Notes under the pieces: model-generated | Seen by the model: only the letters and a program-made list of their open reading frames with translations | Databases searched by the model: none | What the model was told of the DNA's origin: nothing | Part shown: one piece after another, positions 1-64,000 of the stretch | Numbering within the stretch: position 1 is the stretch's first letter | How the letters are laid out: the number at the start of each line of letters is the position of its first letter | Position numbers and translations under genes: made by a program | NCBI RefSeq assembly: GCF_013426915.1 | Contig: NZ_AP023179.1 | Location: 2,914,001-2,978,000, forward strand | DNA length: 64,000 bases | Source: Paraburkholderia sp. PGU19 | GTDB lineage: Bacteria > Pseudomonadota > Gammaproteobacteria > Burkholderiales > Burkholderiaceae | Reading direction: 5' to 3'

Positions 1-389
1 CCGACCGTCAGCGCGCCCAGCGGATACACGTGCGCGCGGTTCAGGTTCCGCGCACGGAATTTGAGCATTTCGACGAGGCCCGGCTCGTCGAGCACGGGAT
101 CGGTGTCGGGCGGACAGACCAGGCTCGTCACGCCGCCCGCGAGTGCCGCGGCCATCTCCGATTCGAGCGTCGCCTTGTGCTCGAAGCCGGGCTCGCGCAG
201 CCGCGCCGACAGATCGACGAAACCAGGCGCCACGTAAAGGCCCTTGGCGTCGATCGTCCTGGCCGCGTTGAAATCGGAGGGCGCGTTGCCGAGCGCGACG
301 ATCTTGCCCGCCGCGATGAATACGTCCTGTTGCTGCTCGGTGCCCGCTACCGGATCGATCAGCGTGCCGCCTTGAATGTGAATCTTCAT
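1..389 (-). CDS. pyrC': Dihydroorotase-like protein, probably the non-catalytic PyrC' type (5' part, runs off window)
   Basis: The N-terminal 129 residues are visible; the rest lies before base 1. The start is the ATG at 389, 64 bases after the pyrB stop, so it is the last visible gene of the pyr operon. The strand order GGTLIDP, then GLYVAPGFVDLSARLREPG, is that of the amidohydrolase/dihydroorotase family. Active dihydroorotases have an HxH metal motif just before LREPG. Here the equivalent residues read SAR, so both histidines are missing. In Pseudomonas-type systems a PyrC' of this kind is inactive and serves as a structural partner of PyrB. I infer the same role here, with true dihydroorotase activity encoded elsewhere. 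An active enzyme is unlikely. Confidence 0.82.
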   Translation of the reverse strand, partial: MKIHIQGGTLIDPVAGTEQQQDVFIAAGKIVALGNAPSDFNAARTIDAKGLYVAPGFVDLSARLREPGFEHKATLESEMAAALAGGVTSLVCPPDTDPVLDEPGLVEMLKFRARNLNRAHVYPLGALTV

Positions 390-453
390 GGGCTGCCTTT
401 TTTGCCTGCCTGTGCTTTCATTGCCCGACTCGTGTGTCCGATTCGTGCGCGGA

Positions 454-1485
454 TCAATCGTTGTTGCCCGCGACGATGCCCATCACCGCCATGCGCACCG
501 CGATGCCGAACGTCACCTGATTCAAAATCACCGACTGCGGTCCGTCCGCCACCTGCGAGTCGATTTCGACGCCGCGATTCATCGGGCCCGGATGCATCAC
601 GATCGCATCGGGCTTCGCGAGCGCGAGACGCTCGGGCGTCAGCCCCCAGCTCTTGAAGTACTCCTGCGCCGACGGCAGCAACGCGCCGCTCATCCGCTCG
701 TTCTGCAGACGCAGCATGATGATGACGTCGACGTCCTTCAGCCCTTCGTCGAGGTTGTGGAACACGCGCACGCCCATCTGCTCGAGACCGCCCGGCAGCA
801 GCGTGCGCGGGCCGATCGCGCGCACTTCCGGCACGCCGAGCGTGGTGAGGGCGTGAATGTCGGAGCGCGCAACGCGCGAATGCAGAATGTCGCCGACGAT
901 CGCCACGCGCAGATTCGTAAAATCCTTCTTGTAGTGACGGATCGTGTACATGTCGAGCAGGCCTTGCGTCGGGTGCGCGTGCCGGCCGTCGCCCGCGTTG
1001 ATCACGTGCACGTGCGGCGCGCAATGCTCGGCGATCAGATACGGCGCGCCGCTTGACGCATGGCGCACGACGAACATGTCGGCATGCATCGCCGACAGGT
1101 TGTTGATCGTGTCGAGCAGCGACTCGCCCTTGCTCGTCGACGACGCGTTGATGTTCAGATTGATCACATCCGCTGACAGCCGTTTCGCGGCGATCTCGAA
1201 CGTGGTGCGCGTGCGCGTCGAGTTTTCGAAGAACAGGTTGAACACCGATTTGCCGCGCAACAGCGGCACCTTCTTCACCTCGCGGTCGGTCACGCTGACG
1301 AACTGCTCGGCCGTGTCGAGAATGTGATTGACGATCGCGCGCGGCAAGCCTTCGATCGTCAGCAGATGCTTCAGCTCGCCGTTCTTCGTGAGCTGCGGAT
1401 TGCCCTTCAGGAAACCGTAGCGAAAACGGTCCGCTGACGCGGCGTTGTCGGAGGAGCCTTGCGAAACTTGATTGGGCGTGTTCAT
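454..1485 (-). CDS. pyrB: Aspartate carbamoyltransferase catalytic subunit
   Basis: 343 residues, the usual length for the long (class A) bacterial form. It joins carbamoyl phosphate and aspartate to carbamoyl aspartate, the first committed pyrimidine step in the cytoplasm. The carbamoyl-phosphate loop [13 protein letters not shown] is at residues 85-97. The [10 protein letters not shown] motif (about residues 166-175) and the C-terminal [10 protein letters not shown] are also present. It lies between pyrR/iscB upstream and pyrC' downstream. The start ATG at 1485 is only about 17 bases beyond the imperfect hairpin that ends the IscB element, and I see only a weak ribosome site (GAGG 16 bases away). 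The insertion has therefore probably replaced the native leader. Confidence 0.97.
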
Positions 1486-1501
1486 CCGGTTGCGTAGGAA
1501 A

Positions 1502-1521
1502 CCTCGGCAATCATGCCGGGG
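1502..1521 (-). repeat. Imperfect palindrome, probable right end of the IscB (IS200/IS605-type) element
   Basis: Two 8-base arms (1502-1509 and 1514-1521) pair with one mismatch around a 4-base loop, and the iscB stop codon lies in the loop. Followed on the minus strand by GTTTCCTACGCA, this resembles the right-end hairpins of IS200/IS605-group elements, which are typically CCCCGGC-loop-GCCGGGG followed by a T-rich stretch. The exact cleavage site is not defined from sequence alone. Confidence 0.6.
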
Positions 1522-2878
1522 AGGGACAGCACGACGCGCGATACGCGCCTTGCTGTTGTGCCGGTCCCTGATCCTTTCCTCTTTTTAGTGGCACGGTAGC
1601 ATATGCATAGCCATCTGCCCGTTGCATCATCGTGCAATGACGGTGTGCTATGCCCTGTACGACGCCTTGAGGCGTCTGGATGTTGAAGTTCCCTTTCGCA
1701 CGGACGGCGACGCGGCCGACATGCGTTCCGGCCTTCTTACCGGTGAGAACCGTGGCCCGGACACGGTCACCGGTCTGGAAACCGTGGATGCGCTTCTGGC
1801 GGGTCAGGTAACCACGCGGAAAACCATATGCCGTCAAACGTGTACGCTGGTAACTACCGCGACCGCTGCACTTGAGCTCCAGCGTCGGTCGTTGCCAGCC
1901 GAATATCGCATGGACTGTTCCGACGCACGCGGCGTCAAGTGCGTGCGTCTTCGGAAGCCCAAGGCGCGTACGATTCCACTTTGTCCGTCCGCCGCTACCG
2001 ATCTCGACATTCAGGTCCGTGGTCCTCAGCGCATTTAGTAACACCCAGCGCGTAGCGTTGACAGCGGCTGCGTCCCGCAACGGTGTCTTTGCTCTCGCTA
2101 AAATGCGTGCGAGCCGTGCCTTGTCCTTGACGAATCCGCGCACATCGCGTCCGCCCTTTTTGAGGTTGCACGGCCCGCATCCCAGCGTCAGGTTCGATAC
2201 ACGATTCGAGCCGCCACGCGCCTTCGCCAGCACGTGCTCGATTTGCAGCGGCACATCCTGGGCATCGCAGTAAGCACACCGTCTCCCCCATTTCTCAAGC
2301 AGATATTCCCGCACTTCGTAACCAAAGAGTGCGCCTTGCTGGTACTCAACGCCGGCAATATCCTGGCTTTGCAACGCCTGCATGTCGAAACGCACCAGTT
2401 CCATCGATATCGCCGAAACGGCCGCCCATCGAAGGACGCGCCTGACCCACGACATCGTGGTTTCGACGCGGTGCCGCAGACTCGGAGCGAGCCACCCTGT
2501 CTGGCGCGCCCGGTTATAAAACCGCGGTGCACGGTAGCGCAGATTCGCGCCGCGACGCCGATGCCGAAACCTCCTTCGCTGCATCAACGCTTCACTGATC
2601 TGCCGGCCACGATGAACTAGCTCGAACAGATTGAGGACTCCAACGGTAGTGTCTGCTTTATCAAGCACAAGAGCCAATCCGGTGGTTTTGCTGCCTGGGT
2701 CGAGTTTCAACCGCAACAGCTGGAACTCACTGTCTTCTGTCAATCGATCCGTCAGTCGAATGACGAACGGCACTACCTTGTGCACGCGTGCGCGACCGCG
2801 GGCAAGCAACAACCTCGCGCGTTTCTCTGAGCACGGCATCAGCGGCATCCCCCGCCTGTCCCAAACAAATACGCTCAA
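1511..2878 (-). CDS. iscB: IscB RNA-guided endonuclease (RRXRR/HNH family)
   Basis: 455 residues, a typical IscB length; this family is the ancestor of Cas9. The start is the TTG at 2878, with AAAAGGAA 8 bases upstream, giving the standard N-terminus ending in the PLMP domain ([15 protein letters not shown], residues 11-25). RuvC-I is [14 protein letters not shown] with D60. An arginine-rich bridge helix is at about 99-122. RuvC-II is ISMEL with E160. The HNH domain has C201/C204, H215, N229 and C234/C237. RuvC-III is LPKTHALD with H312 and D315. All catalytic residues are present, so the protein should be an active nickase/nuclease pair. It needs the omega RNA encoded just upstream on the same strand. 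No TnpA transposase is nearby, so it is probably mobilised in trans. Confidence 0.95.
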
Positions 2879-2884
2879 TCTGAA

Positions 2885-3190
2885 ATTCCTTTTCTGCCCT
2901 TACGGGCCTTGTGACGGAAGCCTTGCGGCTTCGCTCCCCTCGCCAATGTTGTGCGGCAGCACATCCTTACGGCCCGTTTCGTGCATACCCAAAGCGTGTC
3001 TGCGACCGTAGGTTACAGAGCTTGGAACTGAGGAAGCATCCCAAGGTGTGTCTTTAACTTCCGAACAACGTAGCTGCTATGCAGCTTAGGCTGGTCAATC
3101 AGGCTTCAGCGGCAGGCCTCGCCCTTTAGAGCGGGGTGATTGACGGTAATCCTGAATCAGACTTGGAACTGCGAGTGATGCGGGGTAGCT
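2885..3190 (-). ncRNA. Candidate IscB omega RNA (scaffold; guide at the upstream end)
   Basis: The 388 bases between pyrR and iscB contain no gene but many nested inverted repeats, as expected for the IscB omega RNA, which precedes iscB and carries its guide at the 5' end. Visible stems: 3094-3101 with 3137-3144 (GTCAATCA/TGATTGAC, wrapping an inner G/C-rich hairpin), 3072-3084 (GCTGC-TAT-GCAGC), 2951-2962 (GTGC-GGCA-GCAC), 2917-2932 (GAAGCC-TTGC-GGCTTC), and a long-range stem 2902-2908 with 2971-2977. The sequence CTTGGAACTG occurs twice (3021-3030, 3162-3171). The guide should lie at or beyond about 3190, towards pyrR. Its exact edge cannot be fixed here. Confidence 0.72.
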
Positions 3191-3266
3191 GCCTCTTACA
3201 CTAGCGTCGGATGCTTGCACATTGTCTCGCCAATGTGTTGCTCTTCGTGATGCCGGAGCGCCGCAA

Positions 3267-3779
3267 TCAATTTCCGCTCAGCTCCGTATGAAACGTGAAA
3301 CGATGGCCGTCGCGCGACAGCACGAGCGTCGAATTCGTCGGCACCTCGGTCGTGCCGCCGACAAAGCGCGCCGCAATCGGCAACTCACGCCCGCCGCGAT
3401 CGGCAAGTACCGCGAGTTCGACCGACGCGGGACGCCCGTAGTCGTACAATTCGTTCAGCGCGGCGCGCACAGTGCGGCCCGTGTACAGCACGTCGTCGAC
3501 GAGCACGATGCGGCGGTTGTCGACTTCGAACGGCAACGAGGTCGGGCTGGCTTGCGTGTGCAAGCCTTTCTTCGCGTAGTCGTCGCGATGCAGCGCGACA
3601 TTGACGACGCCGAAGGTCTGCACGTTCAGGTCTTTGGCGAGACGCTCGGCCAGCCACGCGCCGCCGCTGTAGATGCCGGCGAGCACCGCGCCGTCCGGAC
3701 CGCCCAGCGCGTCGCCGTAAGCGGCGCGAATCTGTTCGAGCAAGGCGCGATAGAGCGCCTCGGCGTCAATGGAACTCAT
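3267..3779 (-). CDS. pyrR: Bifunctional pyr operon regulator / uracil phosphoribosyltransferase
   Basis: About 170 residues. A type I phosphoribosyltransferase fold is shown by the PRPP loop [17 protein letters not shown] (about residues 97-113) and the [20 protein letters not shown] segment. The start is [10 protein letters not shown] at 3779, which overlaps the ruvX stop by 14 bases; a longer upstream reading of the frame lacks family similarity. PyrR senses UMP/PRPP and controls pyr genes in many bacteria. In beta-proteobacteria it sits, as here, between ruvX and pyrB. The normal pyrR-pyrB junction is interrupted by the IscB element 68 bases downstream of the stop. Confidence 0.95.
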
Positions 3780-4200
3780 TGGAAAGTCCGTCCAGATATT
3801 GCTGAAGAATGATGCACGCGGCTTCGGCGTCGAGCATGCCGGCTTGCCTCGACCCACTGCGGATACCCGCTTCCGCCTCGACCGACGAATAGCGTTCGTC
3901 GACCCACGTGACAGGCAGATTGAAGCGCCCGTTCAGCTGGTTGCCGAAGCGCTTGGCGAGCTGGGTTCTTTCGTGCGGCGTGCCATCGGGATGCATCGGC
4001 AGGCCGACGACGAGCGCGTCGGGCTTCCACTCGTCGATCAGCTTGCCGACGGCTTCGAAGCGATATTCGCGATTGCGGTTTTGCAGCACGACGAGCGGCC
4101 GCGCGCTGCGGGTGAGCGAATTGCCGACGGCAACACCGATACGTTTTTCGCCATAGTCGAACGCAAGCAGCGTCGCTTCACGTCCGGCCACACCGCTCAT
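3766..4200 (-). CDS. ruvX: Holliday junction resolvase-like protein RuvX (YqgF)
   Basis: 144 residues, the family length. RNase H-fold YqgF family: the N-terminal [16 protein letters not shown] carries the first catalytic aspartate, [14 protein letters not shown] is the central motif, and [13 protein letters not shown] with the following [14 protein letters not shown] completes the active site. The family acts in pre-16S rRNA 5' processing and/or junction resolution. The start ATG at 4200 overlaps the yqgE stop (ATGA), and the gene overlaps pyrR by 14 bases, so the three are translationally coupled. Confidence 0.95.
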
Positions 4201-4772
4201 GCGTGACCCGCTTCGCCGGAGAGCATCGAAGAAGAAATGCCGAGCAGCGCGAGCGCTGCTTCGAAGCGCTCTTCGGCGGGTACGTCGAAGACGATTTTCG
4301 GGTCGGCCTGAACCGTGAGCCAGCCGTTCTTCGAGATTTCGTCTTCCAGTTGGCCCGCACCCCAGCCTGCGTGGCCTAGCGTCAGCAGAAAACGCTGCGG
4401 ACCCTTGCCGCTCGCGACGGCTTCGAGCACGTCTTTCGACGTGGTCATTTCGAGTCCACCCGGCACCTGCATCGACGATGTATAGGTGCTTTCCGTAGCG
4501 TCGTGCAGCACGAAGCCGCGCTCGGTTTGCACCGGGCCGCCGAAATACACGGGGACATGCAGCAGAGGCTCGATCTCGAGCTTGAGATCGATACGGTTGA
4601 AGAGCGCCTGGAGGTCGATATCGGTCGGCCGGTTGATGACGAGGCCGAGCGCGCCGCGCTCGCTGTGATCGCAAAGGTAGACCACCGTTCCTGAAAACGT
4701 GGGGTCCGCCATGTTAGGCATGGCGATCAGGAACTGGTTGGTCAGATTGATGCGATCGTTACTCTTGGACAT
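4197..4772 (-). CDS. yqgE: YqgE/AlgH family protein
   Basis: 191 residues from [19 protein letters not shown], the usual family start. The frame is open further upstream, but that part lacks family similarity. Family signatures are [36 protein letters not shown] and [20 protein letters not shown]. The biochemical role of YqgE/AlgH is not settled; its conserved partnership with ruvX is seen here as a 4-base overlap. It is the first gene of the yqgE-ruvX-pyrR-(iscB)-pyrB-pyrC' run. Confidence 0.95.
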
Positions 4773-5019
4773 AGGTCGAATTTTAGCAAAGACGGTGCGC
4801 GACTGCGGGGCCCGTGCGTTGCGCCAGAATCGTGCAGCGGGCTGTTCGCCGGTCTTTGCGGCCAAGCTGTCTGCAAGCGCGCGGCCGACGAGATCGCAGT
4901 CCATGAAACTGCACTCTATCACGCGCTCCGGCCTTGCCGGGAACGACGAGCGTGCGCTATCGCGCAGCTAATGGCATAGCGCCAAGGTCTTGCGCCGCCT
5001 CGTCCATCCAGACGGTTCG

Positions 5020-6432
5020 CTATGCACCGCCGCCCTTTTCGATTGCGCGCGTGAGCGCGGCCAGAACGTTCGTTGCAGATGGCGGCGCGACGCCCGCTGC
5101 AACCTTGTGCAGCATCGCGCGCAACGCCTCGGCGGAGGCTTCGAGCGAACGCGCGTCGGGCGCTTCGACCACGATATGCGCGCGCACGGCGGGAGTCGAC
5201 ACGCCGGCATGCGCGCGGCGGCGCCACGCAAGGCCCAATGCATCGGCGAGCAGCGCGATCTGCCCAAGCCCGAGCGCCGACGCGGCAGCCCCCAGACGAT
5301 AGGCCGCATCGCCCGCCTGCAGCGCGGCGCTGGGGTCGGCTTTCTGCGGATTGTCGGCGGCACGCGCGTAGTCGGTGAGCGCTGCGATCGCGGCGTCGGC
5401 GGTTTGCAAAAAGTCTTCGTACGCGTTGGCATTGACCGTCAGCACGCCGAGTTCGCGCGTCATCGCGACATGCGCCGCCAGCGTCTCCGCCTGGTGCGCA
5501 CCCGCTTCCCACAGCGCTTCCGATGCCTGCGTGCCCGCGATGTGCCAGTCGACCGTCAGGCCGTAGTCGCGCAGCAGTTCGACGTGCTCGGTATCTTCGG
5601 CGGCTGCGCCGAATAGCGCATAGTCGCGCCACAACAGTGCGAGCGTCGCGCGCACGAGCGAGCGCGGCGCAAGCGGAATGCCGCGCTCTTCATCGGCGAG
5701 CGCCATGTTGCAACGCGCATAGAAGCGCCGCGTGTCGAGGTCTTCGACGGAACGGCCAGTCGCGCGCAACGCGCGCGAACACGCCAATGCGAGACGCCAG
5801 AAATCGTAGGGGTCGGGACCGGATAGATCGACGAGACATGCGTCGAGATCATCTAGCGCCGCATTGACTGCGCCCGCTACCGCGCTCGTGCTGACATGGC
5901 CCTTCGAGCGCAGCACGGGCAGCAGCGCCTGCTCGTAGCGCGCCCGCAGGTGCGCCAGGCGCGCAGCCGATTGCGAACGCAGCGAAACGGGCGGAACGGG
6001 CCGGCCGGCGAGCGCGATATCTTCGAACGTGATGCTGTAGCCGGGCGTGTGCTGCGCGATATGCGTGCTGAGCGCGCGGTAATGCGCGAAAAGCGAGCCC
6101 GAGCAGCCAAGCTCGCGTAGATTGCGCCGTTCGAGCGCCGCACGAAACGCGCGCATCGCCGCGCCGAACGTAGCGCGCGCAGCCGCCTCTTCGGCAAGAC
6201 CGCTTGCAGCCATCGGCGAGACGAGCAGCAATGCATCGGTGAAACGGTGTGCGGCGAGCCAGCCTGCGTCGCGTAACGCACGCCCGGCAATCAGCAGTTG
6301 CGCAGTCATGTCGCGCCGCTGCTCGAAGGCATCGAGCGCGTCGGCAATGGCCTGTTCCGCGGGGCGGACGGCGCCGCCGCGGGGATTCGGTAAAGCGTCG
6401 AGCGTATCGGGCGATGCGGATCGAAGGGTCAT
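5020..6432 (-). CDS. Conserved hypothetical alanine-rich helical protein
   Basis: 470 residues from MTLRSASPDTL; an in-frame GTG at 6483 would add 17. Composition is almost entirely alpha-helical, rich in Ala, Leu and Arg, with no signal peptide or membrane segment and no catalytic motif that I recognise. The position between rubredoxin (rubA) and yqgE is where several beta-proteobacteria carry the pilGHIJ-chpA (type IV pilus chemosensory) genes, and the helical bundles recall the HPt-like N-terminus of ChpA/FimL scaffolds. That link is inference from place and composition only. The gene ends about 250 bases before yqgE, so it is probably a separate transcription unit. Confidence 0.7.
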   Translation of the reverse strand: MTLRSASPDTLDALPNPRGGAVRPAEQAIADALDAFEQRRDMTAQLLIAGRALRDAGWLAAHRFTDALLLVSPMAASGLAEEAAARATFGAAMRAFRAALERRNLRELGCSGSLFAHYRALSTHIAQHTPGYSITFEDIALAGRPVPPVSLRSQSAARLAHLRARYEQALLPVLRSKGHVSTSAVAGAVNAALDDLDACLVDLSGPDPYDFWRLALACSRALRATGRSVEDLDTRRFYARCNMALADEERGIPLAPRSLVRATLALLWRDYALFGAAAEDTEHVELLRDYGLTVDWHIAGTQASEALWEAGAHQAETLAAHVAMTRELGVLTVNANAYEDFLQTADAAIAALTDYARAADNPQKADPSAALQAGDAAYRLGAAASALGLGQIALLADALGLAWRRRAHAGVSTPAVRAHIVVEAPDARSLEASAEALRAMLHKVAAGVAPPSATNVLAALTRAIEKGGGA

Positions 6433-6802
6433 GAGCAGGCTGCAGGAACGCCAGCGTGTCAGGCGGCATCGATACTGCGCCACCGGAACTGCCGCTATGG
6501 CGAAAGTAGTGCAATTGCCGGGCCACCGACCGCATAGCCCCGAAACGGTGCCGCTTTCTCAGCTTACGACATGGCGCAGACGGCACCGCTCAAGTTCGCA
6601 ACATCGCGATGCTAAAAGCGCCGTGCGCACGAAACAGCACCTGCCAGACCACCGTGACAAATCTGAGGCAAAGCGCTGTGACAGGTTACCTTGCGACAGC
6701 GCGTGCGCGCCGATGTTCCATCGGGCGCGCAATCGATTCATTTCGAATCGATCGACCTTGCGTGGCGGGCAAGGATCGCCCGCCACCGGCAAGGTGGATC
6801 GA

Positions 6803-6973
6803 TCAGATCTGCACCATCTCGAAGTCTTCCTTGCGCGCGCCGCACTCGGGACAGGTCCAATTGATGGGAACATCTTCCCAGCGCGTGCCCGGCGCGATTC
6901 CTTCCTCTGGCAGACCGGCTTCTTCGTCGTAAATCCAGCCGCAGATCAGGCACATCCAGCTCTTATATTCCAT
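6803..6973 (-). CDS. rubA: Rubredoxin
   Basis: 56 residues, the normal size. Four cysteines in two CxxCG knuckles (MCLICGWIYDEEAG and WTCPECGARKEDFEMV) bind one Fe(Cys)4 centre for one-electron transfer in the cytoplasm. Residues EGIAPGTRWEDVP are standard for the family. The frame is open well upstream, but MEYKSWMCLICG at 6973 is the family start. It is divergent from thiD across about 260 bases, which should hold both promoters. Confidence 0.96.
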   Translation of the reverse strand: MEYKSWMCLICGWIYDEEAGLPEEGIAPGTRWEDVPINWTCPECGARKEDFEMVQI

Positions 6974-7235
6974 TCTTGAGTCGCGTCGAAAAGTCCGGGG
7001 AAACGGGAGCCATGATGGTACCGTGTTGCCGCCCCGATGCCTAGCGGATGCGGGGCCCGAGCGGTCGTCCGCGACACTTTGCGGCGTTATGTGTGACCGG
7101 ACCCGCCGGCAGATGCGAAAAAATGCCTCGCACGCGTATAAGGCCGCATAATTGAGCCGTCTGTGTGGGCCTCCCGGGCGCGTTGCGCGCCGGTTGTAGC
7201 CCTCGAACATTTCGCTCATCGACCACAAAAATTTC

Positions 7236-8096
7236 ATGGCCAGCAACACCCCTCCGATCGTTCTCACCTTCGGCCTGTCCGACCCGACGGGCGGCGCCGG
7301 ATTGCAAGCCGACCTGATGACGCTTGCCAGCATGGGTTGCCACGGCGTGTCCGTGCTGACCGGCTACACGGTGCGCGACTCGGCGAGCTGCGACGAAGTG
7401 ACCGGGCTCGACCCCGAAGTCGTCGCGACCCAGGCGAGGATGCTGCTCGAGGACATGCCCATCGCCGCCTTCAAGGTCGGCGCCGCCACGCGCGCGGAAG
7501 TGGTCAGCGCGATCGCCGAAGTGGTCGCCGACTACGACGACATCCCGCTCATCCTCGCGCCTGACTTCACACTCGACGACGAGCATGTGCTCGCCGCCGA
7601 CGAACTGCGCGAAGCCATCGCCGATCTGCTCGCGCCGCAAACCACGCTGCTCGTCGCGGACACGACTGCCCTGCTCGCGCTCGCGCAGCCGGACGGCGAT
7701 GCCGAAGCGCCGAGCCTCGACGCCGCGATCTCACATCTGCTGTCGCAAGGTTGCGAATACATCCTGTCGACGGAAACGGGCACGCATCGGCTCGTCAACA
7801 CGCTCTTCAGCGAAGACGGCCAGTTGCGGCAGGACATGTGGGACCGTGGGCAGCAGCGGATCATGGGCATCACCGATACGCTCGGCGCCGCGATTGCCGC
7901 GCTGCTGGCTAACGGCCAGGAACCGGCCGAGGCGGTCCGCGAAGCGCAGGAGTATCTGTTCCAGGCGATGCAGGCCGCGTTTCGGCCGGGAATGGGGGCT
8001 TATCTTCCGGATCGCTTTTTCTGGGCGAGAAGCAGTGATGATGAGGTGCCGCTGGGCGGCGGGTCGGACGCGTCGCCGGGCGAGGCGCGCCATTGA
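7236..8096 (+). CDS. thiD: Hydroxymethylpyrimidine/phosphomethylpyrimidine kinase
   Basis: 286 residues. Ribokinase-fold ThiD phosphorylates HMP and HMP-P in thiamine biosynthesis. The N-terminus LTFGLSDPTGGAGLQADLMTL is the substrate-binding signature (usually SDxSGGAGIQAD). GVSVLTGYTVRDS follows, and the C-terminal MGITDTLGAAIAALLANG replaces the usual DTHGTGCTxAAA anion-hole motif, a variant found in Burkholderia-type ThiD. The gene converges with groEL. The group II intron was inserted between the two, about 95 bases after the thiD stop. Confidence 0.93.
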   Translation: MASNTPPIVLTFGLSDPTGGAGLQADLMTLASMGCHGVSVLTGYTVRDSASCDEVTGLDPEVVATQARMLLEDMPIAAFKVGAATRAEVVSAIAEVVADYDDIPLILAPDFTLDDEHVLAADELREAIADLLAPQTTLLVADTTALLALAQPDGDAEAPSLDAAISHLLSQGCEYILSTETGTHRLVNTLFSEDGQLRQDMWDRGQQRIMGITDTLGAAIAALLANGQEPAEAVREAQEYLFQAMQAAFRPGMGAYLPDRFFWARSSDDEVPLGGGSDASPGEARH

Positions 8097-8230
8097 GCGG
8101 AGCAAAGCCGGAGGGCGCCAGTGCCACCGGTTGCGCTCCCAATACGTCTGATGATTAGACATAGGAGTTCGGCGCGATCAATCTGACGCGATCGGGATAG
8201 GGGCAAGCCTCGCGGCCCGACCCCTCCCAC

Positions 8231-8264
8231 GCCACCGTGCGTACGGGTCCGTACACGGCGGCTC
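8231..8264 (-). ncRNA. Group II intron domain V hairpin
   Basis: A 34-base hairpin on the minus strand, beginning GAGCC and closing with GGTGGC, carries the conserved catalytic AGC-type triad position. It is followed directly by the G/C-rich domain VI stem that ends at 8191. The order maturase stop, domain V, domain VI, 3' end is the one expected. Confidence 0.7.
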
Positions 8265-8279
8265 GGACCGGTTGACCGG

Positions 8280-9275
8280 CTATAGTCGCAACGATGGAAG
8301 TCCGAGGGAGCCAAGATAGCGGTTGGTGAGTGCACGTTGCAGGGCCGGACTATGACTCAGGCGCCATGCAGCGTGAGGAGAACCGACCGTTTGGGCGGCC
8401 AGTTCCCGGTCAATTCCGCGACCCGTCAACTCCCGGAACCGGTTGCGGCTGTTGCCCCACTGTTGCCAGAAGATGCAGCGAACTCGTCGGCGCACCCACT
8501 CATCAAGTCGCTGTAATGTACTTGGCGTCTCGCAGAAGCCGAAGTAGCCACGCCACCCGGTGAGGTAGCGTTTTAGCCGCTCCATCAACTGCTCAATGCT
8601 GATCCCTCGTTTGCGTTGAGTCAGTTCCCGGATGCGCTCCTTGAAGCGGGCCAGTGCCTTGGGCGCAATGCGCCTTTTGGCCCTGTCTCCGCCCGAGAAC
8701 GTGAATCCCAGAAACTTCCGCGTGCGAGGCCGCGCGACCGCGCTCTTCGCTTCATTGACCTTCAGCTTCAACCTGCCGGTGAGGAAGGCCTTCAGCCCTG
8801 CCATCACCCGCTGGCCGGCACGTTCGCTGCATACGTAGACGTTGCAATCGTCGGCGTACCTCACGAACCGCAGTCCGCGTTGCTCAAGCAGCTTGTCAAG
8901 ATCGTCGAGCATCAGATTGGATAATAACGGTGACAGCGGACCGCCCTGGGGCGTGCCCTCATCCGTTGCACCAACCAGCCCGTTCTCCAGCACACCCGCC
9001 GTCAGGAAGGCGCGGATCAGCTTCAGCAAACGCTTGTCGCTAATCCGGCTGGCCACCCGGGACATCAGGATATCGTGGTTCACGCGGTCAAAGAATTGCG
9101 CCAGATCCAGGTCTACCACCCAGCCATGTCCAGCCTGGATGTAGCCCTGCGCACGCGCCACGGCCTGATGCGCCGAGCGTCCCGGACGGAAGCCATAACT
9201 GGAGTCCGAGAACGTCGGGTCCCACTGCCTTTGCAGCACCTGCAACACCGCCTGCTGGACGAGCCTGTCGAGCGC
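8280..9275 (-). pseudogene. ltrA: Group II intron reverse transcriptase/maturase, C-terminal part
   Basis: Carries the reverse transcriptase core from LDRLVQQAVLQVLQ onward: YGFRPGRSAHQAV, DLAQFFDRVNH, GTPQGGPLSPLLSNL, and the catalytic RYADD box in LRFVRYADDCNVY. A maturase X domain ends in LGSLGLPSLRL. There is no C-terminal HNH endonuclease, which fits class C introns. The reading joins exactly to the N-terminal part at 12213: the last native codons there give GIPTA and the first here give LDRL. The protein was therefore intact before the serine-recombinase element split it. As it stands no full-length maturase can be made. Confidence 0.88.
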
Positions 9276-9319
9276 AGAGGGGACGGTCAGCGCGAACTGC
9301 ACAAGCGCTCAACGAGCAT

Positions 9320-9601
9320 TTGGGTTGGGCGGAGATCTGTCATCCATTTCATCCGCTTAAGGGCCAACGCTTTCCGGTGCTGAAGAGGCGACGCGTCTCG
9401 GGTATCGAAACGCTGATCGTGGGTCACGCAAAGCGCGGTAGTTTCAGCATTCCCCGCGAATGGACCGATTGGGGCTCGCCGGTTGCCGATCCGCAGGCCC
9501 CGGCATGCTACTTCGATCCCGGCATGCTGCTGGATCTGGTTGCCCTGATCGAGCAGATCACCGCGTCAACTTCTACGAACTCGCCGATCAAGGGAGCTTG
9601 A
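9320..9601 (+). CDS. DUF5372-like small protein of the serine-recombinase element
   Basis: About 93 residues from TTG at 9320; the true start may differ because the frame opens close to the element end. The sequence HPFHPLKGQRFPVLKRRR near the start, IPREWTDWGSPVADP in the middle, and a leucine-rich LLDLVALIEQI tail match the small proteins that regularly precede DUF6788 and recombinase genes in such elements. The function is unknown; a role beside the recombinase is only inferred from constant co-occurrence. It is followed after 52 bases by the DUF6788-like gene. Confidence 0.7.
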   Translation: MGWAEICHPFHPLKGQRFPVLKRRRVSGIETLIVGHAKRGSFSIPREWTDWGSPVADPQAPACYFDPGMLLDLVALIEQITASTSTNSPIKGA

Positions 9602-9653
9602 TCAATGAACATTCGTGACCTACTATCAGACCAGTTAATTATGTGGTCTGACA

Positions 9654-9986
9654 ATGGAAGATATTCCGTCGTCCACCCTCCGCAAACGACGCGCCGAATT
9701 ACTGCGGCAAATGCCGGCTCTGGACTCGCTGCTCAGGGGCTCTCTCATCGAACGCTACAAGCGCTGTGGCAAACCCGGCTGCAAGTGCGCGGATGGCCCA
9801 GGTCATGGCCCCAAGTACTACCTCTCCGTGAGCTTCCCAGGTCGTCGTCCGCAAATGGATTACGTGCCACAGGCCGATCACGCCGACGTCGTCGAGCGCC
9901 TGGCGAGTTTTCACCGGGTGCGCGAGATCATCGAAGAGATCTGCGAGATCAACCGCGAACTGTTACGTCGCCGCGAGGCACTCTAA
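9654..9986 (+). CDS. DUF6788-like protein of the serine-recombinase element
   Basis: 110 residues. The conserved core is YKRCGKPGCKCADGPGHGPKYYLS (residues about 35-58), whose CGKPGCKC segment looks like a small metal-binding knuckle. A helical C-terminus follows (VVERLASFHRVREIIEEICEINREL). Proteins of this pattern lie directly upstream of large serine recombinases in many proteobacterial elements. I infer an accessory DNA-binding role without proof. It ends 9 bases before the GTG of the next small ORF. Confidence 0.75.
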   Translation: MEDIPSSTLRKRRAELLRQMPALDSLLRGSLIERYKRCGKPGCKCADGPGHGPKYYLSVSFPGRRPQMDYVPQADHADVVERLASFHRVREIIEEICEINRELLRRREAL

Positions 9987-9995
9987 GGAGACCCG

Positions 9996-10673
9996 GTGAG
10001 CCAGCCTCTGCCGCTCACCATCTCCATCGATCCGCATCTTGCCGGCGTGCTCATCGCCAACATGCTCGAGGCCTGGCTTGTCGCCGGGTTCGACCCGGCG
10101 CCGATCGAGGAGACCGCCGATGAACCCCAAGATCACGCAACAGCATCACAGCAAACCGGCGTACATCTATATCCGCCAGTCGACGCTGGCTCAGGTACGC
10201 CACCATCACGAGAGTACCGAGCGCCAGTATGCGTTGAAGGACAAGGCGCTGGCACTGGGCTGGCCAAAGACCGCGATCCGCACGCTGGACCGGGACCTCG
10301 GTCAGTCGGGCGCACAGATGGCGGGGCGCGAGGACTTCAAGACGCTCGTAGCGGATGTCTCGATGGGACAGGTGGGCGCGGTGTTTGCCTTGGAGGTGTC
10401 ACGCCTGGCACGCTCGAATCTGGACTGGCACCGGCTGCTGGAGTTGTGCGCGCTCACTCATACGTTGGTTATCGACGCCGACGGCTGTTACGACCCTGGC
10501 GACTTCAACGACGGGCTGTTGCTGGGCCTCAAGGGAACGATGGCACAGGCGGAGCTACATTTCTTGCGCGGGCGCCTCCAGGGAGGCAAGCTCAACAAGG
10601 CGCAGAAGGGAGAATTGCGGTTTCCTCTCCCTGTCGGCCTGTGTTACGACGATCAAGGGCGCATCGTCCTTGA
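9996..10673 (+). CDS. Possible small protein preceding and overlapping the recombinase gene
   Basis: GTG at 9996 is preceded by AAGGAG at a good distance. The first about 45 residues (ISIDPHLAGVLIANMLEAWLVAG then FDPAPIEE) look like real coding sequence. After 10120 the frame runs inside the recombinase gene and turns low-complexity, so the functional part is probably only the N-terminal segment, possibly acting as a translational lead for the recombinase. The alternative is that it is not a gene at all. Confidence 0.35.
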   Translation: MSQPLPLTISIDPHLAGVLIANMLEAWLVAGFDPAPIEETADEPQDHATASQQTGVHLYPPVDAGSGTPPSREYRAPVCVEGQGAGTGLAKDRDPHAGPGPRSVGRTDGGARGLQDARSGCLDGTGGRGVCLGGVTPGTLESGLAPAAGVVRAHSYVGYRRRRLLRPWRLQRRAVAGPQGNDGTGGATFLARAPPGRQAQQGAEGRIAVSSPCRPVLRRSRAHRP

Positions 10674-12171
10674 TCCCGACGACGAGGTGCGCGGCGCCGT
10701 TCAGCTGGCGTTTCGTCTGTTTCGTGAAACCGGTAGCGCGTACGGCGTCGTCAAGCGCTTTGCCGAAGATGGTCTGCGGTTTCCCAGGCGCGCGTACGGC
10801 GGAGCCTGGGCAGGCCAGATCATCTGGGGGCAACTCAGTCATGAACGCGTGCGAGGGCTGATCAAGAACCCGTCTTACGCGGGCGTCTATGTCTTTGGAC
10901 GCTACCAGTATCGCAAGCACATTACGCCCCAAGGGGATGTGCGCACGCACATGAAGGCGGTACCAAAGGCACAATGGCGCGTTCATCTGCCGGAACATCA
11001 CGAGGGATACATTACCCCGGATGAATTCGAGCAGAATCAGGAGCGCCTGGCACGCAATCGCACTAACGGTGAAGGAAACTTGCTGAACGGTGCAGCTCGT
11101 GAAGGACTCGCGTTGCTTCAGGGCCTGCTGGTGTGCGGCTGCTGCGGCCGGGCAGTCACGGTACGCTACCAGGGGAACGGCGGCATTTATCCGGTCTATG
11201 TGTGCAACTGGCGGCGCCGTGAAGGTCTGGCAACCCGGGACTGCATGAGCGTGCGCAGCAACCTGCTCGACGCCGCGATCAGCGACGCGGTGATCAATGC
11301 GCTACGCCCGGCCGAGCTCGAACTCGCCCTGACGGCGCTGAAGGAACTTGAGCAACGTGATCAGGCCATCATGCGTCAGTGGCACATGCGCATCGAGCGA
11401 GCCGAATACGAGGCCGCGCTTGCCGAACGACGCTATCAGGAATGCGATCCTGCCAACCGTCTGGTTGCGGGCACCCTCGAGCGGCGCTGGAACGACGCGT
11501 TGCTTCGCGTCGAGTCGATCAGGACGGAAGCCACTCAATTCCAGAGCCAGAAAGCACGCGTTGTCACGGCGGAGCGGAGGGCCCAGATCCTTGCGCTGGC
11601 CTGTGATCTGCCGCGCCTGTGGGGCGCACCAACGACCGCTTCGAAGGAGCGCAAGCGGATGCTGCGACTGCTCATCCGCGACATCACCGTAGAGAAATTG
11701 TCCGGGCAACGGCAGTTCGTCTTGCATGTGCGTTGGCAAGGCGGCGTCTGCACCGACATCACCGTCAATCTGCCCAAGCCACGTCCCGAAGCGATACGCT
11801 ATCCGGCGGAGACCGTCGAGCAGGTCCGCCAGGCAGCGCGAAGTATGTCCGATCCGCAAATCGTCGCACGCTTCAATCAGGCGGGGCTCCGCAGTCCTTA
11901 CGGCAAACCCTTTACGCTCGCGATGATCAAATGGATCCGCTTCAGGTATGGGATTGCGCCGGCCTGCCTGACGCGTCCTGACGAATTCACCGTGCAGCAA
12001 CTCGCCAGTCGATTGCAGGTGAGCACGTACGTCGTCTATTACTGGATCGACCGCCGTGTCGTCGAAGCACGCAAGATCGACGGCCGGGGAGCGTGGTGGA
12101 TCACCCTGGACGCCGCGAAAGAGCATCAGCTTCAGAACTGGATCCGCAATTCAGGACATCTGCAACCCTAG
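10120..12171 (+). CDS. Large serine recombinase (resolvase/invertase N-terminal, recombinase and zinc-ribbon domains)
   Basis: 683 residues from ATG at 10120 (GAGGAG ribosome site). The N-terminal resolvase domain begins AYIYIRQSTLAQ, with the nucleophile serine in the Y-x-R-x-S motif, and FALEVSRLARSNLDWHRLL carries the catalytic arginines. The recombinase domain (about 165-290) includes RGLIKNPSYAGVYVFGR. The zinc ribbon has CGCCGRAV and a second cysteine pair, and is followed by a long helical C-terminus. It should excise and insert the surrounding element at a short core. The domain set is complete, so activity is plausible. It is the last gene of the element, ending 41 bases from its right edge. 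Confidence 0.93.
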   Translation: MNPKITQQHHSKPAYIYIRQSTLAQVRHHHESTERQYALKDKALALGWPKTAIRTLDRDLGQSGAQMAGREDFKTLVADVSMGQVGAVFALEVSRLARSNLDWHRLLELCALTHTLVIDADGCYDPGDFNDGLLLGLKGTMAQAELHFLRGRLQGGKLNKAQKGELRFPLPVGLCYDDQGRIVLDPDDEVRGAVQLAFRLFRETGSAYGVVKRFAEDGLRFPRRAYGGAWAGQIIWGQLSHERVRGLIKNPSYAGVYVFGRYQYRKHITPQGDVRTHMKAVPKAQWRVHLPEHHEGYITPDEFEQNQERLARNRTNGEGNLLNGAAREGLALLQGLLVCGCCGRAVTVRYQGNGGIYPVYVCNWRRREGLATRDCMSVRSNLLDAAISDAVINALRPAELELALTALKELEQRDQAIMRQWHMRIERAEYEAALAERRYQECDPANRLVAGTLERRWNDALLRVESIRTEATQFQSQKARVVTAERRAQILALACDLPRLWGAPTTASKERKRMLRLLIRDITVEKLSGQRQFVLHVRWQGGVCTDITVNLPKPRPEAIRYPAETVEQVRQAARSMSDPQIVARFNQAGLRSPYGKPFTLAMIKWIRFRYGIAPACLTRPDEFTVQQLASRLQVSTYVVYYWIDRRVVEARKIDGRGAWWITLDAAKEHQLQNWIRNSGHLQP

Positions 12172-12212
12172 CAGTCCAACATTCAACTGTGAGAGGTGCA
12201 TCATGAGATCGC

Positions 12213-12584
12213 CGTCGGAATACCGAGCTTGCGCACGCCCCCTCCATCCGGCTTGGGTATCTCGACCCGTCTCACAGGTTGTGGTTGGTAGGTTCCCTCG
12301 AGCAGTGAGGCCCCTATCGTCGGCCAATGCTCCCGCAGGTACGCCGGTAATGCCTGAACCGTCATGCCGTCCACGCCCGGTGCACCCTTGTTCGCTTTCA
12401 CACGCTTCAACGCCTGCTTCAGGTTCTCCCTTTCGCAGACTTCTTCCATCAGTCGGTCACAAGCCGACGGGCTTTCAGGCTCGGGGTTCGCCGCCACAGG
12501 TTCAGCCCCTCGATCTGCGGCCCTCGGGGCTTCACCCCTGCCTCCGCTGCCGAGGACGCGATGCGTTTTCTGCTGCGCTCCCAT
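12213..12584 (-). pseudogene. ltrA: Group II intron reverse transcriptase/maturase, N-terminal part
   Basis: The first 124 codons of the maturase (start ATG 12584) contain DRLMEEVCERENLKQALKRV and the RT-0/RT-1 motifs KGAPGVDGMT and PVRRVEIPKPDGGGVRKLGIP. The native reading stops at GIPTA, where the serine-recombinase element begins; three foreign codons and a stop follow. Together with the piece at 8280-9275 it makes a normal class C maturase of about 455 residues. Confidence 0.87.
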
Positions 12585-13000
12585 GTCGAGTTCTCCGGCT
12601 TACTCGCCGCTCCTTTCCGTTCAGGCCTTCAGGCATAACCACCGCCCTACTATGCCTTCTGCTGACTCCTGCGCGGTGGTCAACGGCCCTTGCGGGCCGC
12701 TCAGTCCTGATTCCAGGACGCCGCGCAGGCCTCCCGAGGTAAGCCCAACCGCCTTCACCACACACCTGCCAGATCTACCACCCCAGCCCTTGATGGTCGT
12801 GGACTTCGCGATCAATGGCTCGCTCGTCCGACTGGGTAGGCCTCGTATCTGGTTTCTGTTCGTCAGGTCGTGGCTTTGCTACACGCTTCCTTCAGACCCC
12901 GCCTCACGACGACGCCCTTGCGTTTCACTAGCCCTTCACCACCATCAGGTTGGGCAGGGGACTCTCACCCCCAAGCTGTTGGGCATGCTCGGCACACCAT

Positions 13001-13030
13001 AAAAAAACCCGCATCTCTGCGGGTTTTTCT
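13001..13030 (-). terminator. groEL Rho-independent terminator (intron insertion site)
   Basis: A 6-bp G/C stem CCCGCA/TGCGGG (13008-13013 with 13018-13023) is followed on the minus strand by a run of seven T. It lies 62 bases after the groEL stop. The class C intron begins three bases after the T run. Confidence 0.9.
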
Positions 13031-13091
13031 TTTTGGCACGAGAAGCGCACCTCGCGGCGCGCCTCCCACATGCATTCCAGTTACCTGGAAA

Positions 13092-14735
<1,644 letters not shown>

Positions 14736-14775
14736 CTAACTCCTTGAATTCTTGAGAATGAACCGGGACAAGTGA

Positions 14776-15066
14776 TTACTTGTTGACAACGGCCATGATG
14801 TCTTCTTCGCGCATCACGAGCAGTTCGTTGCCGTCGACCTTGACGGTCTGGCCTGCGTACTTGCCGAACAGGACGCGATCGCCGACCTTGACGTCGAGCG
14901 CGATCAGGGCGCCCTTGTCGTCACGCTTGCCCGGGCCGACTGCCAGGATTTCGCCTTGATCCGGCTTTTCTGCTGCGGCTTCGGGGATCACGATTCCCGA
15001 CGCGGTCTTGGTTTCCTGATCCAGACGCTTGACGATCACGCGATCATGCAAAGGACGAAGGTTCAT
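14776..15066 (-). CDS. groS: Co-chaperonin GroES (10 kDa)
   Basis: 96 residues, the standard length. [18 protein letters not shown] at the start, the mobile loop [18 protein letters not shown], and the [12 protein letters not shown] core with C-terminal [10 protein letters not shown] are all conserved. It caps the GroEL ring. It is the first gene of the groESL operon, 73 bases downstream of the CIRCE operator. Confidence 0.98.
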
Positions 15067-15139
15067 GGATAGATCCTCTCTTGATTGGGACTGAAGAACG
15101 CTGAGGTATGCCGGCTGGCGCCGCCAACCAGCGGAGTTG

Positions 15140-15166
15140 TTAGCACTCTCGTGCGGTGAGTGCTAA
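15140..15166 (-). promoter_or_regulatory. CIRCE operator (HrcA binding site)
   Basis: A perfect 9-9-9 inverted repeat, TTAGCACTC-N9-GAGTGCTAA, directly upstream of groES. HrcA represses groESL through this element and is released by heat or unfolded protein. Confidence 0.97.
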
Positions 15167-15194
15167 TTATATGGACGGGGAGTTACAAATTCAA
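15166..15194 (-). promoter_or_regulatory. groESL sigma-70 type promoter
   Basis: On the minus strand TTGAAT (15189-15194) and TATAAT (15166-15171) are spaced by 17 bases. The -10 box touches the CIRCE repeat, so HrcA would cover the start region. Confidence 0.75.
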
Positions 15195-16052
15195 GAAGGA
15201 AGAGGTACGTGTCGAGATTCGCCTAACTTTGAACTTTGTTCACTTAAGTTTGGATTCGCAACCCGCATCCGAGTCCCGGATGCCGAGTTTTTTCGTATAA
15301 AAATCAATTACTTAGAATAAAACGTTCTGGTGTCGTGCGTAGAGCACGACACCGAGTCATCTTGGCGGCATCACTCGTAAATCTTAGTGATCAACGTCAC
15401 TTCAGGGTAAACCCCCCGGAACAGATCACAGTCCTCGGTCACGCCCCCGGAATGCGACAAGATCGCGCCATCCTTTCGCTCTCCGCAACCAGCCTTTCTG
15501 ACTGTAAGCTCTATATCGGAAACCTTTTCCCCTCAGACAAATTCATCTCAAGGCACTACCAAGCTGCTCGGGTTCACCCACAGTGGCGCTGATGCTCCCC
15601 GCGTCCGATTGGGTGCGGCACTGACCTGCACCCACTCGGCAGAAAGTTCAGCGTTAAATGGACCGAACTCCCAATAGTTCAAGGTAAAGTGAACCGCGTG
15701 TGCAACGTTAAATGACTATATCTGCTGCAAGGCCTTATACCGAAGACGTGCGCAGTTCAACGTTGGATGAACTTCGACAGTACGGGCGTAATCGGGGACC
15801 CAATGCTTCGTGCCGGATACTTCGTTCGCTGAACCTTTGGTCCGGGCAACGCCAGCCCAACATCCATTTTATCGTTTAATAACAGTGCGTTATAAGCGGG
15901 ACCCGGAAACTACGGAATTCGACTGGGTGTTGGCTTTCGTGATGCTCACTTTACGCTGGCCCCGTACCGTTGAGCACACCCAGGGAAAACTTGGATCAAA
16001 CGTTCCTCATCGGCACAGACCAAGACTACGTCGCGCCAACCCCGAGATGATG
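15195..16052 (+). other. Non-coding stretch between groESL and the glycan region
   Basis: About 860 bases. Short open frames exist on both strands, but none has a convincing start, ribosome site or recognisable protein. I see no tRNA, repeat array or mobile element. It probably marks the edge of the imported glycan region. Confidence 0.5.
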
Positions 16053-18213
16053 CTATTTCGGCGTCGACTTGCATACACCAGGAGTACTCGAGGCACCGGC
16101 ATCGTAGACGGAGAATTCGCCGCTTTGAAAGGCGACCTGCGCGTTCCCAGCGTCCCAGCGGCGCTGTGACCTATCGCTCCGGATATACCAGCGAATGCCG
16201 CTTCGACGCATGGTTTCGCATGCAGAGGTCCAGTCCACGCTCTGAACAATTTGATCGATCTGCCGAAGGCGCATGTTCGCCAACGTAGCGGATGCCCCGC
16301 CCTTGCGCGCCAGCAAATCTGTGCGACTCAGGTACGCGGGCACGTCGGAAAGACTAACGAGTTCGACGAGCGGACCTGCCAATGGATCTTTGACGGGATC
16401 GCCCGCCATCGCCAAGGTGTCTCCCGGCTTTGAGTTATTGCGTATGAAACTGGCGACTTGAGCTAGTCCAGGTGTTATCTTCAGGTTATAGAAATGATTC
16501 GCCCAATCCATATACTCGACCGTTGGCTCACCTGGATTGATGTTTTTGCCGAGGACCATTGTCGCCGCGATCGCCCCCACGAAAGCGATCCAACCACCCC
16601 AACGCCTGCCTCCCGTATTAAGTTCGATGCTCCCGCCAATTTGGACGAGCCTTGCAATGACCCAGACTCCGATCAACACGTAGAGCAAGATGAAATGCCG
16701 TTGTTTGTACTCGGAAGCATCGCTTGCCGCGGGAATCGGAGCGATTAGCCAAAGCAGCGCGAAGCTGCCACACAATAAAAGTGGCAACAGGTCGATCGCT
16801 TCACCACGCCTCGATTGACACCACCAAGCCGCGACAATTGGATATGCGATCAGAAAACCGCCGAGCGCAGCAGCAAGCATCATGCTTATGCCAACCAGCA
16901 GAGCGAGCCCATAGGAGTGAGTTGCCAGCGATTCGAAAAACAGCCGAAGATGCTCGGGGCCGTTTCGTAACATAGCATCAATAGCGACAACGGGCTCAAC
17001 GAGACTGATCCACAAAGCGCGGATTGCGGGCAAGGCAATCAGCACGGCAACCGCTAGCGCCGTAAGCGAAACCACACTCCATAACACGCGCCGACGCGAC
17101 TGGCCTTGCGTCTTGGCCAAGATTGCCACGCCGACCATTGCGGGACAAAGCAGCAAGAAGAAGTGAACCCGTATCAGAAAGAGCAGCGCAAGCAGAAGAA
17201 ACGCAGCGAATAACGGCAACGAGTCGTTCTTGCGCAAGCTGTACATGAGACACGCGCATCCCACTAATGAGACGCCGAGCGCGTACCCGGAACCGGGGCG
17301 GTAACAAGCAGCCAATGGAATCCATAGAATCCGTTGTACATCCCGTAATGCGATGCGTCCGGCAAAATCGCGATGGCGAGGACCGCAACCAGAGCGGCAC
17401 CTTCGCCAGCCAGTTCGGCCGCAAATGCATACGTTCCAAGTGCAGCAATCAGCAACCCGAATGGGAGCAAAACAGCGGTCGCCAAACCCAGTCCGGGCAG
17501 CCCCGTCGACGGAAGCAATGCGGCCGGGAGCATGAACGGCCCATAATGGTAGAAAGGACGACGGGCGTCCGCTAAAAAAATGTCACCGCGGGTAAGCGCC
17601 AGAGGATCACCGAACGAAGCGATAACGGTGCCATGTAGATAGAGATCCAACCAGCCCGGCAATGCCGCCCCAAAGGCGCAGTGGGCAAGAACCCAGCGAC
17701 GTCGCGGCTAAAGTAACCACACAACAGCGCAAAGCCGACTGTTGCACCGATATCGAGCCAGTTGCCCGATTGGGCTATTGGTCGCGGGGGCCAAACCAAC
17801 CACACCAGCACCACTGCCGCGCTCCACACTATGAACGCGGTTTGCGCTGACAATGTACCGATAATTGTCAGTGCAAATATGGCGATCGAAGTCGCTGCCG
17901 TCCCGGTCACGAAAGCGGCAGGTAGCCAAGCAACCAACGAAGTCACGCGCATCCGCGACAATATCCATTCGCCGCAAGCCGTCACGCACAACGCGCCAAC
18001 AAACGGCACGCTCAAGACCCTCAAATTTATCAGCGCACCGGCATGTACAGCGAGAGCGTCGATGAACCCCCCAATGACGGCGGCAAACAGGACATGCTTC
18101 ACGGCAGTAATCGGATTTGTATGATGACCTGAGGACGAAGACTGCTGTTTGCTACCGAAGGCACCGACAAGCAAAGCTAGTCCTCCAAAAGCCAGCCAAA
18201 ATGCGAGGCACAT
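16053..18213 (-). pseudogene. Polytopic membrane protein (GT-C glycosyltransferase-like), two frameshifts
   Basis: Three consecutive frames together give one protein of roughly 710 residues with about a dozen hydrophobic segments and a soluble C-terminal part. The first break is near 17660-17670 (in a TTTGGGG run); the second is near 17275-17290. The motif FYHYGPFMLPAALLPSTG after a short luminal loop, and the final soluble domain with DWTSACETMRRSGIRWYIR, suggest a GT-C-like glycosyltransferase or a membrane protein of a glycan pathway. It is the last gene of the glycan operon direction, 136 bases behind the aminotransferase. Two single-base errors in assembly could also explain the breaks. 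Confidence 0.68.
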
Positions 18214-18349
18214 TTTTGATGGCGATTACCTCAACGACTTTGCATACTTTGTCGCAAAGGATGCGTAATCCGCACCAAATCTTATCCTATAGGGACCGGA
18301 TCGATCACCACCTATTCGTTAGAAATGCTCGATCGCGTTAAAGGGCACA

Positions 18350-19585
18350 CTAGGCATTGCCCGTCAGCGCCCTTTCCAGCGTTGATACTACGTACTGCTG
18401 CTCAGAGTCGCTTAAGCCAATCCACATGGGAAGTCGAATGAGCCGCGACGAAATATCGATCGTGACAGGCAAGTCCCCGTGTGCTCGGCCGAAGGATCGG
18501 CCAGCGGGCGAGGAGTGCAGCGGAACGTAGTGAAATACTGCGCCGACCCCCGCTTCTTTCAGTCGCTGCAGCACAGACTGCCGATCGATATCCGCCGCTA
18601 CGAGAATTTGATACATGTGCGCGTTGTGCTCGCATTCCACCGGGATAACCGGACGACGTAGCAACCCTCGGCGTTCAAGTGGTGCAAGTAGTACGTTATA
18701 GGTATTCCACAGAGCGAGCCGCTCCGAGGTCAACCAGTCTGCTTCGAGCAATTGCGCCCAGAGAAAGCTTGCGGATAGCTCACTTGGAAGAAATGAACTG
18801 CCGCTCGATTGCCACGTGTACTTATCTACTTCCCCTCTATAAAAGCGGCTCCGGTCCGTGCCCTTCTCCCTGATGATCTCTGCTGACGTTGCAAACGCAG
18901 GATCATTGATGATCAGCGCACCTCCTTCTCCGCAAATCACATTCTTCGTCTCGTGGAAGCTATATGCCCCTAGTTGCCCAATGCTGCCAAGCGCACGGCC
19001 CTTGTATCTTGCCATCACGCCTTGTGCGGCATCTTCGACGACATAAAGACTATGCTTTTTGGCGATGGCCATCAGCGTATCCATTTCGCAACCGACACCG
19101 GCGTAATGGACCGGGACAATCGCCTTTGTTCGCTCCGTAATCGCGTCCTCGACGAGACCCTCATCCAGATTGAACGTATCTGTCCGAACGTCCACAAAGA
19201 CCGGCACACCGCCGCGAAGAACGAATGCGTTGGCCGTCGAGACGAACGTGTACGACGGCATAATGATTTCATCGCCAGGAGCAATTTCAAGTAATAGCGC
19301 CGCCATTTCCAGAGCGGCGGTACATGAATGCGTGAGCAGGGTCTTTGCGGCATTAGTTCGCTCGCTCATCCATTGATGACATCTCTGTGTGAATACACCG
19401 TCCCCAGCCAGATGCCCAGCGCCGTGTGCTTGCGCCATGTAGTGCAACTCTCGTCCCGTCATGTAAGGGCGATTAAACGGGATACTAGCTTTCGGGGCGC
19501 CATCTCCGGACGCGTCATGGTCTGCATGCGATTGCATATCTACGTCGCTGGCCATCAAAGGAATTTCAGTACGTGGTGCATTCAT
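18350..19585 (-). CDS. wecE: dTDP-4-amino-4,6-dideoxygalactose transaminase-like (DegT/DnrJ/EryC1, WecE type)
   Basis: 411 residues. The PLP-dependent sugar aminotransferase fold is shown by IPFNRPYMTGRELHYM (WecE/RffA signature, from residue 35), the cofactor aspartate in VVEDAAQGV (D185) and the Schiff-base lysine in YSFHETKNV (K214). The WecE group makes TDP-Fuc4N (4-amino-4,6-dideoxygalactose) from the 4-keto sugar. Compared with WecE it has an extra about 33-residue polar N-terminus; a later start at 19537 is possible. It is the sugar-forming enzyme of the operon; rmlA/rmlB for the TDP-sugar precursor are not in the window. Confidence 0.9.
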   Translation of the reverse strand: MNAPRTEIPLMASDVDMQSHADHDASGDGAPKASIPFNRPYMTGRELHYMAQAHGAGHLAGDGVFTQRCHQWMSERTNAAKTLLTHSCTAALEMAALLLEIAPGDEIIMPSYTFVSTANAFVLRGGVPVFVDVRTDTFNLDEGLVEDAITERTKAIVPVHYAGVGCEMDTLMAIAKKHSLYVVEDAAQGVMARYKGRALGSIGQLGAYSFHETKNVICGEGGALIINDPAFATSAEIIREKGTDRSRFYRGEVDKYTWQSSGSSFLPSELSASFLWAQLLEADWLTSERLALWNTYNVLLAPLERRGLLRRPVIPVECEHNAHMYQILVAADIDRQSVLQRLKEAGVGAVFHYVPLHSSPAGRSFGRAHGDLPVTIDISSRLIRLPMWIGLSDSEQQYVVSTLERALTGNA

Positions 19586-19616
19586 TTTGGGTCACACCTT
19601 GGCTACGTTGATCATG

Positions 19617-20498
19617 CTATACACGAACAATAGAGCAGTCCATTACCGGGAGCACGGCGGCCGGAATCAGTCTTATCAGCGAAAGCAGCTTAGTTCGTTC
19701 AAGCACAGCGATAAACGCCAACAAGCCGGGACCCCGTCGACCTTGAAAATTTCTGTCGGAAGACGCACGCTTAAGGAAAATGTCGAAGATCGTGCGATCA
19801 AAGTATGGTGTCACCGAAAGCCTACTTCGACATATGTCCGTGACACTTCGCACACTAATCCAGTTAAGCGACGCCCAAGTGCCGACAGGATCTACTACGT
19901 TGGCAGAGTGCTCTATCCATCGCCAAAGCAATTTTCGCGTCAGAGATTTGCTTATGAGCGTCGGGATATTGAAATGCGGTTCGTAAGGAAACGCATAGTT
20001 TGGGCATACAAAGCGGTAGGTACCACCCGGCTTGAGCGCCTCGTGCACACGGTGTAGCACCGTTGAAACATCGCCGACGTGTTCCATTACGTTGATGGAA
20101 AATGCAAAATCGAAGTCCTCGCGAATGGAAAGGCCCTCTCCGGTACTGCGCAGCAATGTAGGCACGAAGCCTCCGCTGTTGGCGTAACGGAGTACAATCG
20201 ATTGGAGCCGTGAAAAGTGAGAGAAGCCACTACCAATCGGCTCAAGTGCAGTTACGTCGAAACCTTCCTGTTGCAACCTGCAGCTGAGCAGGAGAGATCC
20301 GGCACCGACCTCAAGTATCTTCGCCCCGAAATTCAGTGTGCGCAAGTTTCTTTCAATTAATGCGCGCCCAAATTGCATCTCACCTGCGTATTCGTCGAAC
20401 AACTTCAATAAATCGGGCGCCTCTTGCTTCACAAGATTGCGAAGATCGCTGATCATTTCAGCAATGTCAGCGATCTTCGATTGTGCAGCTGTGTTCAT
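19617..20498 (-). CDS. Class I SAM-dependent methyltransferase
   Basis: 293 residues. The motif I region is GAKILEVGAGSLLLSCRLQQEGF, followed by an acidic loop and INVMEHVGDVSTVLHRVHEALKPGGTYRFVCPNYAF, typical of Methyltransf_11/25 enzymes that modify small molecules or sugars. It is cytoplasmic, with no membrane segment. The start overlaps the stop of the small membrane protein gene upstream by 4 bases, so the two are coupled. The substrate is unknown; O- or N-methylation of the operon's sugar is inferred from context. Confidence 0.87.
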   Translation of the reverse strand: MNTAAQSKIADIAEMISDLRNLVKQEAPDLLKLFDEYAGEMQFGRALIERNLRTLNFGAKILEVGAGSLLLSCRLQQEGFDVTALEPIGSGFSHFSRLQSIVLRYANSGGFVPTLLRSTGEGLSIREDFDFAFSINVMEHVGDVSTVLHRVHEALKPGGTYRFVCPNYAFPYEPHFNIPTLISKSLTRKLLWRWIEHSANVVDPVGTWASLNWISVRSVTDICRSRLSVTPYFDRTIFDIFLKRASSDRNFQGRRGPGLLAFIAVLERTKLLSLIRLIPAAVLPVMDCSIVRV

Positions 20499-20863
20499 CC
20501 TCTCGTCCCCACAATCACGCCGCCTAAAATCATTGCAATTCCGATCAATTTTGAGGATGTAATTGGCTCATTGAACATCATCGCACTTGCCATCACCACA
20601 AGAAGAAAGGTCAATCCCTGGTACACAGGAAAAGCCAACGCGAGGGGAAGGCGCGAAACGGTGAACAACCACACAAATGAACCAAGCAACCCGGCCACGT
20701 AAGCCGAAATCACAAAAGGGTCTAAAAGATAGGCGATGTACTTAAGCACCCCAGAACGCTCAACATCGATCGTCGCGCTAAGGATGCCGACACGCCACTT
20801 CACAATGATCTGACTATACGCCACGAGTAACACCGTGGGAAAAACCGCTAGAAGGATACGCAT
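20495..20863 (-). CDS. Small EmrE/EamA-like four-helix membrane protein, possible lipid-linked sugar flippase
   Basis: 122 residues with four hydrophobic helices, the size of ArnE/ArnF or EmrE subunits. The paired half-repeat of the drug/metabolite transporter superfamily is seen in LPLALAFPVYQGLTFLLVVMASAMMFNEPITSSKLIGIAMILGGV. Placed with a polyprenyl-phosphate glycosyltransferase and polytopic membrane proteins, it could translocate an undecaprenyl-phosphate-sugar across the inner membrane, as ArnEF does. This is inference; a small-molecule exporter is the alternative. Confidence 0.8.
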   Translation of the reverse strand: MRILLAVFPTVLLVAYSQIIVKWRVGILSATIDVERSGVLKYIAYLLDPFVISAYVAGLLGSFVWLFTVSRLPLALAFPVYQGLTFLLVVMASAMMFNEPITSSKLIGIAMILGGVIVGTRG

Positions 20864-20917
20864 TTAGAAGCTCAGACTAGTAAACGACATCGGCGCGCGT
20901 GCACAGTGCATGGTGCG

Positions 20918-22474
20918 TTATTTGCGTAGCCTATCGGAAAGCACCACTGACAACATTGGAAGAACGAACCAATATGAAACTTCCGAGAAAAAATTAGTCG
21001 ACCCCTGAGGAACCGAAATCACAAGACTCGGAATCACGGATATCGTAAGAAGGACGCTCAGCACCTCCAAGTCGAGAAACTCAAGAGCCCTGAATCGCGC
21101 AGGCCAAGTTTTGCGTGTCGAAGTTCTAGGAAGCATCAAGCGAAGCAATACAAACAAAATGAATGGCCCAAAGAAGGCAACGAACGATACAACCCAGAGG
21201 CGTGGCTCAATGAGGTCGCGCAGAAACGCAAACGGTTTGATCATCTCCATTACACTCGGCCCAGAGTCTCCCGACGGGCTGCCGCGCGTAATCCAAAGAC
21301 CATAGCCGAGCGGCATCGTGATCGTCAAGAATCCGAACAGGCGGTGTCGCCATGCGAGTTTGAGACGCAAAAGCAGATATGCAGCCGTGCCAGCCAGCAC
21401 ACTTGCGACACTGAATTTGACCATGCACAAACCCGCAAGATACACTCCGCCCAGGATCATCCACACGACACTCAATCGCATGTGCGAGCGGCGCCCGATG
21501 TACTCAAAGAAAAACACCCCTGGGAGGTAGGCCACGAGCACCCCTATTCCGAACGATTCGCTATGGAATACATTGTCGAATAGTCCAAGGTTGCGTCGGA
21601 ATTCGACTGGAAATATGCCAATAAACACGATGGCCGACACCAGCCAGAACAACTCACTGCGTAGGCTTGGGCTGTCACGGTTAAAATATTCGCGATTCAA
21701 AAGGAACGTCTGAAACGACACCGCGAAGAAAAAAAACATCGCCAGAAACAGCGGACCTAGCAGCAGCGGAAAAACGACAGAATAGAACGTTAATGGCTGA
21801 ATATCGAGGATCCCGGATAGCGCCTCGACAATCCGATGACTGCCAAAATAGTAGGGAAACGGAATTGCGCCATCGACGCCGATCGATCCAACGCTGTATA
21901 AGCGCAGCATATTGACGATCGCAGAGTGAAACAGGAGGTCAACGTGCACCTGCCCGAACATCGTTGCTTCATTGACCCACGGTGTCTTGTAGCCATCGAC
22001 AAAGCTAAGGAGAAACGTCCAATACCCTATCACCGCGCCACTCAGTAACGGCGCAAGAGCTCGCCGCCAGTTAGCCTCTTGCGCCAGCAAACGCACCAGG
22101 CGAAGGCTAACCAGCAGAATGGCAGCCTTTGGGATGAGAGGATGCAATTCCAGGAGCAACATCGCAGGAGCGACTGCCGCCAACCCCACTACGGCCGAAA
22201 GTGAAAGCGGAGCCGCAATCCTGTTTCGCACCCGCTCGGCAAGCTCGAACATTACCGTGATTACAACCAGCACAGTCGCCAGTGTCACTTGTATGGCATG
22301 GAATACCGCTTGCGTAGCCTCCATCCGTGTTTGCACATCGGAGTAGCAGCCGAGAAGCACGACGCCAAAAGCAGCTGTCGCACATGAACACGCGATGTAC
22401 CCATCGAAAAAACCGCTACCCGGTTTGCACGCGACGGCAGACAACGTCGGCGTCAGACGCTCAGTGGTTTGCAC
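20918..22474 (-). CDS. Polytopic membrane protein, candidate GT-C glycosyltransferase
   Basis: 518 residues with about 10-12 hydrophobic helices and short polar loops. After the first helices there is a periplasmic-type segment with WVNEATMFGQVHVDLLFHSAIVNML and then YYFGSHRIVEALSGI. This recalls the catalytic loop region of GT-C enzymes, which use polyprenyl-linked sugars, but I see no signature that proves it. It overlaps the preceding gene by 14 bases. A role as the transferase that moves the lipid-linked sugar to its acceptor is inferred from the operon. Confidence 0.8.
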   Translation of the reverse strand: MQTTERLTPTLSAVACKPGSGFFDGYIACSCATAAFGVVLLGCYSDVQTRMEATQAVFHAIQVTLATVLVVITVMFELAERVRNRIAAPLSLSAVVGLAAVAPAMLLLELHPLIPKAAILLVSLRLVRLLAQEANWRRALAPLLSGAVIGYWTFLLSFVDGYKTPWVNEATMFGQVHVDLLFHSAIVNMLRLYSVGSIGVDGAIPFPYYFGSHRIVEALSGILDIQPLTFYSVVFPLLLGPLFLAMFFFFAVSFQTFLLNREYFNRDSPSLRSELFWLVSAIVFIGIFPVEFRRNLGLFDNVFHSESFGIGVLVAYLPGVFFFEYIGRRSHMRLSVVWMILGGVYLAGLCMVKFSVASVLAGTAAYLLLRLKLAWRHRLFGFLTITMPLGYGLWITRGSPSGDSGPSVMEMIKPFAFLRDLIEPRLWVVSFVAFFGPFILFVLLRLMLPRTSTRKTWPARFRALEFLDLEVLSVLLTISVIPSLVISVPQGSTNFFSEVSYWFVLPMLSVVLSDRLRK

Positions 22475-23060
22475 AATCTAACCTCGACGCAGTAAAACTC
22501 GTGTCGATGCGATTAATAACCACGACATTGCGCATGCCACGCAGGCGTGCCAACGCACAAGGCCGAGACAATATTGTTGCATCGATTGGCTCATGCGCCG
22601 ACAAATATTGATACGCATATGAATCATACTTACAACCGTTCTGGCGAATGCGCAGCGCCGATACCAGCGGCATCCCCGTCAGCGCTGGGATGCTAAAAGG
22701 CTGAATTGCGCAGCGCTCGAGCACGGTATCGGACGGCTTGTCGATATAGGCACCATCGAAGAACGCAGCGTCAGCGACGAACACACCGCTGTCACCATGG
22801 TGCAGTGCCGGGTCTTTTCCGAGCGTTTTCAGCAATGAATAAAAATTGTACCGCAAGGCTGCGTCTGTATTTTCGTCATGTTCGCCACCCGCTGCCAGCG
22901 ATGCAGCCAAATCTTCGGCCTGATGCGCTCGCTGCTGCAGAACCAAACGATAGGACAGCACATTGTTCAGCACAGCTCCCGTGGCACAAACAAGAGTCAA
23001 TCCGATGAGACCTCTTCGGATCGTAAAACCGAACTGGGAAGTGCGCGCTTTACCGTTCAC
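22461..23060 (-). CDS. Hypothetical membrane-anchored periplasmic protein
   Basis: 199 residues. One N-terminal helix (about residues 15-40) is followed by a soluble domain with four cysteines (in LERCAIQPF, RQNGCKYDSYAY, SRPCALARL and RLDCANH) that could form disulfides. I do not recognise the family. It overlaps its neighbours on both sides (14 and 4 bases), so it is firmly part of the glycan operon and probably assists the membrane steps. Confidence 0.72.
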   Translation of the reverse strand: MNGKARTSQFGFTIRRGLIGLTLVCATGAVLNNVLSYRLVLQQRAHQAEDLAASLAAGGEHDENTDAALRYNFYSLLKTLGKDPALHHGDSGVFVADAAFFDGAYIDKPSDTVLERCAIQPFSIPALTGMPLVSALRIRQNGCKYDSYAYQYLSAHEPIDATILSRPCALARLRGMRNVVVINRIDTSFTASRLDCANH

Positions 23061-24013
23061 GAATGACTGACCTTTGAAGTTTTCGTTTCACATCCGCATT
23101 CGGAGTCGATTATGTAAATTGGGCGTCCCTTGGCCATTTCGAAAAGCCGAGCGACATACAGTCCGACTGTTCCGATACTCGCCAGGATCACACCTGTCGA
23201 AAGCAAGATTGCGACGACAAGGCTGGTCCATCCCGGCAGTGCCGCGGCAACCAAATGCCGATATATCAGGAAACCGCCCGTCACGAAGCTTGTGCAGGTG
23301 AGAAAAAGTCCTGTGTACATGATCCAGTTCAGCAGCACGGCGTTGTGAAAAAACACGCCCGAAAATGAGTGCTTTAACAAGCGAACAAGATTGTACGAAC
23401 TAACTCCTGAATGGCGCTCCTCATGTACGTACTCGATCGAGCCGGAATTGAATCCCAACCACCTCAGAATGAAAACGTAGTGTCGATCGCGTTCGCTAAA
23501 CCGCAGAAATTCATTTACCACCTTGCGCGAGAGGATACTGAACGTCCCATAACTTCCGTCGATCGCCACACCCGTTAACCGGCTCACAAGAGCAAAGTAA
23601 GCCTTTGCCGCGACGCGCCGGAATGCCGAATGAGAACGTATGACGCGCCGCGCAAGCACCATGTCGTAGCCCTTCCTGTACTCGGACAACAAATCCGGAA
23701 TCCGCTCAGGCGGGTCTTGCAAATCGCAATCCATGACGATCACGCTGTTGCCACACGATGCCTGGAGGCCCGCTGTGATCGCCAGCTGCTGACCGAAATT
23801 GCGGCTTAAACGAACGCCTCGCACAGTGCCATAGCGCTGAGACAACGATTGTACGAGTGGCCATGAATTGTCCGGACTACGGTCATCCACAATGACGATC
23901 TCGTGCGACGACACGAGTTCACGCAACACCTTGTCGAGTCGCGCGCATAACTCCTCGAGGCAGCCGATGCAGCCATACGACGGAACCACCACACTGATTT
24001 CGATTCTTGCCAT
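23057..24013 (-). CDS. Polyprenyl-phosphate glycosyltransferase (GT2, GtrB/ArnC/DPM1-like)
   Basis: 318 residues. The N-terminal GT-A domain has the nucleotide-binding VVPSYGC and VDDRSPDNSWPLV, then RLSRNFGQQLAITAGL, and the DxD region MDCDLQDPPERIPDLL, all typical of dolichol/undecaprenyl-phosphate sugar transferases. Two C-terminal hydrophobic helices (about 235-300) match the GtrB/ArnC membrane anchor. It loads a nucleotide-linked sugar onto undecaprenyl phosphate at the cytoplasmic face. With the small EmrE-like protein and a GT-C candidate it forms the classic three-part lipid-linked sugar decoration module. Confidence 0.92.
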   Translation of the reverse strand: MARIEISVVVPSYGCIGCLEELCARLDKVLRELVSSHEIVIVDDRSPDNSWPLVQSLSQRYGTVRGVRLSRNFGQQLAITAGLQASCGNSVIVMDCDLQDPPERIPDLLSEYRKGYDMVLARRVIRSHSAFRRVAAKAYFALVSRLTGVAIDGSYGTFSILSRKVVNEFLRFSERDRHYVFILRWLGFNSGSIEYVHEERHSGVSSYNLVRLLKHSFSGVFFHNAVLLNWIMYTGLFLTCTSFVTGGFLIYRHLVAAALPGWTSLVVAILLSTGVILASIGTVGLYVARLFEMAKGRPIYIIDSECGCETKTSKVSHS

Positions 24014-24027
24014 CGGTTGTCGATCCG

Positions 24028-24882
24028 CTAGTCACGCTGGGTCTTTTGCGCTTTCTTTCGATTCTGGCGCGATTTGCGCCACTGCAACGCGTCGACGGGT
24101 ACCGCCGAGGTATATCCGAGCAAACGCCGCAAGTCCGCATCTTCATGGAAGACGTCGCCCAAAGCGCGAGGAAAGTCATACTGTTGCTTCAGGATCGGCA
24201 CGGTGTACAGATGATTCACTCCTCGCCGGATATGCTGCGACCGGTTATATCCGGCACGATGAAAGACCATCGCGTCGAACATCACCACGGACCCAGGCGG
24301 CACAGTCACTGTCGTCGCGTGCGCATTGATATATGCCTCTGAGGGAATCAATTCGCGACGATGTGAATGAGGCAGAATCGCGGTGCTACCAGTCGTCTCA
24401 GTGAAAGGATCGATCGCAAACAGCGCGCCGATCGCCAAGGGGCGCGAAGCGACCCAGCTTTGGTACGGCAGATCGCGATGCCAGGCACTCTGCTGATGCC
24501 GTTCGTCGGGGCGATTAATGATCGCGTTCTGCAGGTTCAGGATAAACCAGTCGCCGAGAATGCGATTCACGATGGCAAGCACTTTCGCCTGTCGTGCGAG
24601 CGACAGGAACGCTTGATCGTAGAGCAAAGGAGCGCGGCAGAGATCCTGATCTCCAATGGCGAGCAGCACCTCTCGCCCTCCGCACTCGACTTCCTGACGT
24701 TCATATATTTCGTCGATGCGCTTGCGCCAGTCATCGAGCTCGCTCTCCGGCAACACGTCATTGACGACCGTATAGCCCAACGATGAGATCTCTTCGATGT
24801 GGTATTCAATCGCATCGTCGAGGGTTACAGGTCTCCGCCCGCCGTAAAATTGTTCGCGCTGCATTGTTGCGTCAGCCTTCAA
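24028..24882 (-). CDS. Phytanoyl-CoA dioxygenase (PhyH) family oxygenase
   Basis: 284 residues. Fe(II)/2-oxoglutarate oxygenase fold: the metal motif HxD is in SAWHRDLPYQSW, the distal histidine is in MVFHRAGYN, followed by the 2-oxoglutarate-binding arginine region. TGSTAILPHSHRR is typical of PhyH proteins. It would hydroxylate a small molecule, probably the sugar or its acyl substituent. It overlaps the upstream beta-propeller gene by 11 bases. PhyH enzymes occur in several natural-product and glycan loci; the substrate here is unknown. Confidence 0.9.
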   Translation of the reverse strand: MKADATMQREQFYGGRRPVTLDDAIEYHIEEISSLGYTVVNDVLPESELDDWRKRIDEIYERQEVECGGREVLLAIGDQDLCRAPLLYDQAFLSLARQAKVLAIVNRILGDWFILNLQNAIINRPDERHQQSAWHRDLPYQSWVASRPLAIGALFAIDPFTETTGSTAILPHSHRRELIPSEAYINAHATTVTVPPGSVVMFDAMVFHRAGYNRSQHIRRGVNHLYTVPILKQQYDFPRALGDVFHEDADLRRLLGYTSAVPVDALQWRKSRQNRKKAQKTQRD

Positions 24883-25777
24883 GTTTTGCTAGGCCGAACC
24901 CGGAGTCTCCGTATCGGCCACCGTTATAGAGCATGTAACGTTCCCCCTTGTGGTCGAACACGCATGGATAACAGACCGCGTCGGCGTCCCATCCCGATTC
25001 GCCCGGCCCTATGCCTGCAAGTTCGTCGTGCCGGGCCCAAGTTACCCCATCGGGCGATTCGGCGTAGCCAATCCGGTATTCGGAGCCTCGATACGAGTAC
25101 CACATCCTGTACGCGTCGGCGTCTTTGATCACGCTCGGCTTCGACATGGCGTATTCCGTCTCGTCCTTGAAGGCCAACGCAATCGCACCGTCACGGCGCC
25201 ACACTCGGCCGTCGTCGGACTCGGCGTACTTGAACAGGTGATTCATTTCTTCCTGCCGGCCGGTTCCCCACGACAGGTTGGACCCGTACCACATGCGCCA
25301 CTTTCCTTCGTCGATAATCACGCATGGATATGAAATGGTGAAAGGATCGACCTCATGCCTGTCCATTACAGGGGCACGGGATACCTTGACGAAGGGGGCA
25401 TCGGGTCCGTCGCTTACCGCGAGGCCGATCGTGTTACGCCATGGCACGGTCACGCCAAGGTTCCAGCCGAGGTAGTACAGATGACGTCGCCCTTCATGAT
25501 GCACGATGCACCCCATCGACGTGCCGCTGTCGTCGAATGAGCCGGTCTCGCCCGGTGCCACGACGGGTTTCCCGGACAGTGCCAGAATCTTTTTTGGCTC
25601 GTAGATATCAATATCAACGTAGCCGATATGTGCGCGGCGATCCGCATCGCGCGCGCTGAAGTAGATGCGAAAGACGTCTCCATGCCGCCATTCTGCTACT
25701 GGATTTGCCGCATGTGTCAGCATCCAGGGATACTCGCCTGACGCACAGAAAATCCGTCCGAGCTTAGTCCAACGCAC
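24872..25777 (-). CDS. GH43-like five-bladed beta-propeller protein
   Basis: 301 residues, no signal peptide. Repeated blade signatures such as FRIYFSARD, RHLYYLGWNLG, KWRMWYGSNLSW, AYRMWYSYRG and RYMLYNGGRYG are characteristic of the glycosyl hydrolase 43/32/68/130 propeller superfamily. It is cytoplasmic and part of a biosynthetic operon, so it is more likely a glycoside phosphorylase-like, sugar-processing or binding protein than a secreted hydrolase. Catalytic carboxylates cannot be assigned from this sequence alone. Confidence 0.85.
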   Translation of the reverse strand: MRWTKLGRIFCASGEYPWMLTHAANPVAEWRHGDVFRIYFSARDADRRAHIGYVDIDIYEPKKILALSGKPVVAPGETGSFDDSGTSMGCIVHHEGRRHLYYLGWNLGVTVPWRNTIGLAVSDGPDAPFVKVSRAPVMDRHEVDPFTISYPCVIIDEGKWRMWYGSNLSWGTGRQEEMNHLFKYAESDDGRVWRRDGAIALAFKDETEYAMSKPSVIKDADAYRMWYSYRGSEYRIGYAESPDGVTWARHDELAGIGPGESGWDADAVCYPCVFDHKGERYMLYNGGRYGDSGFGLAKLEG

Positions 25778-25788
25778 CGCTCACTCCT

Positions 25789-26469
25789 TCAAATGTTGCG
25801 CAACCGGGAGCTGGGTGCGCGCGAGCGCTCAGCGGCCGCCGTGTGATAGACCCCCTCGCGTTCCGTGTCAGCGGCAATCAAAGAGCCCGCACCAATGACG
25901 CAGCGTTCGCCGATCGAAACGTGATCGCGAATCGTCGAGTTGACACCGATAAACGTGCCCGCACCAACCCTGACACCGCCCGAAACGACGACGTGAGAGC
26001 TGATAAAGCAGTTGTCTTCGATAGTGGAGTGGTGACCGATGTGATTGCCGCTCCACAGAGTCACGTTGTCACCAATTTTTGCGAACGGCTGGATCGTATT
26101 GTCTTCGAGGATAAAGCAGTTTCCGCCCGCCGCAAAACCAGGAAAAACTGTCGCCCGGCTGCTGACGTAGCTAGCCGTTCGATAACCAGCCGCTCGCACT
26201 TCCTGAACTTTCTGCGTGCGCAGCGCATTGACTTTCGCGTAGCTTAGCGCTACGAACAGCTCGACTTCGTCGGGTTTGTAGTGTTGATGCAGTTCATCGA
26301 AAGGAACGACGGGTAGCCCACAAAATTTGGTGTCGTTGATGAAATCCCGATCAACCGTGAATGCGACAGGCCGATAGTCCGAGTCGTGGGTAAAGTAAAA
26401 CCACGCGAGCTCTGCGATTTGACCGGTGCCAAATATGACGAGCGGTCTGCGTTGCTGTGCCATAGTCAT
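25789..26469 (-). CDS. Sugar O/N-acyltransferase of the NeuD/PglD type
   Basis: 226 residues. The N-terminal Rossmann-like PglD_N domain is VIFGTGQIAELAWFYFTHDS. It is followed from about residue 100 by left-handed beta-helix hexapeptide repeats (IQPFAKIGDN, WSGNHIGHHSTIEDNCFISS, GAGTFIGVNSTIRDHV). Family members transfer acetyl or longer acyl groups to amino sugars, which fits the WecE-type aminotransferase in the same operon. The start overlaps the next gene upstream by 4 bases relative to its stop. It is cytoplasmic. Confidence 0.9.
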   Translation of the reverse strand: MTMAQQRRPLVIFGTGQIAELAWFYFTHDSDYRPVAFTVDRDFINDTKFCGLPVVPFDELHQHYKPDEVELFVALSYAKVNALRTQKVQEVRAAGYRTASYVSSRATVFPGFAAGGNCFILEDNTIQPFAKIGDNVTLWSGNHIGHHSTIEDNCFISSHVVVSGGVRVGAGTFIGVNSTIRDHVSIGERCVIGAGSLIAADTEREGVYHTAAAERSRAPSSRLRNI

Positions 26470-27083
26470 TTTCTGACGAGAATGGTGAATTCATAAAGAT
26501 CGTAGTCGTGTAACAGGGCGACGTTACGCGAATAGCGACGTTTGCACAGATCGAACAGTTCACCGGGATTCGCGTAGTGAAGATCCGCGCGCTTCTTGTG
26601 TTCGTCCGAGTAGCTGGTAAGGCAATTGAACGCGAACCCGCGGGTGGAAAAGCGATCCATGTTTTCGAGCGTCGACTCGATGTAGGTGCACCAAGCGTCC
26701 GTCGACGTTCCAAGCCTGACATTGAAGATACCGCTTGCGACAACGTAGTCGGTCGGGTGCGGCGGCTCCGTTCCGACCACGAATCTCGCTCGAGCATCTT
26801 GCCCGCGCAATCTGGTCGCCGTCTCAACCATTGCTTCCGAAATATCGATCCCGATGTATTCGACCCCTTCGTATTGAGCCAGCAAGTACTCGAGGAGCGC
26901 GCCATAGCCGCACCCGACATCGGCAATGGAAAACGGGACCTCAGGCGGGAGCAGCTTGCAGAGTTGGGCGAAACGCAGCACCTGTCCGTCAAGTCCGTTC
27001 CAGTCGACACCGAGCGGTTGAGCACCGAAGCGCTCGATCTTCTCCGTGTAATAACTAGATACCTGAGCGAGTAACTTCTCCAT
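26466..27083 (-). CDS. Class I SAM-dependent methyltransferase
   Basis: 205 residues from MEKLLAQVSSYYTEK at 27083. A longer frame exists but overlaps the WbqC gene and lacks similarity. The SAM motif is FSIADVGCGYGALLEYLLAQ, followed by EYIGIDISEAMVETA. It overlaps the acyltransferase gene by 4 bases. It is unlike the first methyltransferase of the operon in sequence, so two separate methylations are possible. The substrate is unknown. Confidence 0.88.
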   Translation of the reverse strand: MEKLLAQVSSYYTEKIERFGAQPLGVDWNGLDGQVLRFAQLCKLLPPEVPFSIADVGCGYGALLEYLLAQYEGVEYIGIDISEAMVETATRLRGQDARARFVVGTEPPHPTDYVVASGIFNVRLGTSTDAWCTYIESTLENMDRFSTRGFAFNCLTSYSDEHKKRADLHYANPGELFDLCKRRYSRNVALLHDYDLYEFTILVRK

Positions 27084-27100
27084 AGATGACAAAGATCCAG

Positions 27101-27835
27101 TTAGCCGTTGTCGTGACCGCGCGAGGTGCGGAACTTCATATAGTCCGCTGCGCCCGGTCCGCAACTGAACAGAAGATCAAGTATGCTCACGCCGTGTTCA
27201 AACTTACCCCACAACTGCGGATATTCGGGGTAATTCGAGTAATCGAAGTAATGCAGATTCACGCCGGCCTGATCGAATAAATTCTTGTCGATATAGTCTC
27301 GTGCTGCTGGCCCGGAAACATAATCCGTCCCGCCAGCTTGGGTGCAGAGATTTACGAGACGCTCTGTCTTTCCATCGGCCAAGGAATAGTCCCACGACCA
27401 CTTCAAGGCAGTTGAAATATCGAGAAGCGTGCATATTTTCTCGATGAATGTTCGATTCAAATCCGACAGATGCGTATACTCTTTTTCGAGATAAAGAGAT
27501 TCGAAAACTTTTGAAAATTCATCAAAATAAGGGGCGCGTCGATAGTTTTGGCAGATACTCTTCCAATGCTTCTCCTGCCAAGCACTGCCATCAATCTCGG
27601 TCTCTCGAATTGATTGAAAATATTTTCCCTTGACCTTAACCGGCACAGACAGCCAAGTTAGTCCTTGTGGCGTCTTGATAAGATTTCGATTGCGCCAATC
27701 ACGGCGCGTGTATTGCATATCATCATATAAAATGAATTCATCGGCGGAAGCAATAAGGTCGAAAAATCCTTTCCAAGGGATATAGCATGACTGAACAATG
27801 GCAATCACACGACTCGCCTGATTTACCTCTGGCAT
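27101..27835 (-). CDS. WbqC family protein
   Basis: 244 residues from ATG 27835, chosen because GAGG lies 9 bases before it; ATGs at 27841 and 27871 are less well placed. The family core is VAIVQSCYIPWKGFFDLIASADEFILYDDMQYTRRDWRNRN, with WLSVPVKVKGKYFQSI and the C-terminal KFEHGVSILDLLFSCG. WbqC proteins occur in O-antigen and other glycan loci; they resemble acyl- or aminoacyl-modifying enzymes of amino sugars, but the reaction is not well established. It is the first gene of the ten-gene operon. Confidence 0.9.
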   Translation of the reverse strand: MPEVNQASRVIAIVQSCYIPWKGFFDLIASADEFILYDDMQYTRRDWRNRNLIKTPQGLTWLSVPVKVKGKYFQSIRETEIDGSAWQEKHWKSICQNYRRAPYFDEFSKVFESLYLEKEYTHLSDLNRTFIEKICTLLDISTALKWSWDYSLADGKTERLVNLCTQAGGTDYVSGPAARDYIDKNLFDQAGVNLHYFDYSNYPEYPQLWGKFEHGVSILDLLFSCGPGAADYMKFRTSRGHDNG

Positions 27836-27871
27836 TACCATTTCCCTCACGTCTCCGCCGATCACATGCAA

Positions 27872-28490
27872 TCCCCAAGGATGCCCAAAAATGCTTGTTT
27901 AAATTTACAAAAGCCATCGCCCCATGCCACTTCTCACAGCATGTACTGAGCAAAAAACGTGCAGTAAGATGCAGTAAGAATGTGATATTTGTGGAAGCCT
28001 AGCATATTTATGTATCAGCCGACCACCTTTCGCAGGTCGCTGTTCGCAGCAAGATCGGTATTCGGCAGGCTTGCGCTTTCGCGACTGCGATTCCTTCCTG
28101 TCGCAAACTAAGTGGGCTGTCGACAGGTATAAACCCTGATTTTTTCCAGTTTGATTGTTCCGTCGCACGGGGCAGCTGAACCCGCCGATCCGCTCGCCGC
28201 GCCGACGCAGCCAATTCATCAGCGGCAGGCTAATATCATGAAGACCCTACACATCGGCCAGCAACACGGTGTCTGAAAAGCGCTGCATCCGTCATCCCGA
28301 TACTGTGCGATGACGCACAGGTACATCTGACCGGAGTCGATAAGATCGACCCGAAATCGTAGATATCCGAAATAAACGGAGCGGGAACGCAAGCGTCCGT
28401 TTTCGGCTGTCACACGAACGTCAGACATCGTCACGATACGGCTCGGAACCCCGTTTCCCGATGGAACCGGATGCAGCCATTAAAGGTTGA
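27872..28490 (+). other. Non-coding stretch upstream of the glycan operon
   Basis: About 620 bases with no credible gene on either strand. It should hold the promoter of the glycan operon (minus strand, starting near 27835) and of the small plus-strand gene at 28491. The local A+T richness near 27870-28010 supports promoter content, but no single -35/-10 pair stands out. Confidence 0.45.
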
Positions 28491-28703
28491 ATGATGACCA
28501 ACGCCATCCATGCCGTCCGTCAGTTTCAACCCTTCCTGGAGTATCTGCGGGAAGGAAAGCAAAGTCGTACGTCGAATCCGAATGTGGAGAAAGCCGATCT
28601 GATGACGATCGAGCCGTCCAGTCATGTCGTGATTTCGCGGGAAGGCCGGCAGAGGCTGGCGGCCGAGAAGCAGACAGAGCAGCAGTTCGATTGGGAAATA
28701 TAG
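28491..28703 (+). CDS. Small hypothetical protein
   Basis: 70 residues from tandem ATGs with AAAGGTTGA just upstream, a fair ribosome site. The C-terminal half (SSHVVISREGRQRLAAEKQTEQ) recalls small FlgM-like or uncharacterised Burkholderia proteins with a VxIS motif. No membrane segment. The function is unknown. It stands alone between the glycan operon and a convergent broken gene. Confidence 0.5.
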   Translation: MMTNAIHAVRQFQPFLEYLREGKQSRTSNPNVEKADLMTIEPSSHVVISREGRQRLAAEKQTEQQFDWEI

Positions 28704-28809
28704 GTTTGACTGCGCCGCGTCTATCCGCCGCGACCCTCTCGCAATTGCCGGGCGGCGACGAGCGGAACGAACGTGGAACGCAGGCCACCTACACGCCCAC
28801 GCGACACAC

Positions 28810-29933
28810 TCACTTCGTGGTCAGCGACCCAACGGGCGAAAGGCTTCCCCCGTCCGAGCCGCGCATGGCGCTCGTCTGCGCATCGCCGCCATCGCGAGCC
28901 GGCGCCACCCAGGTGGCAGGCGCCGCGCTGTTCGCTGATGGACGGGCGCCACTGTCCGTTGGCGTGCCCGGCGGCAAGGGCGGCAGTCTCGTCGGCGCAC
29001 TGTTGGCAACGACGGGCGGCGGTTTGCGCGGTGCCGGCGCAGCCTTCTCGCCTAGCGGCTTCCATCCTGTCGAAAGGATCGCCCGCTGAAGCAAAGCCTG
29101 AGCCTCTACGCTGCCGACATCGATCGCGAGCGCCTGGTTGGAGAGCTTGAATACACAACTCCATATCTTGTCATTCGCACAGCTGTTCGCCACGCCTATC
29201 GCAACGTCACGCCGGTTCTCCCGATCCTTGACCTCGGTTTGCATCCGCAATGCGTCAGGGTTGGTGGGCGCGAGCAACAACGCATCCGACACGGCTGCTT
29301 TCGCTTGCGTCAGATCGTTCCGCGCGAGACTTGCGCGTGCGTCGCCCAGCGCATCGGATAGCCCCCGATGCGACTGCGCGCCGCCCGGTGCGCGAGATAC
29401 AACCGGCTGCGCGATCTTGTCGACGGTGGGCTGGCCCGTGGCAGCCATCGAAGACGAATCGTCCTTCGGCGACGGCATGTACTGAGGTATCGGGCGGCTC
29501 GAAGCGTCCGCGGCTGTCGACAGTTCATCGCCATCGCTGTTGCGCGTGTGGCCATGACCCAGCCAGAGATAGCCGGCCACGCCGAGCAGAAGCAGGCCGG
29601 CCAAAGGTGTCGCGCCCTTCGTGACGACCCAGCGACGGATTGCTTGTGGCAGAGACGGCGGCACGATGTCCGGCGAAAATTCCGGATCTCCTGCTCCTTG
29701 CCAGACAACGTTCGGCGCAGCACATTCGGTCGGCTCGTCGACGACCTGGGCTGGGTATCGGGTTTCGGTCTGGACAGCTCTCAACTGCGCTTGAGCCCGC
29801 TTTGGCCGATCGGCCTCAAGGGGCGGCTGACGCCGCAGTAGGGGCAGAAATTGACATACTGATACAGCACGCCGCCACAAGTGGTACAGGGCGTCGGAAA
29901 CCTCAAGGCGGGCGTGGTCGTTTCGGCAGACAT
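28810..29933 (-). pseudogene. Zinc-ribbon, single-helix membrane protein with TPR-like region, one frameshift
   Basis: The start MSAETTTPALRFP at 29933 leads into a zinc ribbon (CTTCG and CPYCG, about residues 15-33). The frame is then lost near 29815-29825 (a CCCC run), and the adjacent frame continues with AQAQLRAVQTETRYP, a membrane helix (AGLLLLGVAGYLWLG), a TPR-like helical stretch with two cysteines, and a Pro-rich tail to 28810. The whole would be about 373 residues. Zinc-ribbon plus TM plus helical repeat proteins are often of unknown function. Either a single-base indel inactivated it or the assembly is wrong at a C run. Confidence 0.68.
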
Positions 29934-30242
29934 GCTTGAACCCCAACCAATTGTGCGCGATGCCATTTCGGCAGACTCACCGTCAATCTGACGATCGACA
30001 ACAGAGTCAGCGGAACTCGCTATCCACCTTCGCGGAGAAGCGGACAACCCGGCCGCAGGGCCGGTAACTGCGCAACAGAGTGCTTTATCGCATGTCGCAT
30101 CAAGCGACGGTGTTAGCTATCGCACATACGTTACGAACTTATAGAAGAGAACGATTCTCTCCTCCGACTTTTCATGAACGTATGAGGCGTACGGCTCTTT
30201 GCAGATGAAACAGCGACGTAGGGCAAATGAAAAATCGTCGAG

Positions 30243-30284
30243 GAAAAAAACATGGCGACCTTCCGGTCACAGAAGGTCGCCATG
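30243..30284 (-). terminator. Rho-independent terminator behind the narK remnant
   Basis: A perfect 13-bp stem CATGGCGACCTTC/GAAGGTCGCCATG (30251-30263 with 30272-30284) with an 8-base loop, followed on the minus strand by seven T (30244-30250). It terminates the minus-strand transcript of the decayed nitrate transporter and is itself intact. Confidence 0.9.
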
Positions 30285-30424
30285 CTGCGAAGACATCGAT
30301 CAGTCGACAACGGAACGATGCATCCGTGCCCGCGTCCCCGTGTAAGAACAGAAACTATGCCAACGCATGAAACCCCACTATCCACCCGAACGCCCGCACG
30401 AATCGGCTCGACAACCACATGGCT

Positions 30425-31680
<1,256 letters not shown>

Positions 31681-31840
31681 GACGTATCTCGCCCGCCCTC
31701 TCTTCGGACGCCGTAGCCAAATTCCTCGCCGCCCACGATGTCAGTTCGGGCTAAGCCATGCTTATATTTTGCGCACCGGAAAGCCGCATCACATCGACTT
31801 ATGTGCCCTCATATTAGACGGCTCGATAGATCTCAAGAGA

Positions 31841-32329
31841 TCAAAACGGCGCGGGATCCTGCACAAACTGGACATTCCCCTTGACTTGCGGCACCAACGC
31901 AAATGCGATTAGCGGACCGTTAAACATACAGGCAAGTGTGCCGGTGGTTGGAACGAAGTAGTGGACCACCAGATCCTTGCCATCTGAAGTCGCGCCTGTG
32001 ACCCTTGGCGCGAAACACCATTTGCCGATACCGTTGGACAGGCCGACGACGGTGTACTTCGTAAAGTCATATGTCGGCATAGCGGGCTCTACCGTAACGA
32101 GCCCGATCGGGTAGTGCTCGAAAGGGGCCGCTGCCCATGCGCTAGCCAGCTCGGATTGGCTTCGAAAGACATACGTTCCGGGGCGAAAGAGCGGAAAAAC
32201 GTCATCGTGACGTCTTGGACTGCTACGCTCTGCGGAGCCGCCCCACCGTTATCGTCGCCGCCACCGCCGCAACCTACGAGAAGATCGGCCACCGCCGAGG
32301 GCGAAATATTTGACGCACTTGAGATTCAT
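31841..32329 (-). pseudogene. Small lipoprotein, frameshifted
   Basis: ATG at 32329 follows AAGGGGCAGG. The first frame (MNLKCVKYFALGG) must shift after about 13 codons to continue VADLLVGCGGGGDDN, which contains a lipobox (LVGC). A second shift near 32100 joins MPTYDFTKYTVVGLSNGIG, which runs to the stop at 31841. The combined product would be about 160 residues. The function is unknown. The reconstruction is mine and rests on the lipobox and on continuous codon style. Confidence 0.5.
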
Positions 32330-32461
32330 CGCCTGCCCCTTCAACGTAAGCTCACGCTAACGATAAGCCTACGGTCTCGCGCATGCCCATAGTTGACGCA
32401 AGTCAACTACGATCGCACTGGCATGAGAGGTTGAAGTGGCACCTACTGGAGAAATTGGGAG

Positions 32462-32800
32462 TCACAGATCCAAGAGTGATTTTGTTTCGGACGCGATCGT
32501 GGTCTTGGTCTTTCGCGGCGGCAGCGGGAACGGCCAAGCGCCGTTAAAACTCCGTTTCTCGTCGATCGCTTCTGAGCATGCGTTCATCGTGTCGAACACC
32601 TTCGCTCTTGGCGGGATGTGCCGCCGCGGCACTATGCCGAAGGAGGCCGGGACCGTCTCGAAGGCGTCGCCGCCGCGTCGGAAGATCGGGGCGTAATAGT
32701 CCTTGTAGATCTCGCGCTTCTACCCGAAGTCGGGTCGCGAGAAGACGCTGAAAACGTCCCAGCGGGCATCGTTCGGGTTCGCTTTGTAAGACGTGCACAT
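32462..32800 (-). pseudogene. SOS response-associated peptidase (SRAP/YedK), amber stop and lost C-terminus
   Basis: ATG at 32800 has AAGGAGG 5 bases upstream. Translation gives MCTSYKANPND (Cys2 is the catalytic, abasic-site crosslinking residue), then an in-frame TAG at 32720-32722, then KREIYKDYYAPIF, FGIVPRRHIPP and KVFDTMNACSEAIDEKRSFNGAW. SRAP similarity ends near 32540, so roughly the C-terminal half, with the catalytic glutamate/histidine region, is gone. SRAP proteins shield abasic sites in single-stranded DNA. Confidence 0.8.
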
Positions 32801-32904
32801 GGCGGCCTCCTTGAGTCGCCATGATACCCATCAATACGCGCGATATATTGTATGCATAGAATGCGGATGTTCCGGCGCACGTCGAACTGACCACAGACGT
32901 CGGA

Positions 32905-33423
32905 TTAAAAGCCGTGCCGAACAGAAAGTGTCGCGCCGGTATTGTGCGAACCAAGAACTGCGACGCGTGCGGTGCCAGAAAAGACCCAATCATCGACTGT
33001 CAACGAGAGCCTCCGCTGCGGTTGTGCACGGAGCGTAAGAGTCGGGTTTGGCAACTCGACGATGGAGAGTTGCGGCGCCGTCGACTGACCCGGATGTAAA
33101 AAATTCGACGCCTGCTGTGCTGCCGGCTCAGGCATTGGTATCGCTCTCCCGGTGCCGAATCGAACCTCGTGCGTTACCTGTGCGCTATAGAAGCCCTCTA
33201 GTTGCCCGTAATACGGCCTTCCTTGACTTGCCTGGAATTCCATTTCATAGCGATGCAAATAGCGTAATGGTTCCGGAATGGGCGGAACAAGCTCCATAGG
33301 CATAGGCTCGAGATTCGCAACCGTCATCTCTTCGGGCGAATTGATGATTAGGCCATCTGCGAACGCATATCCGCTCAGTACAAAAAATACTATGCCGGCA
33401 ATCCTTTCGTTCAGGCACGTCAT
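32905..33423 (-). CDS. Hypothetical secreted protein
   Basis: 172 residues. The start ATG at 33423 follows GGAGGAA. A signal peptide (MTCLNERIAGIVFFVLSGYAFADG) is cleaved probably after AFA. The mature part is Pro-rich at first and then beta-rich, with no cysteine and no recognised domain. The frame is intact. It stands alone between the SRAP remnant and an IS110 element. Confidence 0.65.
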   Translation of the reverse strand: MTCLNERIAGIVFFVLSGYAFADGLIINSPEEMTVANLEPMPMELVPPIPEPLRYLHRYEMEFQASQGRPYYGQLEGFYSAQVTHEVRFGTGRAIPMPEPAAQQASNFLHPGQSTAPQLSIVELPNPTLTLRAQPQRRLSLTVDDWVFSGTARVAVLGSHNTGATLSVRHGF

Positions 33424-33760
33424 GGTATTCCTCCGATGAAGGAATTGAAACGTCCCAACACTGACCGTTACTTCTGAAGAAATCGGCTTTGCGGCTTTGC
33501 TTGCCACCCAGACATTCTAGTCAGTCCTTCGCGTTCGGCTACCCCGATTTGTGCAGCGCGAGGGGCGACGCCACACCGATAGTCGGGGCCATTTCGAGCT
33601 GCGATCCGCTAGTTGTGATCCGCTAGACACTATGGAAGGGCCGCGGAAGTAAGCCTCCTGGAGTAAAACGAGGATTCCAACACCCGTTTTCCGAGAGGAG
33701 CGCGCAAATGAATGCGCCTCGCACAGCCCTTCACGGGCAGATACAACCATCACCCGATCG

Positions 33761-34849
33761 CTGTATGTCGCCTTCGAACTGGGTGACAAGAGCTGGAAGC
33801 TTTCGCTAGGCGATGGAGTGCGCGCACCGAGCCGCTGCACAGTGGCCACCGGCGATACGGCCGCAGTCTTCACGACGATTGCGAAGGCCAAGGTGCGCTG
33901 TCATCTGGCTGCGGATGCTCCGGTGCGCAGCTGTTATGAAGCCGGGCGTGACGGCTTCTGGCTGCACCGTCGCCTGGAGGAACATCAGATCACAAACCTG
34001 GTGGTGGATTCGGCCAGTATCGAAGTGAACCGGCGCAGACGTGGCGCCAAGACCGACCGTCTCGACAGCGACAAGCTGCTGTCGATGCTGATGCGTTACT
34101 ACGCTGGTGAACGCCGGGTGTGGGCCGTAGCGCGCATCCCTACTCCCGAACAGGAAGATGGCCGGCGAGTACACCGCGAACTCGATCGCCTGCGGCAGGA
34201 GCGCACCGCCCACAGCAACCGGATCCGCTCGCTGCTCGTACTCCACAATCTGCGTGTCGAGCGCATAGGTGGGCGCGCATGGTCACACTGGTGGGCGCAG
34301 AACGCTGCCCGCCTGTTGCCGGCGCTGCGCGCCGAGATCGAGCGCGAGTTCGAGCGGCTCTCGCTCGCTGCCAGGCAGATCAGGACGATTGAGGCGCAGC
34401 AGCAGCGTGAGGTTCGCAGCGGCGCGCAACCCATGATCGCGCGGCTCACGGGTATCGGCACCGGCAGCGCCTGGTCCCTTGTCAGGGAACTGTTCGGCTG
34501 GCGGCATTGTCACAACCGCCGCGAACTGGCCAGCTGCCTGGGCCTAGCACCGACACCCTATGCCAGCGGTACCAGTGAAGTCGAGCAGGGCATCAGCAAG
34601 ATTGGCAACAGGCGAGCCCGATGGCTGATGGTCGAACTGGCCTGGAGCTGGTTACGCTTCCAGCCCCCCAGCCAGCTAAGCCGCTGGTTCAACACGCGCT
34701 TCGCAGGCGGCGGCAAGCGCGTGCGACGCATCGGCATTGCAGCGCTTGCGAGACGTCTGTCGGTCGCGCTATGGCGCTATCTGGAGTTTGGCGAGATTCC
34801 CCTCGGGGCAACCCTCAAGTCACGTCCCCGCAGGGCGCTGGCGACCTGA
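33761..34849 (+). CDS. IS110-family transposase
   Basis: The frame reads LYVAFELGDKSWKLSL (first acidic residue of the DEDD RuvC-like domain), then AKTDRLDSDKLL, and ends with a Transposase_20 domain with TGIGTGSAWSLVREL and the catalytic serine region YASGTSEVEQGISKIGNRRARW. About 360 residues. The start is unclear: the best ribosome site (GAGAGGAG) precedes ATG 33708 in another frame, and no ATG lies in frame before 33761, so the N-terminus may carry a frameshift. GTG at 33818 is in frame but would cut the first motif. Confidence 0.85.
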   Translation: MYVAFELGDKSWKLSLGDGVRAPSRCTVATGDTAAVFTTIAKAKVRCHLAADAPVRSCYEAGRDGFWLHRRLEEHQITNLVVDSASIEVNRRRRGAKTDRLDSDKLLSMLMRYYAGERRVWAVARIPTPEQEDGRRVHRELDRLRQERTAHSNRIRSLLVLHNLRVERIGGRAWSHWWAQNAARLLPALRAEIEREFERLSLAARQIRTIEAQQQREVRSGAQPMIARLTGIGTGSAWSLVRELFGWRHCHNRRELASCLGLAPTPYASGTSEVEQGISKIGNRRARWLMVELAWSWLRFQPPSQLSRWFNTRFAGGGKRVRRIGIAALARRLSVALWRYLEFGEIPLGATLKSRPRRALAT

Positions 34850-35092
34850 GCAGCCAACGTCGAGCGGCAACAGTGTCTGAAGGTTGGGCGCGCCCGGACA
34901 GTAAGCGGGTTACCCATCGAATAACGGTAGTTCTAGATGGGGCGCGTCGGTAATGGGGTAGCTCCAGCGCAGCCTTGCGCATGCGGTATGTGGTGCCTGG
35001 CCCGGTGCCAGCACGGATAGAAGTTGATCCGGTCAGCTGTCCGGACTTCAGACACCCCCGGCCTAGCTGCGGTGAAACGCTCGCTTGATATG
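34850..35092 (+). ncRNA. Candidate IS110 bridge RNA region (right end)
   Basis: Non-coding, G/C-rich and hairpin-prone, for example GGTGCCTGGCCCGGTGCC around 34996-35013. It lies inside the element between the transposase stop and the right copy of the 11-base repeat. Assignment as bridge RNA is by position and family knowledge only; the target and donor loops have not been folded. Confidence 0.4.
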
Positions 35093-35230
35093 GAGGATTC
35101 CAAAACATCTGAATCCGTGCAGGTTATCCACCGCCAGCCAGCGTCGTGGTCATAGCAGATCCTATGCAGGGGGCACAAAGGCCAATCCTTAAAATCAACC
35201 TGTTGAGCCTTACTGAAAGGAGAGAGGATC

Positions 35231-35632
35231 ATGCGCACAGTTCAGACATACGCGACGCACCACCCGGAAGCGTTCGTGCTGGCCGTGTCACTGGAACTCG
35301 CCGCAGCCACGTGGAAGGTCGCGCTGCACGACGGCCGCCGCAAGAAGCCAGCCGTCCACACGGTGGCGCAGCCCCAGGCCGCCGCGCGGCTGCAGGCCGT
35401 GCTCGACCTGATCGAGGCGCACCGGCAGAAGTAGTCGCTGCCCGCCGGCGTGCGCGTTGTCGTTTCCTACGAGGCCGGCCAGGAAGCGTTCTGGATCTGT
35501 CGCGCGCTGCGGGCTCAACACGTCGAGTGCTATGTCGTCGATCCGGCCAGCATTCCGGTGCGACGCCACAAGCGTCGCGCGAAGACCGACCGGCTCGATG
35601 CCAGCCGTCGAGCAGTGCACGTGGAGAGTTGA
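35231..35632 (+). pseudogene. Second IS110-family transposase, amber stop and truncated
   Basis: ATG 35231 with GGAGAGAGG upstream begins a different IS110 transposase: VLAVSLELAAATWKVAL (first acidic motif), an in-frame TAG at 35432-35434 where relatives have tryptophan (KWSLPAG), then VVVSYEAGQEAFWICRAL and AKTDRLDASR. Similarity stops there, so about two thirds of the protein is missing. The first IS110 sits 130 bases upstream. Confidence 0.82.
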
Positions 35633-36019
35633 GCCAGAATGCACGCCGCCGCCCGCCACGATCCTCCGCGTGACTTGGCAACAGCTTCGACAGATCTTGG
35701 ACTTCGGCGCGCGCCGCGCCGTGAGAATTGAACTTAAGGTCTGGATAGCGGTAAGCGCACTCGGGCGCTTACCCACGGCTAACATTGCTCCGATCGAGCG
35801 TAAATGCTCGGCGTATTGATCCGGCTTGTTGCTGGGCGGAACGCTCGCACTTTCAGCCACGCGTCTGGCGTCCAGCCAGTCCTTCGCGAGAAGTTCGTCG
35901 CCGAAGTCGATCGATATCTGATGGCTTTTCATCTGCGACACCCGCGCCAGAATGAAGGCGCGCTGATAACTATCGCAATTAAAATCTCACCGGAATGATT
36001 CGACATTGGAGTGGAATGC
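35633..36019 (+). other. Stretch between the IS110 remnant and the PPTase gene
   Basis: A minus-strand frame starting at 35941 (SHQISIDFGDELLAKDWLDARR and on for about 70 residues) has coding-like composition but runs into the IS110 remnant and matches no family that I recognise. It may be the start of a gene cut off by the transposon. Nothing else is seen. Confidence 0.35.
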
Positions 36020-36838
36020 TCACATGTCCGTCTCGTAGGCGAGGCATGCAGAATAGTCGGGAATATCCCGAATCCAGCAGCACTTCATAGCCCGTAGCGC
36101 ATCGAGAGCATGCGCATCGGCGGCTACTTGCGGTGAGAGCGATGTTCGCTCGACCGCACGCAGATCGATAGTCAATGCTAGCAGATTTTCAGTGATTCCC
36201 AGACCCAGCGCCTTCAGCAAAGCCTCTTTGGCCGTCCAGCAGCGATAAAATTCCTCATGTTGCGTGTCCGGCATTGAGACTTCTATCATCTTACGCTCGC
36301 CCGGCGTACAAACGAGTGTTGCCAGTTCACGCCATGCGATGGCCTTGTCAACAAGCTCAATATCAACACCAACCACACGTTTGCGCGATATCGCGATCAG
36401 AGCATGAGCTCCAGAGTGAGACACGTTGAACAGCAGTCTTCCGCGTATGGAGGACGCAAGCTCTGGCTTTCCGCGGCTGGTCGTACGGATCTTCACCTGA
36501 ACCGGATCGATTCCCAAAAAAAATCCCAGCAACTCCCGTAATACAGAGCGTGTCAAGGAAAAACGAACCTGATCCGCCGTATTGCGAAAGCGTGTGGCTT
36601 TTGCACGTTCCTCTGCATCGAGAAATGGCATATCGGAAGCGCAGTTCCCTGTGAAGCGCAGGGGTACATGCCAAACACCGATATCATCCGGGAAACCACC
36701 TCGAGCAGCAATTTGGACAGCCCGAGACGACAGTGCGTTCAAAGCAAACATATTTGATTGTGCCTCGTTTTGATGTACAGCATCCCATGTGACGTCGACC
36801 GCGGCTAGCATGATTTCGCTTTCGATAAGAATGCGCAA
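36020..36838 (-). CDS. 4'-phosphopantetheinyl transferase (Sfp type)
   Basis: 272 residues. Transfers phosphopantetheine from CoA to the serine of carrier domains. The motifs are in order: RFSLTRSVLRELL, LLFNVSHSGAHALIAI, VVGVDIELVDK (Mg ligands D159 and E161), and FYRCWTAKEALLKALGLGI with the third acidic ligand. It is longer than AcpS, so it should serve secondary metabolism (NRPS/PKS). No carrier-protein gene adjoins; the nearest is the NRPS-like gene at 62280. The first about 50 residues before IGVWHVPL are longer than usual; a later start is possible. Confidence 0.92.
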   Translation of the reverse strand: MRILIESEIMLAAVDVTWDAVHQNEAQSNMFALNALSSRAVQIAARGGFPDDIGVWHVPLRFTGNCASDMPFLDAEERAKATRFRNTADQVRFSLTRSVLRELLGFFLGIDPVQVKIRTTSRGKPELASSIRGRLLFNVSHSGAHALIAISRKRVVGVDIELVDKAIAWRELATLVCTPGERKMIEVSMPDTQHEEFYRCWTAKEALLKALGLGITENLLALTIDLRAVERTSLSPQVAADAHALDALRAMKCCWIRDIPDYSACLAYETDM

Positions 36839-37087
36839 TCTGATTAAAGAGTGACGGCGTCAACGAATATAGTGCGCCCAAAATCAAGCCGACGGCTCCT
36901 TTGTATTTCTTAGTACAGCTTTCGTATCGCGTCTCGTCTTACCGTTGCCGCTGTGTCCTCCACCGGCATGCCCAGCCCGGCCTGCCCATACGCCACCACA
37001 ATCTGCCCCGCCCAATACCGCACGATCTTCTTGCGGACCTCCCGTTCGCGTCAGCAAATCGCTTCGAAAAACTAACACGCACTTCTC

Positions 37088-37425
37088 CTAAAGTGGACCA
37101 CGTAAAGCGACATGGGAATGATACTCAACGGTTGCGGCAAGCCTTAGCAGTACAACGCCGGCGAATGCTTCCAACGGCACGATCAGAAACGAATGGCGTA
37201 GCGCGGTATCGATTGGCCCAGCTCGCTTACAGTCACATAGTGCATTCACAACTTCGACAAGCTCATGCTCAGGCGCCGAATCTGACAGACACTCCTTGAT
37301 CACACGCCGAAGACCGTGAAAGTGGTAACGAAGTTTTTCTTCTGTGTTGAGCGCGAGGAGAGATCGAATTGAATGACGACCGACGGTGCGAAGTCTGTTG
37401 GTCGGTCGATTCTCACCGCGAGTGT
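37088..37425 (-). pseudogene. Unrecognised protein fragment
   Basis: An open frame from about 37425 down to 37088 has coding-like composition (KLRYHFHGLRRVIKECL, then DTALRHSFLIVPLEAFAG) but no plausible start except a GTG at 37303. Its upstream limit lies at the same place where the integrase fragment breaks off, so it was probably truncated by the same rearrangement. No family recognised. Confidence 0.35.
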
Positions 37426-37469
37426 CAAAGAAGAAACAACTCTCTAGAATTCGAAGTGTCGAGAAAATC

Positions 37470-37545
37470 AGTAATAGTCGTTCCCGTTCTTGTAGAGGTT
37501 GTCCGGCCAGTTGCGCCGGGCAGCTTGACGACGCCTAGCGGCAAT
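37470..37545 (-). pseudogene. Phage-type tyrosine integrase, N-terminal fragment
   Basis: Directly after the excisionase gene, the minus strand reads ARRRQAARRNWPDNLYKNGNDYY and then a stop. This is the usual start of lambda-like integrases (arginine-rich arm, then DLPxNLYxNxxGYYYYR). The frame overlaps the end of the excisionase gene, as in intact phage int/xis pairs. Only about 25 residues remain. Confidence 0.55.
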
Positions 37546-37744
37546 TTGCCATTCTTTCGATGCGCCCGGTGACCGGGTCGACGTACTCGGCGTTCGGCTT
37601 GCAGAAGTACTCGCGACCGACCTTGCGTGACACCGGCCGGATGTGACCGTTGCGGATCCAGTTCATCAGCGTGTTGCGATGCGGCTTGTGCTCGCCGAAG
37701 ATCGTTTCTACCCAGACGCACAGTGGAATCAGTTGCGCTGCCAT
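37535..37744 (-). CDS. Excisionase (Xis-like)
   Basis: 69 residues, a typical size. Contains a winged-helix DNA-binding pattern: LCVWVETIFGEHKPHRNTLMNWIRNGHI and then KVGREYFCKPNAEYVD. Such small proteins bend DNA and steer phage or integrative-element integrases towards excision. The expected integrase follows but is cut after about 25 residues, so the element can no longer excise by its own integrase. Confidence 0.8.
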   Translation of the reverse strand: MAAQLIPLCVWVETIFGEHKPHRNTLMNWIRNGHIRPVSRKVGREYFCKPNAEYVDPVTGRIERMANCR

Positions 37745-37833
37745 GTGATACCCCAGGTTTTCTAGTTGTTTCGATTACTCGTTGTGCTGCTTCGGTCATG
37801 CTAGGATTTGCCAAAATTCGAGGGAGATCGCCG

Positions 37834-38160
37834 ATGCCGCAACTTGAAAGTGTGATGCCGTTTATCGAGGCCGCATTCGATGCAGAAAGCAATGTGCGGC
37901 CGGGAAATCCTCGACACTTTCTCGTGACGCGTCGCATGCCGTTGCCGGAGCGTCCCAATCGGTTCGCGCGCGAAATCGTTGTCGTGATTGAGCGATCCGT
38001 AGAAAGCGAAATACTTGCCGCGAGCGATGACCAGATGGGACAGGTCATCGGTCCTCGTATTCAGCGTGCGATTCCTACAAAGTTGGCTGGCTACAACCCT
38101 GCTGAGCAAAATCACGAACCGTTCCTCGTGATAATCGGCATGGAATCGATCGGCTTGTAA
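37834..38160 (+). CDS. DUF3022-like conserved protein
   Basis: 108 residues from ATG 37834 (GGGAG upstream). MPQLESVMPFIEAAFDAE, RHFLVTRRMPLPERPNRFAREIVVVIERSV and YNPAEQNHEPFLVIIG resemble a Burkholderia-restricted family of unknown function; the DUF number is from memory and should be checked. No membrane segment. The frame is intact. An in-frame ATG at 37798 lacks a ribosome site. Confidence 0.72.
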   Translation: MPQLESVMPFIEAAFDAESNVRPGNPRHFLVTRRMPLPERPNRFAREIVVVIERSVESEILAASDDQMGQVIGPRIQRAIPTKLAGYNPAEQNHEPFLVIIGMESIGL

Positions 38161-38270
38161 AGCGAGTCCACGCTCCATCGCTCTTCTCTGCGGATGCCGG
38201 CAGGCATTTGATGCCCCTGCCGTGAAGGATGGTGTATGCTGATTTAATGCGCCGCGCATCAACTGCGTCG

Positions 38271-38480
38271 GAGGGCAACATGGAACGATGCCTTGCTTGC
38301 GAGATGCTGGTTGGCATGCCTTCGACAGTGCAACCACACACAAACCTTCAGCGACTTGGAACTGGCATTTTCGGAACACCGAGAAAGCCAGTAAAGCATT
38401 AAGTCCAATACCGTTGTAAGACCTGTGGTGCTTGGCTGCATCAGAACACGCGCCAAGGATCGCCGGCCGGAATGTGGTCG
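38271..38480 (+). pseudogene. Small zinc-ribbon protein, interrupted by a stop
   Basis: ATG 38280 reads MERCLACEMLVGMP, then LGTGIFGTPRKPVKH and TAA; in the same frame VQYRCKTCGAWLHQNTRQG follows. The two CxxC pairs would form one zinc ribbon. A single change of a tyrosine codon to TAA is the simplest explanation. Confidence 0.45.
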
Positions 38481-38680
38481 GCGTGCGAATCAAGCGTGCC
38501 CGCCGTGGCGATCCGCGAAGAACTGGTGCCTGGGCTCGACTGGAAAAGCGCGGCAGAAGCCGCATCGCCGCGACGGCCACGTTAATCATTTCGCGAGAGC
38601 GCCTGTTCCCGCTCATGCTTGACCTCCCTTCTCTGCGCTTGCAGCGATAGGATGCGGTTTGGAGTTTCTCGGGACCTCCA

Positions 38681-39083
38681 CTATGTTTGATGAGCGGGCA
38701 GCCGATGTTCCCTCGCAATGTCCGCGGCTGCCTCGCTTCCATCGGGAGCGGGGCTTTTTTCTGCGCTGTCAGCGACAGGGGCGGCGGGTGCAGCGTTTAG
38801 CATGTGCCGGTAGATACACGAGCCACTCGTCATGAATGGCTTGTTGAACGTTGCGTCGTACGTCTGGATTTTCGAAGCCGCCTGGCACATCTTGAGTGTC
38901 GGCTCGGCTGGAACGAGCTTCCATCCATCAATAGGCGGAGTGGTACGCGCTTCCAGTTCCGCAATGCGCGCGGCAGCGTCTTTGAGAAGCTGCACTGATG
39001 ATGGCGTGTGCGGCGCGTCTGCGGCCTCGAGATAGCCGTCACGGTCGTTAAGCCGGCACCAGACTCTTGATGTTGTCGGTCAT
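38681..39083 (-). pseudogene. Phage-type hypothetical protein, frameshifted
   Basis: ATG 39083 with GAGG upstream begins MTDNIKSL. After a shift the frame reads RLNDRDGYLEAADAPHTPSS and then LLKDAAARIAELEARTTPPIDGWKLVPAEPT, a layout common in Burkholderia prophage proteins. It lies just beyond the omega RNA end of the TnpB element, and its first bases lie close to the TnpB guide. Confidence 0.55.
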
Positions 39084-39104
39084 TACCAGGACCTCATGAT
39101 GATT

Positions 39105-39200
39105 TCGTGATTACACTGGCCGCATTGACGTCCTCCCCGCCCTCAGTCGTGAACGACTGCCGCTTGCGCGGAAAGGGCGGGGATTCCTCCAGCGAGACGG
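39105..39200 (-). ncRNA. TnpB omega RNA 3' part with guide
   Basis: Downstream of the tnpB coding end the minus strand forms a right-end hairpin of the IS605 kind: CCCCGCCC pairs with GGGCGGGG, closed by GGACGTCAA at 39125-39133. The guide should begin right after GTCAA, at 39124, and read TGCGGCCAGTGTAATCACGA. In TnpB systems the omega RNA overlaps the 3' end of tnpB, and the guide is the flanking host sequence. Confidence 0.7.
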
Positions 39201-40249
39201 TCACGTCCGACCGCGAGAATGTTCCGGGCAGCATTGCGATCACGATCATGTATCGTCCCACAATGGCTGCACGTCCACTCTCTGATTCCAAGACCTGCGA
39301 CACCTTTCGGCCCCGTGCGAGCACCACAGCACGAGCAGGTTTGGGAAGAAAGCGCCTCATCGACCTCATCGAACCATGCGCCTGCGTCAGCGCACTTGTA
39401 CCGAAGCATGGTCCGGAACATCGACCAGCCCGCGTCGAGCACAGACTTGCTGTGCAGTCCTTTGGCGAGGGCCGAAGCATTCACGTTGCCGACAAAGATT
39501 GCACCGTACTCGCGAGCGAGTCGCGTGCTGAGTTGATGCAGAAAATCCTTCCTGCGATTCGCGATCCTGGCGTGGATCGCCTTTACACGGGTCTTCTTGC
39601 GTGCCCGCTGGGCGGTTGCGAGAGCGGGTTCGAGGTCGCGGTAGAACCGCCGCGCTTCGACGTTCGGAAGACGTTCGTCCGAGAAGCCGGCAAAGGTCTT
39701 GAGCCCGAGGTCGATTCCCAGATCCATCTTCGCTTCACCAGGCCGAGCCGGCTTCACCTTGACCGTCACGTTCAAGTACCACCGACCGCGGCTGTCTTCG
39801 GAGATGCAACCGGCGCCGAACTCATACGCGGCCAGGCCGTAGCTGTCCCAGACGCCAAGATGCAGGCCCTGAAAGTGTGCCTGACCATTGCGCCATACGA
39901 CCGAGCGGGCTTTGAATGGTATCCATCCCAGCGACCGTCGCGCGCCGCCCGACACACGCCACCGAAGCTTTACCTTGCGGTGCTGTTTTCGGCGCGTCGC
40001 GTACTCTTCGGCGATCTGCTGAAACACAGCCGAACCGATCGCGAGGCCTTCTTTCGACGCCCCGTTCAGATAACGCTGGATCTCGATGCCGGAAACAAAG
40101 CGCCGCTCGCGGCGAAAGATCTGGAGCGACAGGTCATTGCAGTAGTTCCAGACGAAGTTCACTGCCCGCGACATCTCGGCAAGCGATGCAGCATGCTTGT
40201 CCTTGATTCTCAGGCGCAGAACTCGAACAGGATCCTTGCAACGTGTCAC
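39143..40249 (-). CDS. tnpB: TnpB RNA-guided endonuclease (IS200/IS605 superfamily)
   Basis: 368 residues from GTG 40249. RuvC-I is DLGIDLGLK (D180). The zinc finger CSCCG/CSHCG (C305, C308, C327, C330) is complete, and RuvC-III is HDRDRNAARNIL (D335/D337). At the RuvC-II position, where canonical TnpB has E in a V/I-E-D/N-L motif, the sequence is IFVGNVNA, so position 254 is glycine. Acidic residues D294, E295 and D297 lie just before the zinc finger and might substitute, as reported for TnpB branches with rearranged active sites. No TnpA is present. It interrupts phage-derived genes. Confidence 0.92.
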   Translation of the reverse strand: MTRCKDPVRVLRLRIKDKHAASLAEMSRAVNFVWNYCNDLSLQIFRRERRFVSGIEIQRYLNGASKEGLAIGSAVFQQIAEEYATRRKQHRKVKLRWRVSGGARRSLGWIPFKARSVVWRNGQAHFQGLHLGVWDSYGLAAYEFGAGCISEDSRGRWYLNVTVKVKPARPGEAKMDLGIDLGLKTFAGFSDERLPNVEARRFYRDLEPALATAQRARKKTRVKAIHARIANRRKDFLHQLSTRLAREYGAIFVGNVNASALAKGLHSKSVLDAGWSMFRTMLRYKCADAGAWFDEVDEALSSQTCSCCGARTGPKGVAGLGIREWTCSHCGTIHDRDRNAARNILAVGRDRLAGGIPALSAQAAVVHD

Positions 40250-40271
40250 GTATCAAATCGCGCTCGTTTAA

Positions 40272-40287
40272 CTGTACGGATATACAG
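40272..40287. promoter_or_regulatory. LexA-like (SOS) box upstream of tnpB
   Basis: CTGTACGGATATACAG is a perfect CTGT-N8-ACAG palindrome core, 22 bases upstream of the tnpB start. It would put transcription under SOS control if LexA binds. It may belong to the element's left end or to the disrupted phage gene. Confidence 0.5.
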
Positions 40288-40299
40288 TAGCAGATCATT

Positions 40300-40412
40300 A
40301 CGAAAAGGCAAGTCGTGCTTCGCGCGACGCGCTCTTCATTGACGGCGCCGCAGTGACGGCAAGTGACTTGCTTCGCCAGCGTGCTGTCTTGACCGATTAT
40401 TTTGATTGCCAT
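40300..40412 (-). pseudogene. Small phage zinc-binding protein, cut by the TnpB element
   Basis: ATG 40412 begins MAIKIIGQDSTLAKQVTCRHCGAVNE, a start common to small prophage proteins with two CxxC pairs. After about 30 residues the sequence changes to TnpB-element left end, and the second cysteine pair is missing. The element therefore probably inserted here or deleted the remainder. Confidence 0.6.
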
Positions 40413-40419
40413 TTCACGC

Positions 40420-40790
40420 ACCCCTTTCAGCGCTGTCGCTGGCTGCGGTCGGCACCCATTCGATAAGAGGCTGGTCGGCCGCACGTAAAGCGGATGGCGC
40501 GGTGAGCCGTCTTTCGTTGTGCCGAGGCACAGGATTTTCCGAAATCGGCCGGGCCTGAAAATCTCGTAGACCTCGCGCACGCGGTCAGGACGCGCGTTAG
40601 CGCCCCACGCAAAGACGACTGTTTCATGCTCGCGGGCTGCCGTGCGAAGCCACATATCGTTGTCAGGCCCGATCGGATCTGCGTGCTTCCATAGATCAGC
40701 GGGGCTCGGCGTCATATTGATAACCGCCACAGGTGCCTGCGGCTTTCCGATGCCGTTGAGAACCGAGAACAGGTAGCCGGATGCTGCGGC
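40420..40790 (-). pseudogene. DUF1643 protein, truncated and frameshifted
   Basis: Reads ADLWKHADPIGPDNDMWL, VVFAWGANARPDRVREVYEIF and KILCLGTTKDGSPRHPLYV, the C-terminal half of a DUF1643 protein found in phages and mobile elements. The N-terminal half is absent, and the frame breaks after YVRPTSL, close to where relatives end in PLIEW. Function unknown. Confidence 0.72.
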
Positions 40791-41304
40791 ACCATGCTTA
40801 TTCAGGGCAGCATTCGCCATACCTGAAAAGTTCGCTACAGCATGCAAAAGGTTTGGTGCAGGCAAGCTCGCTAGGGCGCGTCAGGCCGTAGGCAAAGCGT
40901 CGCGAAGCCGGTGTGTGCAACTGCGGAGTCACGGCCAGAGAGCCGGGGCCGTCCACACGTCAGTGTGGGCAGCACAGTTGTGCACGGACGGGCGCGGCAT
41001 GCCCGCGACCGGAAGTTAACCCCTTATGCGCATTGACGGCTTGGCAACTGTTTCTATTGTCCTTTTCTTGGATCACGTGACGCTTCTGTGAAAGTTGTGC
41101 ACCGAAAAGGTGGATGAACCTGTGGACAACTTATAGGGCAACCGCTGTAAGCGTTTGATTGCATGCGAGTTTGCTGCAATGCGCTACGAAACGGCACACC
41201 TGGCCACTGTTCCGTAGGGTCCGGCATGGCACCGGGCAGCTAAGTGATAGGCCGCTGCCACAGGCGAACGCCCATGCGATGGTATTGCCGGTCGCCGTGC
41301 CGAT

Positions 41305-41493
41305 CCCGGCCACGAGTGCGCGGCGCCGCACACGTGCGCGACTGGCATCACCGCCAACCTGAAGAGCGGCGGCACGCTCGAAGATGCGGCGGCGATGGCG
41401 AACCACGCGTCAACGCGCACCCGCACCACTCAGTTCTATGACCGGCGCCGCGATGACATCACTCTCGATGAGGTCGAGCGAATCCGTGTGTAG
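41305..41493 (+). pseudogene. Tyrosine recombinase, C-terminal fragment
   Basis: A frame ending with TAG at 41491-41493 gives TGITANLKSGGTLEDAAAMANHAS, then TTQFYDRRRDDITLDEVERI, the C-terminal signature of an integrase group common in Burkholderia islands (catalytic H and the Tyr of QLYDRR). The box II arginine is lost (HTCATG for HTFRATG), and a small duplication gives RTRTT. No N-terminal part precedes it. Confidence 0.75.
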
Positions 41494-41646
41494 GCTGGAC
41501 TGTTTCCATTTACGGGACTTGACAGTTTGGGCGCTCGTTAAACTTTACGCAGCGGATTCGCAACGCACACGTATGGTCAGGGCAGCATGCGCCTCATGCC
41601 CGGGTTTGAGCTTCACCTGTGTTTGCTGTGGGAGTGCGAAATCCCA

Positions 41647-43025
41647 TCAGCCCGGCGGATGACGGCGCTTGCGAGGTTTGGAGCCTACAGTGTCCGGCTC
41701 GTGCATCCGGTAAGCATCCAAGAGACGGTACAGCGTAACTCGCGATATGCCCAAATCGCGTGCGGCCTCCCCGTATCGTCCGCGATGCCGTAGCAGCGCC
41801 CGTTCGATTGCCGCTCGCTCGGCTGTCTCTCTCGCCGAGTTCAGCAATACTGGCACTTGACCCGCGACGTGATCCAGTTCGAGATCCTTCGCTGTAATCA
41901 GTCGTCCGTCGGTCATCACAACCGCCCGCCGCACCCGATTTCCCAGTTCGCGCACATTGCCGGGCCAAGTGTATCGAAGCATCGCATCTATGGCATCGGG
42001 CGAGAAGCCCTGCAGCCGCCGACCCGCCTCCCTCCGGAAATGGCTGAGCAAATGAAAGGCAAGCAGTTCGATATCGGTGCCTCGCTCGCGCAGCGGTGGC
42101 TCGACGATACGCAACACGCAAAGCCGGTGATAAAGATCCTGTCGGAAGCGCCCTTCAGCTATCGCCGATTCCAGGTCGACGTGCGTCGCGGAAATGAGGC
42201 GGACGTCGACATCAATGGATTCCAGCCCGCCCAGGCGTTCAATCTTGCGCTCCTGCAAAAACCGCAGGAGGCTAGCCTGGCTGTCGATCGGCAGGTCACC
42301 AATCTCGTCCAGAAACAACGTGCCTCCGCTAGCCGCTTCGACACGCCCTATCCTGCGTTGCGTCGCACCGGTAAAGGCGCCGCGTTCGTAGCCAAAAAGC
42401 TCAGACTGAACAAGATCGCGGGATATAGCGCCGCAGTTAATTGCGATAAACGGAAAATTACGACGAGAAGACCGGCGATGAATAGCAGCAGCTGTCAGTT
42501 CTTTCCCCGTCCCAGACTCCCCTGCGATGAAAACGGGTGCATCCGTTGACGCTATCTTCTTTATCGATCGAAACATTGCCAGCATCGGTTCGCATGCCCC
42601 GATCATCTCGCCTTCGGCAACCGAATGTATGAAATCTTCCCGTGGCGGTCCAGATAACTCAACCATTCCGTGTGCATGTCCAACAGCTCTGCCCACCCTT
42701 TCGGGATGAACGGTACTGTCACGTAGTCTGAACAGTAGTCGCGCACGAGGTGTCGCAGTGTCGCATCGCCGAGTTGTCCCGGCGAGACAATCGCAACCCA
42801 ACCGACATTGGGCATTGAAAGGCCTGTCTCGAGCGCCTCGATCTCGTGGGACGGCAACCCCGCTGCAAGGTCGAGTAGTCCACCAGCGGCCTCGGCGTCA
42901 TCGGCGGCCTTCTTTGCATCCTTCGATGATCTGACTACTTTCACATCCCAGTCGCGTTCCTCGAAGTATTGGCGGATCTCGGTGCTAGGTTTCGCTGAGA
43001 GGTATATCAATCGACGCAAATTCAT
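41647..43025 (-). pseudogene. VpsR-like sigma-54 activator, one frameshift
   Basis: Two frames make one protein of about 459 residues. The first (start ATG 43025) has a receiver-like VpsR N-terminal domain (MNLRRLIYLSAKPSTEIRQYF to SDYVTVPFIP). The frame is lost at about 42699-42708 in a CCCTTTCGGG run. The second gives GHAHGMVELSG and a full AAA+ domain: Walker A GESGTGKE, GAFTGA loop, Walker B GTLFLDEIGDL. A Fis-type helix-turn-helix follows (GEAARDLGISRVTLYRLL). VpsR-type proteins control exopolysaccharide genes. If the shift is real the activator is lost; a sequencing error is possible because everything else is intact. Confidence 0.8.
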
Positions 43026-43045
43026 ACACTGAGCCCTTGCTGAAC

Positions 43046-43357
43046 TTAGAAGCTAGGCGTGTCGCCAAGGTCGTCCTTTTCACTCGCGCTCTCCCCGATT
43101 TCGACGTATTCGACACCATTCACCGCAGCAAGAAAAACTTGATGTCCGAATGTCCCGTCACCGGTTCCCGGACCCTGAAAAACTGTCGCGAACGTTGAAT
43201 CGCCCTTGATAGCCGACACCACGTCCTGACGGAGGTATTCACCACTTTCGTCAACCGCGATTCCGTTGTCTATCGCGAGTCTGAGACGAATGATACGCGT
43301 TTGCGTCGCATCAAAACGCGCTTCATAGGTGAGGTAATCGGCCCATCTGTCTTCCAT
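43046..43357 (-). CDS. DUF3892 domain protein
   Basis: 103 residues; ATG 43357 follows GGAGGGAGAG. RIIRLRLAIDNGI at the start and VEIGESASEKDDLGDTPSF at the end frame a small alpha/beta domain of unknown function, with VVSAIKGDSTFATVFQ in between. It lies 20 bases upstream of the VpsR-like gene on the same strand and may be co-transcribed with it. Confidence 0.75.
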   Translation of the reverse strand: MEDRWADYLTYEARFDATQTRIIRLRLAIDNGIAVDESGEYLRQDVVSAIKGDSTFATVFQGPGTGDGTFGHQVFLAAVNGVEYVEIGESASEKDDLGDTPSF

Positions 43358-43961
43358 CTCTCCCTCCGGATCTCAAGAACCCCACGCTGTGCCGACGTAC
43401 TCATTGTCACGTTTCCGAGATCGCATATTTGCCGCAGAGCATCACGTGATCATGCAATATAGTCGATAAGAATTATTTAGTTCACGTGTACTACATAATA
43501 TATCGATGCCAGCTAACACCTGCCAACCTTCAGATAAGCCTGTTGCATACTGAGCTAGCTGCCTGGCCATATCGGCAACTTTCTTAGCCTTCCTATCGGC
43601 ACATTCTTCTCTGACTTTAGCTGGGGCCCAATGCGGGCGCCACGCTCGGCACGTCGGCCGTTGCCGCGACCGCCGTGGCGTCGACCACGCAGTCGCAGAC
43701 GACCTGCGCGCTGCCAGTGGCCATCTGCAAGGCGGCCGCTGGAAGAGGCGGCTGGGATCGCGGTCAAATTGACCGCTGATATTCTGCATATTTCCGACGT
43801 TGATGCTGGTATTGCTAGGTCGGGCCTTTATTCAGATCCCTCGCGTGCTGCTGCCGACGCTGTCTGGCCAGGCACGTGGCGCAGTCCCGCTGCAGTGATG
43901 GCAAGAGAGGAATCATGACACGTGTCCTACCGAACGCATAGATGAATAGTGACCGTTGCCT
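43358..43961 (+). other. Stretch without a recognisable gene
   Basis: About 600 bases. Small frames on both strands lack starts with ribosome sites and match nothing I recognise. The part 43621-43745 is strikingly G/C-rich compared with the A/T-rich sequence at 43440-43560, suggesting a join of fragments of different origin. Confidence 0.4.
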
Positions 43962-43980
43962 ATTCTGACATTTACCCACT
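43962..43980 (+). repeat. 19-base direct repeat, copy A (possible iteron)
   Basis: ATTCTGACATTTACCCACT. Differs in one base from the copy at 44761-44779; the two bracket the Rep_3 remnant. Confidence 0.6.
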
Positions 43981-43989
43981 TAGTCATGC

Positions 43990-44716
43990 ATGAACCGATG
44001 CCGTCAGAGTAGAAACAATTGGGGTTCGGCTGGAACGTGAATTCGAGCCCGGTCACCTTGCGTCCACCGCTCTTCGTCGGTTTCCACTCGATCAGCAAGC
44101 CGTCCTTGCCAGTGAGCTCGGCAACGGCCGGATCGATCACCCGGCGCCTTAGCTGGCCGAAATCCTTCAGGCAGCTCGGCGGTGCCTCCATCGCGTGACA
44201 AAATTCGTCGAACCTGATCCGCACCAGACCGGTGTCCCGGTACTGCGCGAACATCTTCATCCATCAGTCGCCAGGAGTACACCGATCGCAGGGCCACCGT
44301 GTGCTTGAGCTTGTACGGGGTGAACTCCTTGCGCAAGCCCAGCAAGAAGGGCGCGACTTCCGGCGCAAAGTTGATCTCGCCCCATCCCTCACCATGCTGG
44401 TACGTGTTGCCGGAGATCCATCTGTACTTGCGCTCCTTCTCGCCGCGCCGCGTCTGTTCCACCGTCCGGATGTACTTGTTGAAAATGGACTCGGCCGCCT
44501 CTGAAGTTGGACATAGGCGGTCGGCCGGTCAATCCCGAACGTGTCGGCATAGTCCTGCGCGAACAGCTTCACCATCCATCCCTGGTTCGGCCCAATGGCT
44601 GCGGCGAGCTTGCGCAGCCCCACAGAATCGCTCTGTGCGATCGCCGACGAGATCAGGCGCTTCTCGATTAGTTTGAGCCCCTGCGCCGCGCGCGTCAGGG
44701 CGTTGCTCACGTTCAC
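43990..44716 (-). pseudogene. Rep_3 family replication initiator, two frameshifts
   Basis: The start GTG 44716 gives VSNALTRAAQGLKLIEKRLI and DYADTFGIDRPTAYVQLQ. The frame shifts near 44507 to AAESIFNKYIRTVEQTRRGEKERKYRWISG, INFAPEVAPFLLGLRKEFTPYKLKHTVALRS and YSWRL. It shifts again near 44255 to MFAQYRDTGLVRIRFDEFCHAMEAPPS and GLLIEWKPTKSGGRKV. Order and spacing are those of plasmid or phage-plasmid RepB-type initiators with two winged-helix domains. It is a relic of an integrated plasmid or phage replicon. Confidence 0.85.
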
Positions 44717-44760
44717 AAAGCGATCGGAGATGGCACCGCAGGCATCTCCGTAGCCTATTC

Positions 44761-44779
44761 ATTCTGACATTTCCCCACT
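44761..44779 (+). repeat. 19-base direct repeat, copy B (possible iteron)
   Basis: ATTCTGACATTTCCCCACT, 45 bases upstream of the Rep_3 start. Rep_3 proteins bind direct repeats of about this size near their gene. Confidence 0.6.
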
Positions 44780-44992
44780 CGCTCTGACGTCACCAAACAA
44801 TGGCGGAAAGGCAATCCTCTGTCGAGATACCTTGTCGTCAGAAAAGAAGTCGAGTGGGAATTTGTCATAGTTCGCGCCTGTGGTGACCGCAACCATCGCG
44901 CACGGATTCACAATACGTTCGGCAGGGCGTTCGCGCTACAAGACTAGGCGAAGGAACCGGAGCACTGCGCTGCGGCTGTCGGCAGGGGCGGC

Positions 44993-45519
44993 ATATCGAG
45001 CGATGATCCGGAAGCGGTAGACAAGCTGCGCGTGAAGCTGGCCGAGCTGGAGGAACGGCACGAGCGGATGAAACGCACGAATGCGCTGATCCGCCGCGAG
45101 GATGGCGCCGGCGTTGCTGCGCTTGGCTACACGGCCGGCGCCATCGAGAAGTTGTTCAGGCCGGACTATCGAGGCCGCGCCGGCTTCGCATCTTACGAGC
45201 TGACCAACAGCAGCGCCAATATTCGGCGCATACGCGACCGCATCGCGGCGCTCGAAAAGATCGCGGAGCGCTGCGAACGCGAGGAATAGGGCAAGGCTAC
45301 GCGTACCGCGAAGACGTGGAGGACAACCGCGCCGCGTTCCTGTTCGACGGAAAACCGGATAAACCAGTCCGCGATCTGATGAAGTGCAACGGCTTCGTAT
45401 ACAGCCCGACCCGTTCAGCAGGCGGCACGTCCGCATACGTGCGCAAGCTCACGCCGGCCGCCATCAAAACAGCGCAATGGCTTCGGCCGAAGCTCGATGA
45501 GCTGCTGACCGGCGGGTGA
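44993..45519 (+). pseudogene. DUF3560 protein, C-terminal part with internal stop
   Basis: Reads ISSDDPEAVDKLRVKLAELEERHERMKRTNALIRR, then LGYTAGAIEKLFRPDYRG and SYELTNSSANIRRIRDRIAALE, then TAG at 45287-45289. In a neighbouring frame DNRAAFLFDGKPDKPVRDLMKCNGFVYSPTRSAGGTSAYVRKLTP continues to 45519. This is the tail of a DUF3560 protein carried by conjugative elements and phages; the N-terminal half is absent. Confidence 0.8.
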
Positions 45520-45562
45520 CCGACCTCGGCCCGCTTCGGCGGGCCGCCACCACAGAGCAGGC

Positions 45563-45697
45563 ATGAACGAGACACATTTTCTCTTTCCCGACGAGGGCCG
45601 ACACGCGTGCCTATTCGCCGACAAGGAGTTCAAGACATGGGCGGTAGACGTGACGGCCGGCCAAGCGGCCGACCCGGGCGCGTTCAAATGTCGCTGA
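45563..45697 (+). CDS. Small hypothetical protein of mobile-element type
   Basis: 44 residues from ATG 45563: MNETHFLFPDEGRHACLFADKEFKTWAVDVTAGQ and on. It is short, without a strong ribosome site, but its codon use resembles a gene and it follows DUF3560 as small ORFs do in integrative elements. Another frame from 45689 to 45895 overlaps its end. Weak call. Confidence 0.35.
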   Translation: MNETHFLFPDEGRHACLFADKEFKTWAVDVTAGQAADPGAFKCR

Positions 45698-46033
45698 TCG
45701 ACCCGAAGCGGTCGTCCGACCCCGTTCGACCAAGGCGGCGGCTTACGGGGTATAACGGCCAGTCGGCGTCGCTCCACTTCGTTGACCCGGATAACGGATT
45801 GCGCAACACACGGCAATGGGGATCGGACCTGCGAGAAGGAGTTCGCGTCGACCAATTCATCTGCCGGAATCAATTGCGTTTCCTAACATTTTCTTAAGCG
45901 GTAAGGCAACTGTTAGTACGTTTCTTTTGTGCGTTAGCCCACGTATCTGGCTCGCATTGCGCAGATAGGATGGGGTCGCGCGAGCATAAAAAGCCGAGTC
46001 ACGTATCAACCCCTCCGACGACGAGCGCCAGTC

Positions 46034-46117
46034 ATGAAACGCATCTTTCAGCTGGTCCTATCTGTTTGCTCTTTGCTGTTTGGCCTGTTGGCATCAGCTA
46101 CCTACCCGCTATTTTGA
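46034..46117 (+). pseudogene. Signal peptide followed by a premature end
   Basis: ATG 46034 gives MKRIFQLVLSVCSLLFGLLASA, a textbook export signal, then TYPLF and a stop. The mature part of the protein is missing, so this is a truncated gene for a secreted protein, cut near the IS66-like fragment. Confidence 0.4.
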
Positions 46118-46157
46118 GTGGGAGACTGTGTCCGGCGATTCAGGGGGCCGCTCCACC

Positions 46158-46289
46158 ATGCACAAGGTATCAATCCTGGCTGCGGGAGTGGATGCGTTGA
46201 TCCGTGTCGACGAGATCTCGCTGGCGGTCGATCCACTGGACATGCATGCCGGTTTCGACACGGCCTTGGCACGGGTGATCAAGGCTGGA
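46158..46289 (+). pseudogene. IS66 TnpB-like accessory protein fragment
   Basis: LIRVDEISLAVDPLDMHAGFDTALARVIKA is the start of the IS66 TnpB protein (relatives read IRVDxIWLATEPxDMRAGTDTALARVVxVFG). Similarity stops after about 30 residues. No IS66 TnpC is nearby. Confidence 0.55.
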
Positions 46290-46320
46290 TTCTGCGGGGC
46301 TGGCCGTGCCCGGATAGACG

Positions 46321-46352
46321 CGCGGGTAACCGGTTGCGACTGGTTACCCGCG
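46321..46352. repeat. Perfect 11-bp inverted repeat downstream of the tyrosinase gene
   Basis: CGCGGGTAACC and GGTTACCCGCG with a 10-base spacer. It lies 65 bases past the tyrosinase stop on the minus strand and may act as a terminator stem, although no T run follows; a protein-binding site is also possible. Confidence 0.55.
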
Positions 46353-46416
46353 GGGTGGAAAATCAAGGTGCTTCAGGAGAAACCACTGGACCATCAACAA
46401 ACCTCAATACCGGCGG

Positions 46417-47856
46417 TCAGGGTCTATCGGTTGACAGTTCGACGCGCATTTCACCGACACTTAACGCGTCCCCCTTCGGTGAATTCGGCCCATTCACGCG
46501 CACAAGCGATATTACGGCCTCGTTCAGATTCGCGACACCGAGATTCTGCAGCACGTCGCTCAACGGCAGCCTCAGCGTGCCACCGCCGTGGTGATTGGCC
46601 CCAGATGCTTCGAACGCGCCAAACGTGCCAATGAAATGCGCTTGTCTGGCGGCGTCCGCGTTGCCGGCGGCAGGCAGGTTCAGATAGATGTTGTAGTAGT
46701 AGCCGCCTTGTTTTCCGAGCGCGGTAACAGCGAGCTTGTCCAGCACGAGGTACGGATATTTGAGCGTGGTCGCGCTCGCCTGGGAACCCGCCATTGCGCC
46801 TGAAGCCGCCGCGGCCGCCGACAGCGCATCCTTCAACGAAGAAATGTCCGACGCTTGCAGCGGCAAACGTGCGCTGACCGATCTCTCGTTGAGCGTCATG
46901 TTCGCGACGCCGCCCAGCGAACGCCGGCTACTCGAGATTGTGCGCCCAGCCGTATTCGCAAAGTTGCCGATCGCAGGACGGACCAGGATCGGTGCAAGCT
47001 GCGCCTGCACGCGGATGATGCGCCCTTCCTGGGCGTTTAGAGGCAGCGCAGACGGCACGTTGTTGGGCTGGGCGTACTGATAGTTCAGAGCCTCGGGCCG
47101 ATAGCACTTCGACTTCGCGATCGTGAGGTTCGTCGCATAGGTGAATGACCCCGACCAGTACGAGCTACTTGGCGACGGCACGATTGTCGGAGGCTCGGCG
47201 CACCACGCGTCCCACAACCGGTCGACATTCCCGTGGTGCAGATAAAAGATGGGATCGGTAGGCGACGACATATCGGCCATCCATCCGCCGATAATGTTGT
47301 GCACCGGGTTGTGAGGAGCCGATTCGAACGACGCCTCATAGGAGTTCGACGTCCCACGCTGCATGTTGATGATGTTGGATGCGTAAGGCGCCATCGTCAG
47401 CGCAGCGTAAACGTCGGTATTGACTCGCCCGGTGACATATAGCGGATTGCCGCTGGCCGCGTCAGTGAACTCGCTCGGCATATGGGGATACCTGTAGTAA
47501 TCCCAATACGGCAGCGTGAGCTTGCTGTCTCCCGACACCGCTCTCAACTGCTGCTCGAAGTAGTACAGGTAGCCTCTGTGCCAGGCGAGGAAGTACGGCA
47601 CCATGTGCGGACAGTAGTTCAGGTGCACGTTGACCCAGTACTGCCATGATGCCGGATTGGTGGCATCGGTCACCGCTTGCATCAATTTCACCGCATTCAG
47701 AAACGACGCGTACTGCGGCGTCGTTTTGAACTGCTGCCATTCCAGCCGCGTGAGCAAGGTTGTCTGGCTAAACCCTCGTACGGGTAGCGACATCAACGCA
47801 GCGGCCGAGGTGGAACCTTTAAGAAAAGAGCGACGGTTAAATCTGTTCGAAGCCAT
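46417..47856 (-). CDS. Tat-exported tyrosinase / polyphenol oxidase
   Basis: 479 residues. The twin-arginine signal NRRSFLKGSTSAAALMSLPV (R8, R9) indicates folded export. The type-3 copper site is complete: CuA H78, H84 and H93 (VHLNYCPHMVPYFLAWHRG), and CuB H182, H186 and H208 (PHNPVHN and FYLHHGNVDRLWDAW). A C-terminal beta domain (about 290-479) resembles the shielding domain of plant-type polyphenol oxidases (YLVLDKLAV, FIGTFGAFEA). It should oxidise phenols to quinones, making melanin-like products or detoxifying plant phenolics. Intact and apparently monocistronic. Confidence 0.92.
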   Translation of the reverse strand: MASNRFNRRSFLKGSTSAAALMSLPVRGFSQTTLLTRLEWQQFKTTPQYASFLNAVKLMQAVTDATNPASWQYWVNVHLNYCPHMVPYFLAWHRGYLYYFEQQLRAVSGDSKLTLPYWDYYRYPHMPSEFTDAASGNPLYVTGRVNTDVYAALTMAPYASNIINMQRGTSNSYEASFESAPHNPVHNIIGGWMADMSSPTDPIFYLHHGNVDRLWDAWCAEPPTIVPSPSSSYWSGSFTYATNLTIAKSKCYRPEALNYQYAQPNNVPSALPLNAQEGRIIRVQAQLAPILVRPAIGNFANTAGRTISSSRRSLGGVANMTLNERSVSARLPLQASDISSLKDALSAAAAASGAMAGSQASATTLKYPYLVLDKLAVTALGKQGGYYYNIYLNLPAAGNADAARQAHFIGTFGAFEASGANHHGGGTLRLPLSDVLQNLGVANLNEAVISLVRVNGPNSPKGDALSVGEMRVELSTDRP

Positions 47857-48178
47857 TCAGATTCTCCTCTGGACGGAGATATTAGCGTGGATTGATTTAT
47901 GGGGTTTTCGGTGGAGTTTGGCGATGCGAACGCGAAGGCGCTCTACCCGCCGACTAGCTACACGATAGCCTGGTGCTCCGTGAAGGCTCGCGTTATTAGC
48001 CGAGAACTGTGCGCAAGCCCACATTCACTCGCGGAAGATTTGCAGGCGTCTACGGATCATGGAATCTTCTTTGGTGGCCCAAGGCGGACAGCCCCTAATG
48101 AACCTAGTTTGGCCAACGGCAACATGAAATCAATGTTGCCCGATACATGCTACGAAACACCAGCGTCCATTAGAGTCG
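47857..48178 (+). other. Stretch upstream of the tyrosinase gene
   Basis: About 320 bases with no supported gene. Should carry the tyrosinase promoter (minus strand). The IS5 remnant begins at its far edge. Confidence 0.4.
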
Positions 48179-48570
48179 CTAACACAAGTCATCAACGAAG
48201 CGTGAGCAGATAACGGCAGCGGCGAGGGAAAGCAAAGCACGATGAATGTCGAGACGCCGCTCGAAACAAATGCGCAGTTGCAGTTTGCCGAAACCGGCAA
48301 ACCAGGCATGCGTGCGCTCGACCACCCAGCGATGCCGCCCGAGCCGCTCCTTGCTTTCCACGCCGCGACGGGCAATAAGTGCCGCGAGACCGCGCTGCTT
48401 CAGGTAACGCCGACAGCGCGCAAAGTCATATCCCTTGTCTGCATGCAACTTGCCCGGGCGCTTGCGCGGCTGGCCACTCAGGCCCGAGACTGCCGGAAAG
48501 GCATCGAGCGTGGGCTCGAATGCCATCGAGTCATGTCGGTTAGCGCCCGTGACCGTGATGCCAAAGTCTT
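48179..48570 (-). pseudogene. IS5-family transposase, C-terminal remnant
   Basis: GITVTGANRHDSMAFEPTLDA leads into KLHADKGYDFARCRRYLKQRG and RRGVESKERLGRHRWVVERTHAWFAGFGKL, the last two thirds of the DDE domain of IS5/IS427-group transposases (D of DKGYD, E of VVERTHAW). The N-terminal DNA-binding part is missing beyond about 48570. Confidence 0.88.
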
Positions 48571-49030
48571 TTCGTCAAATCCACCTCGTCACAGAGCGAA
48601 TTTGCCCAACCCATCCTATTTGTTCGCAAAATGCAAACTTTCGACAACTGGGCCTGCAGTTCAGCGGCAGGAGTCCAACTTAGCCCGAAGGAACCTCTCA
48701 AAGCGAAATTCATTCATCCGGTTGGCAACGCCATCGCCTAGAATTTCGACCTACAGCGGGCGGCTTCTGCCTCAGGGAGTGAGGCGGACATGCGCTATCG
48801 GAAGTCCCCCCGACCGCTGGGGGAAGCGAATATCTCTAGCGATTGCCGACGAACTTCGAGGCGATGTCGAATGACCGATTGTGGCCGGTAGTACTCGTTC
48901 ACACAAGCCGAATAAGCCGCCGTTCAGGAGTTGCCCTCACTCCCGGCGGTACGTGCATCGAACTGGCGCTATCAACGAATAGCAGCTATTCGATGAACCA
49001 TGCCTCATCAAGAACGAAGCGTAGATGCTC
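48571..49030 (+). other. Stretch without a recognisable gene
   Basis: About 460 bases between the IS5 remnant and the next broken gene. No frame has a convincing start or family match. Confidence 0.4.
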
Positions 49031-49039
49031 CAATGGTGC

Positions 49040-49798
49040 ATATCCACGACGGAACGACACGTGCCTACCGGCCCTTGCCTTCTCTGCGGTCAGGAATCTG
49101 ATCTCCAATTGAGCCATATCCTTCCGGCATTTGTTTTCCGCTGGCTGAGGGAGTCGGCAGGAAATGGTCACGTTCGAATGCGCCTGCAGCCTAATCAGCG
49201 GGCTCAAGACGGAATTAAACGGCACTGATTATGCTCACCGTGTGAGACGGTACTCAGCCGATCGGAAAGATCATTCGCTACGCAGTTCTTCCATCCATAC
49301 CTCGAAGCATCTGACAAACGCTTCCATTACGGCGCGTGGCTGATTCACTTCTGTACATCCTCTTCTTGACGGGTACTCCGTTTTTTGTATCGAAGAAGAG
49401 GCGATCTCCGACTACCCGTCGGAGGTCTTCGGGCTGCGTTTGGTGAGTACATTAACGGCAACGCAAACCGCATGGCAGCCCTCATTGAGATCATGTCCGA
49501 CCACCAACACAAGAAAGTCGATGTCGAGTCGCTCGAAAAAAATGGCATCGCGCTATTCGCGCGGCAGGACGGCCGACGATTTCAGCGCTTGCTCACGCAT
49601 GCGCACCAGCGCTGCAAAAAAACGTCGTCTTCAAAACCAACGTCAGGGTGCGCCCACGTAACAACCCATGTTGATCGTCCGCTCTTCCGGTGCGACAAAA
49701 ATGAATCGCGCGGCAAGCAGGTCCGGATCTCTCGGCGCGCGCAAACGTACCATTGGAAGCAATCGGCCTTCCGGCCGAGGGCGACGTGGTGCAATTAA
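49040..49798 (+). pseudogene. Unknown protein with HNH-like CxxC/SH motif, several frameshifts
   Basis: PCLLCGQESDLQLSHILPAFVFRWLRE then GHVRMRLQPNQRAQDGIKRH ends at 49228. A second frame resumes from 49401 with DLRLPVGGLRAAFGEYINGNANRMAALIEI, DHQHKKVDVESLEKNGIALF and on. Between them, the sequence FFHPYLEASDKRFHYGAWLIHF can be read with shifts. CxxC followed by LSHI resembles the first half of an HNH zinc site. The intact protein would be about 270 residues. Family and role are not known to me. Confidence 0.5.
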
Positions 49799-50329
49799 AC
49801 TACCGCGACGCCGTTACGCCTGCAACCTGACGCAACTTTGCTGCTGCGACAACGAACAGCGGCTTCTTAAGCTTTCCTTAAGGTCGTGCGCGAATACAGC
49901 CGGATGTTGTGGCGAGTACGCGGAGTGCGTCATACGCGCTTGCTTCATAAACTTTCTCTGTTATGAAACCCACCCCATTCGAAGCTGAACAATCCGCATG
50001 CGATAACGGACGCGGTCTTCCCGCCGATTTGTGAATCTCCGGTCGCCCGTCGCGACGCAATCCGCGTGAGGCATTCTTTAGCGGCGCCCGGAATATCTGA
50101 TCCCTCGACCCGTTTACTCGACACGTGTCTCACGGCATTCGATTTGCCGATTTCACCCAACTACGTCGCATCGCGGGTTGCCCACCGCGGGGCAGTGTCG
50201 TGCTCTGTGACAGGCGATCCTCTGCCGACCATCGACACCCCGCGACTCAACTTTCAATGGAGGCTAAACCACACATCATTACCTGACTGCAAATCTGTCC
50301 GTCGAAGCGGGTCATCCTCAGGAGGAGTT
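49799..50329 (+). other. Stretch upstream of the secreted protein gene
   Basis: About 530 bases. The long open frame that leads into the gene at 50330 has no ribosome site in this part. Probably promoter and leader. Confidence 0.4.
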
Positions 50330-51796
50330 ATGCAATCGTTATTTAAGCCCCGCAGCTTCAGACCACTGGTTTCTCGTGCTGCCAGCCTGTCCGCTGCCGG
50401 CTTCATCGCCGCGTTGGCCGCAGGCCAGGCATGCGCGGAACAGCCGCCGCCACCTTGCCATCCGAATCCAAACGCTGCCGCTGACGGCGCGCTGGTGCGT
50501 CAGCGCGGCGACATCGCGCACCTGCCGGATCCGCTGCAGGATCTCCTCGAGAGGATGGCCGAGCGGCCCCATTCCTATTTGCCCATTCAGGCCTTTGCGG
50601 AGGCCGACAAACCGAGCCAGCTGTTCCAGTATTACCTGCTGTCCACAACAGGATTCGAACCCAATCTGTTCACGGCACGATTCCCGGGCATCAACGACCA
50701 GGCGATGCTGACGGCAACTGGCGCCGACTGCGGCTTGCCAACCATCGGTGCGGTGCGCCTGGTGGTCGAACCGAAGCCTGGGCTGCCCACTGATCCCAAC
50801 AACGTTCGCGCCTTCATCGATGTATTTACCGACCTGTCAGATCTGTTTGTGATTAACAACGAAAGCGGCTGGTACGAGGGCTGGATGATCCACGATTTAC
50901 ACGTGCCGGATGTCGCACCACCCCGACCCGACGGGCACGCCCAGTTCGGCACAATGACAGCCGCGGACGCGGCCGCCGTGCATGCGATGGGCACACACAA
51001 CAATGTGCCGGGCCGGCTATTCACAATGGATGGCAGGTCACCGCATTTGCCTGACGCTTCCGACCACTTCCCCGACCGCCAGACCAATATCGTGCCGATC
51101 CAGCTAAGCATGGGTGCGCTTAACTGCATGCAGCAGTCTGATTGTCACGGCTACTGGGAGTTCAACTACACGACCAACTGGATCCATCCACTCTACGAGT
51201 TGCCTTTTACCGGCGGGATCCCCGGTACCATTGAAGCGGGCAAAGTTGGCGCGCTCTCGTCACTGATTCCGGGCTCTGGACCGGCAGGCGTGAAAAACAG
51301 TCCGATCGACTATGGCGACGATCCGAACAATGCGGCTCCGCTGGGCGGTGCAGGTCCGCGCGACCCCGACCGATTCGACGCGGACGTCGATAACCAGCGG
51401 GAATACCGCCAGCGCCTCATCCCGAGCGGGCTGGCCCACGAAATCTACCTGGACACTTATGTGCGAGTGGCATCGTTCGAGCATGGCACGCCATTCCCGC
51501 AGCGCTTATACGACGCCTATGTGGCCGAAGTCAAACGGGTCGATACCAATGGCGACGGCGTAATATCGGCACGCGAGGGGGACGTGGATACTGCCAGCGA
51601 TGGGTTCCCGGACAATTCCCGCCTGTTCTTACCGGCGACTTCGTTCCGTCGCTTTGCCGTGACGCGCGAAATCAATGACGGCTCCCTGGCACCGCGGTTC
51701 GCGCCCAGCCAGCGGGCTTGGGTACTTACTGGTGCCGCCATAACGGTAAGCCCGCCTCGGCCCGCGTCTGCGGGTCGCGATAGCGACGACCGTTGA
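50330..51796 (+). CDS. Large secreted protein with an EF-hand-like loop
   Basis: 488 residues. ATG 50330 is preceded by GGAGGAG. The signal peptide reaches about residue 36 (AALAAGQACA, then EQPPPPC). The mature part has repeated acidic loops; VDTNGDGVISAREGDVD near residues 404-420 is a clear EF-hand-like calcium loop. Conserved-looking segments are YYLLSTTGFEPNLFTARFPG and ESGWYEGWMIHDLHVP. I cannot name the family. The frame is intact in a neighbourhood full of broken genes, so it is probably under selection. Confidence 0.8.
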   Translation: MQSLFKPRSFRPLVSRAASLSAAGFIAALAAGQACAEQPPPPCHPNPNAAADGALVRQRGDIAHLPDPLQDLLERMAERPHSYLPIQAFAEADKPSQLFQYYLLSTTGFEPNLFTARFPGINDQAMLTATGADCGLPTIGAVRLVVEPKPGLPTDPNNVRAFIDVFTDLSDLFVINNESGWYEGWMIHDLHVPDVAPPRPDGHAQFGTMTAADAAAVHAMGTHNNVPGRLFTMDGRSPHLPDASDHFPDRQTNIVPIQLSMGALNCMQQSDCHGYWEFNYTTNWIHPLYELPFTGGIPGTIEAGKVGALSSLIPGSGPAGVKNSPIDYGDDPNNAAPLGGAGPRDPDRFDADVDNQREYRQRLIPSGLAHEIYLDTYVRVASFEHGTPFPQRLYDAYVAEVKRVDTNGDGVISAREGDVDTASDGFPDNSRLFLPATSFRRFAVTREINDGSLAPRFAPSQRAWVLTGAAITVSPPRPASAGRDSDDR

Positions 51797-51874
51797 AGGC
51801 AACCCGTCGACCTGACGGGATGTCTCCTGAGTTGCGAGGGACGATCGAACCGTCCCGTGCGCTCTCGAGGTAGA

Positions 51875-51905
51875 CGATAAGGTCGCCCAAAAGGCGACCC
51901 TATCG
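51875..51905. terminator. Terminator-like hairpin downstream of the secreted protein
   Basis: CGATAAGGTCGCC and GGCGACCCTATCG (one unpaired or mismatched base) with a CAAAA loop, 79 bases after the stop. No long T run, so the call is moderate. Confidence 0.5.
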
Positions 51906-51949
51906 TTGCTGCCTTCCGTTGATGTTCATCATCAACGGAAAGTGGCGAA

Positions 51950-52262
51950 GACAAGACAGTCATGGTGACCAAGGGCGAGACCGGTCGGGATGCGTCGGTC
52001 TGCCGTGTTGCTTCAGATAATCGGGCGTTGCACATGTCACTCACGATGCCCGGCCAAGCGGATGCGCGATTAGCGAGAGCTCGTCGGCGTTGCCGCCGCG
52101 GACGACACAATCCACGTTCTCGCCAATGAGATCGACCCGCCGGTCGTTCACGCCGCGATCGACACGTATGCCGGGATATCGCGCAATGAACTCGGGCAGG
52201 GCGGGGACCAACACGCAGCTTGCGTTCGCCGAGCCGATGTCGATGCGCAGCCGTTCGCGCGG
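51950..52262 (-). pseudogene. LysR-type regulator, effector-domain fragment with a stop
   Basis: Reads RERLRIDIGSANASCVLVPALPEF, RYPGIRVDRGVNDRRVDLIGENVDCVVRGG and LIAHPLGRAS, then TGA where relatives have tryptophan or another residue, then VTCATPDYLKQHGRPTHPD. This is the first half of the LysR substrate-binding domain. The DNA-binding domain is missing before 52262 and the C-terminus after about 51950. Confidence 0.82.
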
Positions 52263-52894
52263 ACGCTGATGTGCGCTGGCAAAACTCGAGTCGATCGGAC
52301 GGCCTGGGCTGTAGCCGCCGGGTCCCTGATCGCCACCGGGTCCAGCATTGCCGTAACGTCCAGAAGCAGCGGCTGCGCCGCCCGTTGTCAGTGGCGTAAA
52401 GGAACCCCGCGGGTATGCCGTTACGGGACCGGTACAGCGTTGCCACGGTTACGTTGCCACCATTGCCGCGCGGCCAGGTATTCCGGGAGCCACCATCGTC
52501 GCCTCTTCCCCCGTCACCACCAGTCGCCCAGCCAGGGTGCGAAGTCCAGCGTTCGCCCGGTTTGGCTTGGTGTCCTCCCCATCAATTTGGTGCCATCGGT
52601 GCATTGGCTTGCGCAATGTAACCACCGCACGTGCATGCGAATTTGCATAAGTTGAAATGTGCTGCATCGCTGATCTCATACGACGATCCTGTTCAGCTTA
52701 AATTCCCACTCAGTTTGCTTTCGAATGCCCTACTCTGCCGGTCGGCTTTGAGGTGCCGCACACATAAGCAAGGAATAAGTGAGGCGTTGGCTCGTTTACG
52801 TATAAGCGGCTTTTCGTTTGAAGCATTGCAGACTATCTGAGTTTGCCCAGCCGCCCTCGCAGCTGGGGTGGTCCCTAAATGAAGGAGGTGCCCC
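52263..52894 (+). other. Stretch without a recognisable gene
   Basis: About 630 bases. Minus-strand frames here have arginine/alanine-rich composition but no start or family match. The last part should hold the promoter of the gene at 52895, whose GGAGG is at 52883. Confidence 0.4.
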
Positions 52895-54066
52895 ATGAAA
52901 GCTCCGCGTCAGTTCTCTGCCTTCGAATCAACCACTCAGCTTCTCCGCTCGTCGAAACTGCATTCGCTACCCCGCTTCATGCCCCGGCATTTACGCGGCG
53001 CTGTGTGTGGAATCGGTCTCGTTGCATTGTCGTTGGGATCCTCCGTTGCAATAGGAGAGCCAATCCTTCCACCGACATCCACTGTCGCATCGACGGTGCC
53101 AAACAGGGGCGATGTCAATCCGTACGGTATTGCGTTCGTGCCCAGCGGCGTGCCGTCGTGGAGCACACTGAGCCCAGGAGACGTCGTGGTGTCCAACTTC
53201 AACGCCGCGTCGAACAAGCAAGGCACGGGGACGACCATCGTGAAGCTCGTGACCGACAGCAAGCCAGTAGCCTTTTTCCAAGGACAGAATCTGGGCCTCA
53301 CCACCGCACTTGCAGTGCTTAAAAGCGGCTTTGTGCTGGTGGGCAATCTTCCGACGACGAACGGCAAGAACATTCGCCCACCCGGCTCGCTATTGGTCAT
53401 CAACCCCAAGGCAAACTCGTTGGTGAACTGAAAGATTCCACCCTCCTGGACGGTCCGTGGGATATGACGGTAGCCATCGATCAGGGGCCGCGAGTCACGG
53501 CGTTCGTCTCGGACGTGTTGAACGGAACAGTGGCAAGGATCGATATCAACATTGGGGACAGCGGCGCGATGCTTTTGGGTAGCTCGCACATCATTGCGTC
53601 CGGCTACGCGCACCGAACCGACCCCGCGGCGCTCGTTGTCGGCCCTACGGGACTAGCCTATGACGCGCCCCATGATGTCCTCTATGTCGCATCAACCGGT
53701 GACAACGCAGTATTCGCAGTCTCGGGCGCGCTGGCGCTCACGCACGATGGTGGCATGGGAAGGCTGATTTATCAGGACAACACCCACCTTCACGGGCCGC
53801 TGGCATTGGCGCTCGCGCCCAATGGAGATCTGGTGACGGCGAATGGCGACGCAGTGAACCCCCCTGATCCTCAGCATTCGAGCGAAATCGTCGAGTTTAC
53901 GCCCGGCGGTACTTTCATCGCGCAGATGCAGGTCGATCCGGCAGCGGGTGCCGCATTCGGCCTCGCGTTCGGACTCAGCAGCAGTGGCCAGTCCCAGTTC
54001 GCGGCAGTCAACGACAGCACGAACACAGCCACTGTCTGGACGTTGCGCCCGAGCAGTGGCAACTGA
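52895..54066 (+). pseudogene. Secreted beta-propeller (NHL-like) protein, one frameshift
   Basis: ATG 52895 (GAAGGAGG upstream) gives a 178-residue frame with an export signal (about 28-55) and blade-like sequence (DVNPYGIAFVPSG, GDVVVSNFNAASNKQGTGTTIV), ending in NSLVN and a stop. The neighbouring frame continues GELKDSTLLDGPWDMTVAID, ALVVGPTGLAYDAPHDVLYVASTGDNAVFAVSG and GPLALALAPNGDLVTANGD to 54066. Together about 390 residues make a complete six- or seven-bladed propeller. The shift is at about 53418-53428. Confidence 0.8.
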
Positions 54067-54188
54067 CGGATGAAGAGAGTGGTTCCGGGCGCTAAGGTCG
54101 CCGCGGCACCGGCTTTAGGGGTGGCCCGTCAATGTCCATAGGTCGCAGCCGTAACAAGGCGCTGCTTCCATGACGCTAACGGCGCGCC

Positions 54189-54606
54189 TTACGGGCCATC
54201 CCACTGGCGGTAACGCCGTGTCTGGCATGCCGCAGCCAGTTGCTGCAACATCAGAGCGTTGAGCGGCGAGACGTGCGGATCAACAGTGCGCCCCTCGCTG
54301 AGCCGCTTGAGTTGGAACTTGATGACCGCCATATTGGCCAGCGAACCCAGCGTCTTGCTTTTCCATCTGATCGGACGCAGCATCGGCGCGTTGTCCTTGT
54401 CATGCTGCCAGTCGCGCGGCAGCTTCGGATCGGTGGATAGCGCCGTCTCGATACCGACCATCTCGATGCCTCGACCATGTGCTCTGCCACTGCGCGGCGG
54501 CGAATGTCTCCCGTGACCATCAGGGGCATGCTCGCGACGGCCCTGATATCGCGCGAATTCGAGAAAGTACGCTCCGGGGTGCACCCGAAGCCACTCACAA
54601 CCTGGA
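54189..54606 (-). pseudogene. FMN-dependent oxidoreductase (old yellow enzyme/NADH:flavin type), C-terminal remnant
   Basis: Across two shifts the reading is AYFLEFAR, then DIRAVASMPLMVTGDIRRRAVAEHM (phosphate-binding VTGGFR-like motif), then IEMVGIETALSTDPKLPRDWQ, MLRPIRWKSKTLGSLANMAVIKFQLKRLSEG and a tail. Only the last part of the TIM barrel remains. It abuts the SnoaL-like gene on the same strand. Confidence 0.7.
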
Positions 54607-54963
54607 TTCAGTGAACATCCCGTTACCGTTGACGCTGTCCGTCGCAGGAACTTCATCCTGCATCACGTCCCAATGCTCTGCAATCTTGCCATTTTCGACG
54701 CGAATAATATCAACGGCCACCATTGGCCTTGGACCACACCCGGTATGCCGGCCGTGAAACATTACGCAGTCACCTTCCGCAACGACAAGCCCGGCTTCGT
54801 ACTTGAAGTCGGGTGTCAGATTGGCGACTAGTGCCTTGATTGCAGACGGGCCATTGGGTATCAGTGGATTGTGCTGCTGATAGTTGTCGCTGAACAGTTG
54901 ATCAAGCACGCTGGCGTCTCGACTGACAAAGACCCGGGTGATTGCTTCCAGGACCAGGGTCAT
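54595..54963 (-). CDS. SnoaL-like (NTF2-fold) polyketide cyclase family protein
   Basis: 122 residues, the usual size. LVLEAITRVFVSRDASVLDQLFSDNYQQHNPLIPNG, VVAEGDCVMFHGRHTG and VAVDIIRVENGKIAEHWDVMQDEVP are the family signature. The fold is a small cone-shaped barrel; many members are enzymes of unknown substrate induced with redox genes. It is divergent from a TetR gene, with a perfect palindrome between them, so TetR control is likely. The frame is intact. Confidence 0.9.
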   Translation of the reverse strand: MTLVLEAITRVFVSRDASVLDQLFSDNYQQHNPLIPNGPSAIKALVANLTPDFKYEAGLVVAEGDCVMFHGRHTGCGPRPMVAVDIIRVENGKIAEHWDVMQDEVPATDSVNGNGMFTESRL

Positions 54964-55035
54964 GTTTGCCTCAGTGCTTCTGAGATGTAGTCATCGCTTC
55001 GCTCCAATTGATGGCTGAATCGTCGAACGCCTGCA

Positions 55036-55073
55036 CCCTACATAAAGGTACAAATCTGTACCTTTATGTAGGG
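55036..55073. promoter_or_regulatory. Perfect 17-bp palindrome, probable TetR operator
   Basis: CCCTACATAAAGGTACA, spacer AATC, TGTACCTTTATGTAGGG. A further half-site-like GTACCTTTG follows at about 55085-55093. It lies between divergent SnoaL-like and TetR genes. Confidence 0.85.
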
Positions 55074-55118
55074 TGTACGTTTGATGTACCTTTGCCAACC
55101 ACATTTACGCTGGACAGC

Positions 55119-55345
55119 ATGATGACGAAGACTACAAGGCGCGGCGCACCCAAGCGAGGGGAGCCTACAGCCTACAGCTCGTGAACGCCTGGTTGAGACT
55201 GCGATAGAACTTTTCTATCAGCACGGAATTCGGGCCACCGGCATTGATACGGTGCTCGAGCGCTCCGGTGTATCAAAGTCTTCCCTATACCGAACCTTTT
55301 CATCCAAAGCTTGGTGCACGCGACCCGCATCGCCTGAGTGATCAG
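55119..55345 (+). pseudogene. TetR-family repressor, inactivated by a 7-bp duplication
   Basis: ATG 55119 gives MMTKTTRRGAPKRGEPTA, then the frame is lost at a tandem CCTACAG CCTACAG (55164-55170, 55171-55177). Removing one copy restores TARERLVETAIELFYQHG, TGIDTVLERSGVSKSSLYRTFSSK, the TetR helix-turn-helix. After about 60 residues similarity ends and the ligand-binding domain is not recognisable. Loss of the repressor should leave the SnoaL-like gene derepressed. Confidence 0.85.
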
Positions 55346-56318
55346 CTAACGCTTCTGATGGAGGGGGCGTAGAGCTATATCCATTCTTGAGGAAGATGGC
55401 TAGGCCACCTCGCTTGGAGATCTGGAGTATTTTGCGAACCGGCAATCAGCCTTCGCGTTTGCCGTGCGGTGCGGCACCGCATTCGCGGACGATGAGCCGA
55501 TGCCACGACCTCCATGTGATATCCAGCTCAGCTGAAGCGTTGTAGCAAGCTGCCGTTTAGATTCGTCGGGCGCAACGTAGGATTTGCGGCTGGCTGCTGG
55601 AGGGCCAGCGAGCGCGTGTCGCTACGCCACTACGTCATGTGCTCGACGAACGACGGTCTCAGAACGCCCCGTTACCGCCGGTCGAGCAGTCGCAGTTGCA
55701 AGGGCAGATATCTGAGTGGAACGGCCATTCCCTACCGTCACTCGAGGACAAGTCATCGGCCATTGCGAACGTTCGGCTGTCGGCGGTGGTGAGGTGGCTT
55801 TAGGCTACTTCTCTGCCGTTCGGAGAAAGATCAGGCGACTGTACGTCATCGGGCTGGTGTGGACCGATCGGCGTTTTCCGATCGGACCCGGACCTCCAAA
55901 AAATGACATATACCGCGCGAGACGCCGGTGTACTCGGCGCGCACGCTCGATGCGGTTGCCGCGCACGCGCAAGCCGCCGGATGAGCACTGCGCGGTAGGC
56001 CGCGTGAGTAGTCAGCGGCATCAATCCGCCGCGCGGGATCGAACGATCGTCTTTAGTGATGCTCCGCGAGGCCCCTCTTTTTTAAGGACATTCCCTACTA
56101 TCCAGACGCGGAAGCGGTGCGCCGTAGGAGCTGAAAATGTGGCCCCGTTTCAGCGCGCTGCATGCGATATTCCCGTTGCAAAAAAAAATGGTAAGGTCCT
56201 CTCACCGTCTGTCCGGCAACTAACCCGCGAATTTCCATCAAGCTTGCTCGCGCGGTGCCGACAGACCAATCATCGCTTTGTGCGCCCCAACCCTGTATCC
56301 AATGTGACGCGAACAACG
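55346..56318 (+). other. Stretch between the TetR remnant and the lipoprotein gene
   Basis: About 970 bases. A plus-strand frame is open from 55716 but lacks a ribosome site or family match before 56319. Possible decayed remainder of the TetR ligand domain at 55400-55650. No other feature seen. Confidence 0.4.
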
Positions 56319-56729
56319 ATGATCCAGCTCAATCGGATTGCTATCGGCCTTGTCGAAACCGACGAGCACGCCCAATTCTCTGGTTATTTCGCGAGGCCGG
56401 CAGCCCGTTTCATTTCATTAGGTAAACGTAACGCGTGGGCAGGCTTGAATCGCTCACGTGGCATCGTAACGGCAATCTGCGCGGCCTGTGCGCTGATGTC
56501 CGGATTAGGCGCATGCAGCTCGCAAGCGCAGACATCGCCCGTTCCACCTTCTGCCCAGCCACCTGCAAGCGTCAGACTCTGGTGCGCCGAGCCGCCCGGC
56601 TATTACCCGTCCGTACAGACCTGTGCGAGCGGCTGGCAGCGACGCGCGTCCGATCTGCCCGCCTCCGCGGTTTCTCCACCCGTGCTGATAATTCCGGTCC
56701 AGCCTCCCGCAGAAGGACGATCCCAATGA
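56319..56729 (+). CDS. Small lipoprotein
   Basis: 136 residues from ATG 56319; a later TTG start at 56445 would fit the signal peptide better. GIVTAICAACALMSGLGACSS is a lipoprotein signal with lipobox LGAC. The mature part is Pro-rich with VRLWCAEPPGYYPSVQTCASGWQ, a two-cysteine motif seen in small Burkholderia envelope proteins. The stop overlaps the protease start (ATGA), so the two are translationally coupled. Confidence 0.75.
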   Translation: MIQLNRIAIGLVETDEHAQFSGYFARPAARFISLGKRNAWAGLNRSRGIVTAICAACALMSGLGACSSQAQTSPVPPSAQPPASVRLWCAEPPGYYPSVQTCASGWQRRASDLPASAVSPPVLIIPVQPPAEGRSQ

Positions 56730-59068
56730 AAACTATCCGACCGGTTCGGTGCACGCTCGCGCGTGCCACCTTTGTGACCGCAGCGCTCGCGCCGATACTG
56801 CTTGCGGGATGCGGCGGTGGCAGTGACGACTCGACGGCGTCGAGCGGCACGAGCTCCGCGAAGCTCGCCGACACCTCGTCAGGTACGAGTTCGGTGTCGT
56901 TGTCGCCGCTGTCAAGCACGGTGGCGAGCACGCTGGTGAGGCCGGCGTTCTACACAGCCCCGGCGGTGTTGAACCCGCCCTCCGACATCGACAGCGCGGC
57001 GCCTTTCGCGTCGGCCAATCAGCCTCCTGCCGCGCAAGCGTCGACGTCGACAATGGCGGCCGTGTCGCTTGCGCAGTTGACGCCGCAAACGATTGCACGG
57101 CACGCTACGAGGACTGCGCGGGCGGCGACGAATTCAACGCAGATAACGACGTATACGCCGGCGCAGATTCGCGCGGCCTATCAGCTACCGCCGCTGCCGT
57201 CGTCGTGGAGCAATGTGAGCGCGAGCGAGGCCGCGCAAATGGGAGCCGGACAAACGATTTACGTGATCGACGCGATGAGCGATCCGAACGTCGTCAAGGA
57301 ACTCGCGGCGTTCAACCAGAAATTCGGCTTGCCGGGCTGCACGACGACCACCATCGCGCCGTACGCGTCGCTGCCGCTCGCGGCCCCTAGCAGCAACGCG
57401 TGCCAATTCTCGGTCGTGCGCTCGACGACCAGCGGCGCGATGACGTCGAACGCGCCGCCGTACGACTCGGGCTGGGCCACCGAAATCGCGCTCGACGTGC
57501 AGTGGGTCCACGCTACCGCGCCGCTCGCGCGCATCGTGCTGATCCAGGCACCGGATGCGTCGACCAGCAGCCTGATCGCGGCGGTCAACCTCGCGAACGC
57601 GATGGGGCCCGGCGTCGTGTCGATGAGCTTCGGCGCCCCCGAAGGCTCGTGGACCGGCTCCGTCGATTCGGCGTTCAAGCACACGAACATGACCTACGTG
57701 GCCGCTACCGGCGATAACGGCACCGGCGTCGAATGGCCGTCCGTGTCGCCGAACGTGCTGGCCGTTGGCGGCACCCATCTGAGTTACGACGGCACCACCA
57801 GGAACGAAACGGTGTGGTCGGGTACCGGCGGCGGAATTAGTCAGTACACCTCGGTACCGGCGTATCAGACCAAGTCGGTGCCTGGACTCGGCACGCTGAC
57901 GAAGCGCTCGGTTGCCGACGTGTCGTTCAACGCGGATCCGTTCAGCGGTCAGTACGTCGCGGTCATCACGCCCGACGCGGCCGCGCCGAGCTGGTACAGC
58001 GTCGGCGGCACCAGTCTGTCGACCCCGCAATGGGCCGGCATCGTCGCCGTCGCCAATGCACAGCGGTCGCGCAACAGTCTCGGCGAACTCGGCCTCGCGC
58101 AGGCGCAGTTGTACGGTACCGTCTCGACCGACGCGGGTCTGTACGCGACTGCGTTCTACGACGTCACTTCGGGCAACGACGGTTACTGCTCGAGCTGCTC
58201 GGCCCATACCGGCTACGATCAGCCGTCGGGTCTCGGCACACCGGTGGTCGGCAGCCTGCTGTCGACGCTCGGTGTGTCCAAGGCGCCGCCGCCGGTCGTG
58301 TCGGCCGCGACGGTCAAGGGCACGGCGGGCAGCGCACTGTCGTTCATGGTGGCGGCCAGCTCGTCGGACCCGCTCAGCTGGTCGCTCGCGAATGCACCGC
58401 GGGGCATGAGCATAGATAGCTCCGGCCAGGTGACATGGGCGCAGCCGGTCGCCGGCACTTACAAGATGACCGTGACCGCGAGGGATACGGTCACCGGCTC
58501 GACGGGCAGCGCGAGTGCGAACGTGACCATCGTCGCGGCATCGAAGCCGGTCGTGCAGGCAACGACGATCGCGGGCCAGGCGAAACAGCCGCTCAGCTAT
58601 CAGGTCGACGTCAGTGCGGCCGATCCGGTCAGGTTCTCGCTCAGCGGCGCGCCTTCGGGCATGTCGATCAGCAGCGCCGGCGTGATCAGCTGGAGAACGC
58701 CTGCGAAGGGCACGTATAGCGTCAGCGTCAAGGCGACCGACACCAGCAACGGCCAGTCCGGTTCGGCGACGATGAGCGTGCGGATCTCGTCCGAGGCAAC
58801 GGGCCCCGTGATCTCGGCTGCGCCGATCAGCGGTGTTGAGGGCCGCGCGGTCAGCGGCGTGATCGATATCGAGGACCGAGGCGCGGACAACGTGCAGGTC
58901 GACATCAAGGGCGCGCCGTCCGGCATGGTGTTCGTCGAGAGCGGGCCGGGCTTGGTTGCCAAATGGCGGCACCCGGTCGCCGGAACCTACATACTGACGC
59001 TGACTGCGGTCGATTCGGCGGGGCTCAGCTCGCAGGCAAATCTGGTGGTGACGATCGGCACGCGCTGA
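56726..59068 (+). CDS. Sedolisin (S53) serine-carboxyl peptidase with C-terminal Ig-like repeats, lipoprotein
   Basis: 780 residues. The N-terminus has a lipobox (ILLAGC, C29) and a low-complexity Ser/Thr linker. The S53 catalytic domain spans about residues 150-555: E253 and D257 in YDSGWATEIALDVQW, oxyanion D330 in AATGDNGTG, and the nucleophile S430 in GGTSLSTPQWAG. A calcium-site region (FYDVTSGNDGYCSS) follows. From about 560 there are three repeats of about 80 residues, each ending GTYxxxVxAxDTxTG-like, of Ig/cadherin type. No clear propeptide domain is seen, unlike many family members. It would act at low pH outside the cell or at the outer membrane. Confidence 0.93.
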   Translation: MKTIRPVRCTLARATFVTAALAPILLAGCGGGSDDSTASSGTSSAKLADTSSGTSSVSLSPLSSTVASTLVRPAFYTAPAVLNPPSDIDSAAPFASANQPPAAQASTSTMAAVSLAQLTPQTIARHATRTARAATNSTQITTYTPAQIRAAYQLPPLPSSWSNVSASEAAQMGAGQTIYVIDAMSDPNVVKELAAFNQKFGLPGCTTTTIAPYASLPLAAPSSNACQFSVVRSTTSGAMTSNAPPYDSGWATEIALDVQWVHATAPLARIVLIQAPDASTSSLIAAVNLANAMGPGVVSMSFGAPEGSWTGSVDSAFKHTNMTYVAATGDNGTGVEWPSVSPNVLAVGGTHLSYDGTTRNETVWSGTGGGISQYTSVPAYQTKSVPGLGTLTKRSVADVSFNADPFSGQYVAVITPDAAAPSWYSVGGTSLSTPQWAGIVAVANAQRSRNSLGELGLAQAQLYGTVSTDAGLYATAFYDVTSGNDGYCSSCSAHTGYDQPSGLGTPVVGSLLSTLGVSKAPPPVVSAATVKGTAGSALSFMVAASSSDPLSWSLANAPRGMSIDSSGQVTWAQPVAGTYKMTVTARDTVTGSTGSASANVTIVAASKPVVQATTIAGQAKQPLSYQVDVSAADPVRFSLSGAPSGMSISSAGVISWRTPAKGTYSVSVKATDTSNGQSGSATMSVRISSEATGPVISAAPISGVEGRAVSGVIDIEDRGADNVQVDIKGAPSGMVFVESGPGLVAKWRHPVAGTYILTLTAVDSAGLSSQANLVVTIGTR

Positions 59069-59758
59069 GCCGACTCGTCGCGCTGCCGCAACGTCGCTGC
59101 CGGCGACGTTGCGGCGCGCTGTTGGTGAAAGCGCGGCTTGGGAGCGGGAAGGCAGCGAGTCTGTGGGTCAGCATCGCAGCCGTACAGTGGAAATCTATTC
59201 GTACAACGACATAACGAAAGCCTTCATCAGTCTCGCGAACGTCCAGGGCTCGAGCGTTCCCCATCCCGGATACTCGGACGGCGGCTTGCTCACTTCGGGG
59301 AGCCACGCGATCGCACCGTCCCCGTCAGCCCGTCGCCCCCCCTATTCCCAGTGAATCTTCCATGCGTGCGACGGTTTGCCTGATCGAGGGTCTGTCGACA
59401 TGTGACTATCAATTGCTCGGTGGGCACGGCCCGAACGGACGTTGCCTGATGGCGGCGATCGGCACTTCCTGGCCGAATCCGGGCCGACAGCAAACGCACC
59501 ATACCGACCCATAAGAGACCCTCGACTCACCCAACAACGGCCATTCATTCAGATGGTCCATAATTGCCAGCATATCGAACATGGCTGATGACCGACCAAC
59601 CAATGTCCCCAGACGAAATCAACACAATGCTCCCAGCTGTTTGAAGCGTGGTGCCAGGCCCTTTGCGACATTTGCGATTGTTGATTCTCAGTGAGGTCAA
59701 CTCCTTGTTGAGCTAACTCGAGAATTCCCCGCGGCATTGGATGACGCTTATAGATAAT
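59069..59758 (+). other. Stretch without a recognisable gene
   Basis: About 690 bases. CGTCGCTGCCGGCGACG at 59091-59107 is a G/C-rich hairpin directly after the protease gene and may terminate it. The rest shows no supported frame. Confidence 0.45.
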
Positions 59759-60085
59759 TCATTTTCCTACTCCCGTCATTTCGAATAGCCTAAAAGCAAT
59801 TCGCGCAGCTACGATAAATCCAAATAGCACTAATAGCATCGATGCGAGCGGAATAATTAGCGTTTTTCTTCTTTCGCCTTTACTGTCATAGAGAATGTAA
59901 TTGGAAAGTCGCGGGTACGCCTTGATGCGAAAAGGAATTACAATGATGGCCAAAAGCGCGAGCACAAAGTCAGCGATCCGCCAACTCGTACCTGCTTGCT
60001 CCTTATTGAATGCATGGAAATAGAAAAACATTAGCAAGCTTAATAGAAAAATAAAGTCGACGACATGTCCTATCTTCCTATTCAT
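59759..60085 (-). CDS. Hypothetical inner-membrane protein
   Basis: 108 residues; ATG 60085 follows GGAGGG. Three hydrophobic helices (about 8-26, 36-52 and 78-98) and a basic loop. A/T-rich codon use unlike the flanks suggests transfer. Family unknown. It lies 91 bases downstream of the DUF5625 gene and is probably co-transcribed with it, perhaps as an effector-associated or immunity-like pair. Confidence 0.65.
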   Translation of the reverse strand: MNRKIGHVVDFIFLLSLLMFFYFHAFNKEQAGTSWRIADFVLALLAIIVIPFRIKAYPRLSNYILYDSKGERRKTLIIPLASMLLVLFGFIVAARIAFRLFEMTGVGK

Positions 60086-60176
60086 TGCGACCCTCCAGTT
60101 GTTCGTCCGGCTCCGATCTCATACGAGTGACCCGATCGATGCTACGATGATCGTTAGAGTTGGCAACGCGATCTCC

Positions 60177-60743
60177 TCAGTCGCTGAGTGGTACTGTATT
60201 TGGGTGCCATCCAATATGAACCGCGCACGGTATTCCGGAAAACTCTGGTACCGATTTTACGGTACCAATTTCCACGTGATAGACGCCCGGCCTTAATTCA
60301 ACGCCATACATGTATCTCGAATAGTATCCGTTGTGATCGCTACTAAAGCGATGCGCGATCACCCCTTCAACATTGTGGATGTGGTCAATAATTACCGACC
60401 CCGTGATATCGACAATCCTTATATGGATTGGAACGATTAACCCCGGCCTGCCATAGCGACCGTCAGGATATCGTGAACCGTCGCCAACGACACGGATTAC
60501 TCGCTCTTCATCGCCCCGTCCCTTGTAGTACACGTTGAGGAGAAGTTGATATACACGATGTTCCGTGACTTTAATGTCGATCCTTATGGTGGAATCGGAG
60601 CGACTGATGTCGAATGGCGCGATATCTTCCGGTAGATTTCGGACCGGTCCGGCCATCGACGGCGTGGTACCAAGTAAAAGTAGCCACGTGGAAACCGAAA
60701 GGATTAATGGCCTGGCCATCATCAAAAAAGCACGCTTTGGCAT
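60177..60743 (-). CDS. DUF5625 family secreted protein
   Basis: 188 residues; ATG 60743 has AAGGAG 9 bases upstream. Signal peptide MPKRAFLMMARPLILSVSTWLLLLGTTPSMA. The mature domain (FDISRSDSTIRIDIKVTEHRVYQLLLNVYY, then YGVELRPGVYHVEIGTV) is a beta-sandwich of the DUF5625 kind, known mainly from Burkholderia and often near type VI secretion toxin islands. The function is unknown. Confidence 0.82.
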   Translation of the reverse strand: MPKRAFLMMARPLILSVSTWLLLLGTTPSMAGPVRNLPEDIAPFDISRSDSTIRIDIKVTEHRVYQLLLNVYYKGRGDEERVIRVVGDGSRYPDGRYGRPGLIVPIHIRIVDITGSVIIDHIHNVEGVIAHRFSSDHNGYYSRYMYGVELRPGVYHVEIGTVKSVPEFSGIPCAVHIGWHPNTVPLSD

Positions 60744-61109
60744 GCGTCTCACTCCTTCGCTCTAATATCTTGGCGCACAATTCGGCGTCGTTTCGAATGA
60801 TCACTGAAATCTCGGGACACCGTTTGTGCGCTGGACAACCTGGCGAGCGCCTTGATTGACTGCCCTGTCGGCCGTCCATCGGCGATTGTCAGCAATCTTT
60901 GAGTCAACGTCGAACGGCCGAAATTGGCCGAACTCTGCCTCATGCGCCGACGATTCCGCCCGCTCGCCAAGGGTTATGCAAAAGACACGTTGCAGCCCAT
61001 TACAGCCCATCATGCCCCGGACAAGCGGACTGTCGTACCGCGCAGAAGCTTTGATTCCAATCTTTTAACACTGCTGAGCACATTTTATGGGTTTGACCAT
61101 TTGACTACT
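60744..61109 (+). other. Stretch without a recognisable gene
   Basis: About 365 bases between the DUF5625 gene and the LOTUS gene. No supported frame; it may be the promoter region of the DUF5625 gene. Confidence 0.4.
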
Positions 61110-61892
61110 TCACGTGGGCCGATGGGTGGCGGTGTTAGTACCTCGCTCTCTGAACCAGGCGACGCGGGAGTCACCGACGTTCGCGCGGTACTGCAAATCG
61201 AATATGCGTGATTCGCTGAGTACTTGCCCCCAAGACCGACAACCGTACTCGCGCGGTGTCCGACCAGGATACCTTTCGACAATGAACGCGACGGCATCGT
61301 CGAGTTTTGTCCAACCACCGATTGCCAGTTCGGCGGTGGCTTCACGGAGCGCGCAATCAATTCCAGACAACGCCCATTCAATCGTCCCGTCAGGCCTTCT
61401 GCCGTCGATCAAAAAGTCTGAGAATTCTGGGGTCTGCACCAAGTCCGCCATAAGTGCCCTAGATTTCTCCATTACGTAGGCCCACCGACGCAGCCGCTCG
61501 AAGTGCCCGTCAATCCGTCCGTAACACTCGTTCAGATAGACTCGCGCGGCGGCGCAGCCATCGGTACACCAGAGATTGAAACGATCAATGAAGTGGTGCG
61601 CCAGCCCGTTGCGCAACGCGATCAGATCGTTCAAATCCGCCTTAGTCTGCGCGTAGTCCGCAGCGGACATCTGAAGTTTGATTCGATAGCCGACCGCAAG
61701 GGTATCGGGAACTATAGTCTTCCAATCGGGCGCTGAATTGGGAGCCTCAGCGGCCACCACGAATGAACCTAAGAGTCTTTTGACCAAGGCGCCGAGACTG
61801 TCCGTCGCCAACTCGTCAACGCGCTCCGCCCGAACTTGCTCTAACTCGTGGACTCTACCCATGATTTCATGATGGGCAACAAGCTTCTTCAT
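61110..61892 (-). CDS. OST-HTH/LOTUS domain protein
   Basis: 260 residues from ATG 61892. The helical N-terminal part contains LNDLIALRNGLAHHFIDRFNLW (a HEPN-like or helical N-terminus). The C-terminal about 75 residues (IDCALREATAELAIGGWTKLDDAVAFI, TPREYGCRSWGQVLSESRIFDLQYRA) form a LOTUS domain, a winged-helix fold that binds RNA. The same frame upstream reads MKNGAVPG, TAG, QREVQRLLGRCLLRLQQYEQL from ATG 61982, so the gene may once have begun there and now restarts at 61892. RNA binding is inferred. Confidence 0.8.
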   Translation of the reverse strand: MKKLVAHHEIMGRVHELEQVRAERVDELATDSLGALVKRLLGSFVVAAEAPNSAPDWKTIVPDTLAVGYRIKLQMSAADYAQTKADLNDLIALRNGLAHHFIDRFNLWCTDGCAAARVYLNECYGRIDGHFERLRRWAYVMEKSRALMADLVQTPEFSDFLIDGRRPDGTIEWALSGIDCALREATAELAIGGWTKLDDAVAFIVERYPGRTPREYGCRSWGQVLSESRIFDLQYRANVGDSRVAWFRERGTNTATHRPT

Positions 61893-61982
61893 CAGCTGCT
61901 CGTATTGCTGAAGCCGCAGTAAGCAGCGGCCTAGAAGACGCTGAACCTCTCGTTGCTATCCCGGCACGGCGCCATTTTTCAT

Positions 61983-62279
61983 TGTCTTGTCGACCTCAGC
62001 ATTGGACCTTAGACGAATGCGCACAGGCTTAGCGCCATATGCCCCTCCAAGTCTGAAAGGTTACCTGAGTTGGTATGGATGTCGGCTATTGGAGGCAACC
62101 CTCCACTGCCCGTTCCTCGCCAAACCCGGAGGATCGTCGCTTACCGGCGATTCGCTCGCCCTCGTGCCATGCCGAACTTCCGTAACCGACCCTAAGCTGT
62201 CTCGCGTCGTAATTGACTGAACGTCTGATATTTATCTCCAGGCGGTCATTCGACGCGAACCGTGACTGGGCGCTAGTTT
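61983..62279 (+). other. Short stretch without a recognisable gene
   Basis: About 300 bases between the LOTUS gene and the end of the NRPS-like gene. No supported frame. Confidence 0.4.
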
Positions 62280-64000
62280 CTATGTTTGTAGGATTGGGCG
62301 CGACGACGGTTGGGACGGCGGCGCGTCGCCGCGCAACGCGTCGTCGAGCGCCCGTGCAACCCCCAGCATATACGGCTCGACGAGCATGTCACTGTGGCCG
62401 CCTTCTACCTCGACGACCTTCAGCCCGGCGCGCGCGACACGTCGCCACAGTGACATCGGATCGGCGCGGTCCACCAACGGAATCAGCGCATCCATATACA
62501 GGATCGGTCCGGCGCGATATCGCCGCGGCCGGTATCGCGTCATCGCAACCCGCATGGTCTCGCGCACGCGCCGCTGCATGGGTGGCAGCCCGACGGCATC
62601 AGGTGCCGGCTTGTGTGCGGTGCGTCCGAGTCGCAGCCGCATGCGGTCGAGCGCACCAGCGAACTTGCCGCGCATGAATCGTCCGCGCTGCGCAGCCGGC
62701 ATCTCACGCAGCGTATGCCACTGCCGCGCGACGTAGTCAAACTGATGACGCAGCCACGCATCCCACGGCAGACAATGTTCGTGCACGTACGTGTCGAGCA
62801 TGCACAGCAACTCGATCTCCTCGCCCGCGCGATGCAGTTGCTGCGCGATCTCCATCGCGATCAGCCCGCCGAACGAGTAGCCGAACAGCGCGTACGGCCC
62901 GTGTTCCTGCACGATGCGTATCTGCTCGATATAGCCGCGTGCCATCTCGACGACGTCCTGTTGCGCAGCCTCCTTGCCTTCGAGAAGACGCGCGATGAGT
63001 CCGTACACCGGCCGCGGGCTCCGCAACGCGCCGATCAGCGCACGGCATTCCAGCACCGATCCGGTGACGCTGTGCGCGACGAACAGCGGCGTACCACTTC
63101 CAGCGCGCATCAGCACCAGCGATTCTGCCAGGGCGTCGGCCGCATCGTTGACCATGACGTTGGCAAGCCCGGCGATGGTCGGCGCCGTAAGGAGCGTCGT
63201 GAGCGAAATCGTGCGGCCGGTCGCCTGATGCACATGCGTCGCCAGCTCGGCGGCGAGCAGCGAATCGCCGCCCAGATCGAAGAAATTGTCGTCGCGAGCG
63301 ATCGGGCTGAAGCAGAACAGGCTCTCCCACAGCGCTTGCAGGTAAGGCTCGAGCGCCTCGCGAGTGGTGCCGGGCGGCGGCAGCGTGCGCATCGCGAGAT
63401 TCAGCGCTGGATGCTGGCGGATCACGTCGAGACATTCGGGGTTGCGCAACGCCGCTGCGTTGGCAACCGGCAGCCCGTTGATCGCATCGCGCGCAGCCGC
63501 TTCGGACGGCTTGCCGCTGTGCGTGACCGGCAATGCATCGACCGCGAGGATCACGTCCGGCACGTGCGCTGGTGACGCGCGGCGTGCGAGGTCACGGCGC
63601 ACCTGCGACTGCAGCGCGACGGTGAGCGCGACGCCGTCCTGCAGCACAAGAAGCAGGACAATGCAGCGCTCACGCGAACGCGCCGGTACGCCCGTGGTCA
63701 CAGCAGCGCCCCGCGCGGCGGATGAAGTGGGCGAACCACGCCCATCGACGACCATCGCGTCACGGATACCGGGGATGTTGTTCAGTACACGGTAGATCTC
63801 CGCAGGACCGACTTTGACGCCACTCACGTTCAGCACGCCGTCGCAGCGGCCGTGCATGCGCGCGGAGCCTTGCGTCGAGAACTCGACCAGGTCGCCATGT
63901 GTCCAGACACGCGGATTCGCCATGAAGTAGGCTTTATGAAAGCGGGAGCCATCCGCATCGCCGAAAAACCCGAGCGGTCGTGACGGGAACGGATTCGCGC
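62280..64000 (-). CDS. NRPS-like protein: adenylation C-terminal part, carrier domain, thioesterase (5' end off window)
   Basis: The frame is open to the window edge; the last 573 residues are visible. First comes an adenylation subdomain of the acetoacetyl-CoA-synthetase kind (FMANPRVWTHGDLVEF, GRCDGVLNVSGVKVGPAEIYRVL, LPVTHSGKPSEAAARDAING with the A10 lysine). Then a carrier domain with the phosphopantetheine serine in DNFFDLGGDSLLAAELA. Then a type I thioesterase with GYSFGGLIAMEIA and the catalytic histidine in VEGGHSDMLVEPY. It activates a carboxylic acid, holds it on the carrier and releases the product. Activation requires a PPTase such as the one at 36020. Confidence 0.9.
   Translation of the reverse strand, partial: ANPFPSRPLGFFGDADGSRFHKAYFMANPRVWTHGDLVEFSTQGSARMHGRCDGVLNVSGVKVGPAEIYRVLNNIPGIRDAMVVDGRGSPTSSAARGAAVTTGVPARSRERCIVLLLVLQDGVALTVALQSQVRRDLARRASPAHVPDVILAVDALPVTHSGKPSEAAARDAINGLPVANAAALRNPECLDVIRQHPALNLAMRTLPPPGTTREALEPYLQALWESLFCFSPIARDDNFFDLGGDSLLAAELATHVHQATGRTISLTTLLTAPTIAGLANVMVNDAADALAESLVLMRAGSGTPLFVAHSVTGSVLECRALIGALRSPRPVYGLIARLLEGKEAAQQDVVEMARGYIEQIRIVQEHGPYALFGYSFGGLIAMEIAQQLHRAGEEIELLCMLDTYVHEHCLPWDAWLRHQFDYVARQWHTLREMPAAQRGRFMRGKFAGALDRMRLRLGRTAHKPAPDAVGLPPMQRRVRETMRVAMTRYRPRRYRAGPILYMDALIPLVDRADPMSLWRRVARAGLKVVEVEGGHSDMLVEPYMLGVARALDDALRGDAPPSQPSSRPILQT

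Follow-up and report, generated by a model that had tools for sequence, protein, structure and literature searches.

What is a complete RNA-guided nuclease system doing inside the pyrimidine operon of Paraburkholderia sp. PGU19, and what keeps it there? The window analysed here, a stretch of 64,000 nucleotides from this genome (G000), carries an IscB and its omega RNA between pyrR and pyrB. The initial annotation had described a complete system in the orientation of the operon, a description that protein and HEARO matches and the flanking genes bear out. Read along the minus strand, pyrR is followed by the spacer, the omega RNA, iscB and finally pyrB, all in one orientation, with the following features:

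454..1485, minus strand: pyrB, aspartate carbamoyltransferase, intact
1482..1485, minus strand: ATGA, the pyrB start codon plus one base, at the place of the target-adjacent motif
1486..3144, minus strand: whole IscB element, 1659 bp, delimited by its junctions against relatives' empty sites; left end common to elements with differing host flanks
1502..1521, minus strand: right-end hairpin CCCCGGCATGATTGCCGAGG, found by eye; a similar right-end motif occurs in other elements
1511..2878, minus strand: iscB, 455 aa, starting with TTG and retaining the RuvC and HNH residues
2928..3144, minus strand: omega RNA scaffold, HEARO RF02033, full-length model match
3145..3164, minus strand: guide position, host sequence AAGTCTGATTCAGGATTACC, the pyrB Shine-Dalgarno region, placed by comparing junction and empty site
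3145..3266, minus strand: native pyrR-pyrB spacer, host DNA outside the element, compared with relatives' spacers
3267..3776, minus strand: pyrR, intact

The limits of the element emerge from reading occupied against empty junctions. In an empty relative the sequence runs ...CCCAGTCTGATTCAGGAACACC / ATGAAC, with the pyrB start at the slash; in the window the left junction reads ...TCCAAGTCTGATTCAGGATTACC / GTCAATCACC, the element reading down from 3144, and the right junction reads ...ACGCAACCGG / ATGAACACG, the element ending at 1486. This sets the element at 1486-3144. Position 1 of the HEARO model falls exactly on its left end, GTCAA... left ends recur among elements with different flanks, and comparison with empty sites reveals no target duplication at the junctions. 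It sits exactly between the pyrB Shine-Dalgarno sequence and the pyrB start codon, and the window's iscB stops 25 nt before pyrB without stop/start overlap. Thus, the span first assigned to the system, 1511..3266, needs redrawing: the element proper lies at 1486-3144, and 3145-3266 is host spacer, the last 20 nt of which are the guide position. The left hairpin appears in the centroid fold, and the right one was recognised by eye. Transcription of the element together with the operon, which would then supply the omega RNA, is plausible; no sigma-70-like promoter or minus-strand terminator pattern was found at 1400-3400, which is weak evidence. Elsewhere in the window, at 12624-12913 (minus strand), pieces of a group II intron (RF01998, RF02001) reach the gathering score.

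The protein has the hallmarks of its family. The frame matches NCBIfam NF040563, 'RNA-guided endonuclease IscB', at 421 bits (cut-off 175), has Pfam RRXRR and HNH matches and finds IscB chains in a PDB search. All the RuvC and HNH catalytic residues had been said to be kept, and the residues that we take to fill these roles are indeed present: RuvC-I D60, RuvC-II E160, HNH H215 and N238, and RuvC-III H312 and D315. A RuvC domain split by HNH, with intact D/E/H/D, is found in 111 of the 117 IscB loci described below, the window copy included. The PLMP motif occupies residues 12-15, the protein aligns with its relatives over its full length, and its C-terminal part is presumably, by analogy, a TAM-interacting domain. 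Across pairs, iscB dN/dS is 0.10-0.25 in 13 of 14 and 0.39 in one, indicating purifying selection on the protein. Four loci (L156, L168, L175 and L180) show RuvC changes (D60H; E160M with or without D60T/A) with HNH otherwise intact; E160M in this set may be an alignment effect. The idea that the PGU19 genome (11.2 Mb) holds several IscB copies was rejected, as it yields a single IscB and a single HEARO match (E 0.001).

The covariance search that the initial annotation had proposed placed HEARO RF02033 at 2928-3144(-), directly upstream of iscB on the same strand, with 107.4 bits (gathering 83) over model positions 1-211 of 211. The omega RNA call rests on this covariance model because the free-energy fold of guide plus scaffold was no better than that of shuffled sequence (z +1.36; 186 of 200 shuffles equalled or surpassed it). 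The guide of an IscB is its 5' flank, 16-20 nt long. Judged from sequence only, the guide here lies in the 5' flank, and in the empty site ATGA stands 3' of the target. When the PGU19 genome was searched for 16 nt of guide followed by ATGA (a 20-letter pattern), no match with up to two mismatches appeared besides the element's own junction, where GTCA occupies the place beside the guide at which ATGA would stand.

The site is usually empty. Among 144 genus genomes searched by coordinates, 137 bear pyrR and seven of these have an IscB between pyrR and pyrB; two more carry one directly before pyrR, a further pyrB-site IscB occurs in another genus (G176, L082), and one copy precedes what we take to be pyrC (L092), an amidohydrolase by Pfam. 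The junction was read in 114 of the 137, and the pyrB site is uninterrupted in 107, with ATGA in 106. The lack of any empty site in related genomes had been named as grounds for refutation, and these comparisons supplied both the empty site and the exact ends; iscB as a fixed gene of the operon is rejected by the same 107 of 114.

Several IscB lineages have reached this site. On an IscB tree of 52 rows, the eight copies found at pyrB occupy four positions: group A (the window copy and G034), whose closest rows, L079 and L080, stand at other genes; group B (G055, G120, G100 and G077); group C (G014); and group D (G176), a long branch of unsure placement. Counted against labelled rows, with 34 unlabelled rows left out, they require at least four site changes, gains or losses, on the starred branches. 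Nested in group B is a copy that stands at a Mg-chelatase-like ATPase gene (G063, L016; gene named by Pfam), so the element also changes sites, and the same position at the ATPase gene in G073 (L076) is held by a copy from elsewhere in the tree. The hosts are scattered as well. On a pyrR+pyrB tree (FastTree, midpoint root, quoted supports 0.37-0.99), the common ancestor of the group B hosts spans 66 tips, 60 of them without an IscB at pyrB or pyrR, and the nearest relatives of all four hosts lack a pyrB-site IscB. Under the common ancestor of G034 and the window's host, 12 of 15 tips are empty.

Guides and synonymous divergence speak to how the element came to be shared at one site. The group B guides are identical in four species, and the B guide plus ATGA matches the empty pyrB site 20/20 in 21 of 106 genomes and with one mismatch in 13 more; since empty genomes share that sequence, guide identity in the four hosts is partly expected. 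The window guide differs from every empty site read by at least two mismatches in 20 nt, and the guides of groups C and D by at least three and at least six. Comparing iscB dS with that of neighbouring genes by resampling codons, we found it significantly lower in seven of ten same-lineage, same-site pairs, pairs within a group not being independent. The R pair, before pyrR, gives 0.06 for iscB vs 0.32 for pyrB+pyrR, and five B pairs give 0.10/0.27, 0.17/0.38, 0.18/0.33, 0.15/0.34 and 0.15/0.28, all six significant; L014/L066 gives 0.05 vs 0.13 for the downstream gene (P 0.013). The difference is not significant in the sixth B pair (0.24 vs 0.31, P 0.066) or in L067/L069 (0.33 vs 0.43 for the downstream gene, P 0.065). 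In the lower-dS pairs, the element thus looks younger at its site than the split of its hosts, which is what homing would predict. The window pair, A, shows no excess similarity (0.40 vs 0.30 for pyrB+pyrR) and appears compatible with old vertical descent; we read the window copy as probably an older occupant of the same kind.

The pyrimidine-operon setting emphasised at the outset is real, but it proved too narrow a frame, the wider rule being that these elements stand at ATGA start codons. We assembled 117 distinct full-length IscB loci, drawing on genomes of the genus and family and on 80 named genome records, and dropped ten duplicates. A frame-blind anchor on the right-end motif placed 79 of them; the 38 left out include the window, in which the motif differs slightly. 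ATGA lies within 14 nt of the anchor in 73 of the 79, and in 65 of these 73 (58 of 66 without repeated sites) it starts a reading frame 80 or more codons long. For random ATGAs drawn from the window and from the fetched flanks, the corresponding counts are 83 of 359 and 321 of 1167, i.e. 23-28%, and chance was rejected as the explanation of the ATGAs on this comparison. Six of the 79 anchored loci lack ATGA, two of which (L076 and L078) have ATGG at starts that other copies use too. Examples at ATGA starts include pyrB (8 loci), pyrR (2) and the pyrC-like gene (1).

The same loci indicate what the host gene loses. Left ends were located for 104 of the 117, and 94 entered a Shine-Dalgarno test in which a strong site has a duplex energy of -4.5 or lower. 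Strong sites occur at the left junction in 40 of 94 loci, against 6 and 13 of 94 in controls further upstream, 10 of 94 at the right end of the element, and 66 of 359 and 204 of 1167 at random ATGAs. The element therefore parts the host gene from its ribosome-binding site, as a rule bringing no good one of its own. In 43 of the 117 loci the iscB stop overlaps the ATGA, either as its TGA (26 loci) or with the last base of the stop as the A of ATG (17 loci), and a few ATGAs in this set open no long frame; because the choice of right ends here favoured ATGA and long frames, these offsets are a description and not a test. Of 34 downstream frames sampled, two were shorter than 40 codons (misses) and 30 were scanned by Pfam, with a match (E 0.001) in 27, among them ObgE, an LptA/LptD-N protein, a response regulator and a Kdo hydroxylase. 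Other downstream genes look, from their N-terminal sequences, like those of AlaS, ArgS, GlnE and ProC.

Some loci depart from the common layout. At L073 (G060) the iscB frame extends beyond the host start codon into the host gene itself, presumably phosphomannomutase-like (manB) from its N-terminal sequence, and the two share about 30 nt in different frames. L084, L088 and L093, from one related genus, have a common left flank, ACGCAGGTGAG(C/T)TGC(G/T)CG, and lack a clear right end at an ATGA. Several genomes of the family contain IscB or HEARO copies that are broken or incomplete (L071, L096, L097, L102 and L072).

The element carries no transposase, there being no Y1_Tnp match within 1486-3144. 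Its subterminal hairpins and the lack of a target-site duplication are, at the level of sequence, as in IS200/IS605 transposons, and mobilisation in trans is plausible. Y1_Tnp matches occur in all 16 genomes searched, strong (>80 bits) in eight and only weak (22-29 bits) in the other half, which includes the group B hosts G055, G120 and G077. PGU19 has two strong matches, C1:2859576 and C1:3014996, flanking the window IscB at about 55 and 98 kb, and a Y1-bearing IS in G014 (L185) has a right end, CGCGCTATCCTTCC-hairpin-GAGGTTTGACGCGCAA, resembling that of the IscB element. Both PGU19 loci (the one at 3014996 being L186) and L185 hold Y1 transposase genes of IS200/IS605 type, with a divergent stretch that by eye resembles a tnpB start and a right end similar to that of the IscB elements. 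We infer that the first insertion was made by an IS605-type Y1 transposase acting in trans.

Taken together, these observations suggest that the IscB of the window is probably an intact mobile element that carries its own guide, has the translation start as its niche and could home into the same site of relatives. By entering immediately 5' of a start codon that reads ATGA, it would turn the 5' host flank, with its ribosome-binding site, into the guide of the omega RNA, and the start-codon ATGA would be the motif that the nuclease needs beside its target. An occupied chromosome would be immune because the element separates the guide sequence from ATGA; an empty allele, in which the two adjoin, would be cut and repaired from the occupied copy, so that the element could both persist where it stands and home into the corresponding site in related species. 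Its host gene would keep the start codon, lose its Shine-Dalgarno sequence and probably be translated after iscB by termination-reinitiation.

Alternatively, plain transposition into a four-base target (TCAT/ATGA), with selection sparing the harmless insertions at start codons, might produce the pattern and leave the nuclease irrelevant to recurrence. The adjoining ATGA at 73 of 79 anchored elements, the Y1_Tnp matches in every genome searched, the one IS with a similar right end and the occurrence of group B at both pyrB and the ATPase gene all fit such a process. We nonetheless regard it as unlikely, given that four tree places meet at one pyrB nucleotide and two at the ATPase gene, which seems beyond a four-base target, and that similarity confined to iscB between species at one site seems to need more.

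Two further readings dispense with repeated arrival. Under vertical inheritance the pyrB site would have been occupied in an ancestor and precisely vacated many times since; this reading could draw on excision to restore a clean site and on the window pair, where iscB divergence resembles that of the flanks. It would also demand many losses across the host tree, several separate IscB groups stand at the pyrB site, and iscB dS falls below that of the flanks in the R pair and in five of six B pairs; we therefore consider it improbable overall, and for groups B and R it is contradicted. Domestication as a part of the pyr operon, whether as a regulator of pyrB or as a translational coupler, would account for the operon orientation, the intact frame and the purifying selection, but it is hard to reconcile with occupation in only seven of 137 pyrR-bearing genomes of the genus, with copies at unrelated genes and with retained nuclease residues, and we give it almost no credence.

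Extending the homing interpretation from the window to its relatives, we lean towards the view that the IscBs of this HEARO group are a class of homing elements, RNA-guided and specialised for translation starts. They would have the start codon ATGA as target motif and the ribosome-binding site of the gene as guide; in many members the host start codon would double as the iscB stop, so that insertion before essential genes could be tolerated; and conserved gene starts would serve as homing sites across species.

A separate set of loci hints at another use of the same machinery. Two nuclease-dead IscB homologues, L074 and L075, lie on small replicons, the intervals being L074 (G122:C3:14964-16525), L075 (3529-5080) and L295 (8736-10287); L075 is on G026:C4, the plasmid pII of Paraburkholderia dioscoreae Msb3, whose record names the gene 'RNA-guided endonuclease IscB'. 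In L074 and L075 the RuvC-I aspartate has become E and the HNH histidine P, the HEARO RNA is kept (101 and 102 bits), and dN/dS is 0.14. Six more proteins (P0001-P0004, P0006 and P0008, the record of P0004 lacking its first 13 residues) combine the D-to-E change with loss of the HNH histidine among the 120 of 3566 matches listed. Rfam ncS54 (Burkholderia sRNA 54) lies upstream of the omega RNA in both (L075 3297-3371, L074 5168-5242), as do two group II intron matches in L075.

Both of these loci stand just upstream of a flagellin gene, the annotated start of which, in the P. dioscoreae record, lies further in. The 14 nt adjoining the scaffold, TGAGGCGGCCAGCA, followed by ATGA, are present in both genomes before the fliC of the chromosome, immediately behind a promoter that by eye is sigma-28-like, judged against what we take to be the sigma-28 consensus. 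The flagellin gene beside the dead IscB has two mismatches in this 14-nt stretch and GTGA instead of ATGA. At up to three mismatches the guide pattern finds 15 and 20 places in the two genomes; the weaker matches are partly background, as a reversed pattern also gives 7 and 3. The fliC matches have one mismatch over the 19-letter pattern, which only the guide's own locus equals. This layout mirrors that of TldRs, TnpB-derived repressors of flagellin (PMC13418256), a paper in the text of which the word IscB is absent. Our literature search found no paper treating TldR and IscB together. From its layout, the dead clade may be the IscB counterpart of TldR, and RNA-guided gene control seems to have been invented independently here.

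The window element belongs to the known IscB family, the ancestor type of Cas9. It shares the protein family, the omega RNA family and the 5'-flank guide of the IscB/HEARO elements reportedly described by Weinberg in 2009 and Altae-Tran in 2021, the former of whom is said to have remarked on ATGA/GTGA sites. AwaIscB has ATGA as its target motif, and the Allochromatium warmingii locus in our set (L122), which we take to be its source, ends at an ATGA opening a 340-codon frame. Homing endonucleases and group I introns likewise spread site-specifically into empty alleles at conserved sites and protect their own. The IscB element resembles them in this spread and self-protection and differs in that it owes its specificity to an RNA guide taken over from the flanking DNA and in that the host gene keeps its start codon, whereas with group I introns the host gene is restored by splicing.

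TnpB carries its guide at the other end of the element than IscB does. In the TnpB gene drive of IS200/IS605, the insertion site is likewise reported to be recorded in the guide, with the nuclease cutting element-free copies (PMC11870625); that system was shown with TnpB on plasmids, and ours concerns IscB on a chromosome and evolutionary evidence alone. IsrB, an IscB relative, is unlike it a nickase, with motifs NTGA, NTG and NTGG, and insertion sites are not discussed in the portion of that paper available (PMC9581776); those motifs would also fit start codons. Neither the start-codon niche and Shine-Dalgarno loss nor the stop/start overlap and same-site spread were met in the literature searched, a scope outside which the primary IscB/HEARO papers lay, or in the available portions of PMC9581776, PMC9755519 and PMC13180657. 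As far as these searches reach, then, the start-codon niche and the sequence signs of same-site spread between species appear to be new.

These results suggest a natural role for IscB: to hold and spread its element at conserved gene starts. Occupied and empty genomes together reveal guide, target and motif, which makes each step of the proposed cycle directly testable, and the model predicts where such elements should occur, including in front of essential genes.
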